Assembly: GCF_900114355.1 (NCBI RefSeq)
Contig: NZ_FOSS01000006.1
Coordinates: forward strand, 186,001 to 250,000
Direction of reading: 5' to 3'
DNA from: Lysobacter sp. cf310
GTDB lineage: Bacteria; Pseudomonadota; Gammaproteobacteria; Xanthomonadales; Xanthomonadaceae
Length of the DNA stretch: 64,000 bases
The notes below the pieces were generated by a model that saw nothing but the letters and a program-made list of their open reading frames with translations, was not told the DNA's origin and searched no databases. Shown one piece after another: positions 1 through 64,000 of this stretch (its first letter is position 1; every line of letters starts with the position of its first letter). Both the position numbers and the translations under genes were made by a program.

Positions 1-177
1 TTGCGCGCGCGGACGGCACCCGCGGGGCCCGCGCGATGCGCATGCGCGGCCCCGGGCGGGCGACGAGCGCGGACGGGGCCGGTCGCCACGGTTCGGGGGC
101 CGGATACGATGCCGCCCGGCCGTGGCGCGGCCGGGCGGCGGAGGCGGCGGGCGCGCGGATCGCGCCCGCCCGCGGGC
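1..177. other. Gene-free edge segment
   Basis: Extremely GC-rich stretch downstream of the S9 peptidase, which ends at 178. It is rich in short CG-rich inverted repeats, but no coding frame with a credible start and no T-tract terminator could be supported. Confidence 0.5.
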
Positions 178-2136
<1,959 letters not shown>

Positions 2137-2266
2137 GGAACGGTCCTTGTAGGCAGTCGCGGAAACGGCGGCGCGGCCACGGACCGGGTCCGTCGCCGCG
2201 AGGGAAGGCGACTGCGAATATAGGCCGGCCGGCGCCGCAGCGGTTAGCCCGGGCCGGCGATCGCGC

Positions 2267-3187
2267 TCAGCGCGCGGGCGCGAGCAGGGCGCCCACGTGG
2301 GCCACCGCGCATTCGCGCAGGGCGGCCAGGTCGTAGCCGCCTTCGAGCATGGAGACCACGCGGCCCAGCGCGTGCTTGTCGGCGATCGCGACCAGTTCGG
2401 CGGTGATCCACCGGTAGTCGTCGCCGTCCAGCTCCAGTTGCGCGAGCGGGTCGCGCCGGTGCGCGTCGAAGCCGGCCGAGATCAGCACCAGCTGCGGTCG
2501 GAACGCGTCGATCGCCGGCAGCAGGCGCTCGCGCCAGACCTTGCGGAAGGTCTCGCTGCCGGCGCCGGGCGGCAGCGGCGCGTTGATGATGTTGCCGACT
2601 CCGCGCTCGTCGGCGTAGCCGGTGTCGGGGTACAGCGGCATCTGGTGCGAGCTCACGTACAGCACGCGCGGATCGGTGTCGAAGATCGCCTGGGTGCCGT
2701 TGCCGTGGTGGACGTCGAAATCGATCACCGCCACCCGCGCCAAGCCGTGCTTGTCGCAGGCGTGGGCGGCGGCGACGGCGATGTTGTTGAACAGGCAGAA
2801 GCCCATCGCGGCCGAACCGGTGGCGTGATGGCCGGGCGGGCGCACCGCGCAGAACGCGCGCGTCTCCTCGCCCTTGAGCACCGCATCGACCGCGGCCACG
2901 CCGGCGCCGGCCGCGCGCAGGGCGGCCTCGGCCGAGCCCGGCGCCAGCACGGTGTCGGGATCCAGTTGCATCGGCCCGTCGACCGGCGTGTCCAGCACCA
3001 GCGCCAGCAGGGCGTCGTCGTGCGCGCGCAGCAGTTGGCCGCGGCTGGCGCTGGGCGCCTCGTGCCAGTCCAGGGCGGCGAAGGATTCGCGCAGGGCTTC
3101 GGTGACCGCGACCAGGCGCAGCGGCCGCTCGGCATGACCCGGACCCGGGTCGTGGCGTGTGCAGGCCGGATGCGTATAGACGCGCAT
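2267..3187 (-). CDS. Histone deacetylase-like amidohydrolase
   Basis: Protein of 306 residues from the ATG at 3187; a longer frame exists, but this start sits 3 bases after the stop of the upstream adenosyltransferase gene and opens with MRVYTHPAC. It belongs to the arginase/deacetylase fold family (HDAC, AcuC, acetylpolyamine amidohydrolase). Visible zinc and catalytic motifs are RPPGHHAT, DFDVHHGNGTQ and SAGFDAH, with the late GGYD loop, so the Zn-binding Asp/His/Asp set and the His-His pair are present. These enzymes remove acetyl or other acyl groups from lysine, polyamines or small molecules; the physiological substrate is unknown. It is the last gene of a minus-strand group with a corrinoid adenosyltransferase and a BtuM-like transporter, which may be only co-transcription of convenience. 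Confidence 0.9.
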   Translation of the reverse strand: MRVYTHPACTRHDPGPGHAERPLRLVAVTEALRESFAALDWHEAPSASRGQLLRAHDDALLALVLDTPVDGPMQLDPDTVLAPGSAEAALRAAGAGVAAVDAVLKGEETRAFCAVRPPGHHATGSAAMGFCLFNNIAVAAAHACDKHGLARVAVIDFDVHHGNGTQAIFDTDPRVLYVSSHQMPLYPDTGYADERGVGNIINAPLPPGAGSETFRKVWRERLLPAIDAFRPQLVLISAGFDAHRRDPLAQLELDGDDYRWITAELVAIADKHALGRVVSMLEGGYDLAALRECAVAHVGALLAPAR

Positions 3188-3189
3188 CG

Positions 3190-3744
3190 CTAGCCCTTGC
3201 GGCGCTCGTGGTTCCACAGCACCTCGCCGTGGCCGCTGCAGCGCGCGAGCACACGGGCCAGCACGAACAGCAGATCGGAGAGGCGATTGAGGTAACGCAC
3301 GGCTTCGGGGCGCACGTCTTCCAGCCGCGACAACGCCACCGTCTCGCGCTCGGCGCGGCGCACCACGGTGCGCGCGATGTGGCAGCGCGCCGCGGCTTCG
3401 CCGCCGCCCGGCAGGATGAAATCCTTCAGCGGCGGCAGGTCTTCGTTATGCGCGTCCAGCCACTGTTCGAGGCGGTCGATGTCGGCGTCGAAGATGGCGG
3501 CGTGGCCGGGGATGCACAGCTCGCCGCCGAGATCGAACATCTGGTGCTGGATCGCGACCAGCTGGTCGCGGATCGCGTCCGGCAGCTCGCTGGCCAGGAC
3601 CAGGCCTATCGTCGAGTTGGCCTCGTCGACCGTGCCGTAGGCGCCGACGCGCGCCGAATCCTTGGCGACGCGGCTGCCGTCGCCCAGGCCGGTGCTGCCG
3701 TCGTCGCCGGTGCGGGTGTAGATCTTGGAGAGACGGTTGCCCAT
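3190..3744 (-). CDS. Cob(I)yrinic acid a,c-diamide adenosyltransferase (PduO type)
   Basis: Protein of 184 residues from the ATG at 3744, chosen because MGNRLSKIYTRTGDDGSTGL is the conserved N-terminus of PduO/MMAB-type ATP:corrinoid adenosyltransferases. The motifs TRTGDDG (ATP-binding loop), VDEANS, and the late RTVVRRAERE and YLNRLSDLLFVLAR helices are all present. The enzyme transfers the 5'-deoxyadenosyl group of ATP to reduced cobalamin, making coenzyme B12. It ends 3 bases before the deacetylase start and lies 13 bases downstream of the BtuM-like membrane protein, so uptake and activation of B12 are probably co-expressed. No B12 synthesis gene lies nearby, which fits a salvage role. 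Confidence 0.92.
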   Translation of the reverse strand: MGNRLSKIYTRTGDDGSTGLGDGSRVAKDSARVGAYGTVDEANSTIGLVLASELPDAIRDQLVAIQHQMFDLGGELCIPGHAAIFDADIDRLEQWLDAHNEDLPPLKDFILPGGGEAAARCHIARTVVRRAERETVALSRLEDVRPEAVRYLNRLSDLLFVLARVLARCSGHGEVLWNHERRKG

Positions 3745-3757
3745 CGGCCGGCGCGGA

Positions 3758-4348
3758 TCAGCGCTTGTCGGCGACGTTCGCGCTGGCCGCCGCGGGCTTG
3801 CCGGCGGCCGCGGCGACGATCGCATGCACGACCGCGGCGATGCCGACGTAGGTGGCGGCGGTCTGCATGTAGGGCAGCAGCCACTGGACGTAATTCGCGG
3901 CCCAGCCGGCCACGGTCTTCTCGGCCACCGAGGCCGACAGCCAGTAGAAGCCGCCCTGGCTGAGCAGCTGGCAGACCATCGTCGAGGCGACCAGGGCGAC
4001 CGCGGTCAGGGCCAGGCTGCGCCAGCTGCGCGAGTAGTGGTGCGCGACGAACAGGCCGCCGGCCCACATCGCGAAGTAGGCCGGCACCAGGAACCAGTAC
4101 GCCGCCGACACGCAGTAGTGCTGCCAGAAGCTCTGGCCCTGGCCGGTGATGACCGCGTAGTCGACCACGACCGCCAGCGCCATCAGGGCCGGGAAGGCCC
4201 AGCGCGTCCACTGGCGCAGGTAGAAGCCGCCGATGAAGAACACCGCCCAGGAGGCGTCCGGGATCGGCGCCCAGTGATTGACGCGCGTGGCGACCATCAA
4301 TAGGGCCAGCAGGGCGAGGATCAGACTGCGTTGGGTGGTGGGCTTCAT
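3758..4348 (-). CDS. btuM: BtuM-like small cobalamin transporter
   Basis: Integral membrane protein of 196 residues from the ATG at 4348; the longer open frame upstream has no signal. About six hydrophobic segments are visible (near 8-22, 30-45, 51-68, 78-98, 104-125 and 160-180). Size, topology and linkage to an adenosyltransferase match BtuM, a small transporter related to ECF S-components that in Thiobacillus denitrificans uses Cys80 as a cobalt ligand for B12 decyanation. Here a Cys lies at residue 79 in QHYCVSAAYW, essentially the same place. That agreement is seen in the sequence; transport is inferred. It heads a three-gene minus-strand unit. The alternative is an uncharacterised membrane protein of the same fold. 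Confidence 0.68.
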   Translation of the reverse strand: MKPTTQRSLILALLALLMVATRVNHWAPIPDASWAVFFIGGFYLRQWTRWAFPALMALAVVVDYAVITGQGQSFWQHYCVSAAYWFLVPAYFAMWAGGLFVAHHYSRSWRSLALTAVALVASTMVCQLLSQGGFYWLSASVAEKTVAGWAANYVQWLLPYMQTAATYVGIAAVVHAIVAAAAGKPAAASANVADKR

Positions 4349-4523
4349 GGCTAAGGCTCCCGACGCCGGACTGGCGCGCCAATCCCGCCATTCTAAGGAA
4401 CCTGCGGCGAAAGTGCCGTATCCGGTCGCTAAGTGCTTGATCGGAGGATGCCGGCCGGGCGCGAAAGCGCGAATGCGCGCGGCGGCCACGGATTCGTCGC
4501 GGGTGCGGTCGTATCATGAACGC

Positions 4524-5783
4524 ATGAACCAAGACGCCCACGCGCCCTCCGATCCGGCGCAGACCCTCCACGATGTGCTGATCGTCGGCGGCGGCCTGGT
4601 CGGCGCCAGCCTGGCGATCGCCCTGGACCGCAGCGGCCTGCGCGTCGGCCTGATCGAGGCCGCGCCGCCGGGCGCGCTGCCGGCGGTGTTCGACGAACGC
4701 AACCTCAGCTTCGCCGAGGCCACCGTCAACGCCCTGGGCGCCTTGGGCGTGCTGCAGAAGCTGCGCGCGCCCAGCGGCGCGATCCGCCGCATCCACATCA
4801 GCCGGCGCGGCGATTTCGGCCGCAGCCTGCTCGACGCGCACCGCTACGGCCGCGAGGAGTTCGGCCGGGTGGTGACCGCGCGCGACTTCGGCGAGGCCCT
4901 GGAGGCGCGTCTGGCGGAACTGCCGCGCCTGCAGCGCTACCGTCCGCTGCGCTTCGTCGGCCTGGCCGAGGACGACGGCGGCACGCGCGCGGTGCGGGTC
5001 GCCGACGGCGCCGGCGAGCGCGTGCTGCATGCGCGCCTGCTGGTCGCCGCCGACGGCACCCGCAGCGGCGTGCGCGAGGCGCTGGACATCGCCGTGGACG
5101 AGCACGACTACCAACAGACCTTGTTCGTGACCCGCCTGCGCGCCGAGCGCGCGCCCGACGGCACCGCCTACGAACGCCTGGGCGAAGGCGGCCCGACCGC
5201 GTTGCTGCCGCGCGGCGACGGCCACTACGGTTTGGTCCACGGCGTGCTGCGCGAGCAGGCCGATGCGGTCGCGGGCCTGGACGAGGCCGGTTTCCTGGCC
5301 CAGGCCCAGGACGCGTTCGGCTGGCGGGTCGGCCGCTTCCTCGCCTGCGGCGCGCGCAACGCCTATCCGGCGATCCGCGTGCTGGCCCAGCGCCGCGTGG
5401 CCGCGCGTGTGCTGCTGATCGGCAACGCCGCCCAGACCATCCACCCGATCGGCGCGCAGGGCTTCAACCTCGGCCTGCGCGATGCGCTGACCCTGGCCGA
5501 ACTGATCGAAGCCGCGCGTAGCGACACCGGTGAGCTCGACTGCGGCGCGCCGGCCCTGCTCGACGCCTACGAACGCCGCCGCCGGGAGGACCGCGAACGC
5601 ACCATCGCGTTCTCCGACGGCCTGGCCCGGGTCACCGCCAACGCATCGCCGCTGCTGCGGCCGCTGCGCAGCCTGGGCCTGTTCGCGGCCGATCGGCTGC
5701 CGTCGGTGCAGGCCTATCTGGTCGGCGGCGCGATGGGCTATCGCGGCGATGTGCCGGCCCTGTGCCGCGGGGCGCAGGCATGA
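4524..5783 (+). CDS. ubiH: 2-octaprenyl-6-methoxyphenol hydroxylase, ubiquinone pathway
   Basis: FAD monooxygenase of 419 residues, class A aromatic hydroxylase. Start ATG 4524 (MNQDAHAPSD) precedes the Rossmann FAD motif VLIVGGGLVGASLAIAL at residues 15-31. The second FAD motif is LLIGNAAQTIHPIGAQGFNLGLRD near residue 300, with the conserved GNAA/HPI..QG..LGL pattern. UbiH hydroxylates the ubiquinone ring precursor in the Ubi complex. Its TGA overlaps the ATG of the next hydroxylase by 4 bases (ATGA), a translationally coupled pair, as found for ubiH-ubiI/visC in many gammaproteobacteria. Assignment between UbiH and UbiI paralogues rests on order and on closer resemblance to the UbiH pattern; the flavoprotein call itself is firm. 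Confidence 0.88.
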   Translation: MNQDAHAPSDPAQTLHDVLIVGGGLVGASLAIALDRSGLRVGLIEAAPPGALPAVFDERNLSFAEATVNALGALGVLQKLRAPSGAIRRIHISRRGDFGRSLLDAHRYGREEFGRVVTARDFGEALEARLAELPRLQRYRPLRFVGLAEDDGGTRAVRVADGAGERVLHARLLVAADGTRSGVREALDIAVDEHDYQQTLFVTRLRAERAPDGTAYERLGEGGPTALLPRGDGHYGLVHGVLREQADAVAGLDEAGFLAQAQDAFGWRVGRFLACGARNAYPAIRVLAQRRVAARVLLIGNAAQTIHPIGAQGFNLGLRDALTLAELIEAARSDTGELDCGAPALLDAYERRRREDRERTIAFSDGLARVTANASPLLRPLRSLGLFAADRLPSVQAYLVGGAMGYRGDVPALCRGAQA

Positions 5784-6973
5784 GCCGGCGCGGTCCGCTG
5801 GACGTGATCGTGGTCGGCGCCGGCGTGGTCGGCGCGGCCGCCGCGCTGGCGTTCGCGCGCGACGGCCTGGACGTGGCGCTGGTCGAAAGCCGCGAGCCGC
5901 CGCGCTGGCGCGAGGACGCGCCCGACCTGCGCGTGTACGCGTTCGCGCCCGACAACGCGGCCCTGCTCGACGATCTCGGCGTGTGGCGCGGCGTGCTCGA
6001 CGCGCGCGCGCAGCCGTATCGCGCGATGCGGGTCTGGGACGCGGCCGGCGGCGGCGAGCTCAGCTTCGAGGCCGATGCCTTCGGCCGGCGCGAGCTGGGC
6101 TGGATCGTCGAACACGGCTTGCTGGTCGATCGCCTGTGGGCGGCCTTGCCGGCCGCCGGCGTGCGCCTGCATTGCCCCGAACAAGTCGTCGGCCTGGAAC
6201 AGACGCCCGAGGGCGACAGCGCCGAACTGCTGCTGGCCGGCGGCAGCCGCCTGCGCGCGCGCCTGGTGCTGGGCGCCGACGGCGCCGAATCGCAGCTGCG
6301 CGGCCTGGCCGGCATCGAGGCGCCCGCGCACGACTACGGCCAGCACGGCCTGGTCGCCTACGTCGATCACGCGCAGCCGCATCAGGCGACCTGCTGGCAG
6401 CGCTTCCTGCCCACCGGGCCGCTCGCGTTCCTGCCTTATGCGGGGCACGACGGGCGCCGCAGCTCGATCGTCTGGACCTTGCCCACGGCCGAGGCCGAAC
6501 GTCTGCTCGAAGTCGACGACACCGGCTTCCAGCGCGAACTCGGGCATGCCTTCGGTGGGCGTCTGGGCGCGATCACCGGCGTGTCCAAGCGCGTCGCCTT
6601 CCCCTTGCGCCGACAGCTCGCGCAGAAGTACGTGAGCGGCCGCGTCGCGATCGCCGGCGACGCCGCGCACGTGGTGCATCCGCTGGCCGGGCAGGGCGTG
6701 AACCTGGGCCTGCGCGACATCGCCGCCTTGCGCGGCGTGCTCGCGGGCGCGCAGCGCCGCGGCGCCGATCCCGGCGGCGCCACCCGTCTGCAGCGCTGGG
6801 AGCGCGAACGCCGCAGCGAGAACGCCTTGGCCGCCTACGGCTTCGACGGCCTCAATCGTCTGTTCTCCAACGACGCGGTCGCCGCGACCTTGTTGCGCGG
6901 CCCGCTGCTGGGCCTGGCCGGCAAGCTGCCGCCGGTCACGCACGCGTTCTGGCGCCGCGCCGCGGGCGTGTAA
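5780..6973 (+). CDS. ubiI: UbiI/VisC-type FAD-dependent ubiquinone hydroxylase
   Basis: Protein of 397 residues starting at the ATG overlapping the ubiH stop. FAD Rossmann motif DVIVVGAGVVGAAAALAFA lies at residues 8-26, the DG motif LGADGAESQLRG near 168, and AIAGDAAHVVHPLAGQGVNL near 290. It belongs to the UbiH/UbiI/UbiF/COQ6 family, which adds hydroxyl groups to the benzoquinone ring; UbiI acts at C5. The second gene of the pair is most often the UbiI (VisC) homologue, but some Xanthomonadaceae members are broad-specificity enzymes, so the position hydroxylated is inferred. It ends just before a convergent MFS gene. Confidence 0.82.
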   Translation: MSRRGPLDVIVVGAGVVGAAAALAFARDGLDVALVESREPPRWREDAPDLRVYAFAPDNAALLDDLGVWRGVLDARAQPYRAMRVWDAAGGGELSFEADAFGRRELGWIVEHGLLVDRLWAALPAAGVRLHCPEQVVGLEQTPEGDSAELLLAGGSRLRARLVLGADGAESQLRGLAGIEAPAHDYGQHGLVAYVDHAQPHQATCWQRFLPTGPLAFLPYAGHDGRRSSIVWTLPTAEAERLLEVDDTGFQRELGHAFGGRLGAITGVSKRVAFPLRRQLAQKYVSGRVAIAGDAAHVVHPLAGQGVNLGLRDIAALRGVLAGAQRRGADPGGATRLQRWERERRSENALAAYGFDGLNRLFSNDAVAATLLRGPLLGLAGKLPPVTHAFWRRAAGV

Positions 6974-6989
6974 GTACGCGCGCGGCGCC

Positions 6990-8300
6990 TCAGCCCACGT
7001 AGGACGGCGGTCGCCTGAGCAACAGGTACAGTGCCACCGCCACGCCGATCGCGGCCACCGCCATCACGTAGTACGCCGGCGCCATGCCGCCCAGCCCGCG
7101 CATCCACGGCGAGGCCAGCAGCGGCGGCGTGCTGGCGCCGAACACCGCATAGGCGACGTTGTAGGAAAACGACAGGCCCGAGAATCGCACCGGCGCCGGG
7201 AACGCGGCCACCATCACCGCCGGGATCACCCCGACCACGCCGACGAAGACGCCGGCCAGCGCGTACATCAGCAGGAAGTGCTGGGCGCCGTGATTGAGGT
7301 CGTAGTAGAGCGCGTAGCTGCTCAGCAGCACGCCCAGCGCGCCGATCAGCAGGGCGCGCGCGCGCCCGATCTTGTCCGCGAGCAGGCCCGCGCCGACCGC
7401 GCTCAGGGTCAGGCAGAACGCGGCCAGGCTGTTGCCCAGAAAGGCCTGCGCGGGCGCGATGCCGAAGCGCTGCTGCACGATGGTCGGCGTCATCAGGACG
7501 ATCACCACGATCGCCGCGGTCAGCAGCCAGGTCACCAGCATCGACAGCGCCACGCCGCCCGCGTGCTCGCGCAGCACCCGCTTCAGGGGCAGCTCCTGCA
7601 CCAGCTGACGGCTCTCGCGCATGGCCGTGAACACCGGCGTCTCGCTGAGCCAGCGCCGCAGGTACACGGCGAAGAAACCGAATACGCCGCCGATCAGGAA
7701 CGGCAGGCGCCAGGCCCAGTCCAGCACCTGCGCCGGCGCGAACCAGGTGTTGACCGCGGCCGAGATCAGCGAGCCGATCAGGATGCCGGCGGTAAGCCCG
7801 GCCGAGAGGCTGGCGCAGGCGAAGCCGACCCGGTTCGGCGGCACGTGCTCGGCCACGAAGGTCCAGGCGCCGGGCACTTCGCCGCCGATCGCGATGCCCT
7901 GGACGATGCGCAGCGCCAGCAGCAACAGCGGCGCGGCGATGCCGATCTGCGCGTACACCGGCAGCAGGCCGATGCCCAGGGTCGGCAGCGCCATCAGGAA
8001 CACGCTGAGGGTGAACATGCGCTTGCGCCCGGAGCGGTCGCCGAAGTGGGCCATCACGATGCCGCCGATCGGTCGCACCAGATAACCGGCGGCGAAGATG
8101 CCGTAGACCTGCAGGGTCGACAGCCAGCCCGGCATGTCGGGCGGAAAGAACAGCTGGCGCAGGCTCTCGGTCAGGAAGACGAAGATGACGAAATCGTAGA
8201 ACTCCAGCGCGCCGCCCAGTGCGGCCAGCGACAGCGTGCGCAGGTCCTTGCGATCCAGGGCGCGTGCGGCGGGCGCGGGGGGCGCGGAGAGATCGGTCAT
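6990..8300 (-). CDS. MFS metabolite:H+ symporter (ProP/ShiA-like)
   Basis: Twelve-helix major facilitator of 436 residues from ATG 8300 (MTDLSAPP). The opening LGGALEFYDFVIFVF is the hallmark of the metabolite:H+ symporter subfamily (ProP, KgtP, ShiA, CitA). The MFS loop motif appears as AHFGDRSGRKRMF between helices 2 and 3 and again in the second half as GLLADKIGRARALL. It probably imports an organic acid, osmolyte or aromatic acid with protons; the substrate cannot be told from sequence. It converges with ubiI and has no functional neighbour that would indicate a substrate. Confidence 0.88.
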   Translation of the reverse strand: MTDLSAPPAPAARALDRKDLRTLSLAALGGALEFYDFVIFVFLTESLRQLFFPPDMPGWLSTLQVYGIFAAGYLVRPIGGIVMAHFGDRSGRKRMFTLSVFLMALPTLGIGLLPVYAQIGIAAPLLLLALRIVQGIAIGGEVPGAWTFVAEHVPPNRVGFACASLSAGLTAGILIGSLISAAVNTWFAPAQVLDWAWRLPFLIGGVFGFFAVYLRRWLSETPVFTAMRESRQLVQELPLKRVLREHAGGVALSMLVTWLLTAAIVVIVLMTPTIVQQRFGIAPAQAFLGNSLAAFCLTLSAVGAGLLADKIGRARALLIGALGVLLSSYALYYDLNHGAQHFLLMYALAGVFVGVVGVIPAVMVAAFPAPVRFSGLSFSYNVAYAVFGASTPPLLASPWMRGLGGMAPAYYVMAVAAIGVAVALYLLLRRPPSYVG

Positions 8301-8388
8301 CGGGCGTGGGCGGCGGCGGACGGAACCGGCAATGTACGGCAAAGCCCGCGCGCCGCGTGCGCCCGGGTTTGCGGTTCGCGGCCCGCGC

Positions 8389-8880
8389 TCAGGTGTTGGG
8401 GCGGTGCCCGTAGCTGAGCACGCGGGTGATCTGCCAGACCCCGTCCTTCAGCCGCCACACGATCACGAAATCGGCGATGCCGTCGCAGCGGCCGCTGTCG
8501 AACTGGCAGAAGCGGTGCGAGCCCTGGGCGATCGCGCCGAAATCCTTGATCGGGAATACCTTGAGGCTGCCCGCGATCAGCTCGCGACGGAAGTGGCCGC
8601 ACACGTATTTCTCGGTATTGGCGAGCATGTCCTTGCGCGACCAGGTGACGCCGCCGTTGTCGTGATAGAACTCGACGCCTTCGTCGAAGTAGTCGGCGTG
8701 CTTCTGCAATTGCCCGGGTTTGTCGCAGGTGTTGAAGGCATCGAACACCGCGGCGTCCAGGGCCGAGACCGTGTCGAACAGCGGATCGGCGGCCGGCTTG
8801 GCGTTGGCGGCGGGGGCGGCGTATGCGCCCGGCGCCACGACGGCGAGCGCGGCGACGATCAGCGGGAATAACGTGTTCAT
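8389..8880 (-). CDS. Periplasmic DUF4440/SnoaL-like protein
   Basis: Protein of 163 residues from ATG 8880, with a signal peptide (hydrophobic residues 3-20, then APAANAKPAA). The mature part, LDAAVFDAFNTCDKPGQLQKH through WRLKDGVWQITRVLSYGHRP, has the alpha+beta cone layout of the NTF2-like DUF4440 family, where the final strand reads DGVWQITRVLSYGH. The family binds small ligands or has lost activity; no catalytic residues can be assigned. A longer upstream reading frame has no signal and was not used. Confidence 0.75.
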   Translation of the reverse strand: MNTLFPLIVAALAVVAPGAYAAPAANAKPAADPLFDTVSALDAAVFDAFNTCDKPGQLQKHADYFDEGVEFYHDNGGVTWSRKDMLANTEKYVCGHFRRELIAGSLKVFPIKDFGAIAQGSHRFCQFDSGRCDGIADFVIVWRLKDGVWQITRVLSYGHRPNT

Positions 8881-8979
8881 GCGGGTCTCGGCGCGGGCGG
8901 GGGCGATCGTCCGACTATACGGAGACCGCGCGGGGCCGCATCTGACGGAAGGCATGGGGCCCAATGGCCGCCGCACAGC

Positions 8980-9007
8980 GCGACGCCCCGAACGATCGGG
9001 GCGTCGC
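8980..9007. terminator. Perfect GC-rich hairpin downstream of the EF-hand gene
   Basis: CGACGCCCCG and CGGGGCGTCG flank a short loop, giving an 11-bp stem about 40 bases past the stop of the EF-hand gene on the minus strand. There is no clear T-tract, so it may be a weak terminator or an mRNA 3' stabiliser. Confidence 0.4.
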
Positions 9008-9044
9008 GATGCCTCATGGCGTTCGGCCGGGCCGGCCGCCGCGC

Positions 9045-9746
9045 TTACATGCGTCCTTCCAGTTCGCGCGGGCTCAGATAACCGTCGCCGTCGATATCCA
9101 GCAGGACGAAGTCGGCGGTCAGCGCCGCGTGGCCGCCGGCTTCGGTGCGGTTGATGCGGCCGTCGCGATCGCCGTCCAGGGCCGGGAAATCGATGCGGTA
9201 ACCGACGCTGGCCTGCGATGCCGGCGGCGCGGTGGTCGCTTGCGCGGTGGCGTCGGCGGCGGCCTGCGCGCGCAGGCTGGCATCGGCGGCGGCGCTGCTG
9301 GCGTCGCGCGCGGCCAGCGCGGCCTGACCCGCTTCGGCGGCGGCCGCGACCGGATTGGCGCCGGTCTGGGCCGCGGTCTGCGCGGCCTGGGCTTCCTGCG
9401 CCGCGCTCACCGCGCGCTGGGCCGCGGTCTGCGCCTCGATCGAGGATTGCTTGGCTTGATAGGACGTCGCCGCCGCGATGGCGGCGCCGTGCTCGGTGAC
9501 CGCGCCGGCCTTGCGCGCCGCGATCGCCGCTTGCGCGGCGGTTTGCGCAGCCGCGGCATCGTCGCGCGCATTGCGCGCATCGTCGACGGCGACCTTGGCA
9601 TCGGCGTTGGCGTTGACCTGCGCGCCGACCTTGGACTTGGCCTGCTGGGCCGCGGCCTGCGTGCTGATGCCGGCGGCGGCGATCGCCATGGCCAGCAGGG
9701 TGATCCGACTCAGGGACGTGACGCGTTGGTAGGCATGCCTATTCAT
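9045..9746 (-). CDS. Exported alanine-rich helical protein with C-terminal EF-hand pair
   Basis: Protein of 233 residues. A signal peptide (residues about 10-33, ending AAAQQA) is followed by a roughly 140-residue Ala/Gln/Asp/Lys-rich helical stretch with many AAQTAAQ-type repeats, suggesting a long helix or coiled coil. The last 50 residues carry two calcium-binding loops, DGDRDGRINRTE and DIDGDGYLSPRE, with Asp/Asn at positions 1, 3 and 5 and Glu at 12. The protein is therefore probably a periplasmic Ca2+-responsive structural protein; the role is unknown. Low-complexity composition makes the homology of the middle part hard to judge. Confidence 0.72.
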   Translation of the reverse strand: MNRHAYQRVTSLSRITLLAMAIAAAGISTQAAAQQAKSKVGAQVNANADAKVAVDDARNARDDAAAAQTAAQAAIAARKAGAVTEHGAAIAAATSYQAKQSSIEAQTAAQRAVSAAQEAQAAQTAAQTGANPVAAAAEAGQAALAARDASSAAADASLRAQAAADATAQATTAPPASQASVGYRIDFPALDGDRDGRINRTEAGGHAALTADFVLLDIDGDGYLSPRELEGRM

Positions 9747-9857
9747 CGTGACCTTCGTGCGGGTGGGGGAATGGCGACCCTAGACCCGACGCGGTCAATC
9801 CGATGTAAACGAGCGAAACGCCGGCTGAACGGCGTCGATGCGCGATGAACGGGCGCC

Positions 9858-10925
9858 TCAGCGCGGCCGCGCGTACACCGTGATCTCTTCGCGATCGTGA
9901 TACAGCTGGCGCGCGCGTATCACCAGCGGCCGGTGCGTCTGGTGCTCGAACAACTCCAGACACACGCGGGTCTCCTCCCAACGCTTCTTCATCGGCAGTT
10001 TGAGATTGAAGATGGTCTGTCGGCACCAGCCTTCGCGCAGCCAGGTCGCCATGCGTTCGGCGACGCGGCTGGGCTGTTCGACCATGTCGCAGACCATCCA
10101 GTCCACGGTGCGGCGCGGCTGCCATTGGAAACCGTCGGCGCGCAGGTGATCGACGCGGCCGCTGTCGAGCAAGGCCTGGCGCAGCGGGCCGTTGTCGACC
10201 GAGGTCACCTTCATGCCGTTGCGCATCAGCACCCAGGTCCAGCCGCCGGGCGCGGCGCCTAGGTCGGCGGCCTGCATGTTGTCGCGCACCAGGCGTTCGC
10301 GTTCCTCGTCGTCCAACAGGGTCAGCAGCGCTTCTTCCAGCTTCAGCGCCGAACGGCTGGGTGCGTCGGGGTGCATGCGCAGGCGCGGGATGCCCAAGGG
10401 CCAGGGCGAGGCGTCGCGCGTATCGGCGACCGCGACCATGGCGTGGTCGCCGTCGAGGAACACGATGTGCAGGCGCGGGCGCTGGGTATCGTCGCTGGCG
10501 GTGAGGCGGCCGGCCTTGCGCAGCGCCGGGCGTAGGGCGTTGCCGAAGCTGCGCGCCAGGCCGGCCAGCGGCTTGCCGGCGTCGGAATCGGGGTGCTCGA
10601 CCCAGAGTTCGCCGTACAGCGCGGGCGCGCCTTGCTCGATCGCGGCGTCGAGCGCGGCCAGGATCGGGGTGATGCGGTCGCGCGGATCCAGGCCGCGCAG
10701 ATCGGCCAGGCGCAGCAGTTTCTGGCGCGCGAAGATCAGCCGGTCCAGCGGCAGCGCGCGCGCCAGCGCGGCCGGGTCCTCGCACAGGAATTCGACATAG
10801 CCGCTGCCGCGTTCGGTGCGCGCATAGCCGGGGTGGCCCGCGATCGCCGCGCGCTCGTTGAGTTCGGCCGCCAGTTCGGGCTCGAAGCCGGCGCGGCACC
10901 AGCAGAACAGCGCTTGCTCAGTCAT
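9858..10925 (-). CDS. rlmM: 23S rRNA (cytidine-2498-2'-O)-methyltransferase
   Basis: Protein of 355 residues from ATG 10925 (MTEQALFCWC). The N-terminal half is a THUMP-like RNA-binding region. The C-terminal Rossmann methyltransferase has the SAM motif ADLGAAPGGWTWVLM and the later VDWMVCDMVEQP and KLPMKKRWEE segments that carry the RlmM Asp and Lys catalytic residues. RlmM 2'-O-methylates C2498 of 23S rRNA. Length and architecture match E. coli RlmM (366 residues). The open frame extends upstream through an inverted repeat, but nothing there looks coding. Confidence 0.92.
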   Translation of the reverse strand: MTEQALFCWCRAGFEPELAAELNERAAIAGHPGYARTERGSGYVEFLCEDPAALARALPLDRLIFARQKLLRLADLRGLDPRDRITPILAALDAAIEQGAPALYGELWVEHPDSDAGKPLAGLARSFGNALRPALRKAGRLTASDDTQRPRLHIVFLDGDHAMVAVADTRDASPWPLGIPRLRMHPDAPSRSALKLEEALLTLLDDEERERLVRDNMQAADLGAAPGGWTWVLMRNGMKVTSVDNGPLRQALLDSGRVDHLRADGFQWQPRRTVDWMVCDMVEQPSRVAERMATWLREGWCRQTIFNLKLPMKKRWEETRVCLELFEHQTHRPLVIRARQLYHDREEITVYARPR

Positions 10926-10944
10926 AACGGCAGGAGTGGGCTTG

Positions 10945-11030
10945 GAGAAGTGAGGAGTGAGCGACGGCGAACGGGCGATGGAGGCGGAGTCCCGAGCCAG
11001 CATACGGCCTTTACTCACTCCTCACTTCTC
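10945..11030. repeat. 17-bp perfect inverted repeat (GAGTGAGGAG type)
   Basis: GAGAAGTGAGGAGTGAG at 10945-10961 is repeated in perfect inverse complement at 11014-11030, with 52 bases between. It occupies the gap between rlmM and the deaminase gene. Related GAGGAGTGAGGAG-type sequence recurs at about 38936-38955, with a partly matching inverse around 39050-39080. This looks like a dispersed intergenic element, possibly a transcript-end structure. Confidence 0.7.
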
Positions 11031-11047
11031 TACGCTCACTTCCGGCT

Positions 11048-11620
11048 TCAATAAGCCACGCCGCTCTCGCCATAACGCCGCAGCACCTCGCGCGCGGCGT
11101 CGCGGTGGAGGTCGCGGCGCACCGCGATGCCGCGGCGCTCGAGCTCGCCGATCCAGTCCGCCGGCAGCGGGCCTTCGTCGAACTCGGTCAGCGCCATCAC
11201 GTCTTCGGAGCGCGCGCCGATCAGCAAGGTATCGATGCCGGCCCAGAAGCTGGCGCCGTAACACATGCAGCAGGGCTGGGCCGAGGTCGCCAGGGTCATG
11301 GCGCCGACTTCGTTGAGGCGGTAGCGCCCCAGCGCGGTCTGCGCGGTCATGAAGGCCATCATCTCGGCGTGCGCGACCGAACAGGTCTGCGGCACCACCC
11401 GGTTCACGCCCACGCCGATCACGCGGCCGTCGTGGTCGAACACCGCGGCGCCGAACGGGCCGCCGCTGCCGACGTCGATATTGCGCCGCGACAGTTCCAC
11501 CGCCAGGGCGACCTTGTCCTCGTCGCTGAGGTAGCGGCGCTGACGATCGACCGCATCGTCGATCCAATCCGGCAGCAGCAGCTCGACGCGGGCCTGCAAA
11601 GGGGCGGGGGCGGCGCTCAC
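11048..11620 (-). CDS. Nucleoside/guanine deaminase family protein
   Basis: Protein of 190 residues with a GTG start at 11620 that overlaps the upstream lipoprotein stop (GTGA), so translation is probably coupled. It has the cytidine-deaminase fold zinc site: HAEMMA supplies the His and catalytic Glu, and QPCCMCYGA the two Cys ligands, with GGPFGAAVFD before them. The closest types are guanine deaminase (GuaD) and tRNA-type deaminases, but the N-terminal helical segment and length fit small nucleoside deaminases. The substrate is uncertain. Pairing with a Cys-rich lipoprotein is unusual and may have no functional meaning. Confidence 0.85.
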   Translation of the reverse strand: MSAAPAPLQARVELLLPDWIDDAVDRQRRYLSDEDKVALAVELSRRNIDVGSGGPFGAAVFDHDGRVIGVGVNRVVPQTCSVAHAEMMAFMTAQTALGRYRLNEVGAMTLATSAQPCCMCYGASFWAGIDTLLIGARSEDVMALTEFDEGPLPADWIGELERRGIAVRRDLHRDAAREVLRRYGESGVAY

Positions 11621-12030
11621 ATCGGCACTCCCTGCTGGGCGGCGACGCCGCGGCATTGGCCCTGGACGCAGGCGCAGCCGGCGATCACCGGCGAGCCGCA
11701 CATCGACATCTTGCCTTCCTTCGCGCACTGGGCCATCACCGCCGAGGGGTCGGCCGGGCTGCCGCGATTGACGCAGGCGTTGAACTGGCCGCAGCAGTTG
11801 CCGACGTTCTTGACCACGCAGTCGTTGTCGCTGGCGCAGCTCAGGTCCATCGCGATCGCCACCGGTTCCAGCGCCTCGGAATGCTGGCCCGGTGCCGGAA
11901 ACTGCGGCGCGGGCGCCGCCGGTTCGGGCGCGGTCGCCGTTGCCGCGGGCGCGGGAGCGGGCGAGGAGCACGCGGCCAGCAGCGACAGCAGCAGCGCGCC
12001 CAGCAACGGTACGAAGAGTCGGCGAGTCAT
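11617..12030 (-). CDS. Cysteine-rich lipoprotein
   Basis: Protein of 137 residues. It has a lipoprotein signal peptide with lipobox LLAAC (lipidated Cys21), then a Pro/Ala-rich linker to about residue 50. The C-terminal domain has around ten cysteines in a CxxxxxC..CC..C..CxC pattern (SCASDNDCVVKNVGNCCGQF and GCACVQGQC), suggesting a small disulfide-rich outer-membrane-anchored module. The function is unknown. It lies just downstream of glnS and overlaps the deaminase start by 4 bases. Confidence 0.75.
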   Translation of the reverse strand: MTRRLFVPLLGALLLSLLAACSSPAPAPAATATAPEPAAPAPQFPAPGQHSEALEPVAIAMDLSCASDNDCVVKNVGNCCGQFNACVNRGSPADPSAVMAQCAKEGKMSMCGSPVIAGCACVQGQCRGVAAQQGVPM

Positions 12031-12034
12031 GGCG

Positions 12035-13792
<1,758 letters not shown>

Positions 13793-13996
13793 GCGGCACT
13801 TGAAGGCAGGGGAGAACGCCCAGTTTAGCCGCTGGCGGGTTTTCCTGCCCTGACGGGACTGGCGCGGCTGGAACCGTGCCGTGGTTTTGGGTAGGCGCGG
13901 CGCGAGCGGCTCACCCCGCGGCTGCCCCGGAGCGGGCAGGGCCGGCGTATGCTGGTTACGGACCCGAATGGCCCCGTGGGCCGAAGGATCGCGACG

Positions 13997-14275
13997 ATGA
14001 AGGTCGTCTACGAAGCCGCCAATCTGATCGACGCGCACCTGGTGCGGCACGCCCTGGAAGCCGCCGAAATCCCGGTCTTCCTCAAAGGCGAGGCGCTGCT
14101 GGGCGGCGTCGGCGAGCTGCCGGTGTTCGGCATGGTCCAGGTCTGCGTGCCGGAGGCGGCCTGGCCGCAGGCGCGCGACATCGTCGAGCAGTTGTCGCTG
14201 GGCGAGGCGGCGCAGGCCGACGCCGCTCAGGACGACGAACCCGACCCCGGCGCGATCGGCTGGCTGCCGGCCTGA
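13997..14275 (+). CDS. DUF2007 family protein
   Basis: Small protein of 92 residues from ATG 13997 (MKVVYEAANLIDAHLVRHAL). The pattern of an N-terminal beta-strand, helix with DAHLVRHALEAAEIP, VFLKGE and a closing VCVPEAAWPQARDIVEQ is that of DUF2007, a ferredoxin-like fold sometimes called a putative signal-transducing protein. The acidic C-terminal tail (DAAQDDEPDPG) is typical. No catalytic residues are known. It sits 91 bases upstream of apt on the same strand. Confidence 0.8.
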   Translation: MKVVYEAANLIDAHLVRHALEAAEIPVFLKGEALLGGVGELPVFGMVQVCVPEAAWPQARDIVEQLSLGEAAQADAAQDDEPDPGAIGWLPA

Positions 14276-14366
14276 ACCGGCTGCGTTCGACGCCCGTTCC
14301 CGACTTCCTCGGCGCCCGCGCAGGCCGGTGCCGGCATCCCTACGTTTCTTCTTCAGCAGGACCCGC

Positions 14367-14885
14367 ATGCAATCGATTCGCTCCCTGATCCGCGACGTCG
14401 CCGATTTCCCCAAGCCGGGCATCGTGTTCCGCGACGTCACGCCCCTGTTGGCCGACGCCGGCGGTTTCGCGCGCTGCATCGACGCGCTGGCCGAGCCCTG
14501 GCAGGGCAGCGGGGTGCAGGCGGTGTGCGGGATCGAATCGCGCGGCTTCATCTTCGGCGCGGCGTTGGCGCAGAAGCTGCACGCCGGCTTCGTGCCGCTG
14601 CGCAAGCCCGGCAAGCTGCCGCCGCCGCTGGTGTCGGTGGACTACCAGCTCGAATACGGCAGCGACCGCCTGCAGGCACGCAGCGACGCCCTGCGTCCGG
14701 GCGAGCGCACCCTGATCGTCGACGACGTGCTCGCGACCGGCGGCACGCTGGAAGCGGCGCGCACCTTGGTCGAGCGTCTGGGCGGCGAACTGGTCGGCGC
14801 CAGCGTGCTGATCGAGCTGGCGGGCCTGGGTGGGCGCGCGCGCTGGCAGAGCCCGGCGCGCCTGCACGCTTTGTTGAGTTATTGA
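14367..14885 (+). CDS. apt: Adenine phosphoribosyltransferase
   Basis: Protein of 172 residues from ATG 14367. Type I PRTase with the PRPP-binding motif LIVDDVLATGGT near residue 115, the flexible loop region RKPGKLPPP, and the dimer motif GIESRGFIFG. It converts adenine and PRPP to AMP (purine salvage). Length and N-terminus (IRDVADFPKPGIVFRDVTPLL) are canonical, which fixes the start. Confidence 0.96.
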   Translation: MQSIRSLIRDVADFPKPGIVFRDVTPLLADAGGFARCIDALAEPWQGSGVQAVCGIESRGFIFGAALAQKLHAGFVPLRKPGKLPPPLVSVDYQLEYGSDRLQARSDALRPGERTLIVDDVLATGGTLEAARTLVERLGGELVGASVLIELAGLGGRARWQSPARLHALLSY

Positions 14886-15060
14886 TTTCGCCTGCGCCGG
14901 CGCTGTGGCGACGCAGCCCGCTGTCGCGACGGTGGGCCTGGGGCACCTGACGATTCGACCGCCCCGATAGGCCGCGGCGAGCCGAAAGCGAGCCGAAAGC
15001 GAGCCGCATCGTCGCGATCAGCGCAGAACCGCGACGATGCCGATTCGCGACCGACCGGCT

Positions 15061-15096
15061 CCCTCTCCCGCTTGCGGGAGAGGGTTGGGGTGAGGG
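15061..15096. repeat. REP-like intergenic hairpin (CCCTCTCCCGC / GCGGGAGAGGG)
   Basis: CCCTCTCCCGC TT GCGGGAGAGGG forms a perfect 11-bp hairpin followed by TTGGGGTGAGGG. It lies in the gap between convergent apt and the PNGase-like gene and probably doubles as a transcript end. From general knowledge, very similar elements are dispersed in Xanthomonadaceae genomes. Confidence 0.7.
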
Positions 15097-15126
15097 CCGC
15101 GCCCACAGCGCGAACGTCTCGCACCC

Positions 15127-16776
15127 TCAAGGCTGCCCGCAGCGGTACCGGTCCACGTTCACGTAGCCATTGCTCTGACCGATCTCGTGGTCGTAGCACC
15201 CCTGGCTGCCGTAACGCTGATGCCGTTGCGTCGAATGGCCCACCGCATGGCGTTGGTCGCGCGGCACGCCATAGTTCCAGCCGGCCTCGCCGTCGAAGCG
15301 GTTGCGCTTGACCTGCGCCAGCGGCGTCGTGCCCGGCGCCGGCGTCTGCAGGGCGTTGGCATCGTCGTAGATCTTGAGCCGCGTAGTCACCCGATAGTGG
15401 TCCTCGACCGGCTCGAAGCTGAGCAGGCCGTCGAAGCCGAAGCTCTGCGAGTTCACCGCCACCGAGGGCAGGCCGCCGCCGATGCGGGTCACGGTTTCGG
15501 TGTCGTCCCAATCGCCCTCGACGCCGTCGTGGTACTCGCCCTCGTCCCACCGGTGCAGATTGCGATTGCCGACGATGCGGTCGACGTGGGTGATCACGCG
15601 GCCCTGGGAGGTCTCCAGCCAGCCGCTCGCGCGCAGGCGATGACCGCCGCGGGTGTCGACCTGATGGCGGCCGTCGGGCAGCGTCGTATAGGCCGGATCG
15701 TTGGCCAGTGCGGTGAGTTCGTAGCGGAGCAGGCCGCCGCGGGTCACCGCGCGGCGCGGATCGCGCCAGACCTGCAGATTGGGTTGCAGGGTCCAGCCCG
15801 AGGCGCCGTCGGGCAGATTGGCCACGCGGAAGCGCAGCTCGTGCGCACGGCCGTCGTTGACCAGGCCGATGTAGGGCGTGAGGTCGTAGCGGATCGGTTC
15901 GATGTTGAACGCGCGCGGCGCCGGCATCACGTACCACAGGAAGGGATTGGACCAGCCGCCGGTGTAGATGTGCGGGTAGGGCATGGCGATGCCGGCGACG
16001 CGGCCGTCGATCAGCACCTGCACTTCGCGATACGGCCCGTGCTGCGCCGGACAGGAATAGTCGGCCTGCGGCGGCGCGGTGAAGTACCAGAACTCCTCGC
16101 AACCGCCGCCGGAGCCGGTGGCGTACACCTCGGCGACCCAGCGCTGCGCGTTCGCGGGCAGGGCGATGTCGCCGATCAGATCCGCGCCGTCGCGACGTTC
16201 GCCGGTCAGCGCGACGACGCTGTCGGCGGCGGCCACGGCCGGATGGCGGCGGTCGGCGTTGTAGAACGTCACCCGCGCCTTGATGTGGATCACGCCGGTG
16301 TAGGTTTCGTTGACCACGTTGCCCAGATACATGCGTACCTGCTGCGGCGAGCGCAGCAGGCTGGCGTAAGCGCTGATGTCCTTCTCCACGTGCCACTGGA
16401 TGCCTTCGCGCGAAGGCTCCGGGGTGCTGGTCGAGAACACCGTCATGCCGCCGATCTGCAGATAGCCCAGGCGGTCGTACTGCACGCCCTTGACCGCGCC
16501 GTCGATCTCCAGCACGACCTTGTTCCAGGGGCCGGGACAGGCGGCCGGCGGCGCGATCTGGCCGTAGTGCCAATCGAAGTCGGCGAAATGGGTGTCGAGG
16601 ATCTCGACCGTGCAATGCGCGGTCGGCGGGCGCGCGACCGCGGGATCGGCGGTGCGCGGGTCGTCCCAATCGCTGCCGAACTCGTCGGCGGCTAGGGCCG
16701 GCGCGGCGCTCAACAGCAGGCCCGCGGACAGCAGGGTGGAGGCGCACCAGGCGCGCAAGCTCGCGTTCGCATGCAT
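15127..16776 (-). CDS. Secreted PNGase A-like peptide N-glycosidase
   Basis: Protein of 549 residues from ATG 16776, with a signal peptide (SAGLLLSAAPALA, cleavage near residue 29). The mature protein resembles the plant/fungal peptide-N4-(N-acetyl-beta-glucosaminyl)asparagine amidase A family. Recognisable segments are GPWNKVVLEIDGAVKGVQYD, FSTSTPEP followed by GIQWHVEKDISAY, MYLGNVVNETYTGVIHI, and HIYTGGWSNPFLWYV. These enzymes release N-linked glycans from glycoproteins, often at acid pH. An N-glycanase fits a bacterium that degrades eukaryotic prey or plant material. Several Cys residues suggest disulfides. The family call is by motif recall, and activity is inferred. It is divergently placed from msrA and has no operon partner. 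Confidence 0.8.
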   Translation of the reverse strand: MHANASLRAWCASTLLSAGLLLSAAPALAADEFGSDWDDPRTADPAVARPPTAHCTVEILDTHFADFDWHYGQIAPPAACPGPWNKVVLEIDGAVKGVQYDRLGYLQIGGMTVFSTSTPEPSREGIQWHVEKDISAYASLLRSPQQVRMYLGNVVNETYTGVIHIKARVTFYNADRRHPAVAAADSVVALTGERRDGADLIGDIALPANAQRWVAEVYATGSGGGCEEFWYFTAPPQADYSCPAQHGPYREVQVLIDGRVAGIAMPYPHIYTGGWSNPFLWYVMPAPRAFNIEPIRYDLTPYIGLVNDGRAHELRFRVANLPDGASGWTLQPNLQVWRDPRRAVTRGGLLRYELTALANDPAYTTLPDGRHQVDTRGGHRLRASGWLETSQGRVITHVDRIVGNRNLHRWDEGEYHDGVEGDWDDTETVTRIGGGLPSVAVNSQSFGFDGLLSFEPVEDHYRVTTRLKIYDDANALQTPAPGTTPLAQVKRNRFDGEAGWNYGVPRDQRHAVGHSTQRHQRYGSQGCYDHEIGQSNGYVNVDRYRCGQP

Positions 16777-17059
16777 TCGGGTCGGTTCCTTCGATGGCGG
16801 GAGAGTCCTCGCCTCGGTCGCGATGCCGCCAGGCGGCATCCCCCTGCGGACCGGGCGGCGTCCGCCGAGCATCCTGCGATGGCACGCGACGGACCGCGAA
16901 CGCGGTCTCGGTTCGGGCGACGGGCGCGCGATCGCCAGCGCGAGTCGCCATTCCGGGTGGGCAAGGCGCGCGCCGGTAGCGCCCTCAAACCCTTGAAAAA
17001 ACGCCCCGGCGCCGCATTTCTGAGCCACGGATTCCCCCGTGATCGCACCGGAGTCGGAC

Positions 17060-17719
17060 ATGCTGGGTATCGGCGCCAACAAACAACGTCTTCCGCAACC
17101 GCAGGACGCGCTGCCCGGCCGCAACGACGCCATGCCCTTGCACGACGCCCACTACGTGCACGGCCGCCCGCTGCGCGCCGGCCCCGACGCGTTCGCCGGC
17201 CTGGCCCAGGTCCAGTTCGGCATGGGCTGCTTCTGGGGCGCCGAACGCAAGTTCTGGTCGCTGCCGGGCGTGGTCACCACCGCGGTCGGCTATTCCGGCG
17301 GTTACACGCCCAACCCCAGCTACCGCGAAGTCTGCAGCGGCCAGACCGGCCACACCGAGGCGGTGCTGGTGGTCTACGATCCTGCCCAGGTCTCGTTCGA
17401 CACGCTGTTGCAGACCTTCTGGGAGAACCACGACCCGACCCAGGGCATGCGCCAGGGCAACGATGTCGGCACCCAGTACCGCTCGGCGATCTATTGCAGC
17501 GACGAGGATCAGTACCGCGCCGCGTTGGCCAGTCGCGACGCCTTCCAGGCGCGCCTGCGCGAAGCCGGCTACGGCGAGATCAGCACCGAGATCGCATTCC
17601 CGGCGCCGACCTTCTACTACGCCGAAGACGAGCACCAGCAATACCTGGCCAAGAACCCGATGGGCTACTGCGGCCTGGGCGGTACCGGCGTGAGCTGCCC
17701 GATCGGCGTGGGCGCCTGA
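17060..17719 (+). CDS. msrA: Peptide-methionine (S)-S-oxide reductase MsrA
   Basis: Protein of 219 residues from ATG 17060; a GTG 21 bases upstream is possible, but the ATG start gives the usual N-terminus [15 protein letters not shown]. The catalytic Cys57 lies in [10 protein letters not shown] and the two recycling cysteines in [13 protein letters not shown] at the C-terminus, as in E. coli MsrA. It reduces the S epimer of methionine sulfoxide with thioredoxin. It stands beside the oxyR-ahpC-ahpD peroxide-defence block, which supports a shared oxidative-stress theme. Confidence 0.95.
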
Positions 17720-17777
17720 GCAGGCGACGTTCGCTGCGTGGGCCGCGCCAGCATGCGCAAGCCACGCGATGCCCGCC

Positions 17778-18725
17778 TCAGTTGGCGCGCTCCGCGCGTC
17801 GGCGCGTTTTGGTCGGCGCCTTGGGCGGTTGCAGCAGCGCCTGCGGCAGTTTGCGCAGTTCGGCGGCGAGTTCGCTGAGGAAGTCCGACATCGCCGAGCT
17901 GCGCCGCCACAGCATCGCGATCTGGCGGTGCGGGGCGTCGCCGCGGAAACGCAGCAGCTGGATGTCCGGCGAGGCCGGCACCGGCGGCTGCACCGCCAGC
18001 ATCGGCAGCAGGGTGATGCCGACCCCGGCCGCGACCATCTGACGCAGGGTTTCCAGGCTGGTGGCGCGGAAGCCGTCGCGCTCGTCGGCGCCGGCCAGGC
18101 GGCACACGTCCAGCGCTTGATCGCGCAGGCAGTGGCCTTCTTCCAGCAGCAGCAGATGCTGATCGTCGAGGTCGTGCAATTCCAGCGAGTCCTGCGCGGC
18201 CATCGGATGCTGCTGCGGCACCGCCAGCAGGAAAGGCTCGTCGAACAAGGGCTCGATATGCAGTTGGTCGTCGTGCACCGGCAGCGCGAGCAGGCCGGCG
18301 TCGAGGCGGCCGTCGCGCAGGCGCGCCAGGATCTGATCGGTCTTTTCCTCGACCAGCAGCAGTTCCAGGCGCGGGAAACGCTTGCGCAGGCCCGGCACCA
18401 CGTGCGGCAGCAGGTAGGGGCCGAGGGTAGGGAACAGGCCCAGGCGCACGGTGCCGGCTTCCGGGTCCTGGCTGCGCCGCGCGATCTCGCTCATCTGTTC
18501 GACGTCGGCGATCACCTTGCGCGCGCGTTCGGCGATATCGCGGCCGACCGGGGTCAGCATCACCCGTCGCGGCGCACGTTCGACCAGCGACACGCCCAAC
18601 TCGTCCTCGAGCTTCTTGATCTGGGTCGAGAGCGTGGGCTGGCTGACGAAGCTCGCGGCGGCGGCGCGACCGAAATGCTTGTGATCGGCGAGCGCGACCA
18701 GATATTTGAGATCACGAAGATTCAT
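17778..18725 (-). CDS. oxyR: Peroxide-sensing LysR-type regulator OxyR
   Basis: Protein of 315 residues. The N-terminal winged helix-turn-helix (residues 1-60, FGRAAAASFVSQPTLSTQIK) and a LysR effector domain are clear. Cysteines at 199 (EEGHCLRDQ) and 208 (DVC) match the peroxide-sensing pair of E. coli OxyR in exact numbering. H2O2 forms the C199-C208 disulfide and switches on antioxidant genes. The C-terminal 25 residues are basic and Pro-rich. It is divergent from ahpC across a 178-bp gap holding an OxyR-type site. Confidence 0.96.
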   Translation of the reverse strand: MNLRDLKYLVALADHKHFGRAAAASFVSQPTLSTQIKKLEDELGVSLVERAPRRVMLTPVGRDIAERARKVIADVEQMSEIARRSQDPEAGTVRLGLFPTLGPYLLPHVVPGLRKRFPRLELLLVEEKTDQILARLRDGRLDAGLLALPVHDDQLHIEPLFDEPFLLAVPQQHPMAAQDSLELHDLDDQHLLLLEEGHCLRDQALDVCRLAGADERDGFRATSLETLRQMVAAGVGITLLPMLAVQPPVPASPDIQLLRFRGDAPHRQIAMLWRRSSAMSDFLSELAAELRKLPQALLQPPKAPTKTRRRAERAN

Positions 18726-18760
18726 GCGGCGGTCGGCTCAGGGCTTTAGAACGAATGTTC

Positions 18761-18797
18761 ATTGAGATAGGCTATCGCCATCATAGGAACAATTCAT
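18761..18797. promoter_or_regulatory. Probable OxyR binding site in the oxyR-ahpC intergenic region
   Basis: A 37-bp segment fits the spacing of the OxyR consensus (two ATAGntnnnanCTAT halves separated by 7 bases). The centre reads CTAT-CGCCATC-ATAG, exactly CTAT-N7-ATAG; the outer quarters are the degenerate ATTG and TCAT. Its position between divergent oxyR and ahpC fits activation of ahpC and autoregulation of oxyR. Confidence 0.75.
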
Positions 18798-18903
18798 TTC
18801 TTTAATCAAATGCTGTCCTGCAACATAGCCTCATCGGATGCGGCCCGCAGCATCCAACCCCCTTTCCACCCCCTTCCCATCCGTTAATCAAGGAGTTGTG
18901 CGC

Positions 18904-19443
18904 ATGCTTTCCATCGGCGAAAAGTTCCCGAAATTCAAGGTCAAGGCCACCGTCGGCATCGAGAGCCTCGACAGCGCCTTCGCCGACATCGACAACGACA
19001 CCTATAAGGGCAAGTGGCTGCTGGTGTTCTTCTACCCGAAGGACTTCACCTTCGTGTGCCCGACCGAGATCAAGGGCTTCGGCGACCTGAACCAGCAGTT
19101 CCTCGATCGCGATTGCCAGGTCCTGGCCGCATCGACCGACAGCGAGTTCGTGCACCTGGCCTGGCGCAAGGACCACAAGGATCTGCGCGACCTGCCGTTC
19201 CCCATGCTGGCCGACATCAAGAAGGACCTCACCTCGGCGCTGGGCATCCTCAGCGAAGACGGCGTGGCCCAGCGCGCGACCTTCCTGGTCGATCCGGAAG
19301 GCGTGATCCGCTTCGTCTACGTCACCGACGGTTCGGTCGGCCGCAACCCGCAGGAAGTCCTGCGCGTGCTCGACGCCCTGCAGACCGACGAGCTGTGCCC
19401 CTGCAACTGGAACTCGGGCGACAACACGCTGAAGGTCGCCTGA
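18904..19443 (+). CDS. ahpC: Alkyl hydroperoxide reductase peroxiredoxin AhpC
   Basis: Typical 2-Cys peroxiredoxin of 179 residues from ATG 18904, preceded by a strong AAGGAG ribosome site. The peroxidatic Cys52 lies in TFVCPTE and the resolving Cys in the C-terminal CPCNW (Cys165, with Cys167 beside it). It reduces H2O2 and organic hydroperoxides. The usual reductase AhpF is not next to it; instead ahpD follows, so electrons may come from AhpD/lipoamide or from an AhpF elsewhere. It is very probably under OxyR control. Confidence 0.96.
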   Translation: MLSIGEKFPKFKVKATVGIESLDSAFADIDNDTYKGKWLLVFFYPKDFTFVCPTEIKGFGDLNQQFLDRDCQVLAASTDSEFVHLAWRKDHKDLRDLPFPMLADIKKDLTSALGILSEDGVAQRATFLVDPEGVIRFVYVTDGSVGRNPQEVLRVLDALQTDELCPCNWNSGDNTLKVA

Positions 19444-19799
19444 TCCGTCAGTCGGATCGGCGAGCCAGGCCGCGGATCTCCGTGGGTCGCGGCCGGCTCC
19501 CTTAGCGTCGACGTCCGGTTTCACCTGCGCCGCCTGCGTATGCGGTCGGCGCAGATCTTTTCAGGCAACACCCGCACGCGGGCCGGCTTCACCCCCGGCT
19601 CCCCCCTCCCTCCCGTGCGGGATGCCCGCAGCCGGGGCTCGCCCCGGCTGTTTTTATCGCAGCGCCGCGATCCGCGACGCCCGCGCAACCTCGCTTACGT
19701 CCGCCAGCCGCAGGCCCCGGGCCGCATGCCAGCCAGCGTCGGTGCCGTCTTGCGCGTTTCCCCCGCGCGTCTATTTCCGCAGTATCAGGAGCCCCTTCG
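19444..19799. other. ahpC-ahpD intergenic region
   Basis: Gap of 356 bases. It holds one clear terminator (listed separately at 19630-19655) and, after it, about 140 bases that must contain the ahpD promoter. No reliable -35/-10 pair or open reading frame could be picked out. Confidence 0.5.
19630..19655 (+). terminator. Rho-independent terminator after ahpC
   Basis: AGCCGGGG CTC GCCCCGGCT forms a stem of about 8 bp, followed by GTTTTTA. It implies that ahpD has its own promoter downstream. Confidence 0.8.
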
Positions 19800-20333
19800 A
19801 TGAGCCTTTCCGATCTTCGCAACTCGCTGCCCGACTACGCCAAGGACCTCAAGCTCAACCTCGACAGCGTGCTCAGCGACGCCGGTGCGCAGGGCCTGGA
19901 CGGCAAGCAGATCCGCGCGATCGCGCTGGCCTCGGCGATCGCCTCGCGCTACCAGCCGCTGGTCGCCGCGATCGAAGCCTTTGCCGCCGAGCAGCTCTCG
20001 CCCGAGGAGCTCGACGGCACCCGCGCCGCGGCCGCGGTGATGGCGATGAACAACATCTACTACCGCGCGACCCACCTGATCCAGAACCAGGAATACGGCC
20101 AGCTGCGCGCCGGTCTGCGCATGAACATCATGGCCAACCCCGGCATCGACAAGATGTCCTTCGAACTCGCCTCGCTGGCGGTGTCGGCGATCAACGGCTG
20201 CGGCGCCTGCATGGATTCGCACGAACGCGTGCTGCGTAAGCACGAAATCAGTGCTCTCGGTGTGCAGAGCGCACTGAAGATCGGTGCCGTGGTGCATGCC
20301 GTCGCGGTGACCCTGGAACAGCGCACGGCCTGA
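19800..20333 (+). CDS. ahpD: Alkylhydroperoxidase AhpD
   Basis: Protein of 177 residues, all-helical carboxymuconolactone-decarboxylase fold. The redox motif NGCGACMDSHE gives Cys134 and Cys137, with the conserved His141 and an upstream Glu (QEYGQLR region), the AhpD proton-relay set. In Mycobacterium AhpD passes electrons from dihydrolipoamide to AhpC. Its place after ahpC, with no ahpF in sight, suggests the same partnership here. It has its own upstream gap and its own terminator. Confidence 0.9.
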   Translation: MSLSDLRNSLPDYAKDLKLNLDSVLSDAGAQGLDGKQIRAIALASAIASRYQPLVAAIEAFAAEQLSPEELDGTRAAAAVMAMNNIYYRATHLIQNQEYGQLRAGLRMNIMANPGIDKMSFELASLAVSAINGCGACMDSHERVLRKHEISALGVQSALKIGAVVHAVAVTLEQRTA

Positions 20334-20390
20334 TCGGCCCCCGCTTTCAGCGCGTACGGACCCGAACGGTCCGTGCGTGCGTCTGGCCTC

Positions 20391-20423
20391 ACGACCGCCG
20401 GCCCTGTGCCGGCGGTCGTTTTT
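20391..20423 (+). terminator. Rho-independent terminator after ahpD
   Basis: ACGACCGCCGGC and GCCGGCGGTCGT pair perfectly over 12 bp around a CCTGT loop and are followed by a T-tract. Confidence 0.88.
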
Positions 20424-20567
20424 GTGCCTCAGGGCGCGGGCGGCGGCCCGCGCTCGCGTAGGATGTGCCGCTGGATTCGCCGGGCGCGGAATCGCCCGCG
20501 GCCGATTCCCAACACGTCTTGGTGGCGTCGGGCCGCCGAGCGAACTCCAATCAGGGAAGATTGCCCC

Positions 20568-20912
20568 ATGAAAAATACGATGCCTCGTCTGCTGCTCGTG
20601 GCAAGCGCCTGCCTGTTCGCGGCTGCGTTCGCCGTCGGCGCCAAAGGGCCGGAGGCCGCCAAGTCGGCCGACCCGGACGCATTGGCCGAGCGCGTGTTCG
20701 GTTGCGCGCATCTGGCGGGCGAGGTCGGGTCCGGCGATCCGGAGCGCGAGAAAGAGCTGAGTCAAACCAACGACGAGCTGGATTGCGACTCGGACCTGAT
20801 TCATGCGCAGATCGCCGCCGCTCGCAAGAAGTACGCTGGCCAGCCCAGCAAGCTGGCGAAACTCGACAAGGCGATAGCGGACGCGAAGTCCGAATACGGC
20901 GTGGAGTTCTGA
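20568..20912 (+). CDS. Small exported protein of unknown function
   Basis: Protein of 114 residues from ATG 20568 with a clean signal peptide (residues 5-25, ending VGAKG). The mature 90 residues are charged and helical, with Cys45 in FGCAHLAGE and Cys73 in ELDCDSD that may form a disulfide, and a Lys/Ala-rich C-terminal helix. [20 protein letters not shown] segment is typical of small periplasmic helical proteins but matches no family I can name. It ends 13 bases before prmC. Confidence 0.7.
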
Positions 20913-20925
20913 CGGGACGTCGCCG

Positions 20926-21756
20926 ATGAACCGCATCGATCTGCTGCTGCGCGAAGCCAGGACGCGTCTGGACGACGGCGCCGAAGCCGAGCTGCTGCTC
21001 GCGCATGCGCTGGGCAAACCGCGCAGCTGGCTGTTCGCGCACGGCGACGACGTGATCGCCGAGGAACTCGCGCGCCGCTACCGCACCCTGGTCGCGCGCC
21101 GCGCCGACGGCGAGCCGGTCGCCTACCTGCTCGGGCAGCGCGGCTTCTGGAGCTTCGACCTGCGCGTGACCCCGGCCACCCTGATCCCGCGTCCGGAAAC
21201 CGAGCTGCTGGTGGAACTGGCTCTGGCGCGCCTGCCGGCCGGCCGGATCGCGCGCATCGCCGACCTCGGCACCGGCAGCGGCGCGATCGCGCTGGCGCTG
21301 GCGCGCGAGCGCCCGGCCGCGCGCGTGACCGCCACCGACGCCAGCGACGCGGCCCTGGGCGTGGCCGCCGACAACGCGCGCGCGCTGGCCTTGAACAATG
21401 TCGAGTTCCGCAACGGCGACTGGTACGCGCCGCTGCAGGGCGAGCGCTACGAGCTGATCGTCAGTAACCCGCCCTACATCTCCGAAGACGACGCCCACCT
21501 CGAACAGGGCGACCTGCGCCACGAACCGCGCAGCGCGCTGGCTTCGGGCGCGGACGGCCTGGACGCGATCCGCGCGCTCGCCGCCGGCGCGCTCGCGCAC
21601 CTGCAACGCGGCGGCTGGCTGCTGATCGAACACGGCTGGGAGCAGGGCATGGCCGTGCGCGGCCTGCTGCGCGAGGCCGGCCTGGTCGAAGTGGCGACCG
21701 AACGCGATCTCGAGGGCCGCGATCGCGTGACCCTGGGGCGCGCGCCCGCCGACTGA
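20926..21756 (+). CDS. prmC: Peptide chain release factor N5-glutamine methyltransferase
   Basis: Protein of 276 residues. The N-terminal helical domain carries the typical [14 protein letters not shown], followed by [12 protein letters not shown], the SAM motif [13 protein letters not shown] (residues 111-123) and the glutamine-binding NPPY at 181-184. PrmC (HemK) methylates the Gln of the GGQ motif in RF1 and RF2. Length and motif spacing are canonical. Confidence 0.95.
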
Positions 21757-21850
21757 GCGCGGCTGGCGTTCGCGCGCGCAAGGCCCGCATACGGTATCGC
21801 CCGCGCGCCGCGCCTGGGTAGACTCGGCGCATTCCGCCAGAGATTCCGCG

Positions 21851-22798
21851 ATGCGCACGCTCTATCCCGAGATCGAACCCTACGACGTCGGCACGCTTCA
21901 GGTCGACGACCGCCATACCCTGTACTACGAGCAGTGCGGCAACCCCGACGGCAAGCCGGTGGTACTGCTGCACGGCGGCCCGGGCGCCGGCTGCAGCCCG
22001 AAAATGCGCCGCTTCCACGACCCCGCCAAGTACCGCATCGTGCTGTTCGATCAGCGCGGCAGCGGACGCTCCACGCCGCACGCCGACCTGGTCGACAACG
22101 GCACCTGGGAACTGGTGGCCGACATCGAGCGCCTGCGCGCGCGCCTGGGCATCGAGCGCTGGCAGGTGTTCGGCGGCTCCTGGGGTTCGACCCTGGCCCT
22201 GGCCTATGCCGAGACCCATCCGCAGCAGGTGACCGAGCTGGTCCTGCGCGGCATCTTCATGCTGCGCCGCTGGGAACTGGAGTGGTTCTATCAGGAAGGC
22301 GCCTCGCGCCTGTTCCCGGATGCCTGGCAGCACTACCTGGCCGCGATCCCGCCGGTCGAGCGCCACGACCTGATCAGCGCCTACCACCGCCGCCTCACCA
22401 GCGATGACGAACGCCAGCGCCTGGCCGCCGCACGCGCCTGGAGCGTCTGGGAGGGCGCGACCAGCTTCCTGCACGTGGACGAGGACTTCGTCAGCGGCCA
22501 CGAGGACGCCGCGTTCGCGCTGGCGTTCGCGCGCATCGAGAACCACTACTTCGTCAACGGCGGCTTCTTCGAGGTCGAGGACCAGTTGCTGCGCGACGCC
22601 CATCGCCTGGCCGGCATCCCCGGCACCATCGTGCATGGCCGCTACGACGTGGTCTGCCCGGTGCAGAACGCCTGGGACCTCAAGCAGGCCTGGCCGGGCG
22701 CCGAGCTCACCATCACCCCGGCCTCCGGCCACTCCGCCTTCGAGGCCGAGAACGTCGACGCCCTGATCCGGGCCACCGATCGCTACGCCGCCGGCTAA
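21851..22798 (+). CDS. pip: Proline iminopeptidase
   Basis: Alpha/beta hydrolase of 315 residues, peptidase family S33. Oxyanion-loop motif LLHGGPGAGC (39-48) and FDQRGSGRS (66-74) are followed by the nucleophile elbow FGGSWGSTL with Ser110. The acid lies in HGRYDVVCP and the base in SGHSAF near the C-terminus. It removes N-terminal proline from peptides in the cytoplasm. The family length is 310-320 residues. A strong terminator follows at once, so it closes its transcript. Confidence 0.94.
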   Translation: MRTLYPEIEPYDVGTLQVDDRHTLYYEQCGNPDGKPVVLLHGGPGAGCSPKMRRFHDPAKYRIVLFDQRGSGRSTPHADLVDNGTWELVADIERLRARLGIERWQVFGGSWGSTLALAYAETHPQQVTELVLRGIFMLRRWELEWFYQEGASRLFPDAWQHYLAAIPPVERHDLISAYHRRLTSDDERQRLAAARAWSVWEGATSFLHVDEDFVSGHEDAAFALAFARIENHYFVNGGFFEVEDQLLRDAHRLAGIPGTIVHGRYDVVCPVQNAWDLKQAWPGAELTITPASGHSAFEAENVDALIRATDRYAAG

Positions 22799-22823
22799 GC
22801 GCCCGCGACGCCGCAACACCCCG

Positions 22824-22857
22824 AACGGCCGGTAGCGCGCAGCTACCGGCCGTTTTC
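22824..22857 (+). terminator. Rho-independent terminator after pip
   Basis: AACGGCCGGTAGC and GCTACCGGCCGTT pair perfectly over 13 bp and are followed by TTCGTTT. Confidence 0.85.
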
Positions 22858-23284
22858 GTTTGTGGGGCCTCAGGGCGCACTCGTCGTCCGACCTTGTGCG
22901 CGGGCGGTTTTTCTCAACAGAAAATGTGTGCCCTTGGCATGTAGTTGGTGCTGATCATGCCTGCGGCCCGGTTGCACGTGTCCGCAAGCACAGGGATTGA
23001 GCGATTTCTGTTGATGAATCATCTGTTTATGGCGCATCGCCGAGCACCGCTAGGCGATGTCGCGAATGGCGTCTTGTTTTCACCGGCCTCCGATGTACCG
23101 GGATTTTGATTTCGTATTCAGATATCAAAGTCCCAATCAGGATTGAAAATTCTCCGTTTGGATGTAAGGCTGATGTGGAAATAGGGAGATATCGGGGGGC
23201 GTGCGTTGCGCGGCCACCTGCTCGTGCAGTGACCGGGCGCTCCAAGAAGGCTGCCTGGGAAGGGGAACGTATGAGGGGTTTGTT
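22858..23284. other. Relatively A+T-rich gene-free entry to the polysaccharide locus
   Basis: About 430 bases between the pip terminator and the first glycosyltransferase. By eye it is richer in A and T than the rest of the window and has no plausible gene; three short frames of 60-86 codons overlap each other and lack coding character. It must hold the promoter of the glycan operon, but no convincing -35/-10 pair was picked out. A JUMPstart/ops sequence was looked for and not found here. Confidence 0.6.
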
Positions 23285-25636
23285 TTGACTTTTCGCCGCC
23301 TGCTAGCGGCCATCGCCCGGCGACTTCCGGGGCGGGGCATGAGACTGGATCTGGTCCCGTTGAAGCAGTTGAGCGCAACCCGGAGCGGCGATGCCTGGGA
23401 TTGCCATGCCCAAGGCGAGGACCCTCAGTTCGACGTGCGCGCCCAGGCAGGCAGCGGCTTGCCTGCCCCGGGTTGGTACTTGCTCGACCTGCGCTGCAGC
23501 GTGCGCGAAGGCGCGATCGTCGCTCCGTGCTTCTATCCGGATTACGGAAAGGGCCAGAGCGAGGCGAACCGGATCGAGATCGCTGAACCCGTCGACGGTC
23601 AGCGACGCGTTCGTACGGTGGTACTGATCAATGCGGCCCTGCGCGCCCTGCGCTACGACCCGACCCAGTGCGAGGCCGCGTTCGCGCTGAAGGGCTTTCG
23701 GCTGCGTCGGATCTCGCGTCCGCGCGCGGTGTGGGAAATGCTGCGCGGTATCCAGCGCAGTAGCCGTCGGCTGTTCTCGGACGAGGCGCTATCGGCCCTG
23801 CGCGACTTCGCGCGATCGATCGCACGGGGCCGGGCCGCCGAAGCCGCCGAGGATCTGAAGCAGCGCTATCGGGCGGCGTTGCGCCGGAAGACCTATTCCT
23901 ATCAGCAATGGATCGCGCGCTTCGATCGCAGCTTTGGACGCCGCGAGCGCGCGGAGCTGGAGGCGGGCGCGCCGCTGTTCTCGATCGTGCTCCCCGTGCG
24001 CGACACGCCCTTGCCCTGGCTGCGGCGTTGCATAGACAGCGTGCTAGCGCAGACCTATGCGCGCTGGCAGCTATGCATCGTCGACGATGCATCGAACGAT
24101 CCGGCGGTGAAGAAGCTGCTGCGCGACTACGCGATGCGCGACCGTCGCATCTGCGTGCAGTTCCGCGAGCGCCATGGGCACATCTGCGAAGCCAGCAACG
24201 ACGCTATCGATCTCGCCCGTGGAAACTACCTCGGGTTCCTGGACCACGACGACGAACTGAGCGAGCGCGCGCTGGCGGAAGTCGCCCGCGCGATCGGCGA
24301 GCACGCCGACGCGCAATTGCTGTACTCCGACGAGGACAAGATCGATCGCGACGGTCGCCGCTACGACCCGCACTTCAAGCCGGCCTGGAACCCGGAGTTG
24401 CTGTGCGCGCAGAACTACATCTGCCATTTCGCCGTGATCCGCGCCGACCTGGTGCGCGCGGTCGGTCGCCTGCGGCCGGGTTTCGAAGGCGCCCAGGACC
24501 ACGATCTGGTCCTGCGATGCGTCGAGCGCCTGCGCGATGAGCAGATCGTTCACATACCCAAGGTGCTCTATCACTGGCGCGCGGTGCAAGGATCCACGGC
24601 GATGGGCGGCGATCACAAGCCTTACGCCCTGGAAGCGGGCCGGCGCGCGGTCGACGAGCACCTGGCGCGCATGGGGCGTCCATCGCGGGTCGAGGTGACC
24701 CCGCACCAGTACTACCGCCCGATACGACGTCTGGGGGCGGAATCGCCCAGGGTCACCGTGATCGTGCCGACGCGGGACCGGGTCGATTTGCTGCGCAAGT
24801 GCGTCGAGAGCGTGCTCGCGCGCACCGAGTATCCCGACTTCGAGTTGATGGTAATCGACAACGGCTCGATCCATGCCGAGACCCTGTCCTATCTAGACGA
24901 GTTGCGCGCGCGCCCGAGGCTGCGCGTGGTCGAGTATCCGCAGCCGTTCAATTTCTCGGCCATCGTCAATTACGGCGTGCGGCAGGGGGCGGCCGAGGTG
25001 CTGTGCCTGTTGAACAACGACACCGAGGTGATCGATGCGCATTGGCTGAGCGAGTTGGTCTCGTACGCCGCGCGCGACGAGGTCGGTGCGGTCGGCTGCA
25101 TGCTGTATTACCCCAGCGACACGATCCAGCACGCGGGCGTGATCCTCGGGGTGGGCGGCGTGGCGGGGCATGCGCATCTCCACCTGCAGCGAGGCAGCAA
25201 CGGCTACCTCGGGCGCGCCGGCGTAGTCCACAACCTGACCGCGGTCACGGGGGCCTGCCTCGCCGTGCGCCGCTGCGTATTCGACGAAGCCGGCGGCATG
25301 GACGAGGAGCTCGCGGTCGCCTTCAACGATATCGACCTGTGCTTGCGCATCGATGCCCTCGGCTACCGCAACGTGTGGACGCCGTTCGCCGAGCTGTATC
25401 ACCACGAGTCGGCCAGTCGCGGGCTCGACAGCGCGCCCGATAAGCGCGCGCGCTTCCAGGTCGAGTGCGAAACCATGATCCGGCGCTGGGGCGAGGTCCT
25501 GTTCAACGATCCGGCTTACAACCCCAATCTGTCATTGGACAGCTTCCATTTCGAGCTCGCGTTTCCGCCGCGCTCGGTCGCCAGTCGCGCGCCGCAAGGT
25601 CGCCGCCGCCCCCTCTCCAGGATCGCCAGCCTATGA
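23285..25636 (+). CDS. Tandem GT2 glycosyltransferase of a surface-polysaccharide cluster
   Basis: Protein of 783 residues if the TTG at 23285 is used, chosen because GAGGGG lies 6 bases before it; ATG 23339 is the alternative (765 residues). A roughly 180-residue N-terminal beta-rich region (GWYLLDLRCSV, FYPDYGKG) precedes two GT-A family 2 domains. Domain 1 starts near residue 230 (FSIVLPVRDT, VDDASND, DHDDELS). Domain 2 starts near 489 (VTVIVPTRDR, IDNGS, LLNNDTEVI, GMDEELAVAFNDIDLC). DxD-type metal sites are seen in both. Tandem GT2 proteins often make rhamnan or mannan-like backbones from nucleotide sugars. The ATGA overlap with the ABC permease indicates one operon. Confidence 0.88.
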   Translation: MTFRRLLAAIARRLPGRGMRLDLVPLKQLSATRSGDAWDCHAQGEDPQFDVRAQAGSGLPAPGWYLLDLRCSVREGAIVAPCFYPDYGKGQSEANRIEIAEPVDGQRRVRTVVLINAALRALRYDPTQCEAAFALKGFRLRRISRPRAVWEMLRGIQRSSRRLFSDEALSALRDFARSIARGRAAEAAEDLKQRYRAALRRKTYSYQQWIARFDRSFGRRERAELEAGAPLFSIVLPVRDTPLPWLRRCIDSVLAQTYARWQLCIVDDASNDPAVKKLLRDYAMRDRRICVQFRERHGHICEASNDAIDLARGNYLGFLDHDDELSERALAEVARAIGEHADAQLLYSDEDKIDRDGRRYDPHFKPAWNPELLCAQNYICHFAVIRADLVRAVGRLRPGFEGAQDHDLVLRCVERLRDEQIVHIPKVLYHWRAVQGSTAMGGDHKPYALEAGRRAVDEHLARMGRPSRVEVTPHQYYRPIRRLGAESPRVTVIVPTRDRVDLLRKCVESVLARTEYPDFELMVIDNGSIHAETLSYLDELRARPRLRVVEYPQPFNFSAIVNYGVRQGAAEVLCLLNNDTEVIDAHWLSELVSYAARDEVGAVGCMLYYPSDTIQHAGVILGVGGVAGHAHLHLQRGSNGYLGRAGVVHNLTAVTGACLAVRRCVFDEAGGMDEELAVAFNDIDLCLRIDALGYRNVWTPFAELYHHESASRGLDSAPDKRARFQVECETMIRRWGEVLFNDPAYNPNLSLDSFHFELAFPPRSVASRAPQGRRRPLSRIASL

Positions 25637-26424
25637 GCTCCTTGCTAGCCCATCTACGCCAAAGCCTGCGGCGCCCGGACCATTGGGTCTACGGGAGCTG
25701 GCTGGATACCGTCACCAAATACCGCAAGACCCATTTCGGCCTGATCTGGATGCTGGTGCCTACCGCTGTCTACATCTGGGGTATCGGCGGCTATCTGGGG
25801 GCCTTGCAACCCGGCATGGACACGCAGCGCTTCCTGGGCCACGTGGCGGTGGGCTTCGTGGTGTTCCGCATGGTCATGACCGTGTTCGTGGACGCGACCA
25901 GCGTGTTCAGCGGCAGTCAGTCCTTCATATACGACGGCAATGTGCGCCTGACCGATTTCATCCTGCGCATGATCAGCCGCTCGTTCTACTACTTCCTGAT
26001 CGCGCAGCCGCTGCTGGCGGTAGCGGTGTTGGGCTCGCCGGACTTCCAGTGGTCGGGCGTTCCCGGATCCCTGCTCGGATTGGCCGTGCTGATGGTGAAT
26101 CTGTTCCTGTACTCGGTGCTGCTGTCCCTGCTCGGCGCGCGCTATCCGGACGTCGGCGAGCTGATGGCCAGCACGATGATGGCGGCGTTCCTGGTCACGC
26201 CCATCGTCTGGTATCCCGAAGGCGCTCCGGAAGGCACCGCGCGCGGCGTTCTGATGCGCGCCAATCCGTTCCATCACTTGGTCGCGAGCATACGCGCGCC
26301 GCTGTTGGGGGAGGGGCTGGAGCCGGTGACGGTCTGGTATTTGGCGGCGATGACGCTGATCGGCCTGATCGGGGCGATCCTCGCCTATCGCACCTATGCG
26401 CGCCGCGTCGCGCTGTGGCTCTGA
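25633..26424 (+). CDS. ABC-2 type polysaccharide exporter permease (Wzm-like)
   Basis: Integral membrane protein of 263 residues from the ATG that overlaps the preceding stop (ATGA). It has an N-terminal amphipathic region (RDxxxKYRKTHFGLIWMLV style, here DTVTKYRKTHFGLIW) and six hydrophobic segments, the layout of ABC2_membrane permeases of the Wzm/KpsM/TagG type. It forms the pore for exporting a finished glycan chain across the inner membrane with the ATPase encoded 10 bases downstream. TTPIVWYP-like sequence (VTPIVWYPEG) and the closing NPFHHLVASIRAPLL are conserved in O-antigen exporters. Confidence 0.9.
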   Translation: MSSLLAHLRQSLRRPDHWVYGSWLDTVTKYRKTHFGLIWMLVPTAVYIWGIGGYLGALQPGMDTQRFLGHVAVGFVVFRMVMTVFVDATSVFSGSQSFIYDGNVRLTDFILRMISRSFYYFLIAQPLLAVAVLGSPDFQWSGVPGSLLGLAVLMVNLFLYSVLLSLLGARYPDVGELMASTMMAAFLVTPIVWYPEGAPEGTARGVLMRANPFHHLVASIRAPLLGEGLEPVTVWYLAAMTLIGLIGAILAYRTYARRVALWL

Positions 26425-26434
26425 GGGCGCGCCT

Positions 26435-27562
26435 ATGTCCATCTTCCTGCACGCCGAATCGATCAGGTTGGAGTTGCCGCTGAATATGCAGCGGGTCGAC
26501 GGCGATCCCTATGCCACGCAATTCAAGACCGCCCTGGGCGGCACGGTCCGCCGCTACCGCGATGTGCTGAAGGACATCAGCTTCTCGGCCGAGCAGGGCG
26601 ATCGCATCGGCATCGTCGGCCTCAATGGCTCCGGCAAGACCACGCTGCTGCGCGTGCTCAATGGCGCCTTCCCGCCGACCCAGGGCCGGGTCCGCCACAG
26701 CGGCAGCATGCAGTCGCTGTTGAACGCGACGCTGGGCTTCGCCGAGTACGCATCGGTCAGCGAAAACGTAATCCTGCGCGGAACAGCGATGGGATTGAGG
26801 CGGCGCCAACTGCAAGCCGTACTGCGCGATGTTCTGCAGTTCTCCGGGCTGGCCGATCGGGCGCTGCACCGGCTGCATACGCTCTCGTCGGGGCAGCGCA
26901 TGCGCCTGGGCTTCGCGATTTCGACTGCCATTCAGCCGGACATCCTGGTCATGGACGAATGGCTGGCGACGGGCGACGCGGCCTTCGTGCATAGGGCCCA
27001 GGAGCGCATGTCCGATCGCGTGCATGGAAGCGGAATAGTGGTCATCGCCAGTCACAACACCGGGCTGATTCGCAGGCTCTGCAACCGTGTGCTGGTGCTG
27101 CACGAGGGGCGCGCCAAGTTCGTAGGCGATACCGAGGCCGCGCTGGAGTGCTATCGCGACATCGTCTCTCTCGCCAGCGCCGAAATGCGCGCCCAGCTCG
27201 CCCATCACGACCCCCTGTTGTTCGGAGACGCCATCGGCGTGGTCGATCGCGTGGCCAGGGTCGGTGACGGCTTGCAGATCGAGGGCTGGGCGGTCGGAGA
27301 CCGGGGCAACGAGGTGCGCACGGTGCGAGTCGACGTGAGCGGCGTGTCCTACGTGTTCGACACGTTCCAGAAGAAGTGCCGGGACGACGTGAATCGCTAT
27401 ATGGGCAAGCGCGGCGATTTCGGCTTCGTGGTCGATGTGCCCTTGGCGGAGGGCGCGCTGATCACGCCGTTGCAGGAGCGCGTAACGGTCAGCGTGGGCA
27501 TCAGCGGCAACAAGCTGGGCGCGCCGCTGCGCTACGCCAATGCGGGCAAGTTCAACGTGTGA
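26435..27562 (+). CDS. Polysaccharide ABC exporter ATPase (Wzt-like) with unusual C-terminal module
   Basis: Protein of 375 residues from ATG 26435. The ATPase core has Walker A GLNGSGKTT (62-70), signature LSSGQ (150-154), Walker B ILVMDE (170-175) and the switch His in IASHNTG. The early VRRYRDVLKDISF is typical of Wzt/TagH ATPases. After residue about 255 comes a roughly 115-residue module (VDRVARVGDGLQIEGWAVGD, then CRDDVNRYMG and GDFGFVVDVPL) in place of the usual Wzt O-antigen-binding domain. By memory, similar GWA-containing modules occur in other glycan-locus proteins. It probably recognises the exported glycan, but this is inferred. Confidence 0.87.
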   Translation: MSIFLHAESIRLELPLNMQRVDGDPYATQFKTALGGTVRRYRDVLKDISFSAEQGDRIGIVGLNGSGKTTLLRVLNGAFPPTQGRVRHSGSMQSLLNATLGFAEYASVSENVILRGTAMGLRRRQLQAVLRDVLQFSGLADRALHRLHTLSSGQRMRLGFAISTAIQPDILVMDEWLATGDAAFVHRAQERMSDRVHGSGIVVIASHNTGLIRRLCNRVLVLHEGRAKFVGDTEAALECYRDIVSLASAEMRAQLAHHDPLLFGDAIGVVDRVARVGDGLQIEGWAVGDRGNEVRTVRVDVSGVSYVFDTFQKKCRDDVNRYMGKRGDFGFVVDVPLAEGALITPLQERVTVSVGISGNKLGAPLRYANAGKFNV

Positions 27563-27603
27563 TCGGGGCGAGATAAGTGCGGCGCGCCGCACGGGAGGAT
27601 GGC

Positions 27604-28155
27604 TTGAACAGGGCTAGAGACAAGAAGAACCGTCGCGCTCACGAAGGCGAGACGCGGGCCGATTCGTTCCCGAATGGAGTAGGGCCGGACGTCTCCCGGG
27701 AAAAGTCCCGGGCGCGCGTGGGCGCGTGCTCGGACGAGCCGGAAGCCGGTGCGGCTGTAGCGACGAAGCACGATGGCAAGGCGGCGTTGGCGCCCGCGGC
27801 GTCGCCCCTGGCCGGAGCGAACGACGAGACCGAGAGCGCCGTCCGGCTGCGCGACCTGAGCGCCTGCCTGGCGCACCGGTACAAGGAGATCGAGTTGCTG
27901 ACCGGCTTGCTGGCCGCCAGCGAAGGCGAGCGCGACGAGCTCAAAGGCAAGTGCGATGCGACGACCTCGCAGTTGCTGACGATGCAGCACGAGCGCAACT
28001 GCCTGGCGGCGGAGCTGAGCCGTACGCAGGCGGAACGCATGGAACTCGCATCCGCGTTGGAGTCGCGCGACACCACGCTGAGAACGATCACATCCAGCCA
28101 TTCCTGGCGGATGACGTGGCCGATGCGAAAGCTGCGCCGGTGGGTCACCGGTTGA
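27604..28155 (+). CDS. Coiled-coil protein of the glycan cluster
   Basis: Protein of 183 residues from TTG 27604, selected because GGGAGG lies 5 bases upstream; GTG 27577 is the alternative. The first 80 residues are charged and low-complexity. Residues about 90-160 form a predicted coiled coil (ELLTGLLAASEGERDELKG, AELSRTQAERMELASALES). The tail SHSWRMTWPMRKLRRW matches the SxSWRxTxPLRxLxR motif that, from general knowledge, often ends or links coiled coils in chain-length or glycosyltransferase proteins. It may act as a scaffold or molecular ruler for the neighbouring exporter and GT. Function is not known. Confidence 0.7.
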   Translation: MNRARDKKNRRAHEGETRADSFPNGVGPDVSREKSRARVGACSDEPEAGAAVATKHDGKAALAPAASPLAGANDETESAVRLRDLSACLAHRYKEIELLTGLLAASEGERDELKGKCDATTSQLLTMQHERNCLAAELSRTQAERMELASALESRDTTLRTITSSHSWRMTWPMRKLRRWVTG

Positions 28156-28165
28156 GCATCGTCGA

Positions 28166-31100
28166 ATGGCCGCGGACCCGTATGCGAGCGAGAACATGCA
28201 CGAAATCGAATTGATCAAGGCCACGGAGCTGTTCGATCCGGAGTGGTACCGGCGTGAGTATCCTGACGTGGCCGCTATCGGCATGGACCCGGCCGAACAC
28301 TACTACCGCTTTGGCGCGCGCATGTTTCGCGACCCCAGTCGGGCATTCAGCACACGCTATTACCTGGGCGCCTATCCGGACGTCGCGGCGGCGGCGATCA
28401 ATCCGCTGGTGCACTACGTCCGTCATGGCCGCGCCGAGGGGCGCAAGCCTCGCCCGAATACGCAGGTTCGCAGCCGTTACGGCGTCAGCGTGGACGTGGT
28501 GATCCCGGTCTACAACGCCCTGTCCGATGTCGAGCAATGCATCGAATCGGTTCTGGCCTGTCGCGACGGTCTGGATGTCCGGGTGCTGGTGGTGAACGAC
28601 GGCTCGGATGCCGAGACGACCTCCTGGTTGCGCGAACGCTGCGCGCGCGGTCCGGCTCTCACATTGATCGAGCATCCGCGCAATCTGGGCTACACCCGCG
28701 CGGTCAACAGCGGCCTGCGTGCAGCGAACGCCCAGTACCTGGTCACCCTCAATAGCGACACGATAGTAAGCGAGGGCTGGCTCAAGGGCATGCTGCGCTG
28801 CATGGCTTCGGATCGCGAATTGGGCATCGTGGGTCCGCTGTCCAATGCGGCCAGCTGGCAGAACGTGCCGGAGCTGTTCGATCCCGATGGTTCGTTCTCG
28901 GTCAACGCCTTGCCGCCAGGCTTCGACGTCGCGGCGATGGCGCGCACCGTTGCGGCGGCGAGCAAGCGTCGTTATCCCAAGCTGCCCTTCGTCAACGGGT
29001 TTTGCTTCTTGATGCGCCGCGAGGTGGTGGACGCCATCGGATTTATGGATGAGGCATCGTTTCCGGAGGGCTACGGCGAGGAGAACGACTATTGCGTGCG
29101 GGCCGCGGACGCCGGATTCAAGCTCGCCATCGCCGACGACGTGTACGTGTTTCATGCTAAGTCCAAGAGCTTCGGTCATACCCGTCGCAGAGCGCTCTCG
29201 GAGGCGGGATCGCGCATTCTGCGCCGCAAGCATGGCGATGGCCGGTTCGGCGCGATCGTCGCCAGGATGCGCTCCGATAGCGGTCTGGATCGGGTCAGGG
29301 CCGATGTCAGAGCAGCGTTGCGACGGCCCATGCAGGGCGATGCCGATCTGAGCGCGCCTCCGCGTGTCCTCTTCCTGCTCCCCGTCAAGGGCGGCGGCGG
29401 CGGCGCCCACTCGGTGGTCCAGGAATGCGCCGAACTGGTCAAGATGGGCGTCCTCGCGCGCGTCGCGGTGGGCCGCGATCAGCTCGCCGGCTTCCATCAC
29501 ATGTACCGCGACATGCCCGGATCGAGCGAGCTGTTCGTCGGCTTCTCGCAGGCGGATCTGGTCGATCTGGCCGACGACTACGATGTCGTGATCGCGACCA
29601 TATTCTCCTCTGTACCCATGCTGAAACGCGTGCACGAGGCTTGCCCGCACGTGTTGCCTGCCTATTACGTGCAGGACTACGAGCCGATGTTCTTCGAGCC
29701 GGGAAGCCCGCAGTGGATCGCGGCCAAGGCCTCCTACACGCTGATCCCTAACGCGCTGCTGTTCGCCAAGACCCATTGGATCTGCAATATGGTCCGACAG
29801 GAGCACGCTGTCGAGGTGAACAAGGTCGAGCCCAGCATCGACCACGCCACCTACTCGCCCCGGCCGCGAAAGGCGGATGCCCGCTTGCGCATCGCTGCGA
29901 TGATCCGCCCGCAGACGCCTTATCGCGGCGCCGAGCGCACGATGCGGCTGTTGTCGCGGCTGACGGCGCGGTTTCCAGGCGCGTTGAGCTTTAGTCTGTT
30001 CGGTTGCAGCGAGGACGACCCGCGCTTCCAGGCGCTGCCGCGCGATTTCGAGTATCGCAATCACGGCGTGCTCGATCGGCCCGAGGTGGCTGCCTTGCTC
30101 GCCGATTCCGACCTGTTCATCGACCTGTCGGACTATCAGGCCTTCGGGCGTACGTCCTTGGAGGCCATGGCCTCCGGCTGCGCTGCGGTTGTGCCGGAGC
30201 ACGGCGGCGGCGACGAGTATGCGATCGACGGCCACAACGCGCTGGTGGTCGACAGTTTCGATGAGGACGCCTGTTTCCAACGCATCGGCGCCCTGTTGTC
30301 CGAACCCGCGGAGCTGAGCCGCCTGCGCCTCGCCGGGCTGCGGACCGCGTCGCGTTACTCCGTACGCGCCGCCGCGGTCAGCGAGTTGGACCTGTTCTCG
30401 CGGGCCCTGGCCGGGCACCGCGCGGGCACTCATGCGCAGGCGAAGCCAATCCTCAAACTGATGCACGCGCGGCGCGGAGACGATCTGCCGACGGGCTCGG
30501 CTTACGTCAGAACCTTGCTGCCTTACGGCGCCCGCGCGGTGCGCAGCGCCTGGCGGGTCAAGCCGCAACCGCTGTCGTTGCCCACGCCGGGCTCGGCGCA
30601 ATGCCTGCTGATACAACGTGATGCCGCCGGTATCGGTCTGGCCGAACTGACCGAGTGGCTACCGGCCTGGCGCGCATGCGGCGCCAGCCTGGTCTATGAG
30701 CTAGACGACGATCTGCTGGATGGGCAGGCCCTGAAGGCACGCAAATTCGGCGGTGATACGACGGAGCTGGCGCGCAAGGTCGCCTGGTTGAGCGAGCACG
30801 CGGATCTGGTGACGGTGTCGACCGAGCCGCTGGCCGAGCTGCTGGCGGGACGCAATCCGAACGTTCAGGTCGTACCGAACCTGCTGGACGGCGACTTGTG
30901 GCGTCTGGGGAGCGAACGCGACCACCACTCCGGCCCATACGCCAGGGCGGCGGATGGGCCGATCCGCGTCGGCTATATCGGTACCCCCTCGCACGATCAG
31001 GATCTGGCTTTGGTGACCGATGCGATGCAACGCCTGCAGGCGCGCTACGGGCCGCGTATCGAGGTCGAGGTGATCGGTGCCTTCCAGAATATCGCGCCGA

Positions 31101-31519
31101 TGTTCGGACGTCGGATCGCACTGCCCAGAAGCACCGACTATCCGAACTTCGTGAATTGGTTGCTGCAGCGCGTGCACTGGGATATCGGCATCATTCCGCT
31201 GGCGGACGACCGCTTCAACCGCTCCAAGTCCAATCTGAAGTTTCTCGAATACGCGGCCCTGGACATGGCGATCGTGTGCTCGGACATGGAGAGCTATCGC
31301 AACATCGGCCGCCACGAGGCCAATGCCCTGATGGTCGCCAATGAAACCAACGTCTGGTGCGAGGCGGTGGAGCGTCTCATCGACCATCCCGGTCTGCGTC
31401 AGGAGCTCGCCCGGTGCGCGCGCTCCGAGGTGCAGGCTCGTTGGTGCATCGACGGCAAGTTCGTCGATCGACTCCCCCGGCCTGCGTCGGCAGGCCGCCC
31501 TTCCGCTCCTCTCGCCTAA
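28166..31519 (+). CDS. Three-domain glycosyltransferase (GT2 + GT4-like + GT4-like)
   Basis: Protein of 1117 residues. Two copies of a short motif open it (FDPEWYRREYPDVA with HYYRFGAR, then FSTRYYLGAYPDVA with HYVRHGRAEGRKP). A GT2 domain follows from about 107 (VDVVIPVYN, VVNDGSD, TLNSDTIV, FVNGFCFLMRRE, GYGEENDYC). A first GT-B/GT4-like domain starts near 398 (PRVLFLLPVKGGGGGAHS, with LFIDLSDYQAFGRTSLEAMA). A second GT4-like domain starts near 811 (QCLLIQRDAAGIGLAE, RVGYIGTPSHDQD, NLKFLEYAALDMAIV). One polypeptide could therefore add several sugars in order. It lies 10 bases after the coiled-coil gene in the same operon. Confidence 0.88.
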   Translation: MAADPYASENMHEIELIKATELFDPEWYRREYPDVAAIGMDPAEHYYRFGARMFRDPSRAFSTRYYLGAYPDVAAAAINPLVHYVRHGRAEGRKPRPNTQVRSRYGVSVDVVIPVYNALSDVEQCIESVLACRDGLDVRVLVVNDGSDAETTSWLRERCARGPALTLIEHPRNLGYTRAVNSGLRAANAQYLVTLNSDTIVSEGWLKGMLRCMASDRELGIVGPLSNAASWQNVPELFDPDGSFSVNALPPGFDVAAMARTVAAASKRRYPKLPFVNGFCFLMRREVVDAIGFMDEASFPEGYGEENDYCVRAADAGFKLAIADDVYVFHAKSKSFGHTRRRALSEAGSRILRRKHGDGRFGAIVARMRSDSGLDRVRADVRAALRRPMQGDADLSAPPRVLFLLPVKGGGGGAHSVVQECAELVKMGVLARVAVGRDQLAGFHHMYRDMPGSSELFVGFSQADLVDLADDYDVVIATIFSSVPMLKRVHEACPHVLPAYYVQDYEPMFFEPGSPQWIAAKASYTLIPNALLFAKTHWICNMVRQEHAVEVNKVEPSIDHATYSPRPRKADARLRIAAMIRPQTPYRGAERTMRLLSRLTARFPGALSFSLFGCSEDDPRFQALPRDFEYRNHGVLDRPEVAALLADSDLFIDLSDYQAFGRTSLEAMASGCAAVVPEHGGGDEYAIDGHNALVVDSFDEDACFQRIGALLSEPAELSRLRLAGLRTASRYSVRAAAVSELDLFSRALAGHRAGTHAQAKPILKLMHARRGDDLPTGSAYVRTLLPYGARAVRSAWRVKPQPLSLPTPGSAQCLLIQRDAAGIGLAELTEWLPAWRACGASLVYELDDDLLDGQALKARKFGGDTTELARKVAWLSEHADLVTVSTEPLAELLAGRNPNVQVVPNLLDGDLWRLGSERDHHSGPYARAADGPIRVGYIGTPSHDQDLALVTDAMQRLQARYGPRIEVEVIGAFQNIAPMFGRRIALPRSTDYPNFVNWLLQRVHWDIGIIPLADDRFNRSKSNLKFLEYAALDMAIVCSDMESYRNIGRHEANALMVANETNVWCEAVERLIDHPGLRQELARCARSEVQARWCIDGKFVDRLPRPASAGRPSAPLA

Positions 31520-31540
31520 TCGGGTCCGGTCCGAGCGCGC

Positions 31541-32719
31541 ATGTCGAATCCAGCCAAAGTACTGTTCTTCTCATACGCGGACAGGCGTTACGACCTGTTC
31601 GCGATCCCATACGTTTACTTCGCCTTGAGGAGCAATCCAGACTCCCTGGTGGAGATATGCCTGCAGGACTACGATTCCTTCCAGGTCCGTTACGCGCGCG
31701 CATTGGCGATCCTGGAAGAGGCTTATCCAGGACGCTTCCTGATTCGCCAGTCCGAACTCGCGCGCAAACAGCCGCGCATCGTCCCGAACGTGGTGCGCTT
31801 TGTGGAGGCGCCGCAGCTCAAGGCGCGTTACATCTATATCGGCGACATCGATCTGCTGGTGTTCGAAGACGTCTGCGAAGTGCATGAGGAGCTGATCGCG
31901 CGTCACGCGCTTGCGTTCAGCAACATCTTGCGGCTGCAGTTCGCCATGTCCGAGAAGCCGCGCCTGTCCGGTCTGCACTTCTGCGAGTACGATCGCTACT
32001 ATCCCTTGCCCTCGATTCAGGACCTGGATCTGGCAGTCGAGAACGACGAGTACGTGCTGTACGAATGCATGCGCAGAAAGGGCTTGATGGTGCCGATGGA
32101 CTTCCAGCAGCGTCCGGAGTGCGGCCTGCATATGTCGCTCAGTCGCGATCCGCTGGGGCGCACCACCGGCAGCGCGGGCGGCCACTACTCGCGCGAGAAC
32201 GCGCATGGCTGGGGCGGTCGGCATTATTACGGCGAATTCCTTAAGCAGATTCGGGAGCCGGGCTTCGCGCGGCTGTATCCGCATCTGGACCTGGAATTCC
32301 GGCTGCTGCTGCTGGCGGCCGAAGGTTTGGCGACCGGGAAATCGCACAGCCTACACCGCGCCGCGACCTCGTTCCTGCTCGACAAGCGCCTGATCGTCAC
32401 GGAGCGAGCGTTCTCGGCCAAGGAGATCTACGACCGTCGCCACGATGCGATCGTGAGCGGCGACATGGAGGCCGCCGAATCGATCGGGATCACGCTGTGC
32501 ATGGTATGGCCCAATCGTCTGGACGTGTGGTTCAAGCAGGCCTGGTTGTGGATGCAGATGGGCAAGGTCGAGTTCGCGGTGGAGGCTTTGTCGCATATCG
32601 CTGATATGCAAGGCGGCGTGGCCTTTCTGCAGTCCGGAGACTTCATCAAGGTTCATGGCAACGCGATCGCCGATTCCGGTCGCACCGGCCACGAGTTACT
32701 GCGACGGCTCTCGGCCTGA
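31541..32719 (+). CDS. Glycan-cluster protein of unknown function with DxD motif
   Basis: Protein of 392 residues, start ATG 31541. I do not recognise a named family. The N-terminal half has alternating strands and helices and a hydrophobic strand ending in YIYIGDIDLLVFED (Asp102-x-Asp104), which resembles the metal-binding DxD of GT-A glycosyltransferases. A second part holds HFCEYDRYYPL and GGHYSRENAHGWGG. The C-terminal 120 residues look helical (GKVEFAVEALSHIADM), possibly TPR-like. Its position between the trimodular GT and a methyltransferase suggests a sugar-transfer or modifying role, by context only. Confidence 0.6.
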   Translation: MSNPAKVLFFSYADRRYDLFAIPYVYFALRSNPDSLVEICLQDYDSFQVRYARALAILEEAYPGRFLIRQSELARKQPRIVPNVVRFVEAPQLKARYIYIGDIDLLVFEDVCEVHEELIARHALAFSNILRLQFAMSEKPRLSGLHFCEYDRYYPLPSIQDLDLAVENDEYVLYECMRRKGLMVPMDFQQRPECGLHMSLSRDPLGRTTGSAGGHYSRENAHGWGGRHYYGEFLKQIREPGFARLYPHLDLEFRLLLLAAEGLATGKSHSLHRAATSFLLDKRLIVTERAFSAKEIYDRRHDAIVSGDMEAAESIGITLCMVWPNRLDVWFKQAWLWMQMGKVEFAVEALSHIADMQGGVAFLQSGDFIKVHGNAIADSGRTGHELLRRLSA

Positions 32720-32759
32720 GGTCGGGGGCGGTCGGGCATCCATTCCATTCGAGGTACGC

Positions 32760-33392
32760 ATGAGCGATTCGAGCATCGAGGGCCGCTTCACCCGCATCTT
32801 CAAGACCAACGCCTGGCGTTGCGACGAAAGCGTGAGCGGCCCTTCGTCCACCCTGGCGCGTACCCAGACCCTGCGCGCGGCGCTGCCGGAATTGTTCGAA
32901 TCGCACGGCATACGCTCAATGCTCGATGCCCCTTGCGGTGACTTCAATTGGATGCGGCACGTGGTGGAAGGTGCCGATCTGCGCTACACCGGCGCGGATA
33001 TCGTCCAGGATCTGGTCCAACGCAACGCCGAGGCGTTCGCTCACCTCGACAATGTCGGCTTCGTCCATGTCGACCTGACCCGCGATGCTTTGCCGCAGGC
33101 CGACCTGATGCTGTGCCGGGACTGCCTGTTCCATCTGTCGTACGAGGACACCGAGCGGGCGCTGGCGAACTTCCTGGATTCTGGCATTCCGTATTTGCTC
33201 ACCACCACGCATCTCAACAAGAATGGCTTCTCGAACCGGGACATCGCCAGTGGCGACTGGCGATGGATGGATCTGTTCGAGGCGCCCTACCTATTTCCGC
33301 GCGAGGTGAGCTGGCGGGTGGTGGACGGTGGCGGAGATCGCGAAATGTGTCTGTGGTCGCGCGATCAGGTGCCAAGGCGCCTGCAGCGCTGA
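32760..33392 (+). CDS. SAM-dependent class I methyltransferase
   Basis: Protein of 210 residues from ATG 32760. The SAM-binding motif I is MLDAPCGDFNWM, motif II YTGADIVQDLVQ, and later LMLCRDCLFHLSYED. The DAPCGDFNWM signature is found in small methyltransferases of capsule and O-antigen loci. It could cap or modify the exported glycan, an attractive link with the unusual Wzt tail since methylation at the non-reducing end ends chain growth in some ABC-dependent O-antigens; this is inference. It is the last plus-strand gene of the cluster. Confidence 0.8.
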   Translation: MSDSSIEGRFTRIFKTNAWRCDESVSGPSSTLARTQTLRAALPELFESHGIRSMLDAPCGDFNWMRHVVEGADLRYTGADIVQDLVQRNAEAFAHLDNVGFVHVDLTRDALPQADLMLCRDCLFHLSYEDTERALANFLDSGIPYLLTTTHLNKNGFSNRDIASGDWRWMDLFEAPYLFPREVSWRVVDGGGDREMCLWSRDQVPRRLQR

Positions 33393-33415
33393 GCGTGCCG
33401 GCCGCAGCACGGCGC

Positions 33416-34174
33416 TCAAGCCGGCGCGGAGGACGATGCGGCCTGGATGGGCTTGACGAGTACTGCGACCGATTGGCCGAGGTTGCCGCTGCCGCTCATT
33501 TCCTTGCCGCTGTCCCAACGGATGCTGCGGTCCAGGGCGATATGCGGCAAATGCCCGTCGTGGAGCTCGAGCACCTGCAGGCCCAGGTGCGTCGCGAACG
33601 CGCGGATCAGGTCGCGGTCCATGAACTGGTTGAGCACCTTGTCCGCGCGCTCGTCGGCCACTGAGTGTTCGAAGATGAACCAGTGGCTGGGAATGCCGAA
33701 CTCCAGGAAGGAAAAGACGATCTTGCCGCCGGGTTTGAGCGTGCGCGCGGCTTCGCGCAGATAGCGGTAGGTTTCTTCGTGCAGTAGGTGCGTGAAGACG
33801 GAGAAGAACACCACGAAGTCCGCGCTGTCGTTGGGTTCGGGAATCCGAGTGCCCGGGGCGGCGTAGAAGCGCCAGTCCTCGCGCGCGCACTGTTTGCGCG
33901 CGTACTCGTAGAGTTCTGGGACCACGTCGATGCCGACATAGGGGCCGAGCAGATAAGAGCGCAGCTGCATGGCGAGGCGGCCGCTGCCGCAGCCCACATC
34001 GATCACGCTGTGATCCGGCGCCAGCCCCAATTGCTTGAGCAGGCAGAATTCGAGCGCGCCCACCGCTTCGAAATCGCCGCCTACCGCCAACGACATCGCG
34101 CGATCCTCACCGTGGGTCTCCAGCAGGTCACGACTTTGCTTGAGGTAGCTGCTGAGGAAGTGCGGCAGTTTCAT
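33416..34174 (-). CDS. SAM-dependent class I methyltransferase, convergent with the glycan operon
   Basis: Protein of 252 residues from ATG 34174. Motif I is VIDVGCGSGRLAMQL, motif II VGIDVVPELYEYA, then DFVVFFSVFTHLLHEETYRYL and LKPGGKIVFSFLEF, a complete Methyltransf_11/25 pattern. The opening MKLPHFLSSYLKQSRDLLE is an extra helix. It lies tail to tail with the plus-strand methyltransferase with only 23 bases between, so it is separately transcribed but probably serves the same polysaccharide. The acceptor is unknown. Confidence 0.8.
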   Translation of the reverse strand: MKLPHFLSSYLKQSRDLLETHGEDRAMSLAVGGDFEAVGALEFCLLKQLGLAPDHSVIDVGCGSGRLAMQLRSYLLGPYVGIDVVPELYEYARKQCAREDWRFYAAPGTRIPEPNDSADFVVFFSVFTHLLHEETYRYLREAARTLKPGGKIVFSFLEFGIPSHWFIFEHSVADERADKVLNQFMDRDLIRAFATHLGLQVLELHDGHLPHIALDRSIRWDSGKEMSGSGNLGQSVAVLVKPIQAASSSAPA

Positions 34175-34398
34175 GATCTCGCCCGATCCGGGCCGCGTGC
34201 CGCGGCGTTGGCGCGCCGATCGCTCCGTGGATGTGCGGATACGCATCGATGCGCCAGCCAGCTTGCCCGAGCGGGCGGCTTAGGGAAATGAGCAAGGGAT
34301 GTGGACCGAGTGTGGCAACGCGGGCCGCACGCGCCGCGACGCGGCCTGGGCGGCTTAAGCGATCGGAGGCGATCGGGTCAGCGCCTCCGCGGTCTCGC

Positions 34399-34941
34399 TC
34401 AATCCGCGCGCGACCCATCCGGATTGTGTTCGATCATCCACAAGCCGGCCCACAGCTTGAGATCGAGCTCGTAGCCTTCGGCGTGCTTGCGCATCAGCCA
34501 GCCCGGCGCGTCGGCGCGCGGTACTTCGTGGACCACGATGTCCTCACCGTCGACGCCGCCGCCTTCGCCGACGCGGCGCAGCTGGCGCGCGCGCACGAAG
34601 GCGATGCGTTCGCTGCTCATGCCCGAGGAGGTCGGGCCGGTCAGCAGCACTTCGACGCGTTCGGCCTCCCAGCCGGTTTCCTCGATCAGCTCGCGGCGCG
34701 CGGCGCTTTCCAGGGTGTCGGCGTCGTGGTCGTCGCCGACCAGGCCGGCCGGCATTTCGATGGTGCGCGCGTTCAAGGGCACGCGGTACTGCTCGACGAA
34801 CAGCAGCTTATCTTCGGGCGTGACGGCGACGATGATCACCGCCATGCCCTTGCCGTGGGTGCGCTCGGCGTACTCCCAGCGGCCGCGGCGCATCATCCGC
34901 AGCCATTGGCCGTCGTACAGGGTTTCGACTGGTTCGTTCAT
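34399..34941 (-). CDS. Nudix hydrolase, ADP-ribose pyrophosphatase type
   Basis: Protein of 180 residues. The Nudix box spans GLVGDDHDADTLESAARREL and continues IEETGWEAE, with the REXXEE core (RRELIEETG). Upstream VVAVTPEDKLLFVEQYRVP and EMPAGLV are characteristic of the ADP-sugar pyrophosphatase branch (NudF/NudE). It cleaves ADP-ribose or related ADP-sugars in the cytoplasm. Specificity beyond the ADP-sugar group is inferred from the EQYR and MPAG motifs. Confidence 0.88.
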   Translation of the reverse strand: MNEPVETLYDGQWLRMMRRGRWEYAERTHGKGMAVIIVAVTPEDKLLFVEQYRVPLNARTIEMPAGLVGDDHDADTLESAARRELIEETGWEAERVEVLLTGPTSSGMSSERIAFVRARQLRRVGEGGGVDGEDIVVHEVPRADAPGWLMRKHAEGYELDLKLWAGLWMIEHNPDGSRAD

Positions 34942-34971
34942 CGCAGGTCCGGGCGTTCGTTCGCCCCGATG

Positions 34972-35898
34972 CTACGACGGAAGCGATGACGTCGCGAAGT
35001 CCAGGCCGGCGGCCTCGTGCAGGCGGCGCCGGGTCATGGGGCCGAAACGCAGGGCTTCGCACAGGCCCAGCAGCTCCGGGGCCAGGCCGCGGCCGCGCAG
35101 GAACGGGGCGGCGTCTTCGCCCAGCGGGGCGTCCAGGGCGATGGTGGTCAGGCGCCGGCACAACAGGGCCTGCTCGCGGTGTTCGCGCAGGCGCGCGGCC
35201 GCGCTAGCGGCGCCGCGCACGCGCAGGAACGGGACTTCCTCGACCCGCGCCAGCAGCGCGTCCAGGGTGCCGAAGTGGCCGAGCAGGGCCGCCGCGGTCT
35301 TGGCGCCGATGCCGGGCACGCCGGGGATGTTGTCGACGGCGTCGCCGCACAGGGCCAGGTAGTCGGCGATCTGACGGGCCTCGACGCCGTGGCGCGCCGG
35401 CACGCCGTCGGCGCGCCAGCGTTGGCCGCGCGCGTAGTCCCATTGCTCGTCGGGGCCGTCCAGCAGCTGCGACAGGTCCTTGTCGGCCGAGACGATCACG
35501 CCGCGGTAGCCCTGGGCGCGCATCGCCGCCAGGGCGCTGCCGATCAAGTCGTCGGCCTCGTACTCGCTGTGCGCCAGCACCGGCAGGCCGAGCGCGCGGC
35601 ACAGCGACTTGCAGTGCACGAACTGGCGCTTGAGTTCCTGCGGCGCCGGTTCGCGGTTGGCCTTGTAGGCCGGGTAGAAGGTGTTACGGAAGCACGAGTC
35701 CAGGGCCTCGTCGAAGGCGATCGCGATGTGGCGCGGGCGTTCGCGCTCGATCAGTTCGACCAGGAAGCGCGCGAAGCCGTGCACGGCATTGGTCGGCCAG
35801 CCCTCGGCGTCCTCGAACTCGTTGGGCATCGAGTGCCAGGCGCGGAACACGTACAGGCTGGCGTCTACCAGGTACAGCGGCGGGCGCGCGGCGCTCAT
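34972..35898 (-). CDS. 5'-3' exonuclease / flap endonuclease family (Xni/ExoIX-like)
   Basis: Protein of 308 residues made only of the PIN-like FEN/5'-3' exonuclease domain found N-terminally in DNA polymerase I. Metal-site segments are LVDASLYVFRAW, AFDEALDSCFRN, EYEADDLIGS and VSADKDLSQLL; the H3TH DNA-binding part is GDAVDNIPGVPGIGAKTAA. It may process flaps or degrade 5' ends, like E. coli Xni. Its ATG overlaps the preceding nitroreductase stop by 4 bases, so the two are co-translated. Confidence 0.9.
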   Translation of the reverse strand: MSAARPPLYLVDASLYVFRAWHSMPNEFEDAEGWPTNAVHGFARFLVELIERERPRHIAIAFDEALDSCFRNTFYPAYKANREPAPQELKRQFVHCKSLCRALGLPVLAHSEYEADDLIGSALAAMRAQGYRGVIVSADKDLSQLLDGPDEQWDYARGQRWRADGVPARHGVEARQIADYLALCGDAVDNIPGVPGIGAKTAAALLGHFGTLDALLARVEEVPFLRVRGAASAAARLREHREQALLCRRLTTIALDAPLGEDAAPFLRGRGLAPELLGLCEALRFGPMTRRRLHEAAGLDFATSSLPS

Positions 35899-36500
35899 TC
35901 GGGCGTCCAGGCGGTCAGCAGCTCGCGCGGGTCGGGACGCTCGCGCTCGGGCGCCTCGAGCTTGGGCGTGCCGATGTGGATGAAGCCGGCCACGCGCTCG
36001 TCCGCGCCCAGGCCCAGCCAGGACAGGACCTGGGCGTCGTAGGCCGGCCAGCCGGTCAGCCAGACCGCGCCGTAGCCCAGGGCCTGGGCGGCCTGGAGCA
36101 GGGCGAAACAGACGCTGCCGGCGGTCAGCAGGCGTTCCTGCTCGGGGATCTTCTCGTCGGGCCCCAGGCGCGCGATCACCACCACTATTAAAGGAGCGTG
36201 CGAGAAACGCCCGCGGTCCTTCTCGAACGCGGCCTCGCCGGCGTCGGGGTCGCGCTCGCGGCCGCGCGCGGCCAGGCGCTCGCCCAGGCTGTGGCGGGCG
36301 TCGCCGCGGATGCTGAGAAAGCGGAACGGCACGCGTTTGCCGTGGTCCGGCACACGCACCGCCGAGCGCAGCATGCGCTCGAGTTCGCGCGGGTCCGGGC
36401 CCGGTTCGGTCAGCTGTTTGGCTGGCACCGAGCGCCGAGTGTCTAGAGCCGCTAACGCTTTTTCGGATTCAGGAGGGAAGTCGGTATCGATTCGGGACAT
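35895..36500 (-). CDS. Nitroreductase family FMN oxidoreductase (YdjA-like)
   Basis: Protein of 201 residues. Typical nitroreductase opening around residue 20 (LDTRRSVPAKQLTEPGPD), then AVRVPDHGKRVPFRF, and the dimer/FMN motif QAAQALGYGAVWLTG with HIGTPK. This short form resembles E. coli YdjA, an FMN-dependent NAD(P)H oxidoreductase of unclear physiological substrate. It starts divergently from the DUF1631 gene and is coupled to the exonuclease gene (4-base overlap). Confidence 0.88.
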   Translation of the reverse strand: MSRIDTDFPPESEKALAALDTRRSVPAKQLTEPGPDPRELERMLRSAVRVPDHGKRVPFRFLSIRGDARHSLGERLAARGRERDPDAGEAAFEKDRGRFSHAPLIVVVIARLGPDEKIPEQERLLTAGSVCFALLQAAQALGYGAVWLTGWPAYDAQVLSWLGLGADERVAGFIHIGTPKLEAPERERPDPRELLTAWTPE

Positions 36501-36629
36501 CGGTCACAAAAGCCTATTTTGTGTGTGCATTCGCTGTCGTATCTTGCCACTATGCTGTTGCCAACTGCCTAAAAACGGCACGTTCGGTCCACACGATTCA
36601 AGCCCTTCACGGGAACAGGGGAACACGCA

Positions 36630-38918
36630 GTGTCTGGTCATCTGCACGGCGTAGCTCAAGCCACGCGTACCGATCCCTTGCGCATGCTCGAGGAGATCAA
36701 GCGCCTGGCGTTGGAGCAGCTGGGCGGCCTGCCTGGAACCCTGTACGGACCGATCGAGGACGCCATGAAGGTGGACTCGCTCAAGGGCGACGGCAAGAAC
36801 CATCAATACGAAGAACAAGCCGCATTGTGGGTCCTGCGGCAGCATCAGGCTACCCATGTGATGGCGTTCCGCCAGCAGGTGGCCAAGGGCTTCGACGAAT
36901 TCCGCGCCCTGCGCATCCGCAGCGGCGGCGAAGTGCCGATGCGGCTGGTGGACGAGAACCAGCTCGAATTCGACCTGGCCGGCGAACGCCTGACCGAATC
37001 CCTGTGCGGCCGCTACGCGCGCCCCCTGGATATGGTCCAGGGCCGTCTGGCCGCGGTTTCGGAGGTCATGGGCCTGGCGCCCGGCCCGAATCCGATCGGC
37101 CCGCAGCGCCTGGTCGCCGCCTTCGTCGAGACCTTCGTCGACGCGCAGCTGCCCGAGGCGCTGCGCGCGCGTCTGTTCCGCCAGTACGAACACGAACTGG
37201 CGCGCGTGCTCGGCGATCTGTACGGCCGGGTCAACACCTTGCTGTCCAGCGGCGGCTACGGGGTCGGGCTAGGCCCGGGCCTGGGCGCCAAGCCGCCGCG
37301 CGAACCGGTGCGCGAGCGCGGCTACGGCGACAGTTTCGATCCGAACTATGGCGCGGGCTTTGGGGGGCCTGCGCCGGGCGCCGGCGGTTATGGCGCATAT
37401 GGCGGCGTCGCGCCGCCCCACGGCGGCTCGGCCGCCCAACACGACCCCCAACGTCCGTCGATGTCGCCCAGCGATATCGCGGCCATGGCCAGCGAGCTCG
37501 CCGACTTGCGCAGTCAATTGCATGCCTGGCGCGAAGGACTGATGCGGTCCGACGCCGTTCCCAATGCTCACGCTCCGCAGCGCACGATGGCGCCGCGCCG
37601 CGAGCTGCGTATCGATGAAGTGGTCAGCGTGGCTTCGCTGCTGCAACCCGAACCGCCGGACGCGTTCGCGCGCGCCCTGGCCGTGTCCGGGCGCCTGGGC
37701 GAGAGCATCCGCGACCATCTGCACGACGGCGCGCGCCGGCTCGGCCTCAACCCCGACCAGACCTGCTTCAGCGCCGAAGAAGACGATGCGATCGATCTGG
37801 TCGCCTTGTTGTTCGATTCGCTGTTCCGCAATCACGCTTTGCAGGATCGTGCGCGCCGTCTGTACGCGCGCTTGGTGCTGCCCTACGTCAAGGTCGCGCT
37901 GACCGACAACGAAGTCTTCGTCAAACGCGAGCATCCGGCGCGCCGCCTGCTCGACGCGATCACCGAGGCCTGCGAAGGCAACGACGGCGAGACCCCGCAG
38001 GACCGCGAATTGCTCGACCGCGCCACCGAGATCTCGCAGCGCGTGGTCGCCGAGTACAACGAAGACGTGGCCGTGTTCGAGATGGCGCACGCCGAACTCG
38101 ACGCCCTGCTGGCGCAGCAGCGCCGCCGCGTCGAGCTGCAGGAGCAGCGCGCGGCCAAGGCCACCTACGGACGCGAGCGCCTCGGCGCGGCGCGCAACCA
38201 GGCCGATCACGCCCTGCGCGAGCGCCTGGCCGAGCCGCCGCTGACCCAGGCCGTGGCCGACTTCCTGGCCATGCCCTGGCGCCATCACCTGGTCCAGGTG
38301 CTGCTGCGCGAAGGCGGCGAAGCGCGCCGCGACGAAGCCCTGTCGCTGGGCGACGCCCTGATCGAGGCCGACCGCCTGGCTTCCGAACAACGCGGGCGCG
38401 AGCTCGCCGACCGCCTGATCTCGCTGCAGCCGCTGATCGTGCAGTGCCTGGCCAGTTCCGGCCTGGACGACAGCGCCGCCCAGCACGGCATGGCCGGTCT
38501 GGTGCGCGCGCTGGCGACGCCGGATTCGGCGCGCCGCACGCGTCCGGCCTCGCCGCTGCCCGCGGCCGAGGACGAGGCGATCGAGGAAACCCGCCGCTTC
38601 CTGCCACCTGGCAAGGACGTGTCGCAGCACGATCCGGTGCTGGCCGAGCGCATGCGCGGTCTGGATCCGGGCGACTGGCTGCGCCTGACCGACCTGCAGG
38701 GCGAACAGATCGCGGCCAAGGTGGCCTGGGTCAGCCCGCTGACCTCGCGTTACCTGCTGGTCAACCGCCGCGGCCTGCGCGTGTTCGCGGCCTCGCCGGA
38801 AGAGCTCGCGATCCTGGCCGGCGAAGGCCGGCTCAGCATCGGCGCCGAGCGCAACGCCTTCGACGAGGCCATGCGCCAGGTCCGCCGCCATCTCGATCGC
38901 GCGGTCGGCCACCGCTGA
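36630..38918 (+). CDS. DUF1631 family protein
   Basis: Protein of 762 residues with GTG start 36630, preceded by AGGGGA at 8 bases. It matches DUF1631, large cytoplasmic proteins common in gamma- and betaproteobacteria and sometimes mislabelled thymidine phosphorylase. The middle has a Gly/Tyr/Pro-rich linker (about 208-275) between two mostly helical parts. The C-terminus holds a small beta domain, GDWLRLTDLQGEQIAAKVAW then SRYLLVNRRGLRVF, resembling PilZ-like barrels. No catalytic site is evident; a regulatory or c-di-GMP-related role has been guessed for the family, but I see no proof. Confidence 0.82.
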   Translation: MSGHLHGVAQATRTDPLRMLEEIKRLALEQLGGLPGTLYGPIEDAMKVDSLKGDGKNHQYEEQAALWVLRQHQATHVMAFRQQVAKGFDEFRALRIRSGGEVPMRLVDENQLEFDLAGERLTESLCGRYARPLDMVQGRLAAVSEVMGLAPGPNPIGPQRLVAAFVETFVDAQLPEALRARLFRQYEHELARVLGDLYGRVNTLLSSGGYGVGLGPGLGAKPPREPVRERGYGDSFDPNYGAGFGGPAPGAGGYGAYGGVAPPHGGSAAQHDPQRPSMSPSDIAAMASELADLRSQLHAWREGLMRSDAVPNAHAPQRTMAPRRELRIDEVVSVASLLQPEPPDAFARALAVSGRLGESIRDHLHDGARRLGLNPDQTCFSAEEDDAIDLVALLFDSLFRNHALQDRARRLYARLVLPYVKVALTDNEVFVKREHPARRLLDAITEACEGNDGETPQDRELLDRATEISQRVVAEYNEDVAVFEMAHAELDALLAQQRRRVELQEQRAAKATYGRERLGAARNQADHALRERLAEPPLTQAVADFLAMPWRHHLVQVLLREGGEARRDEALSLGDALIEADRLASEQRGRELADRLISLQPLIVQCLASSGLDDSAAQHGMAGLVRALATPDSARRTRPASPLPAAEDEAIEETRRFLPPGKDVSQHDPVLAERMRGLDPGDWLRLTDLQGEQIAAKVAWVSPLTSRYLLVNRRGLRVFAASPEELAILAGEGRLSIGAERNAFDEAMRQVRRHLDRAVGHR

Positions 38919-39131
38919 AAGCCAGGAAAGAGTGGGAGGAGTGAGGAGCGAGCGAGAGCGGCTCCTGCTCCATGATCGCCGGCGCGCCACAGTGCGACCG
39001 GTTGATTAGCGGCTTATCCCATCCGTAGCGGCGCCAACGGCGCCCAGCTCGCCCCTCGCGCCTCCGCGTTCGCTCCTCGCCTTATTCGGCTAGGATGCGG
39101 CGAGACACCATCACCGGGTACGGAGCGAAGC

Positions 39132-40231
<1,100 letters not shown>

Positions 40232-40235
<4 letters not shown>

Positions 40236-40753
40236 GTTCGCCGGCGCCGGATCAGTCCGAGATCGAGATTCGGTTCCGCTACAGCTATTGGGATCGGCTC
40301 CGCTCGGCCCTGGTGATGTCGTGGCAGACCCCGGTAGGCATCCTGGGGATACTGGCGGCGCCGTTGATCGTATCGGTGCTGCTGCTGGTGCAACTGTATC
40401 GGGGCTTTTCGATCGATGCGGAAGGCCCGGCACTGGCGGCGCTGGTGCTGGCGTTGGCATTCCCGTTGTTGCTGCAGGCTGTCCTGACCGCCACGGTGCA
40501 CTTCTCCCGGGCCCACAAAGGACGGATCTACCGATACCGCTTCGGCGACTTCGGCTTGCGCGCCTTCAGCGAGACCGAGGAATGGACGCAGTCTTGGAAA
40601 GCGATCGTGCAGGTGAAGCAACAAGGCGGTTTCCTGTTGCTGTTTTTCTCGCGAAATTGCGCACACTGCTTACCCTCCCGCCAGCTGCAGGAGGCCTTGG
40701 AGCCGATTGTGTCCCTGGCCCGCGCGCATGGTGTTCGCGTCAGCGAAAGCTGA
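40232..40753 (+). CDS. YcxB-like membrane protein
   Basis: Protein of 173 residues starting at the ATG that overlaps the pntAA stop. Two transmembrane segments (about 34-53 and 62-84) are followed by a cytosolic region, HKGRIYRYRFGDFGLRAFSE through SWKAIVQVKQQGGFLLLFFS and CLPSRQL, the pattern of the YcxB-like C-terminal domain (PF14317), where the last strand carries PSRQL-type sequence. The function is unknown. It is translationally coupled to pntAA, placing a foreign gene inside the transhydrogenase transcript. Confidence 0.78.
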
Positions 40754-40846
40754 TCGAGGCTCGGCCCATTGCTGTTCAGCGCTCGGTTGCACGCGCTTAA
40801 CCTGAGTGCGCGCAAGCTGCACGACGTCCCCGAGCGGAGCCCTGGC

Positions 40847-41113
40847 ATGGACGACGATCTCGACGCAATGACGATCGAATCGCTGCGCGAGGAAGTACGA
40901 CGCCTGCGCGCCGGCATTCGCGCGCATCGCGACAGCAGCCTGCACGCGCTGTGCTGGCATCACCCGCAGTTGTGGGATCTCTTGCCCGAGCCCACGCCGG
41001 CGGAGATCGCGGTACCGGAGTGGCCGGCCTTCATGCGCGGTTGCGTGCGTTATCGGCAATCGCTGGACCGGCAACGGCCGGATGCGCCTAGGGTCGATGT
41101 CGAGGCGGAATGA
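40847..41113 (+). CDS. Small hypothetical protein with Cys/His/Trp-rich centre
   Basis: Protein of 88 residues from ATG 40847 (MDDDLDAMTIESLREEVRRL). A Leu/Arg heptad region at 10-25 looks like a short coiled coil, then HRDSSLHALCWHHPQLWDLLPE, a compact motif that I believe recurs in small xanthomonad proteins. No function is known. An upstream ATG would add 26 residues without improving the ribosome site (GCGGAGC precedes the chosen start). Confidence 0.65.
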   Translation: MDDDLDAMTIESLREEVRRLRAGIRAHRDSSLHALCWHHPQLWDLLPEPTPAEIAVPEWPAFMRGCVRYRQSLDRQRPDAPRVDVEAE

Positions 41114-41175
41114 GCCGTCGCCGCGAGCTATTCCTGCATGGCGCAAGAGCGACGCCCCGCTGGTCTTCCCGCTGA

Positions 41176-41316
41176 TCTCCCCCTTCGCAAAAAGGCGGCG
41201 GCGCTCTGCTTGTCCTCCCCCTTTGAAAAAGGGGGATTGAGGGGGATTTGCTTTTGGGCTTTAGAGGCTCAGGAGCAACAGCAAATCCCCCTAACCCCCC
41301 CTTTGCAAAGGGGGGA
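41176..41316. repeat. Long imperfect inverted repeat pair between pntAA and pntAB
   Basis: Arm 1 (41214-41252) contains TCCCCCTTTGAAAAAGGGGG and runs into AGGGGGATTTGC. Arm 2 (41281-41316) is its near-complete inverse, GCAAATCCCCCTAA and then CCTTTGCAAAGGGGGG. About 28 bases separate the arms, and each arm is itself a small hairpin. A third partial copy (CCCCCTTCGCAAAAAGGCGG) starts at 41179. The element sits just past the DUF3106 stop and could end transcripts from both strands. Confidence 0.8.
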
Positions 41317-41322
41317 CACACG

Positions 41323-41829
41323 TCAACGCTCTGCGCGCGGCGCGTCCTTCGGGCCGCGGCGATCGCGGTCGTCGTCGCGGTCGCGCGGTTTCGGCGGATT
41401 GGCCTGCATCCACTCGCGGCGCTGTTCCGGGGTCATCGCGCGCCAGCGTTCGCGCAGCGCTTCGCGCTCGGCTTCGCTGAGATGGCGCATCTGGCCGAAT
41501 AGGGCGCGCGCCTGTTCGCGCTGTTCCGGGCTCATGCCTTCCCAGCGGCGCATGCCGTGGCGCGCGCGCTTGCGCTGGTCAGGGGTCATCTGCTGCCAGC
41601 GGCGCGCGTGCTCGAGCATGCGCTGGCGCTCGCCGGGTTCGGCGTTCCAGCGCTCGCGCACCGGCGCGATCAGCTGTTCGCGCTGCTGCGGGCTGAGCTG
41701 TTCCCAGGCCGGCGGCGTGGCGGCCTGGGGGGCGGCCGGCTTGGGGCCGCCGGCTTGGACCGGGGCCGCGGCCAGCAGGGCCAGCGCGAACAGCGCGGCC
41801 AGTGCGGGGCGGAACGAAAGGCGGGACAT
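41323..41829 (-). CDS. Periplasmic DUF3106 protein
   Basis: Protein of 168 residues from ATG 41829, with a signal peptide (FALALLAAAPVQAGG). The mature part is a series of repeats of the type MTPDQRKRARHGMRRWEGMS and MTPEQRREWMQANPPKP. These LTPEQR/MxPEQR helical repeats define DUF3106, related to Spy/CpxP-like periplasmic proteins. It is the last gene of a sigma-factor operon; by analogy with the family, it may sense or buffer envelope stress. Its C-terminus is very charged (RDRDDDRDRR). Confidence 0.8.
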   Translation of the reverse strand: MSRLSFRPALAALFALALLAAAPVQAGGPKPAAPQAATPPAWEQLSPQQREQLIAPVRERWNAEPGERQRMLEHARRWQQMTPDQRKRARHGMRRWEGMSPEQREQARALFGQMRHLSEAEREALRERWRAMTPEQRREWMQANPPKPRDRDDDRDRRGPKDAPRAER

Positions 41830-41834
41830 ACGGC

Positions 41835-42236
41835 TTACTCCGTTGCGGGCAGGTCGTCGTCGGACGCCAGCCACAGATAGAAATCGGGATTCTCGTCCAG
41901 CGAGGCCAGGGCGGTGCTGCTGTCGTAGGCGGGCGCGGGCAGGGCGGCGACCGGCGCGACCGCGGCCGGCGCCACCGCCTGCGGCCCGCGCTGCAACTGC
42001 AGGCCGATCGCGAGCGCGAACACCGCCGCGCAGCCGCTGGCCAGGGCCCAGCCCAGGCCGCGGCGCGGCGCGCGCGCGTCGGCGCTCGCGGCGTGTCGGG
42101 CCAGGCGCAATCGGGCGCGGGTGGGCGCCGAGAGCTCGCCCAGCGCGCGCCGGTGCAGGGCGCGTGCGGCCTCGTCGAAGGCGCGGTCGCCATCGGCCGT
42201 GGGGGCGGCGCCGTAGCGCGGGTCGTTGTGGTTCAT
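41835..42236 (-). CDS. DUF3619-like membrane protein, likely anti-sigma partner
   Basis: Protein of 133 residues from ATG 42236, overlapping the sigma-factor stop by 4 bases. It has a cytoplasmic N-terminal helical region (FDEAARALHRRALGELSAPTR), one transmembrane helix (GWALASGCAAVFALAIGLQL), and a short periplasmic tail ending DENPDFYLWLASDDDLPATE. The WLASDDDLP ending and the gene order sigma / this / DUF3106 are typical of DUF3619. The layout suggests an anti-sigma factor, although I see no zinc motif, so this is by context. Confidence 0.72.
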   Translation of the reverse strand: MNHNDPRYGAAPTADGDRAFDEAARALHRRALGELSAPTRARLRLARHAASADARAPRRGLGWALASGCAAVFALAIGLQLQRGPQAVAPAAVAPVAALPAPAYDSSTALASLDENPDFYLWLASDDDLPATE

Positions 42237-42814
42237 CGCCAGTCCTCCAGTTGCCGCTGCAGTGCTTCGCGCGCGCGCGACAGGTGTGTCTTTACCGCGC
42301 CTTCGCTGCAGCCCATCGCCCGCGCGGTCGTGGCGACATCGAGTTCTTCCAGTATTCGCAGGCTGAAGGCCTCGCGCTGTCGGCGCGGCAGCCTGCCCAG
42401 CGCGTCGGCCAGACGAGCATAGGCTTCGCGCCCGTCGTGAGTGCGCGCCGGGTCGGGGCCGTCGTCGGCCCAGTCGATCGGCGCCTCGTCCTCGCGCGCG
42501 CCCGGCATCAGCCAGCGCAGGCGGAACGCGCGTCGGCGCTGCACGTCGACGATGCGGCTGCGCAGGATGCTCCAGAACAGCGGCGTCCATTCCGCCGCCG
42601 GGCGCTCGCGGTAGCCGAGCATCTTCATCATCGCGTCCTGCACCGCGTCCAGGGCGTCGTCGCGCTGGCGCAGGCCGAGTTCGGCGAAACGGAACGCACG
42701 CGTGCCGATGCCGGCGAGGAATTCCTCCAGCGTCGCGGGGCTGCGCTCGGGCGCGCCCAGGGCGGGCGCGACCAGGGCCAGGTCGTCGGCTTCGGCGGAC
42801 ACGAGTTGCAGCAT
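42233..42814 (-). CDS. ECF-type RNA polymerase sigma factor
   Basis: Protein of 193 residues from ATG 42814; TTG 42823 is an alternative. Sigma region 2 is seen in DDALDAVQDAMMKML, followed by LFWSILRSRIVDVQRRR, and region 4 in LPRRQREAFSLRILEELDVA and MGCSEGAVKTHLSRAREAL (helix-turn-helix). An acidic linker (REDEAPIDWADDGPD) separates them. It lies 12 bases after the Arg-rich protein gene and overlaps the DUF3619-like gene. The target promoter is not visible. Confidence 0.9.
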   Translation of the reverse strand: MLQLVSAEADDLALVAPALGAPERSPATLEEFLAGIGTRAFRFAELGLRQRDDALDAVQDAMMKMLGYRERPAAEWTPLFWSILRSRIVDVQRRRAFRLRWLMPGAREDEAPIDWADDGPDPARTHDGREAYARLADALGRLPRRQREAFSLRILEELDVATTARAMGCSEGAVKTHLSRAREALQRQLEDWR

Positions 42815-42826
42815 ACGGCTCAAGAC

Positions 42827-43168
42827 TTAATGCCGGCGGTCCCAGCGGCGGTCGTAACGCTCGCCGCGACGCTCCCAGTGCGCCTGGGCGAGGTCGCCGC
42901 GACGGTCCAGGCGCGCTTCGACGCGCTCGCCATGGCGGTCGACGCGGGCGGCGGCGCGCGCGTGGCCATGCGCCGCCAGGGCGTCCGCGCGGCGGTCGCT
43001 GCGGGCCTCGATGCGGTCGCCGCGCCGGTCCAGGCGCTGGTCGATGCGCTCGCCATGGCGCTCCATGCGGTGTTCGACCCGGTCGCCGCGGTCGCCGGCG
43101 ACGGCGTTGCCGGCCAGTCCCAGGGCGGCCAGACAGGCCAGGACGGCCAGATACGGTGCGGATTTCAT
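42827..43168 (-). CDS. Secreted Arg/Asp/His-rich hendecad-repeat protein
   Basis: Protein of 113 residues from ATG 43168. It has a signal peptide (PYLAVLACLAALGLAGNAVAG), then about 90 residues made almost wholly of Arg, Asp, Glu, His and Ala in an 11-residue pattern: RHGERIDQRLD, RRGDRIEARSD, RHGERVEARLD and RRGERYDRRWD. An 11-residue period suggests a right-handed coiled coil or helical rod on the outside of the membrane. I know no function. It is the first gene of the sigma-factor operon and so a likely output or input of it. Confidence 0.75.
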   Translation of the reverse strand: MKSAPYLAVLACLAALGLAGNAVAGDRGDRVEHRMERHGERIDQRLDRRGDRIEARSDRRADALAAHGHARAAARVDRHGERVEARLDRRGDLAQAHWERRGERYDRRWDRRH

Positions 43169-43302
43169 GCGGCTCTCCTCGTCGTGGATGCGTTTGAACC
43201 CTTGCGAGGAGGCAAACGCCCGATCGCCGTCACGGTTGACAGCGCTGGCGCCCGGTTCATGGAACGTTATGATGCGGGAGACATCGCAAGGGGAAGGCAA
43301 AG

Positions 43303-43614
43303 ATGGGCGACGGGTTCGTGGCGCTGTACATCTTCATGCTGGCGGCGATCGCCGGCCACGTGATCATCTCGCGGGTGCCGGTGATCCTGCACACACCGCT
43401 GATGTCCGGCTCCAACTTCATCCACGGCATCGTCCTGATCGGCGCGATGGTGGTCCTGGGCCACGCCGACACCACCCTGGAGAAGGCGATCGGCTTCATC
43501 GCCGTGCTACTGGGCGCGGGCAACGCGGCCGGCGGCTACGTGGTTACCGAGCGCATGCTGGAGATGTTCAAGGCCAGCAAGAAGCCCGGCGCCAAGTCCG
43601 GGGGCCAGGCATGA
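43303..43614 (+). CDS. pntAB: NAD(P) transhydrogenase alpha subunit part 2 (membrane)
   Basis: Protein of 103 residues with three hydrophobic segments (FVALYIFMLAAIAGHVIIS, GIVLIGAMVVLGHA, AIGFIAVLLGAGNAAGGYVV), the dII membrane part of split transhydrogenase. RVPVILHTPLMSGSNFIHG is the conserved loop between helices 1 and 2. It joins PntB to form the proton channel. The TGA overlaps the pntB ATG. It is separated by about 3 kb from pntAA. Confidence 0.93.
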   Translation: MGDGFVALYIFMLAAIAGHVIISRVPVILHTPLMSGSNFIHGIVLIGAMVVLGHADTTLEKAIGFIAVLLGAGNAAGGYVVTERMLEMFKASKKPGAKSGGQA

Positions 43615-45044
43615 GCGCGCAGGTGCTGCTGGCATCGGCCAGCTACTTCGTCGCCGCCACCCTGTTCCTGCTGGGCCTGCAGCGCATGGCCTCGCCGGTG
43701 ACCGCGCGCAGCGGCATCCGCTGGGCCGGCATGGGCATGCTGATCGCGACCGCGGCCACCTTCCTGCTGCCCGAGCTGCACAACCTGGTGCTGATCGTGC
43801 TGGCGCTGGCGATCGGCACCGGCCTGGCCTGGGTCTCGGGCAAGAAGGTGGCGATCACCGACATGCCGCAGATGGTCGCGCTGTACAACGGCATGGGCGG
43901 CGGTTCGGCGGCGGCGATCGGCGCGGTCGAGCTGCTGCGCTTCGCCAGCCTGCAGACCAGCGATCCGTTGCTGGCGCAGTTGCAGTCCGGCCACGTCGAC
44001 ATGCAGCAGCCCACCGTCACCGTGGTGCTGGCGGTGATCGGCGCGGCGATCGGCGCGGTCTCGCTGTCGGGTTCGATCATCGCCTGGGCCAAGCTCGACG
44101 GCCGCCTCGACCGGCGCGTGGTGTTCCCGGGCCAGCAGATCTTCAACGCCGCGGTGGCGCTGGCGCTGGTGGCGCTGGGCGCGATCGTGGTGCTGACCTT
44201 GAACGTGCCGGCGATCATCGCCTTCTTCGTGGTCGCGCTGGCCCTGGGCGTGCTGATGACGCTGCCGATCGGCGGCGCCGACATGCCGGTGGTGATCTCG
44301 CTGTACAACGCCCTGACCGGTCTGGCGGTGGCCTTCGAAGGCTACGTGCTCGGCAACGAGGCCCTGATCATCGCCGGCACCATGGTCGGTGCGGCCGGCA
44401 TGCTGCTCACCCGTTTGATGGCCAAGGCGATGAACCGGCCGATCACCGGCGTGCTGTTCTCCAACTTCGGCGGCGGCGGTCAGGCCCAGGAAATCAGCGG
44501 CAGCCAGAAGCCGATCGAGGCCGGCGACGTGGCCGCGATGATGGCCTTCGCCGAGCGCGTGGTGATCGTGCCCGGCTACGGCCTGGCGGTGGCGCAGGCC
44601 CAGCACAAGATCTGGGAGCTGACCCAGAAGCTGACCGAGCGCGGGGTCAAGGTGAAGTTCGCGATCCATCCGGTCGCCGGACGCATGCCGGGCCACATGA
44701 ACGTGCTGCTGGCCGAGGCCGGCGTGCCCTACGACATGATCGTCGACATGGACGATATCAACCCGGAATTCCCCAACACCGACGTGTCGCTGGTGATCGG
44801 CGCCAACGACGTGGTCAATCCGGTGGCCAAGACCGATCCGGCCTCGCCGATCTACGGCATGCCGATCCTGGACGTGGTCAATTCCAAGAACACCGTGGTC
44901 ATCAAGCGCGGCAAGGGCACCGGCTTCGCCGGCATCGAGAATGCCCTGTTCTACGCCGACAACACGCGCATGCTGTTCGGCGACGGCGCCGAGATGGCCA
45001 GCGCGCTGGTGTCGGAGTTGAAGGCGCTGGACGGCGGGCACTAG
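43611..45044 (+). CDS. pntB: NAD(P) transhydrogenase beta subunit
   Basis: Protein of 477 residues from ATG 43611, which overlaps the pntAB stop. Nine or so hydrophobic segments occupy residues 1-280 (MVALYNGMGGGSAAAIGAVEL and the LPIGGADMPVVISLYNALTG loop are hallmark pieces). The NADP-binding dIII domain follows: VIVPGYGLAVAQAQHKIWEL near 320, HPVAGRMPGHMNVLLAEA, and LVIGANDVVNPVAKTDP. It links hydride transfer between NADH and NADP+ to proton entry, supplying NADPH. Confidence 0.96.
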   Translation: MSAQVLLASASYFVAATLFLLGLQRMASPVTARSGIRWAGMGMLIATAATFLLPELHNLVLIVLALAIGTGLAWVSGKKVAITDMPQMVALYNGMGGGSAAAIGAVELLRFASLQTSDPLLAQLQSGHVDMQQPTVTVVLAVIGAAIGAVSLSGSIIAWAKLDGRLDRRVVFPGQQIFNAAVALALVALGAIVVLTLNVPAIIAFFVVALALGVLMTLPIGGADMPVVISLYNALTGLAVAFEGYVLGNEALIIAGTMVGAAGMLLTRLMAKAMNRPITGVLFSNFGGGGQAQEISGSQKPIEAGDVAAMMAFAERVVIVPGYGLAVAQAQHKIWELTQKLTERGVKVKFAIHPVAGRMPGHMNVLLAEAGVPYDMIVDMDDINPEFPNTDVSLVIGANDVVNPVAKTDPASPIYGMPILDVVNSKNTVVIKRGKGTGFAGIENALFYADNTRMLFGDGAEMASALVSELKALDGGH

Positions 45045-45083
45045 CCGCCGTTTCCGTCGCACGGTAGGGATGGGGCGCGCGCC

Positions 45084-45440
45084 ATGTGGCCGTTCAAGAA
45101 GAAGTCGCCGCCGCCCGCGGATGGCGACGCCAAGTTGGCGGCGTTCGCGCCGCTGGTGCTGGCCTCGGACCAGGTGATGGGGCCGCAGCGGCTGCCGGTG
45201 TGCTACGCCTATCGCTCCAAACCCAACAATCCGCACGACTCGGGTTGGATATTCCAAAGCGGTAGCGAAACGCAAGCGTGGCTGGATGCGAATCCGCCGA
45301 AGATCTGCCCGATGGAAAGTTTCATCCGCATGGACGACAGCTTGCTGGACATCGTCCGTGCCGAAGTGGGCAGCGCCTGGGAGCGCGATTCGGCGCAATC
45401 GCCGTGGCGGCGCATCGAAGGGTTCCGGCGCCGGGACTGA
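45084..45440 (+). CDS. DUF2185 (Imm33-like) protein
   Basis: Protein of 118 residues starting MWPFKKKSPPP. The body VCYAYRSKPNNPHDSGWIFQ through SETQAWLDANPPKI and IVRAEVGSAWERD matches the DUF2185 pattern (immunity protein Imm33-like): Y..R..P....DSGW.F..G, then a closing GSAFERD-type motif. Some relatives are immunity proteins of polymorphic toxins, many others are plain orphans. No toxin gene lies nearby, so no immunity role should be assumed. Confidence 0.8.
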   Translation: MWPFKKKSPPPADGDAKLAAFAPLVLASDQVMGPQRLPVCYAYRSKPNNPHDSGWIFQSGSETQAWLDANPPKICPMESFIRMDDSLLDIVRAEVGSAWERDSAQSPWRRIEGFRRRD

Positions 45441-45455
45441 TGCGCGGCGCGCGGA

Positions 45456-45929
45456 TCAGGACCGGCCGCGCACGCGCAGCGTCAGCCCCTTGAGGAAATT
45501 GCGCAGCAGCTGATCGCCGCAGGCGCGGTAGTTCTTGTGGTCCGGCTGGCGGAACAGCGCGCTCAGTTCCGGCTTGGAGACCGGGAAGCCGGCGTCGGCG
45601 AAGGCCTGGTGCATGTCGACGTCCTTGAGTTCGAAGGCCACGCGCAGCTTCTTCAGCACCAGGTTGTTGCTGACGCGTTTTTCGAACGGGCGCGGCGGCA
45701 GGCTCTCGTCGCGCCCGCGGTAGTGATAGACCAGCCCGTCCAGGAAGCGCGCGAGCACCGCGTCGCTGCATTCGGCGTAGCCCTCGTCCTCGTCCTTCTT
45801 GAGGAAGGCCTGGACTTCGGTCTTGTCGAGGGCGAAATCCGGGTCCGCCTGCTTGACCAGTTCCACGACCTTGTTGTCGCTGAGGTCGAGCATGTAGCGG
45901 ATGCTGCGCAATACGTCGTTGGTGATCAT
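45456..45929 (-). CDS. YehS-like DUF1456 protein
   Basis: Protein of 157 residues with two repeated DUF1456 units. Unit 1 is MITNDVLRSIRYMLDLSDNK with a following YAECSDAVLARFLDGLVYHYRG; unit 2 is VSNNLVLKKLRVAFELKDVD with ACGDQLLRNFLKGLTLRVRG. The family member in E. coli is YehS. Function is unknown; the two-unit layout and length are canonical, which fixes the start. Confidence 0.9.
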   Translation of the reverse strand: MITNDVLRSIRYMLDLSDNKVVELVKQADPDFALDKTEVQAFLKKDEDEGYAECSDAVLARFLDGLVYHYRGRDESLPPRPFEKRVSNNLVLKKLRVAFELKDVDMHQAFADAGFPVSKPELSALFRQPDHKNYRACGDQLLRNFLKGLTLRVRGRS

Positions 45930-46090
45930 CGCCTGTCCTGCCGGGGCGGACCGGGCCGGCCGGTTCCGCGAAGCGGCGATTTTCGCACGCGCGCGCGTAC
46001 GGGCGCGTCGTTATCGGTCGGCAAGGCGTCGCAGAGCCTCAGGAAGCGGCAGCCGTCCCTGGCCGCCGTGGGGAATGCGAGGGGCAGGTC

Positions 46091-46639
46091 TCAGTCCTGG
46101 AGCTCGCTGAAAACGTAACCCTGGGCCTTGCGGTGCTCATGGCAGGCCGCGCAGCCGGCGCGCTGGGGCTGGCTGAGACGGTCCTGGGATGCGCCGGCCG
46201 CGAACTCGGCATAGCCCCAGCCACCGGTGGCGGCGTAGCGGCGCGCGTCCTTGACCATCACATCGACGTGGCGACGCGGGCCCTGGTCGATGCTGCCGTC
46301 GGGCGTGGTGCGGGTTTCGAACAAGTCGTAGGCCAGCACCGAGCCGTCGGCGAACTCGCCCTTGCGGTAGCCGGCCAGCGCGGTGTCGTTGGCGTAGATG
46401 TGGTGCAGACCGCCGTAGCTGGCGAATGCGGGATGGCCGGCGGGAATCAGGCCGCTTTTGACGTGGGTCCAGCCGGTATAGCCCTGCGGGAACGCGATCG
46501 GCGCCAGCGCTTCGGGTTCGGGCGCGGCGTGGCCGGCCGGCATCGCCAGCAGCGCGGCCAGCGCGCCCGCGCAGGCCAGCGCGGCGGCCATCGCCAGGCG
46601 CGGGCGCAGGGCTGGGGTGTCAGCGCGCATCGGCGGCAT
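46091..46639 (-). CDS. Cytochrome P460 family c-type haem protein
   Basis: Protein of 182 residues, with ATG 46630 (residue 4) as an equally possible start. A signal peptide (AAALACAGALAALLAMPAGHA) is followed by FPQGYTGWTHVKS and HIYANDTALAGYR, then VDVMVKDARRYAATGGWGY, the cytochrome P460 fold. A single haem-attachment motif CAACH sits near the C-terminus in QRAGCAACHEHRK. Classic P460 oxidises hydroxylamine or binds NO; many relatives are merely secreted c-type cytochromes. It overlaps the upstream membrane protein gene by a few bases and is probably co-transcribed. Confidence 0.85.
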   Translation of the reverse strand: MPPMRADTPALRPRLAMAAALACAGALAALLAMPAGHAAPEPEALAPIAFPQGYTGWTHVKSGLIPAGHPAFASYGGLHHIYANDTALAGYRKGEFADGSVLAYDLFETRTTPDGSIDQGPRRHVDVMVKDARRYAATGGWGYAEFAAGASQDRLSQPQRAGCAACHEHRKAQGYVFSELQD

Positions 46640-47144
46640 ATCCCGAGCTGCGCGTGCGGTCGCCGGCGTTGTAGCCGCGGCGCAGGATCAGCGCGATCGG
46701 CAGGCCCACCAGCACGGCATGGGCGACGATGCTGCACGCGATCCACAAGGCGCCGCCGCCGCCACCGCCGCCGGGCACGGCCGACAGGGGCACCACCACA
46801 TAGGTCATCAGCGCGTACAGCAGCAGACCGTAGAGCAGGCCGTAGCGCACGGGCTGCGCGGTCAGCGCGGGCCAGCGGCGCGCGACCAGAGCGTAGGCCG
46901 CGGCCATGCCGGTGGCGATCACATAGTGCAGGAACAGCCCCAGCGCGGCGGCGCCGTTGCCGCCGGCGAACGCGTCCTTGCCGAGCACGCCGGCGGCGAT
47001 GCTCTGGCCGATGCGCAGCGGCGGTACGCCCTTCAGGCCCCAGAAGCTGGTCGCGTAAAGGATGTCCAGGGTGCCGGCGACCAGGCCTGCGGCGAGGACG
47101 TAGAGCAGCAGGGTACGGGCGGTGGGCAGGGCGGAGCGGGGCAT
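46620..47144 (-). CDS. Four-helix inner-membrane protein
   Basis: Protein of 174 residues from ATG 47144 with four hydrophobic segments: near 10-30, GLFLHYVIATGMAAAYALVA, YGLLYGLLLYALMTYVVVPL, and ALWIACSIVAHAVLVGLPIA. It resembles small uncharacterised DUF1440/YagU-like membrane proteins, where the second segment carries an LHYVIATGMAA-type His. A Gly-rich loop (PGGGGGGG) is unusual. It overlaps the P460 gene, so the two may act together, but nothing in the sequence shows how. Confidence 0.75.
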   Translation of the reverse strand: MPRSALPTARTLLLYVLAAGLVAGTLDILYATSFWGLKGVPPLRIGQSIAAGVLGKDAFAGGNGAAALGLFLHYVIATGMAAAYALVARRWPALTAQPVRYGLLYGLLLYALMTYVVVPLSAVPGGGGGGGALWIACSIVAHAVLVGLPIALILRRGYNAGDRTRSSGYAADAR

Positions 47145-47200
47145 GCGGTGATCCTCGTCGGTGCGGAGTGGGCGGTGCTGGACTGGCGTTCGACGCGGAA

Positions 47201-48085
47201 TCAGGCCGCTTGCGATTGCGCGCATTCGAGCCGGCGCGCTTCGGTCGCGGTCAGGCCGAAGGAGTGCTTGAAGGCGCGGCAGAACGCGCTCTGGCTTTCG
47301 AAGCCCAGGGCCTCGGTGATTTCGCACACCGGCATGCGGGTCTCGCGGACCATGCGCCAGGCGCGATCGGACCGCAGGCGCGCGGCGTACTCGGTCGGGG
47401 TCTCGTCGAACACGTCGCGGTAGATGCGGATCAGATGGCAGGGCGAGTAGCTGGCGCTGCGCGCGAGCCGCGCCAGGTCCAGGCGCGCATCGGGATGGCG
47501 GCGGATCAGGTGCTGCACGCGCAGCAGCCGCAGCAGGGTCTGTTGGCGCCGGCGCAGGGTGCGTCCGCTGCAGCGCTGCAGGCGCTGGTGCAGGTCGCGT
47601 TGCTGATCGACCAGGGCCGCGCACAGGGCTTCCAGCAGCGGTTCGATGTCGATCTCGACGTCGCGCGTGCGGCGCGCCAGGCGCACGGTCAGGCGGCGCA
47701 GATCGCGCCCGGCCGGGCCCTCCCAGGGGAACAGATCGGCGCCGCCGGCGTCGCCGCCGACTTCCTCGCCATGCTGGTGGCGCAGGTAGCGCGCCCAGGC
47801 CGCGTGCGAGCCGGCCACGGCCAGCCAACCGCAAGGCTGGCGCGCGCTGCAGCGCAGCGGGCCTTCGCGCCAGACCTGGGCGTGACCGGCCTCGATCTCC
47901 CAGGCGCTGTCCTGGGCTTCGCAGCGCAGGCGGCCCGACAACGGCAGGCAGAACGAAATCCATTGCGCGGGCAGCTCCACCTGGGCGCCGCGCGCGGAGG
48001 CGCGGATCAGGTGCAACTCGTCGCCGCCGCGGGCGCTGAGGTCGAGGTTCTCGGCGAATCGTAGGGGGTGATAGCGCAGGTTCAC
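47201..48085 (-). CDS. AraC family transcriptional regulator
   Basis: Protein of 294 residues. The N-terminal part (1-180) is a ligand-sensing cupin-like domain of the AraC-binding-2 kind. The C-terminal 95 residues carry the double helix-turn-helix: LDLARLARSASYSPCHLIR for the first, and MPVCEITEALGFESQSAFCR with AFKHSFGLTATEARR for the second. It probably controls the adjacent membrane protein and P460 genes 57 bases downstream on the same strand. The ligand is unknown. Confidence 0.9.
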   Translation of the reverse strand: MNLRYHPLRFAENLDLSARGGDELHLIRASARGAQVELPAQWISFCLPLSGRLRCEAQDSAWEIEAGHAQVWREGPLRCSARQPCGWLAVAGSHAAWARYLRHQHGEEVGGDAGGADLFPWEGPAGRDLRRLTVRLARRTRDVEIDIEPLLEALCAALVDQQRDLHQRLQRCSGRTLRRRQQTLLRLLRVQHLIRRHPDARLDLARLARSASYSPCHLIRIYRDVFDETPTEYAARLRSDRAWRMVRETRMPVCEITEALGFESQSAFCRAFKHSFGLTATEARRLECAQSQAA

Positions 48086-48212
48086 GGGGGGCTCTCGCGA
48101 TTCGATGGCGCATCCGGCGCCGTTGCGATCACCCTACCCAGCGTCGCGCGCGGACTGGAGGACCAATTTTTTCGAATGCGATGGAGCCAATCGGACCCGC
48201 CTGCGTGGGTCC

Positions 48213-48240
48213 GAAAAAAGAGCCCGGGAAGATCCCGGGC
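48213..48240 (-). terminator. Orphan minus-strand terminator hairpin
   Basis: On the minus strand GCCCGGGATCTTCCCGGGC forms a 7-8-bp stem, then TCTTTTTTC. No minus-strand gene ends at it; the nearest upstream gene on this strand already has its own terminator 190 bases away. Confidence 0.7.
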
Positions 48241-48428
48241 ATGCCTGCGGACGGTGGGTGCGCTGTACCGTGGTTTCCTGCGTGCCGGACTAGCGTCGAC
48301 CTTGCTTCGGAGAGAGAGATGAGGCACCGCTGACGCCGCAAATCTTGCTGGTCGCGCCGCGCCGGCGCTGTTCCGCGGGCGCAGGCCCGAATCGACGCGC
48401 GTATGCGTTCGGCTGTGCCGAAGACGCG

Positions 48429-48457
48429 AAAAGAAAGCGGCCCCTCGCGGGGCCGCC
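48429..48457 (-). terminator. Rho-independent terminator after the TonB receptor gene
   Basis: On the minus strand GCGGCCCC GCGA GGGGCCGC is followed by TTTCTTTTC, 25 bases past the receptor stop. Confidence 0.85.
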
Positions 48458-48481
48458 TCGGTTGCGCATCGATGCCGTCGA

Positions 48482-51400
48482 TCAGAACTTCTGGGTGTAG
48501 CGGAAATAGATGAAGCGCCCCGGTACCTCATAGGCCGGATCGAAGCTGTTGGCGAAGGCCTGGGCGGAGAACGGCGGGTTCTTGTCGAAGATGTTGTTCA
48601 CGCCGATGGTGACCTTGGAGTTCCAGGGCGTGTTCCAGTACACGCTGGCGTCGTGGTAGGTGGTGGCGCCGATCTTGTTCTCGGCCTCGGCCACCGCCTG
48701 CAGGGCGTCGCCGCCGGCCGGGCCGTCCCAGACGCCGTTGTTGTTGAGATCCACCGGCACGGCGATCATGCGGTCCGGGTCGCTGCACAGCTCGTCGAAG
48801 CCGTTGTCCACCAGCACCTGGCAACGCTCGTCCTGGTGCGAGAAATAGCGCAGGTTCCAGGTCGCGCCGAAATCGCCCTTCTCCCAGCGCACCATCAGGT
48901 TGGAGCGGATGCGCCAGCCGTTGCTGCCGGTGATGTACTCGCCGGGTTCGTTGGCGGCTTCGTCGATCGGCCAATCCTCGATGCGCTGGCCGATCCGCGG
49001 CACGCCTTCCAGGCGCTCGCCGAACACGCCGTCGTCGTCGAAATCCACCTCGGCCTTGGCCACGTAGCTGCTGTCCCAGTTGAAGCTGAAGCGGCCCCAG
49101 CGGGTTTCCGGCAGCTTGTAGTTCACGGTCAGGTCGTAACCTTCGGTGCGCAGGCCGCCGATATTGACCGGCTGCGACAGCAGGTTGGAGATCGCGCCGC
49201 CGGGCGCGCGGGTGTAATTGCAGAAGCGCTGCACGTTGCCGACGATGCACTCGTCGAGGATGAACTGGCCGGTCGGCGCGACCAGGGCGTTGTCGATGTC
49301 GATCTTCCACCAGTCCAGGGTCACGTCGAAGCCTTCCAGCCAGGACGGGCTGTAGACGAAGCCCAGGGTGGTGGATTCGCTGCTCTCCGGCTCCAGCAGC
49401 GGGTTGCCGCTGACGTTGATGCGGATCTGCGGATTGCCCTGGTCGTAGCCGCCGTTGGGCACGCCCTGGCCCATGCAGCGCGCCTGCGCGGCGGCCGAGA
49501 GGCTGGGGAAGCGCGACAGGTCGCAGGGGTCGGTGATGGTCGGGAAGGCGTCGGCGGTGCCGGCGAACAGTTCGACGATGGCCGGGGCGCGGAAGCCCTC
49601 GGACCAGTTGCCGCGGATCATCAGGTCGTCGATCGGCTTCCAGCGGAAACCGAACTTGCTGTTGAGGGTGTCGCCGACGTTGCTGTAGTCGGAATAGCGC
49701 GTGGCGATCGAGAAATCCAGCAGCTTGGCGAACGGCATGTCGGACAGCACCGGCACCGCCAGTTCCAGGTAAGCCTCGTCCAGCGAGTAGCCGCCGGAGA
49801 TCGGCGCGGCCGCATTGCCGGTGGTGTTGCCGGAGGCGATCAGCGCGTCGGGCTGGAAGTAGCCGCTTTCGGCGCGGTGTTCCAGGCCGAACGAGAACGC
49901 CAGCGGGCCGGCCGGCAGCTCGAACAGGTCGCCGCCGATGTTGGCGTAGTAGGTCTTCTGCTTGAAGCCGACCGAGTCGTGGGCGACGAAGCTGGAGTAG
50001 GCCAGCATCTCCGGCGTGATCGAGCCGGCCGCGCCGAGCAGGTTCAAGGGCACGCAGCCCAGGATGATCGAGGTCGGATCGCCGGGGTTGCTCACGCAGA
50101 TCGGCCGGCCGGTGGTGGAGCGTCCGGCGACGGTATCGATCATCGACGGGCCCAGCGCGTTGCGCAGCGCGAGCAGGTTGAACAGGCCGTCGGTGACGGT
50201 GTTCTGCTTGTTCTCGCCGTAGTAGTAGCCGGCTTCCCAGTCGTAGGGCTTGTCGGCGAAGTTCAGGGTGCCCTCGAAGCCGAGGTTGGCGGCGAAGGTG
50301 TCGATGTCCTGACGGAACGAGCGACCGCCGGTCTCGACCGCGCGGCGCTGGATGCGCGAGACGGTGGTGCCGAACGGGTTGTACATGCTGTCCGGGCTGA
50401 TGGTGACGGTCTTGGGCTGCAGGCCCGCGCCCGGGCCGCTGCCCAGCACGATCGGCATGGCCGCCAGCAACTGCTCGGAGCGGCGGTTGTTGTAGGTCAG
50501 GGTGGTGCGGAAGCGCAGGTTCTCGCTGATGTCGAGCGAGCCGGAGGCGAACACCGAGCGGCGCTCCTGCGGCGTCAGCAGGTAGTTGTCGGGCGCGAAG
50601 TTGTAGACGTCGTTGCCGGTGCGATTGCGCCAGTTCGTGCCGGACTGGCCGTCGTTGTAGGTGAACTGGCCGACCGATCCGTCGGGGCGGGTTTCGGCCA
50701 CCGAGCAGGTACCGAAGATCGGATCGAAGGTGCCGTTGCACAAGGCGAAGCGGCCGTTGGGCACGGTCGAGCTGCCGAAGAAATTGCCGGTGCCGGCGAC
50801 CGGTTCCTTGGAAATCTTGCGGTCGCCGGCCAGCACCGGCTCTTCCTTGACGTAGGCGATGCCGAACATCGCAGTCCAGCGGTCGGACGCGGCGCCGATG
50901 GTGAAGTCCACCGCCTCGCGGAAGCCGTCGCCGTCGGCGTAGGTGCCGACATAGGCATTGGCCTCGGCGCCCTCGTAGTTCTGGCGCAGGATCACGTTGA
51001 CCACGCCGGCGATGGCGTCGGAGCCGTAGATGGTCGAGGCGCCGTCCTTCAGCACTTCGATGCGCTCGACCGCGGCGGTGGGGATGGTGTTCAGATCGAC
51101 CACGCCGCCCAGGCCGGCGCCGCCGACCCAGCGCCGGCCGTTCACCAGCACCAGAGTGCGGTTGGCGCCCAGATTGCGCAGGTTGACCTGGGTCTGGCCG
51201 TCGCCGCCGTTGTTGACCGTGCTGTTGAGGGCGGAACCGTTGGCGGTGATGTTCTGGATCACGTCGCCGACCGAGGTCAGGCCCTGCGAGCTGATGTCGT
51301 CGCGGCTGAGGGTGAAGATCGGCTGCGAGGTTTCGATGTCGGTGCGCTTGATGCGCGAGCCGGTCACTTCGATGCGATCCAGCGTGGTGGTCTGGGATTC

Positions 51401-51505
51401 TTCCGCCGCCTGGGCGTGCGTCACGATCGGCAGCGCCGCGGTGGACGCCGCGGCGGTGGCGAACAGCGCTCGTCGGATGGCATGACTGAGGGTGTGCGAG
51501 GGCAT
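48482..51505 (-). CDS. TonB-dependent outer-membrane receptor
   Basis: Protein of 1007 residues from ATG 51505, chosen for the GGAG ribosome site 8 bases upstream; the open frame continues 9 codons further. After a signal peptide (LFATAAASTAALPIVTHAQA) come a TonB box-like region (TTTLDRIEVTGSRI), the plug (SQPIFTLSRDDISSQGLTSV, with VLVNGRRW, IEVLKDGASTIYGSDAIAGV), and a large beta-barrel ending in YFRYTQKF with the C-terminal Phe required for outer-membrane insertion. Receptors of this plug type import siderophores, peptides or plant sugars; the ligand is not readable. It is divergent from a MocR regulator gene. Confidence 0.94.
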   Translation of the reverse strand: MPSHTLSHAIRRALFATAAASTAALPIVTHAQAAEESQTTTLDRIEVTGSRIKRTDIETSQPIFTLSRDDISSQGLTSVGDVIQNITANGSALNSTVNNGGDGQTQVNLRNLGANRTLVLVNGRRWVGGAGLGGVVDLNTIPTAAVERIEVLKDGASTIYGSDAIAGVVNVILRQNYEGAEANAYVGTYADGDGFREAVDFTIGAASDRWTAMFGIAYVKEEPVLAGDRKISKEPVAGTGNFFGSSTVPNGRFALCNGTFDPIFGTCSVAETRPDGSVGQFTYNDGQSGTNWRNRTGNDVYNFAPDNYLLTPQERRSVFASGSLDISENLRFRTTLTYNNRRSEQLLAAMPIVLGSGPGAGLQPKTVTISPDSMYNPFGTTVSRIQRRAVETGGRSFRQDIDTFAANLGFEGTLNFADKPYDWEAGYYYGENKQNTVTDGLFNLLALRNALGPSMIDTVAGRSTTGRPICVSNPGDPTSIILGCVPLNLLGAAGSITPEMLAYSSFVAHDSVGFKQKTYYANIGGDLFELPAGPLAFSFGLEHRAESGYFQPDALIASGNTTGNAAAPISGGYSLDEAYLELAVPVLSDMPFAKLLDFSIATRYSDYSNVGDTLNSKFGFRWKPIDDLMIRGNWSEGFRAPAIVELFAGTADAFPTITDPCDLSRFPSLSAAAQARCMGQGVPNGGYDQGNPQIRINVSGNPLLEPESSESTTLGFVYSPSWLEGFDVTLDWWKIDIDNALVAPTGQFILDECIVGNVQRFCNYTRAPGGAISNLLSQPVNIGGLRTEGYDLTVNYKLPETRWGRFSFNWDSSYVAKAEVDFDDDGVFGERLEGVPRIGQRIEDWPIDEAANEPGEYITGSNGWRIRSNLMVRWEKGDFGATWNLRYFSHQDERCQVLVDNGFDELCSDPDRMIAVPVDLNNNGVWDGPAGGDALQAVAEAENKIGATTYHDASVYWNTPWNSKVTIGVNNIFDKNPPFSAQAFANSFDPAYEVPGRFIYFRYTQKF

Positions 51506-51532
51506 TGCGTAACTCCGCTGGGTTAGGGCCAT

Positions 51533-51748
51533 GCGTTGGCCGGCTCAGTGAAATTACGAATCCTTAACGATCGGAGTTGCGCGTTCGGCGACTGAAAAGC
51601 TATGCCGGACTCGTGCGGTGACTGCGCGGAAGTGACGATTTGTGTTGACGCTCCCATTGGTCATGTTGTGCCGGCATCGTCCGGCCCGATAGATTGGCCG
51701 TCGGGCGGATCGCCTGCGTCCGCGCACTGGAACCTTTCGGAAACCCCC
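51533..51748. promoter_or_regulatory. Divergent control region between TonB receptor and MocR regulator
   Basis: 216 bases between divergent genes. GTGTTGACGCTCCCATTGG at about 51642-51661 looks like a -35-containing, T-rich patch, and an ATTGGTCATGTTGT patch follows. MocR-family regulators usually bind direct repeats next to their own start and that of a neighbour. No repeat could be assigned with confidence. Confidence 0.4.
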
Positions 51749-53191
51749 ATGCATCTGGAGCTAGACGGCCGCGGCCCGCTGCAGACCCAGCTGGTGCGCG
51801 CGCTCAAGGACGCCGTGCTGTCGGGCCGGGTCGCGCAGGGCGTGCGCTTTCCGCCCACGCGCGCGTTGGCCCAGCAACTGGCGGTGTCGCGCAATACCGT
51901 GCTGGCCGCCTACGAACAACTGCGCGCGGAAGGCTTCATGCAGGGCCGGGTCGGTTCCGGCAGCTATGTCGCCAGCCCGATCACGCCGGCCGCGCCGGTG
52001 CCGCGCCCGGTCGAACGCGGATTGCCCGAAACCGACTATGTGCGCCGCCTGCGCGCGTGCCACGATCACCCGCGCATGCCCGGGCGTCGCGTCGAGGGCG
52101 CGCGCTACAGCTTCCAGTACGGCGTGCCGTTCACCAATCCGCTGCTGACCTCGGCCTGGTCGCGCGCGCTCGCGCATTCGGCGCTGTACACGCCGCCGAC
52201 CTATCCCACCGCGCACGGCTCGCCGGCGCTGCGCGCCGCCGCCAGCGAATACATCGCCCATCGGCGCGGCGTGATCTGCTCGCCCGAGGACATCATCATC
52301 GTCGCCGGCACCCAGCAGGCGATCAGCCTGACCGCGCGCGTGCTGTTGGATCCGGGCGACGCGGCGGTGATCGAGGAGCCGCAGTACTTCGCCTCGCGCG
52401 AAGCGCTGTACACCCACGGCGCGCGCCTGGTGCCGGTCGCGATCGATCGCGACGGCCTACGCACCGACGATCTGCCGAACGAGCCGCCGCGCCTGATCTG
52501 CGTGACCCCCTCGCACCAGTTCCCGACCGGCGCGCTGATGTCGCTGCCGCGCCGCCTGGCCCTGCTGGACTACGCCAATCGCCACGGCTGCTGGATCTTC
52601 GAGGACGACTACGACGGCGAATTCCGCTACGACGCCCAGCCGCACGCGGCGCTGCGTTCGCTGGACGAATCCGGGCGCGTGGTCTACGTGGGCAGCTTCT
52701 CCAAGGTGCTGTTCCCGTCGCTGCGGCTGGGCTACGTGGTGGTGCCGCCCAGCCTGCGCGACGATTTCATTTCGGCCAAATGGGTCGACGATTTCGGATC
52801 GCCCGGCATCGAACAGGCCGCGCTGGCGCAGTTCATGGCCGACGGCAGCTTCGAGCGCCACCTGCGCCGCACCGGCAAGACCCTGAAGCAGCGCCGCGAG
52901 GCCCTGCTCGAAGGCTTGCGCCAGCACTGCGGCGAGTTCCTCGAGATCGACGACTCGCACGCCGGCATGCACCTGCTGGTGTGGCTGCGCGGCCGCGACG
53001 CCGCCCAGGGCGAGGCCTTGATCGCGCACGCGGCCACGCGCGCGCTGGGCCTGTATTCGATCGCGCCGTATTACTTGAACGCGCCCGACCGCGCCGGCCT
53101 GCTGATGGGCTTCGGCGCGATGTCGGTGGCGGAGATCGGCGAGGCCGCCAAGCTGTTCGGCGAATGCCTGCGCGAGACCGCGCCGGCCTGA
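51749..53191 (+). CDS. MocR/PdxR-type transcriptional regulator (GntR HTH plus aminotransferase domain)
   Basis: Protein of 480 residues from ATG 51749. The GntR winged helix-turn-helix spans residues 1-75 (FPPTRALAQQLAVSRNTVLA). The rest is a fold-I aminotransferase-like domain with GTQQAISLTARVLLDPGDAA, the Asp motif WIFEDDYDGEFRY and the PLP-lysine loop GSFSKVLFPSLRLGY. Family members bind PLP or an amino compound and act as regulators of nearby transport and amino-acid genes. The divergent TonB-dependent receptor is the natural target candidate. Confidence 0.92.
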   Translation: MHLELDGRGPLQTQLVRALKDAVLSGRVAQGVRFPPTRALAQQLAVSRNTVLAAYEQLRAEGFMQGRVGSGSYVASPITPAAPVPRPVERGLPETDYVRRLRACHDHPRMPGRRVEGARYSFQYGVPFTNPLLTSAWSRALAHSALYTPPTYPTAHGSPALRAAASEYIAHRRGVICSPEDIIIVAGTQQAISLTARVLLDPGDAAVIEEPQYFASREALYTHGARLVPVAIDRDGLRTDDLPNEPPRLICVTPSHQFPTGALMSLPRRLALLDYANRHGCWIFEDDYDGEFRYDAQPHAALRSLDESGRVVYVGSFSKVLFPSLRLGYVVVPPSLRDDFISAKWVDDFGSPGIEQAALAQFMADGSFERHLRRTGKTLKQRREALLEGLRQHCGEFLEIDDSHAGMHLLVWLRGRDAAQGEALIAHAATRALGLYSIAPYYLNAPDRAGLLMGFGAMSVAEIGEAAKLFGECLRETAPA

Positions 53192-53216
53192 GAGGTCGCG
53201 CCGGCGCCGGCGCGGA

Positions 53217-53660
53217 TCAGCGCGAGGCGAACGCCGCCGCCACCAGCCCCAGCGCCAGCCAGGCCCAGTCGGCCGGGCCGTTGGCCAGTTGGGTCAGCAG
53301 CCAGGCGTGATGCAGGCCCAGCTTGGGCAGCGAGTCCAGCAGGCCGACGCCCAGCGACAGGCCGATCTGGGTGGAGGCGATGCTCCAGCTGTAGATCAGC
53401 ACGATCGCGGCCGTGCCCAGCACGCCCATCGCGGCCCGCCCCCATCCGCGCGGCCAGCCGCCCAGGCGCAGCATCCAGGCCAGGTCGATCGCGCCGATCA
53501 CCGCCATCCAGCTGTTCTGGCGCCCGCTGTACAGGCTCAGCAGCAACCACACCGTGGCGAAGCCCAGGGTGCCCAACAGCAGCAGCGACCACGACAAGGT
53601 CCACGACAGCGCCGTTCGGGGCGGCGGGGACGCGGCGGCGGGCGGAGCGGCAGGGGTCAT
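53217..53660 (-). CDS. Small hypothetical membrane protein
   Basis: Protein of 147 residues. A Pro/Ala-rich N-terminus precedes four hydrophobic segments (SWSLLLLGTLGFATVWLLL, NSWMAVIGAIDLAWML, AAMGVLGTAAIVLIYSWS, and the final ADWAWLALGLVAAAF). WLLTQLANGPADWAWL is a conserved-looking stretch between helices. I know no family name for it. It is convergent with the MocR gene. Confidence 0.68.
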   Translation of the reverse strand: MTPAAPPAAASPPPRTALSWTLSWSLLLLGTLGFATVWLLLSLYSGRQNSWMAVIGAIDLAWMLRLGGWPRGWGRAAMGVLGTAAIVLIYSWSIASTQIGLSLGVGLLDSLPKLGLHHAWLLTQLANGPADWAWLALGLVAAAFASR

Positions 53661-53877
53661 CTAGGGCTCGACGGGCGGGGGAATCCAGCCGCACAGCATA
53701 GCCGGCCGCGTGCCCGCGGGCAGTGCCTGAAGTCGGCCTGCCGGGCGGCGAGGGCGCGCGCAGGCGCTTTGGCCACGTCCGGGCGACGCTGCGATCCATC
53801 CCGGGGGCCGGCCGCCGCGCGGCGCCCTGTTAGACTGCGCGCCTTGTGCCGGAGCGCGGCACCCCAATCTTTCCGGC

Positions 53878-54429
53878 ATGTACTCCCGCAGCAGCGAACC
53901 CGTCCGTTTCGAGCGCGATTGCGCCGTCGTCCTCGTGCCGCAGGGCGAGCAGGTGACCCTGCCCGCCGGCAGCGTCGGCTATATCACCCAGGCCCTGGGC
54001 GGCAGCTACACCGTCTTCGTCGAAGGCAATCTGTTCCGGATCTCGGGCAAGGACGCCGACGCGATCGGCAAGGAACCGCCCGAACCGCTGGAACTGCCCG
54101 AAGGCGCCGACGACGAGGCGGTCGAGCAACTGGTGTGGAAGCAGCTGCGCACCTGCTTCGATCCCGAAATCCCGATCAACGTGGTCGACCTCGGCCTGGT
54201 CTACGAAGCCCAGATCAAGCACCGCGACGACGGCCAGCGCCTGGTCGAAGTGCGCATGACCCTGACCGCGCCCGGCTGCGGCATGGGCGACATCCTGATC
54301 GACGACGTGCGCAGCAAGCTGGAAATGATCCCGACCGTGGCCGAGGCCGACGTCGAGCTGGTGTTCGACCCGCCGTGGGGGCGCCACATGATGTCCGAGG
54401 CCGCGCGCCTGGAAACCGGGATGTTCTGA
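53878..54429 (+). CDS. sufT: Putative Fe-S cluster assembly protein SufT
   Basis: Protein of 183 residues. An N-terminal beta-rich region (VPQGEQVTLPAGSVGYITQA, LGGSYTVFVEGNLFRI) is followed by a DUF59/MIP18 domain: LRTCFDPEIPINVVDLGLVY, VRMTLTAPGCGMGDILIDDV and VELVFDPPWGRHMMSE. The conserved cysteines are in RTCFDPE and APGCGMG. SufT helps maturation of Fe-S proteins. No suf operon lies beside it in this window. Confidence 0.92.
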   Translation: MYSRSSEPVRFERDCAVVLVPQGEQVTLPAGSVGYITQALGGSYTVFVEGNLFRISGKDADAIGKEPPEPLELPEGADDEAVEQLVWKQLRTCFDPEIPINVVDLGLVYEAQIKHRDDGQRLVEVRMTLTAPGCGMGDILIDDVRSKLEMIPTVAEADVELVFDPPWGRHMMSEAARLETGMF

Positions 54430-54905
54430 GCCGGCGGCATTCGCCGCGGTATGCACACGCATGACCACACTTTCTGTGCATGCGAGAAATATCCATTTCA
54501 GAAAATGCAGCTTGGTTCACGGTTTACGCCGGTTGGAACCGTTTTAGGCGCATGGACGAGGCTTGCCCGCCTACCTAGGTTGTGGATCGCGGCCCTGCGA
54601 ACGCAGCGGTCGTGAATCCCGTTCTGCCTTCGCATCACGACGCTGAGCAACGCGCAGGCAAAGCGGTTACCTGCCGCACACGCGGCCTTCGAAACACGGG
54701 CTCTTAGAACGTAGCTGCCGCGAACGCGCTGCCGGCATCCGCTTGGAACGAGCGGATCCGTAGCGTGCTGCTGTCCGGTGCAAGGCCGATGCCCGCTGCG
54801 ATGCGGCGCGTCGGCGCGCGTGGAGCGGGACGCCGCTCGTCGCAATTGCACCGTCGGCGCAATCCGCCGCTGCCGACCGGGCCCGCTCACTACAAGGACA
54901 TGTGA
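54430..54905. promoter_or_regulatory. Upstream region of the first S8 protease
   Basis: 476 bases with no gene. A patch at about 54471-54509 (TTTCTGTGCATGCGAGAAAT, then CCATTTCAGAAAATGC) resembles the A+T-rich island upstream of the next two protease genes. It lies about 400 bases before the start codon, further than in those genes. The remainder shows no reading frame or terminator. Confidence 0.45.
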
Positions 54906-56738
54906 ATGAATCGTCGTATCTTGTCGGTAACCATCGGCGCCTCGCTGGTATGCGCCGCGCTCCCGGGTCTGGCCGCGGAACTGTTGACGGTCGAGAGGCC
55001 GATCGAAGGCCGCTACATCGTCGTGCTGAAAGAGCCGGCCACCGGGCCGTCGGCGCGCAGCGCCACTGGCGTGACCATGGCCCAGGTGCCTTCGGTCGCG
55101 CGCAGCATGGCCACCCAGCATCGCGCCAAGCTGCTGCGCAGCTACCAGCACGCGCTGCGCGGCTTCGTGGTCGACGCCGACGACGCCGCGCTGGCGCAGC
55201 TGCTGAAGGATCCGCGCGTGGCCTATGTCGAGGAAGACGGTATCGGCTCGATCTACGCCACCCAGAACAATGCGACCTGGGGCATCGATCGCGTCGACCA
55301 GCGCAATCTGCCGCTCAGCACCACCTACACCTACGACACCGACGCCACCGGCGTTCACGCCTACATCCTCGACACCGGCGTGCGCGCGGACCACACCGAA
55401 TTCAGCGGGCGCATGGGCAACGGGTTCTCGGTCAGGCCGGGCGATCCCAGCACCAACGACTGCCACGGTCACGGCACCCACGTGGCCGGCACCGTCGCCG
55501 GCACCACCTGGGGCGTCGCCAAGAAGGCCACCGTGCATCCGATCCGTGTCTTCGACTGCACCGGCAATGCGCAAACCTCGGAGGCCATCGCGGCTATCGA
55601 CTGGGTGACGGCCAATCACGTCAAACCCGCGGTGGCCAACATGAGCTTCGGTTACCCGGGCTCCACCGCCATAGACACCTCGATCACCAACATGCTCAAC
55701 GCCGGTGTGGTGGTCGTGGCTGCGTCGGGCAATAGCAACGACGATGCCTGTTCGGGGTCGCCGCGGCGGGTGCCGCGGGCGCTGACCGTCGCCGCCACCG
55801 ACCGCAACGACGCGCGCTCGCTTTGGCCCAGCGGCCAGGCGCCCGGCTGGGGCAGCTGCGTGGATCTGTTCGGACCCGGCAGCGACATCGTCTCGGCCGG
55901 CATCAGCGGGTCGAGCTCCACGGCCACCATGAGCGGCACCTCGATGGCCACTCCGCACGTGGCCGGCGTCGTCGCGCTGTACCTGTCCACGCACCCCTCG
56001 GCCACGCCGGACGAAGTGCACGCGGCGATCATGAACAACGCCACGGCCGGCAAGGTCACCGGCAACCTGCGCGGATCGCCGAACTTCATGCTGCACAGCC
56101 TGTTCTCCGGCGGTCCCGGCCCGGGCAACCAGGCACCGGTGGCCAACTTCACGTCCTCGGCCAGCGGCCTGACGGTGAGCTTCACCGACACGTCCAGCGA
56201 CAGCGACGGCAGCATCGCCTCGCGCAGCTGGAGCTTCGGCGACGGCACCAACTCGACCTCGGCCAATCCCAGCAAGACCTACTCGGCGGCCGGTACCTAC
56301 ACGGTCTCGTTGACGGTCACGGACAACGGCGGCGCCAGCAACACCAAGACCGCCACGGTCACGGTCGGCGGCACCGGCGGTACCCAGACCTACAGCAACA
56401 CCACCGACGTCAACATTCCCGACAACAACGCCACCGGCGCCAGCAGCACCATCACCGTGTCGGGCCGTACCGGCAACGCTCCCAGCACGGCCAAGGTGTC
56501 GGTCAATGTGCAGCACCCGTTCCGCGGCGATCTGATCGTGGACCTGATCGCGCCGGACGGCAGCGTCTACAACTTGTTCAACCGCCCCAACACCAACGAC
56601 GGCACCGACCACGTGATCATCACCGACCGCGTGGTCAACCTGAGCAGCGAGCCGCTCAACGGCGCCTGGAAGCTGCGCGTGGCCGACCGCGCGCAGTTCG
56701 ACGTGGGTTACATCAACAGTTGGAGCGTCACGTTCTGA
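54906..56738 (+). CDS. Secreted S8 subtilase with PKD and P-proprotein domains (1)
   Basis: Preproprotein of 610 residues. Signal peptide 1-23, I9 inhibitor prodomain about 30-115 (GRYIVVLKEP, AYVEEDG), then a proteinase K/aqualysin-like S8 catalytic domain with Asp156 (YILDTGV), His189 (CHGHGTHVAG) and Ser346 (GTSMATPHVAG). A PKD domain runs from about 408 to 490 (NQAPVANFTSSASGL, SFGDGTNS, GTYTVSLTVTD) and a P-proprotein domain to the end (HPFRGDLIVDLIAPDGSVYN, LNGAWKLRVADRA). It is exported and self-processed; the C-terminal domains probably aid folding, secretion or substrate contact. It is first in a row of four related genes and ends at a strong terminator. Confidence 0.95.
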   Translation: MNRRILSVTIGASLVCAALPGLAAELLTVERPIEGRYIVVLKEPATGPSARSATGVTMAQVPSVARSMATQHRAKLLRSYQHALRGFVVDADDAALAQLLKDPRVAYVEEDGIGSIYATQNNATWGIDRVDQRNLPLSTTYTYDTDATGVHAYILDTGVRADHTEFSGRMGNGFSVRPGDPSTNDCHGHGTHVAGTVAGTTWGVAKKATVHPIRVFDCTGNAQTSEAIAAIDWVTANHVKPAVANMSFGYPGSTAIDTSITNMLNAGVVVVAASGNSNDDACSGSPRRVPRALTVAATDRNDARSLWPSGQAPGWGSCVDLFGPGSDIVSAGISGSSSTATMSGTSMATPHVAGVVALYLSTHPSATPDEVHAAIMNNATAGKVTGNLRGSPNFMLHSLFSGGPGPGNQAPVANFTSSASGLTVSFTDTSSDSDGSIASRSWSFGDGTNSTSANPSKTYSAAGTYTVSLTVTDNGGASNTKTATVTVGGTGGTQTYSNTTDVNIPDNNATGASSTITVSGRTGNAPSTAKVSVNVQHPFRGDLIVDLIAPDGSVYNLFNRPNTNDGTDHVIITDRVVNLSSEPLNGAWKLRVADRAQFDVGYINSWSVTF

Positions 56739-56771
56739 TCGGCGCCTAGATCCGAGCAGTGCGCTTCGTCT

Positions 56772-56803
56772 CGAAACCCCGGCTCAGGCCGGGGTTTCGT
56801 TTT
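56772..56803 (+). terminator. Rho-independent terminator after S8 protease 1
   Basis: CGAAACCCCGGC TCAG GCCGGGGTTTCG followed by TTTT, a perfect 12-bp stem. The whole stretch from the stop codon through the hairpin is nearly repeated after protease 2. Confidence 0.92.
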
Positions 56804-57056
56804 CCGGGGTCCCTGCACCCGCGTGCCGGGGATGCTGCGAACCTTGCTGAGCCGATGGCGCCCGCCTTGTGCGCCGGCCGGCGAGGGGGTGGTTGCCCGC
56901 GTCCGGCTCGTCGCGGGGAGGGGGCGGTACAGCGTCGTCTGTGCAGCGGCCAGTTTGCTGAATGGAAAACAGTGTTGGGCCGTCCGGACGGCGTCCAGGA
57001 GCACGCGAGGGCGCGCTCGGCGGGGCAGCCGCCGATGCTGGGAAATCGTCGTGCAT

Positions 57057-57400
57057 AGGGTGTTTTCAGCGAAAATCGTTGCCGGACCGCGGGGCCTCGA
57101 TCCGCCGCTCGCCCTCGATTTCGGCCTCGTCGCGCAGCCCTACGCACAAAGTGTGACTTCTTTGAGCGACGAAAATTTTCAATTTTCGAAAATGCGATAG
57201 ATATCGCATTTTTGGCCGCAATCGGCCCTGGCCGTCAGGCGTTTCCCTCAGATCCGACTCGTAGTTTGGCCCACGGTTCAGGCATCTCGATGCCTCCGCC
57301 CTCGTCCGGCCCGCGAGCGACGCAGCGCTTTCGCACTCGGTACGGACAGCCATAACCGCTTAGCGGCCCATTGCGTTTCATTTCCGGGGATACGAAAACG
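57057..57400 (+). repeat. Duplicated upstream/leader segment, copy A
   Basis: About 344 bases ahead of protease 2, homologous along its length to copy B at 59787-60127 ahead of protease 3. The match is close to exact in islands (GTGTGACTTCTTTGAG; GTTTCCCTC then GATCCGACTCGTAGTTTGG; CAGGCATCTCGATGCC; TAGCGGCCCATTGCGTTTCA) and looser between them. Confidence 0.85.
57191..57213. promoter_or_regulatory. Perfect 8-bp inverted repeat upstream of S8 protease 2
   Basis: AATGCGAT AGAT ATCGCATT, followed by TTTTT. It could be an operator or a weak attenuator in the leader. The corresponding place in copy B (ATGTGACGTAAGCCACGT) is not a matching palindrome, so it is not conserved in the duplicate. Confidence 0.45.
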
Positions 57401-59491
57401 ATGTCGAATTCCAACAGCAATCTACGCGTACATGTACTGGCGGCGGCGACCGCGCTGGCTTTGACCGCGATGGCCTCACCGGCCGTCGCCGGCCAGGCCC
57501 ATTTCGCCGGACTCAAAGCCGGCGGCAGCTACAGCCGCTTCATCGTGAAATACAAGGACGACTCGTCCCCGGCCGCCAGCAGCGCCGCGTTGAGCACGTC
57601 CCTCAGCAATATGGCGGCGCGCACGATCCTGCCCGCCGCCTCCAAGGGCAAGCGCATCGGCCTGAAGCAAGTGCGTCGTATGCTGATGCCAGGCGCCAGC
57701 GTGATCGCCTCCGATCAGGAGCTGAACCACGAAGAGGCCGCGGCGCTGATGCGCCAGATCGCAGCCGATCCGAACGTCCAGTTCGTGCAGGTGGACGGCA
57801 AGAAACGCGCTCTGGCGATCCCCAACGATCCGAATTTCGGCCAGCAGTGGCATTACGCCGATAGCGCCGTCGGTATTCGTGCGCCGACGGCGTGGAACAC
57901 CAGCACCGGCAGTGGCGTCGTGGTGGCGGTAATCGACAGCGGCATCATTTCGCACAACGATCTCAATGCCAACATCCTGCCCGGCTACGACATGGTCACC
58001 TCGACCACCGGCGGTTCCAGGCAGGCGTGCGCGGCGGTCGGCGCTCAGACGGGTTGCGGCAAGTCGGACGATGGCAACGGTCGCGATGCGGATCCCACGG
58101 ACAGTTCGGTGGCAGGCACGGGCGCGCACGGCACCCACGTGGCCGGTACCATCGCCGCGGTGACCAACAACGGTATCGGCGTGGCGGGTGTGGCCTACGG
58201 CGCCAAGGTCGTCCCGATTCGCGTGCTTGGCAATCAGGGTTTCGGCGACGATTCCGACATCGTCGACGCGATCACCTGGGCTTCGGGCGATACCGTCGCC
58301 GGTGTTCCGGCAAATGCGAATCCGGCCAAAATCATCAACATGTCGCTGGGCGGGGCGGCGGAAGGCTCCTGCGCCAACGCGGCCCCGGCCTACAAGGCGG
58401 CGATCGACAGGGCCATTGCCAAGGGCTCGGTCGTCATCGCAGCCGCGGGCAACGACAACATCGACATCGTCAACGGCAATTTCAATGGCGTAATCGTCGA
58501 CAGCATACCGGCCAGCTGCGACGGCGTGATCTCGGTCGCCGCCAGCAACAAGAGCGGCTCGCGCTCGAGCTTCTCCAGCTGGGGCGCCACCATCGATATC
58601 ACCGCGCCCGGCGGCGAGAACGTCAGCGGCGGGGGCGTGCTTTCGACCGTGCCCACCAATGCCTACGACGGTTACGCGGGCACGTCGATGGCGGCTCCGC
58701 ACGCCTCCGGCGTCGCGGCGCTGGTCGTCGCCGCTTCGGCGACGACCATGACGCCGGTTCAGATCGAGCAGGTCCTGGAAGGCACCGCTCGCCCGATCGT
58801 CCCCAGCAAGTGCAGCGGCGGTTGCGGCGCCGGCATCATCGACGCGGCGGCGGCCGTGGCCGCGGTCAGCGGCGGCACGCCGGGCAATCAGGCGCCGGTG
58901 GCCAACTTCACCTCCTCGGCCAGCGGCCTGACGGTGAGCTTCACCGACACGTCCAGCGACAGCGACGGCAGCATCGCCTCGCGCAGCTGGAGCTTCGGCG
59001 ACGGCACCAACTCGACCTCGGCCAATCCCAGCAAGACCTACTCGGCGGCCGGTACCTACACGGTCTCGTTGACGGTCACGGACAACGGCGGCGCCAGCCA
59101 CACCAAGACCAGCTCGGTCACGGTGTCGTCCTCCTCCAGCAATGTGCGCCAGACCTACACCAACAGCGGCGACTACACCATCGTCGATAACGGCGCGGCG
59201 GTGGAAAGCCCGATCACGGTGTCCGGTCGCACCGGCAACGCGCCGTCGGATACCTCGTTGGCGGTGAACATCGTGCACACCTACCGCGGCGATCTGATCG
59301 TGGACCTGATCGCACCGGACGGTTCGGCCTACAACCTCGCCAACCGCGCGGGCAGTTCCGGTGGCATCAACAAGACCATCACCGTGAGCGCCCTGACCAG
59401 CGAGGCGCTCAACGGCACCTGGAAGCTGCGTGTGCGCGACGCCGCCGCGAACGATGTGGGTTACATCAACAGCTGGAGCATCACGTTCTGA
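57401..59491 (+). CDS. Secreted S8 subtilase with PKD and P-proprotein domains (2)
   Basis: Preproprotein of 696 residues from ATG 57401 (MSNSNSNLRVHV); a TTG ten codons upstream is in frame but less likely. Signal peptide to about residue 27, prodomain to about 140, then a long-form bacterial subtilase with Asp179 (VVAVIDSGI), His243 (AHGTHVAG), the oxyanion Asn in AAAGNDN, and Ser429 (GTSMAAPHASG). PKD starts at residue 496 and the P domain at about 580 (HTYRGDLIVDLIAPDG). A secreted general protease is the natural role. Its catalytic part resembles protease 3 and is clearly different from protease 1, whereas its PKD DNA is nearly that of both. Confidence 0.95.
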   Translation: MSNSNSNLRVHVLAAATALALTAMASPAVAGQAHFAGLKAGGSYSRFIVKYKDDSSPAASSAALSTSLSNMAARTILPAASKGKRIGLKQVRRMLMPGASVIASDQELNHEEAAALMRQIAADPNVQFVQVDGKKRALAIPNDPNFGQQWHYADSAVGIRAPTAWNTSTGSGVVVAVIDSGIISHNDLNANILPGYDMVTSTTGGSRQACAAVGAQTGCGKSDDGNGRDADPTDSSVAGTGAHGTHVAGTIAAVTNNGIGVAGVAYGAKVVPIRVLGNQGFGDDSDIVDAITWASGDTVAGVPANANPAKIINMSLGGAAEGSCANAAPAYKAAIDRAIAKGSVVIAAAGNDNIDIVNGNFNGVIVDSIPASCDGVISVAASNKSGSRSSFSSWGATIDITAPGGENVSGGGVLSTVPTNAYDGYAGTSMAAPHASGVAALVVAASATTMTPVQIEQVLEGTARPIVPSKCSGGCGAGIIDAAAAVAAVSGGTPGNQAPVANFTSSASGLTVSFTDTSSDSDGSIASRSWSFGDGTNSTSANPSKTYSAAGTYTVSLTVTDNGGASHTKTSSVTVSSSSSNVRQTYTNSGDYTIVDNGAAVESPITVSGRTGNAPSDTSLAVNIVHTYRGDLIVDLIAPDGSAYNLANRAGSSGGINKTITVSALTSEALNGTWKLRVRDAAANDVGYINSWSITF
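58886..59491 (+). repeat. Near-identical PKD + P-domain coding segment, copy in protease 2
   Basis: About 606 bases nearly identical to 61628-62233 in protease 3, including silent positions; only scattered single changes are seen (for example AGCGCCCTG against AGCACCCTG). The first 215 bases are also nearly identical to 56127-56345 in protease 1. Confidence 0.9.
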
Positions 59492-59524
59492 TCGGCGCCT
59501 AGATCCGAGCAGTGCGCTTCGTTT

Positions 59525-59557
59525 CGAGACCCCGGCTCATGCCGGGGTTTCGTTTTT
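59525..59557 (+). terminator. Rho-independent terminator after S8 protease 2
   Basis: CGAGACCCCGGC TCAT GCCGGGGTTTCG followed by TTTTTG. It differs from the protease 1 terminator by only a few bases, as does the sequence between stop codon and hairpin. Confidence 0.92.
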
Positions 59558-59786
59558 GAGGCCGCAGGCGTCGGTCAGGCAGGAGGCGGCGGGCCGTGGC
59601 GGGCATCCAGACCCTGGCGGCGAGGGGTGGGGCCTGGCGTCGGCTTGGGACCTGCGCAGCCCCACCTTGTGTCGGCATATTTTTCGTATTTGAAAATGCG
59701 GCAAGCCCTGGCAACGCCTCCCGAAGCGCGTTTCCGGTTCGGCTTCGGCAAGCCGGCGATCAGCGCTGGAAGATCGCCTAAGGTAG

Positions 59787-60127
59787 GGTATTTACAGGGG
59801 AAACCGTTGCGTGACGGCGGTCAGTCGATGCGCCGGTCGCCTTGTGATTTCGCTTGCTGGCGCATCGCTACGCACGAAGTGTGACTTCTTTGAGTAGCAG
59901 AAAATTTCAATTTACGAAAATGTGACGTAAGCCACGTTTACGACCGCAATCCGTCCTGGTCAGCAGGCGTTTCCCTCGGATCCGACTCGTAGTTTGGCCC
60001 ACGGCCCAGGCATCTCGATGCCTTCGCCCTGGTCCAGCCCGCGAGCGATGCAGGTTCCCGCTCCTGGTTCGGACCGCCATAGCCGCCTAGCGGCCCATTG
60101 CGTTTCACATCCGGGGATATGAAAACG
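59787..60127 (+). repeat. Duplicated upstream/leader segment, copy B
   Basis: About 341 bases ahead of protease 3, homologous to copy A (57057-57400). The end, TAGCGGCCCATTGCGTTTCA through CCGGGGATA to the ATG, is almost unchanged, so ribosome site and start context are conserved too. Confidence 0.85.
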
Positions 60128-62233
60128 ATGTCGAATACCAACAGCAAACTGCGCGTACACGTACTGGCGGCCGCGACGGCCGTTGCGCTGGCCGCATTGG
60201 CCGCGCCCGCCTTCGCCGGCCAAGCCTATGTCGCCGACCTCAAGGCCGACGGCCAGTACGGTCGTTTCATGATCAAGTACAAGAACAGCAGCGCGCCGAC
60301 CACCAGCACGGCCGCGCTCGCTTCCTCTTTGAACACCGCTGCATCGCGCACCCTGATGCCGGCCGGCTCCAAGGGCAAGCGTGTGGGTCTGAAGCATCTG
60401 CGCCGCATGGCGCTGGGCGCCGATGTCATCACCAGCGACACTACTTTGAACGGCGATGAAGCCGCTGCGCTGATCCGCCAGCTCGCCGCCGACCCGAACG
60501 TGGAGTGGGTGCAGTCCGACTTCGTCGTGCACGCGTTGGCGGTGCCGAACGACCCGCTGTACTCCAGTCAGTGGCACTACGCCGACGATGCCGTCGGCAT
60601 CCGCGCTCCGGTTGCCTGGAACACCAGCACCGGCACCGGCGTGGTGGTGGCCGTGATCGACAGCGGCATCCTGCCGCATAGCGATCTGGACGCCAACATC
60701 CTGCCGGGCTACGACATGATCAGCACCACCACGGGGCTGGGATTCGCCAGTTGCGGAACCACCAGCACCTGCGGCGCATCCGATGACGGCAACGGTCGCG
60801 ATTCAGACCCTAACGATGCTTCCAATGTCGTGCACGGCACACATGTGGCCGGCACCGTCGCCGCCGTGGCCAACAATAGCCTGGGCTTGGCCGGTGTGGC
60901 TTACAACGCCAAGGTGGTTCCGATTCGAGTGCTGGGCCGGGACGGCAGTGGTGGTGGCTCCGACATCATCGATGCCATCACCTGGGCCTCCGGCGGCACG
61001 GTGTCCGGCGTGCCGGCCAACGCCAACCCCGCTGAAGTGATCAATCTGTCCCTGGGCGGCACGCGCGCCTGCGGCCCGGCCGAGCAGGCCGCCATCAACG
61101 CCGCGGTGGCCCGCGGCTCGGTGGTGATCGCCGCCGCAGGCAACTTCAACAACGACGTCGCCAACAACGCGCCGGCCAGCTGCAACAACGTGATCAGCGT
61201 CGGCGCCAGCGATCGCGGCGGTCGCCGCGCGTATTACTCGAGCTATGGCGCTACCCTCGATGTGACCGCGCCGGGTGGCGAAGTCTGCTCGCCGTCGACG
61301 GAACATTTGCCGCTTGGGCAGAGCCCTAGGGGCGCATGCGTCCAGCCGGTCGTCGTCAACTCCGCCAATGCCGTGTGGTCGACGATCGAGGGCAACGGCT
61401 ATGCCGGCGGCGAATGGCAGGGCACGTCGATGGCCGCACCGCATGTGGCCGGTGTGGCCGCATTGATCCAGGCGGCGTCCGCAACGCCGAAGACGCCGGC
61501 GCAGATCGAGCAGATCCTGGAAAGCACGGCGCGTCCGATCGCGGCGGCGAATTGTCCGGGCGGTTGCGGCGCGGGCTTGATCGACGCCGCGGCGGCTGTA
61601 GCCGCGGTCAGCGGCGGCACGCCGGGCAACCAGGCGCCGGTGGCCAACTTCACCTCCTCGGCCAGCGGCCTGACGGTGAGCTTCACCGACACCTCCAGCG
61701 ACAGCGACGGCAGCATCGCCTCGCGTAGCTGGAGCTTCGGCGACGGCACCAACTCGACCTCGGCCAATCCCAGCAAGACCTACTCGGCGGCCGGCACCTA
61801 CACGGTCTCGTTGACGGTCACGGACAACGGCGGCGCCAGCCACACCAAGACCAGTTCGGTCACGGTGTCGTCCTCCTCCAGCAACGTGCGCCAGACCTAC
61901 ACCAACAGCGGCGACTACACCATCGTCGATAACGGCGCGGCGGTGGAAAGCCCGATCACGGTGTCCGGTCGCACCGGCAACGCGCCGTCGGATACCTCGC
62001 TGGCGGTGAACATCGTGCACACCTACCGCGGCGATCTGATCGTGGACCTGATCGCACCGGACGGTTCGGCCTACAACCTCGCCAACCGCGCCGGCAGTTC
62101 CGGTGGCATCAACAAGACCATCACCGTGAGCACCCTGACCAGCGAGGCGCTCAACGGCACCTGGAAGCTACGGGTGCGCGATGCGGCCGCGGACGACGTG
62201 GGCTACATCAACAGCTGGAGCATCACGTTCTGA
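60128..62233 (+). CDS. Secreted S8 subtilase with PKD and P-proprotein domains (3)
   Basis: Preproprotein of 701 residues from ATG 60128 (MSNTNSKLRVHV). The layout is the same as protease 2: signal peptide to about 27, prodomain, catalytic domain with Asp178 (VVAVIDSGI), His236 (VHGTHVAG) and Ser434 (GTSMAAPHVAG), PKD from residue 501, P domain to the end. A loop insert near residues 380-405 (CSPSTEHLPLGQSPRGACV) is absent from protease 2 and may be closed by a disulfide, changing specificity. No strong T-tract terminator follows, only a GC-rich hairpin near 62256-62290. Confidence 0.95.
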   Translation: MSNTNSKLRVHVLAAATAVALAALAAPAFAGQAYVADLKADGQYGRFMIKYKNSSAPTTSTAALASSLNTAASRTLMPAGSKGKRVGLKHLRRMALGADVITSDTTLNGDEAAALIRQLAADPNVEWVQSDFVVHALAVPNDPLYSSQWHYADDAVGIRAPVAWNTSTGTGVVVAVIDSGILPHSDLDANILPGYDMISTTTGLGFASCGTTSTCGASDDGNGRDSDPNDASNVVHGTHVAGTVAAVANNSLGLAGVAYNAKVVPIRVLGRDGSGGGSDIIDAITWASGGTVSGVPANANPAEVINLSLGGTRACGPAEQAAINAAVARGSVVIAAAGNFNNDVANNAPASCNNVISVGASDRGGRRAYYSSYGATLDVTAPGGEVCSPSTEHLPLGQSPRGACVQPVVVNSANAVWSTIEGNGYAGGEWQGTSMAAPHVAGVAALIQAASATPKTPAQIEQILESTARPIAAANCPGGCGAGLIDAAAAVAAVSGGTPGNQAPVANFTSSASGLTVSFTDTSSDSDGSIASRSWSFGDGTNSTSANPSKTYSAAGTYTVSLTVTDNGGASHTKTSSVTVSSSSSNVRQTYTNSGDYTIVDNGAAVESPITVSGRTGNAPSDTSLAVNIVHTYRGDLIVDLIAPDGSAYNLANRAGSSGGINKTITVSTLTSEALNGTWKLRVRDAAADDVGYINSWSITF
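61628..62233 (+). repeat. Near-identical PKD + P-domain coding segment, copy in protease 3
   Basis: Counterpart of 58886-59491. The sharp change from divergent catalytic DNA to near-identity comes around the codons for AVSGGTPGNQAPV. Confidence 0.9.
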
Positions 62234-62449
62234 TCCTGGCCGCATGAGTGGGCAGCGCACGTCCCGGTTACGGCCGGGCGTGCGTTCGCGGACACGGTCG
62301 CCGCGCGGCTCGGACCGCGCGGCACCGAGCGCGGGTCGTCCATCGCATCGCGGCAACTCCAATAGAGGCTTGCGCCGTCTATCAGGCGCGTCGGCGTCGG
62401 CCGTTGCCGCTCGTTCCGAATCGAATACATCTACATTTAGGGGCAGGGA

Positions 62450-64000
<1,551 letters not shown>

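What the first reader, a model, noticed from the sequence alone, without database searches (positions are those of the whole stretch)
57057..60127. Conserved ~340-nt upstream/leader element duplicated before proteases 2 and 3
Noncoding DNA is normally the first to diverge after duplication, yet these two segments keep near-perfect islands: GTGTGACTTCTTTGAG, an A+T box, GATCCGACTCGTAGTTTGGC, a GGCAT-CTCG-ATGCC hairpin and the sequence up to the ATG. The distance from the A+T island to the start codon is also kept at about 210 nt. This fits a shared promoter plus a structured 5' untranslated RNA, perhaps a previously undescribed cis-regulatory leader for extracellular proteases.
Basis: partly seen in the sequence, partly recalled or inferred. 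Interest (0 to 1): 0.72.

Follow-up and report, generated by a model that had tools for sequence, protein, structure and literature searches.

The report
Shared promoter and leader for proteases
Two neighbouring protein-digesting enzyme genes in a Lysobacter bacterium share a conserved start region, with a likely binding site for a global regulator at a fixed distance from the promoter and then a structured RNA leader, and the same layout precedes many other secreted protease genes, even unrelated kinds, in related bacteria.

Summary
The duplicated leader is real (266 nt, 83% identical; two copies in this genome by BLAST) and reads as a promoter plus 5' UTR. The least conserved piece, the A+T box, is a CRP/Clp-type palindrome, 61 nt from a -10-like TAGTTT. 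In 36 nonredundant upstream regions of related genes with a good Clp site, exact TAGCGT occurs 29 times: 27 at 61-63 nt, 2 at 95. A Clp-like protein is encoded. The ~127-nt leader has a hairpin near the predicted 5' end and one just before the ribosome-binding site; both are positionally enriched in 45 leaders, and two paralogue groups show compensatory changes. The window copies themselves show none. A model built from 43 leaders gives 70 matches in 20 congeneric genomes, all before secreted proteases (56 S8, 13 M12B, 1 M4). The full module occurs in at least five other genera; a non-exhaustive scan of 94 genomes across the class matched only the window's own. Most likely: a Clp-activated class-I-type promoter with an mRNA-stabilising, translation-supporting leader. 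Transcription start, Clp binding and RNA function are untested.

The parts
57152..57167 (+). Upstream island (TGTGACTTCTTTGAGC): degenerate Clp-like half-site, 41 bp above the main palindrome, copy 1
   Evidence: 7 of 10 match to TGTGA-N6-TCACA; island of 16 nt identical in copy 2; role inferred
57176..57189 (+). A+T tract just upstream of the Clp palindrome, copy 1 (UP-element-like, inferred)
57190..57211 (+). Clp/CRP-type palindrome AAATGCGATAGATATCGCATTT, copy 1, centre 57200.5
   Evidence: 8 of 10 to TGTGA-N6-TCACA; such sites enriched in 97 related upstream regions and phased to the hexamer
57262..57267 (+). -10-like hexamer TAGTTT, 61 nt from the palindrome centre, copy 1; predicted start of RNA about 57273-57275
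   Evidence: start site is a prediction
57280..57295 (+). P1 hairpin AGGCAT-CTCG-ATGCCT near the predicted 5' end of the RNA, copy 1 (outer pairs 57275-57277 with 57298-57300)
   Evidence: z -2.25 for 57273-57300
57304..57347 (+). P2 long-range stem GTCCG 57304-57308 with CGGAC 57343-57347, copy 1
   Evidence: an analogous long stem in groups A1 and A3
57356..57366 (+). P3 pre-ribosome-site hairpin CCGC-TTA-GCGG, copy 1
57386..57390 (+). Shine-Dalgarno-like GGGGA, copy 1
57401..59491 (+). Protease 2: S8 subtilase, PKD, P-domain (signal peptide by eye)
59880..59895 (+). Upstream island / degenerate Clp-like half-site, copy 2
59905..59917 (+). A+T tract, copy 2
59918..59939 (+). Clp/CRP-type palindrome AAATGTGACGTAAGCCACGTTT, copy 2
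59990..59995 (+). -10-like TAGTTT, 61 nt from palindrome centre, copy 2; predicted start of RNA about 60001-60003
60008..60023 (+). P1 hairpin AGGCAT-CTCG-ATGCCT, copy 2
   Evidence: z -1.08 for 60001-60027
60031..60075 (+). P2 stem GGTCC 60031-60035 with GGACC 60071-60075, copy 2
60082..60094 (+). P3 hairpin GCCGC-CTA-GCGGC, copy 2
60113..60117 (+). Shine-Dalgarno-like GGGGA, copy 2
60128..62233 (+). Protease 3: S8 subtilase, PKD, P-domain (signal peptide by eye)

Best explanation
Each copy is a Clp-activated, class-I-type promoter followed by a structured 5' leader of about 127 nt. Clp (the CRP-like, c-di-GMP-responsive regulator of Xanthomonads) binds the palindrome about 73 bp upstream of the start, at a fixed distance from the -10, and recruits polymerase to a TAGCGT/TAGTTT-type -10 element with a weak -35. 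The new RNA begins at or within a few bases of a stem-loop (P1), which would block 5'-end-dependent decay. A second, sequence-conserved GCCGC/GCGGC stem-loop (P3) lies just upstream of the ribosome-binding site and would keep that site free of the G+C-rich leader. The outcome is abundant, long-lived, well-translated mRNA for secreted proteases when Clp is active. Shown by sequence comparison: the operator-like palindrome, its fixed phasing to the hexamer, a Clp-like protein in the genome, positional enrichment of P1 and P3, compensatory change in two paralogue groups, and presence ahead of secreted protease genes only, among the matches examined. Inferred: Clp binding, transcription start, the stabilising role of P1, the insulating role of P3.
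For: Clp sites: of 97 upstream regions (near-duplicates included) from 20 genomes, 49 hold a match of 8+/10 (9.0 expected from order-1 Markov sequences), 19 of 9+ (0.6), 6 of 10 (0.0); 46 of the 49 lie at -173 to -249. Phasing: of 36 nonredundant regions with an 8+/10 site, exact TAGCGT occurs at offset 61-63 (27), 95 (2) and nowhere else in the stretch of up to 465 nt; the two at 95 also have an 8/10 site at 62. Clp-like protein: 386 bits to 3iwz, 'Catabolite activation-like protein'. Hairpins in 45 leaders selected on operator and hexamer: Watson-Crick stems of 6+ centred at hexamer +20 to +29 in 21 (2.4 expected by local shuffling); stems of 5+ with loops 3-5 in the bins starting -40 and -30 of the ATG, 20 and 14 (1.8 and 1.5). 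The 45 nt from the hexamer fold with mean z -1.52, 25 of 45 below -1.5. Covariation score 0.209 vs 0.134 shuffled and 0.258 vs 0.165 (0 of 500 each). Model R1: 70 matches in 20 of 20 genomes, 56 S8, 13 M12B, 1 M4. The Clp site is not in R1, yet 26 of 34 matches outside the training set have 7+/10 at the expected place against 3.4% of 408 control placements. Literature: Clp controls lytic enzymes in L. enzymogenes (PMC5686890, passages).
Against: No transcription start is mapped; the start used is 12 nt from the hexamer by analogy. Window copies: no compensatory pair (0 of 44, three sequences), whole-leader z 0.58 and -0.75, and the -35 region is poor by eye. The folding z-score does not support P3 strongly: mean -0.70 for the window -60 to -16 of the ATG, -0.18 for -50 to -6; P3 rests on the stem count and on conservation. 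A looser P1 measure (G-U pairs, long loops) is met by 42% of shuffled leaders, so P1 rests on the strict measure. P3 hardly varies, so its pairing is little tested. The counts of pairs with two-sided change alone are less decisive (16 and 8 of 500 shuffles reach them). The leaders are paralogues, not independent. 8 of 34 R1 matches outside the training set lack a Clp site at 7+/10, and so do all 5 weak R1 matches in other genera.
Confidence: 0.62

Rival explanations
1. Only the Clp promoter matters. The leader is transcribed spacer kept alike by common ancestry; the hairpins reflect G+C-rich sequence or promoter-proximal constraints.
For: Whole-leader folding energies of the window copies are ordinary; no covariation in the window copies; mean z around P3 is weak; 42% of shuffled leaders pass a loose P1 test.
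Against: Strict hairpin counts peak at two fixed positions of the leader; two groups show compensatory change; P3 pairs at all five positions in 38 of 43 aligned leaders while the middle diverges.
Confidence: 0.17
2. The leader is a true post-transcriptional switch (small-RNA/Hfq target, protein-bound leader or thermometer) acting on protease translation, with P3 as recognition element.
For: P3 stem letters are nearly invariant although its loop varies in length and sequence; hfq deletion lowers extracellular protease activity in L. enzymogenes (PMC4408182, abstract and passages); in window copy 2 the GGGG lies in a predicted small hairpin.
Against: No Rfam match in the leaders; GGA, needed for RsmA/CsrA (recalled), is within 22 nt of the start in only 9 of 43 leaders; no common stem hides the ribosome site in group A3, and only a long-range pairing beside it in A1.
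Confidence: 0.13
3. Leader similarity of the two copies is simply recent gene conversion, as in the C-terminal domains.
For: The PKD/P-domain region of proteases 2 and 3 is 91-92% identical at 4-fold sites, so conversion probably does occur here.
Against: Leader identity is patchy by function (97.5% core, 56% operator, 73% spacer), and the same layout is found in paralogues and other genera whose leaders share little sequence.
Confidence: 0.05
4. P1 is a DNA operator (inverted repeat for a repressor at the start site), not an RNA hairpin.
For: It is an inverted repeat at about +1.
Against: 30 different 5' arms among the 39 of 45 leaders that have a P1 by the looser measure, with loops of 3 to over 20 nt; no shared operator sequence.
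Confidence: 0.03

Closest known systems
Clp (CRP-like protein) dependent promoters of Xanthomonas, e.g. engXCA
   Same: Clp sites upstream of an extracellular enzyme gene; Clp binding directly shown for engXCA (PMC6430473, passages).
   Different: In engXCA one site overlaps the -35, and the start codon lies within 47 nt of the mapped +1 by the legend of Fig. 3; here the site is about 73 bp upstream of the predicted start and the leader is about 127 nt and structured.
Escherichia coli class I CRP promoters
   Same: TGTGA-N6-TCACA site upstream of the -35 at set distances (class definitions recalled).
   Different: Activator is the Clp subgroup, reported to be released from DNA by c-di-GMP in Xanthomonas (PMC5686890, passages); -10 is TAGCGT/TAGTTT, -35 poor.
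Bacillus subtilis aprE (subtilisin) leader with 5' stem-loop
   Same: By its title, a 5' stem-loop plus ribosome binding are important for stability of the aprE leader mRNA (title only, in the reference list of PMC3997798); that aprE encodes a secreted S8 protease is recalled.
   Different: Unrelated sequence and phylum; whether P1 here stabilises is untested.
ompA / papA 5'-terminal stem-loops
   Same: Stem-loop at the 5' end that stabilises mRNA against RNase E-dependent decay (titles only; details recalled).
   Different: Not shown here; additional conserved P3 next to the ribosome site.

Membership tests
CRP/Clp-regulated promoter | TGTGA-N6-TCACA-like palindrome | tested here: met
   8/10 in both window copies; 49 of 97 regions at 8+/10 against 9.0 expected
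CRP/Clp-regulated promoter | cognate regulator encoded in the genome | tested here: met
   one frame over the PF00325 cut-off; best solved relative 3iwz, 386 bits
CRP/Clp-regulated promoter | Clp binds the site and changes transcription | not testable with these tools
   needs EMSA/footprint and a clp deletion
class I CRP-type promoter | site phased at a fixed distance upstream of the -10 | tested here: met
   exact TAGCGT at 61-63 in 27 of 36 regions, otherwise only at 95 in 2; window copies TAGTTT at 61
class I CRP-type promoter | site centre at about -61.5, -71.5, -82.5 relative to mapped +1 | not testable with these tools
   predicted about -73; no mapped start
known Rfam leader or riboswitch family | match above the family gathering score | tested here: not met
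   7 matches up to E 10 in 54400-62600, none in either leader and all below gathering
aprE/ompA-type 5' stabilising stem-loop | stem-loop starting within a few nt of the 5' end | tested here: inconclusive
   P1 5' arm starts hexamer +9 to +19, mode +12, in 39 of 45 by a loose measure; strict positional enrichment 21 of 45; 5' end is only predicted
aprE/ompA-type 5' stabilising stem-loop | lengthens mRNA half-life | not testable with these tools
   needs half-life assay
RsmA/CsrA-controlled leader | GGA motif at the ribosome site | tested here: not met
   GGA within 22 nt of the start in 9 of 43 leaders
RNA thermometer / translation switch | shared stem hiding the ribosome site | tested here: inconclusive
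   not in the A3 consensus, a long-range pairing beside it in A1, partly in A2 and in the window copies

The most novel reading that the evidence does not exclude
A previously undescribed cis-acting leader RNA, defined by a 5'-terminal stem-loop and a nearly sequence-invariant GCCGC/GCGGC stem-loop before the ribosome site, works in Lysobacter and related genera as a portable 'secreted-protease' expression tag. It has been attached to at least three unrelated protease folds (S8, M12B, M4) and couples Clp/c-di-GMP transcription control to a dedicated post-transcriptional control of protease output by an RNA-binding protein or small RNA that recognises P3.
Probability: 0.22. Interest if true: 0.75.

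Novelty: new variant of a known kind. Interest (0 to 1): 0.56.

Why it matters
Lysobacter are biocontrol bacteria known for secreted lytic enzymes; [quoted passage not shown] enzymogenes except for Clp (PMC4408182, passages). A fixed operator-to-hexamer spacing and a shared leader shape give concrete testable sites for each protease gene, would let the direct Clp protease regulon be read from sequence, and provide a candidate high-output leader. If P1/P3 act after transcription, it would be a new leader class.

Tried and rejected
BLAST of the leader DNA in 20 genomes of the genus gave the two window copies, one orthologue (G013) and three weak hits (L006-L008) that I judged by eye to be unrelated G+C-rich sequence. 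An exact 19-mer scan of the genome-contig collection found nothing. A sigma-54 reading of the core was considered by eye and dropped (no call). RsmA control was considered and dropped (9 of 43 with GGA). The other three perfect Clp palindromes of the genome (C2, C6, C12) have no TAGCGT, TAGCTT or TAGTTT at 61-63; one has TAGTCG at 63 and one TAGGGC at 64, so the combination is not a general feature of Clp sites. A description in print was sought in ten literature searches, of which 26, 42, 44, 45, 88, 90 and 94 name Lysobacter; the listings (at most 20 titles each, with starts of abstracts) showed no Lysobacter protease leader or Clp-site map. Most subscription papers are not held, and I did not look up the 2005 clp paper.

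Rows dropped before counts: 28 of 125 protease-related frames (26 with no assignable start, 2 too close to an end of the stretch) before the 97; the 125 come from 41 stretches chosen from a match list that was itself cut, and some matched through the C-terminal domains only; 18 near-duplicates before the 79; 29 of 79 lacking a loose site-plus-hexamer criterion before the 50; 5 of the 50 by hand before the 45; 7 more by hand before the 38, to which 5 from other genera were added for the model.
Full report
WHAT IS THERE. The window is a 64-kb piece of a 4.7-Mb genome (G000:C4:186001-250000). Its genus includes Lysobacter sp. Root916: G013 contig C16 has the same length, 282,261 bases, as NZ_LMJF01000016.1, from which I take the genus. 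Three tandem genes, 54906-56738, 57401-59491 and 60128-62233, encode S8 subtilases with PKD and P domains, with signal peptides by eye. Proteases 2 and 3 are preceded by leaders that align at 83% over 266 nt; no other copy is found in the genome by BLAST, and the 20-mer GATCCGACTCGTAGTTTGGC occurs only twice with up to three mismatches.

IS IT MORE THAN CHANCE OR RECENT DUPLICATION? Four-fold degenerate sites of proteases 2 and 3 are 57, 53 and 50% identical in residues 60-140, 140-300 and 300-480 (n = 30, 68, 72), 68% in the first 60 residues (n = 25), and 91-92% in the PKD/P-domain part (n = 70, 60), which suggests gene conversion there. Against that background the leader is patchy: 57236-57275 97.5%, 57276-57299 87.5%, the last 51 nt before the ATG 90%, but the palindrome region only 56% and the stretch after it 73%. 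A patchwork that follows function argues for selection rather than for conversion of the whole leader.

THE A+T BOX IS A CLP/CRP-TYPE OPERATOR. Copy 1 reads AAATGCGA-tagata-TCGCATTT, copy 2 AAATGTGA-cgtaag-CCACGTTT, and the G013 orthologue AAATGTGA-cgatcg-CCACATTT: three variants of the CRP consensus (recalled). In stretches of 20 congeneric genomes I found 125 frames related to proteases 1-3 by tblastn; 97 had an assignable start and enough upstream DNA. The best TGTGA-N6-TCACA match in 450 nt is 8 or more of 10 in 49 of 97 (9.0 expected from order-1 Markov sequences), 9 or more in 19 (0.6) and 10 in 6 (0.0); 46 of the 49 lie at -173 to -249. In the 36 nonredundant regions whose site reaches 8, exact TAGCGT is found at 61 (4), 62 (8), 63 (15) and 95 (2) nt from the centre, and at no other offset. 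The two regions with offset 95 also hold an 8/10 site at 62. The window copies have TAGTTT at 61. This is the anatomy of a class-I-type activator promoter with a TAGCGT-like -10; the -35 looks weak. The conserved island GTGTGACTTCTTTGAG is a 7/10 Clp-like half-site 41 bp further up, perhaps an auxiliary site (inference). The one frame of the genome over the cut-off of Pfam PF00325 is best matched in the PDB by 3iwz, 'Catabolite activation-like protein', 386 bits; that this entry is X. campestris Clp is recalled. Clp controls lytic enzymes in L. enzymogenes, and in Xanthomonas it is released from promoters by c-di-GMP (PMC5686890, passages). Three other perfect palindromes in the genome lack such a hexamer at that distance.

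THE LEADER RNA. Taking the start 12 nt after the first base of the hexamer, the 50 leaders are 99-195 nt long, 40 of 50 between 110 and 135; the window's are 127 and 126. In 45 of them (5 dropped by hand), selected on operator and hexamer, strict Watson-Crick stems of 6+ cluster at hexamer +20 to +29 (21 of 45, 2.4 expected from shuffles in 30-nt blocks), and stems of 5+ with loops of 3-5 in the 10-nt bins starting -40 and -30 of the ATG (20 and 14, against 1.8 and 1.5; one leader may count in both). The neighbouring bins are low (4 and 0 against 1.8 and 2.5; 3 and 0 against 2.0 and 1.6). Smaller excesses lie at the operator itself (7 and 8 against about 1 at -80 and -70 of the hexamer) and at a few other bins, such as 7 against 2.7 at -90 of the ATG. 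Folding z-scores agree for the 5' hairpin: mean -1.52 for the 45 nt from the hexamer and -1.11 for the window starting at +12; the other hexamer-anchored windows range from -0.57 to +0.25. They give P3 little support: -0.70 for -60 to -16 of the ATG, -0.18 for -50 to -6. P1 arms differ in sequence (30 distinct 5' arms among 39), whereas P3 is nearly invariant in letters with a variable loop (38 of 43 aligned leaders pair at all five positions; L211 lacks the 5' arm). A looser P1 measure is of no use alone, since 42% of shuffles pass it.

COVARIATION. In group A1 (9 leaders) a three-stem structure pairs in 91.6% of cells; 8 of 33 pairs have changes on both sides (16 of 500 shuffles reach that), covariation score 0.209 against 0.134 +/- 0.016 shuffled (0 of 500) and at most 0.096 when slid. 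In group A3 (9 leaders): 91.8%, 6 of 22 (8 of 500), 0.258 against 0.165 (0 of 500), slid at most 0.109. A weak long-range pairing was left out of the A1 structure before counting. Group A2 (11) is too alike: 3 of 34 pairs. The window copies with their G013 orthologue: 0 of 44 pairs; their whole-leader energies are not unusual (z 0.58, -0.75), while the P1 segment is -2.25 and -1.08. The structural case is therefore made by the relatives, not by the two window copies. The structures were derived from the same alignments, which favours them over the slid versions, and shuffles do not allow for relatedness.

WHICH GENES CARRY IT. A pattern for P3 plus GGGGGTT gave 49 matches in 20 genomes against 19 for the reversed control. 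Of 31 loci inspected (the 30 fetched, plus L061), 21 have a long frame starting 4-7 nt after it, and by N-terminal sequence all 21 are secreted proteases; the other 10 have no such frame (one has a 237-aa frame 13 nt on). Pfam confirms eight that are not S8: L085, L092, L106, L111, L112 as M12B and L061, L086, L090 as M4. L085 and L092 have a 7/10 Clp site at offset 62; L061, L086 and L090 have none at a matching distance. A covariance model R1 (43 leaders, only P3 paired, no operator) gives 70 matches at E <= 0.01 in 20 of 20 genomes. The genes behind them are 56 S8, 11 M12B and 1 M4 by catalytic motif; of the two left, one is M12B by Pfam (L111) and one a frame cut by the stretch with a partial M12B match of 26.5 bits, just under the cut-off of 27. 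Of the 34 held matches outside the training set, 26 have a 7+/10 Clp site in the expected place against 3.4% of 408 control placements; many are close relatives of training members. The genome-wide search is not exhaustive (150 candidates scored per genome): it missed the window copies, which score 39.7 and 44.9 bits when searched directly (they are training members). S8, M12B and M4 catalytic domains are unrelated (established knowledge), so the leader travels with, or is recruited to, different proteases; several share the C-terminal PKD or P domain.

HOW FAR IT REACHES. In 28 loci from other genera of the family (a start was assigned on the coding strand in 18), five (L193, L197, L200, L208, L211) show the operator at 8-9/10, TAGCGT at 60-63 and, by eye, a hairpin at the predicted start; four of the five also P3. 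R1 on 48 held outgroup loci gives 10 matches at E <= 0.01, each directly upstream of the protease match: those five, which are training members, and five new ones of 23-31 bits with rough E-values (L120 of Pseudoxanthomonas sp. PXM02, L214, L217, L196, L192). None of the five new ones has a Clp site of 7+/10 at the expected place, and three of five have P3, so they support a leader of this kind without the operator, or are weak matches. A scan for the operator-hexamer module in 23 loci found it only in L115 (Root916, the G013 stretch) and a doubtful case in L121. Across the class, 1 of 94 genomes, the window's own, has a match; at most 32 candidates per genome were scored, and only 2 places were found in the own genome, so this absence is weakly tested. 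No Rfam family matches either leader.

HOW IT MOST LIKELY WORKS. Clp bound about 73 bp upstream of the start activates a weak promoter. The emerging RNA folds P1 at its 5' end, which by analogy with ompA/papA and with the aprE leader of B. subtilis (titles seen in the reference list of PMC3997798) would slow 5'-dependent decay. P3 just upstream of the GGGG ribosome site would stop the G+C-rich leader from pairing with it. Shown: sequence architecture, phasing, conservation, covariation in relatives, gene specificity among the matches seen. Inferred: Clp binding, start site, both RNA roles. The main alternative is that only the promoter matters; the bolder one is a P3-recognising post-transcriptional switch, for which the hfq phenotype on protease activity (PMC4408182, abstract and passages) is a hint but no more.

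VERDICT. Observation confirmed. Known kinds (Clp promoter, 5' stem-loop leader) in a combination and gene specificity that I did not see described in the listings of ten searches of the held library.

Noticed in passing
58841-59488 and about 61583-62230 (protease 1 C-terminal part from about 56120): PKD and P-domain segments of proteases 2 and 3 are 91-92% identical at 4-fold sites against 50-57% in residues 60-480: probable recent gene conversion of the C-terminal domains; protease 1 shares a 300-nt PKD stretch at 83%.
   Followed up: partly
56777-56803 and 59530-59557: Proteases 1 and 2 end in nearly the same intrinsic-terminator-like hairpin (CCCCGGCTCA.GCCGGGG followed by TTTCGTTTT) with a shared stretch after the stop codon.
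   Followed up: no
L047_4543 and L066_6200 upstream regions (also by sequence L048_13845, L049_13981, L068_4122): Two Clp-like palindromes about 33 bp apart, the nearer one at 62 nt from TAGCGT: tandem operators.
   Followed up: partly
L046_16900, L048_10596, L052_10655, L051_13373, L056_13580 upstream regions: A second palindrome of the form TTAGGACnnGTCCTAA, or close to it, lies just upstream of the Clp-like site in a subset of proteases; perhaps a response-regulator operator.
   Followed up: no
L040_15878, L041_16220, L044_14114, L057_4016, L058_7881 upstream regions: A conserved TTTCACGTG(A/G)AAGCGGTTACC element precedes the perfect Clp palindrome of the MSQLSS protease group.
   Followed up: no
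54761-54766: Protease 1 has a TAGCGT 145 nt before its ATG but no good Clp site at the matching distance and, by eye, no P3.
   Followed up: partly
G006:C1:2415355, G006:C1:2412268, G015:C8:40404, G018:C38:5026, G005:C12:234302: Congeneric relatives of the S8 protease matched through one in-frame stop: possible pseudogenes or separate neighbouring frames.
   Followed up: no
L253 (G017:C1:1097030-1097193): An M4 thermolysin-type protease has TAGCGT and P3 in the usual layout but no Clp palindrome at the usual place, suggesting a Clp-independent version of the leader.
   Followed up: partly
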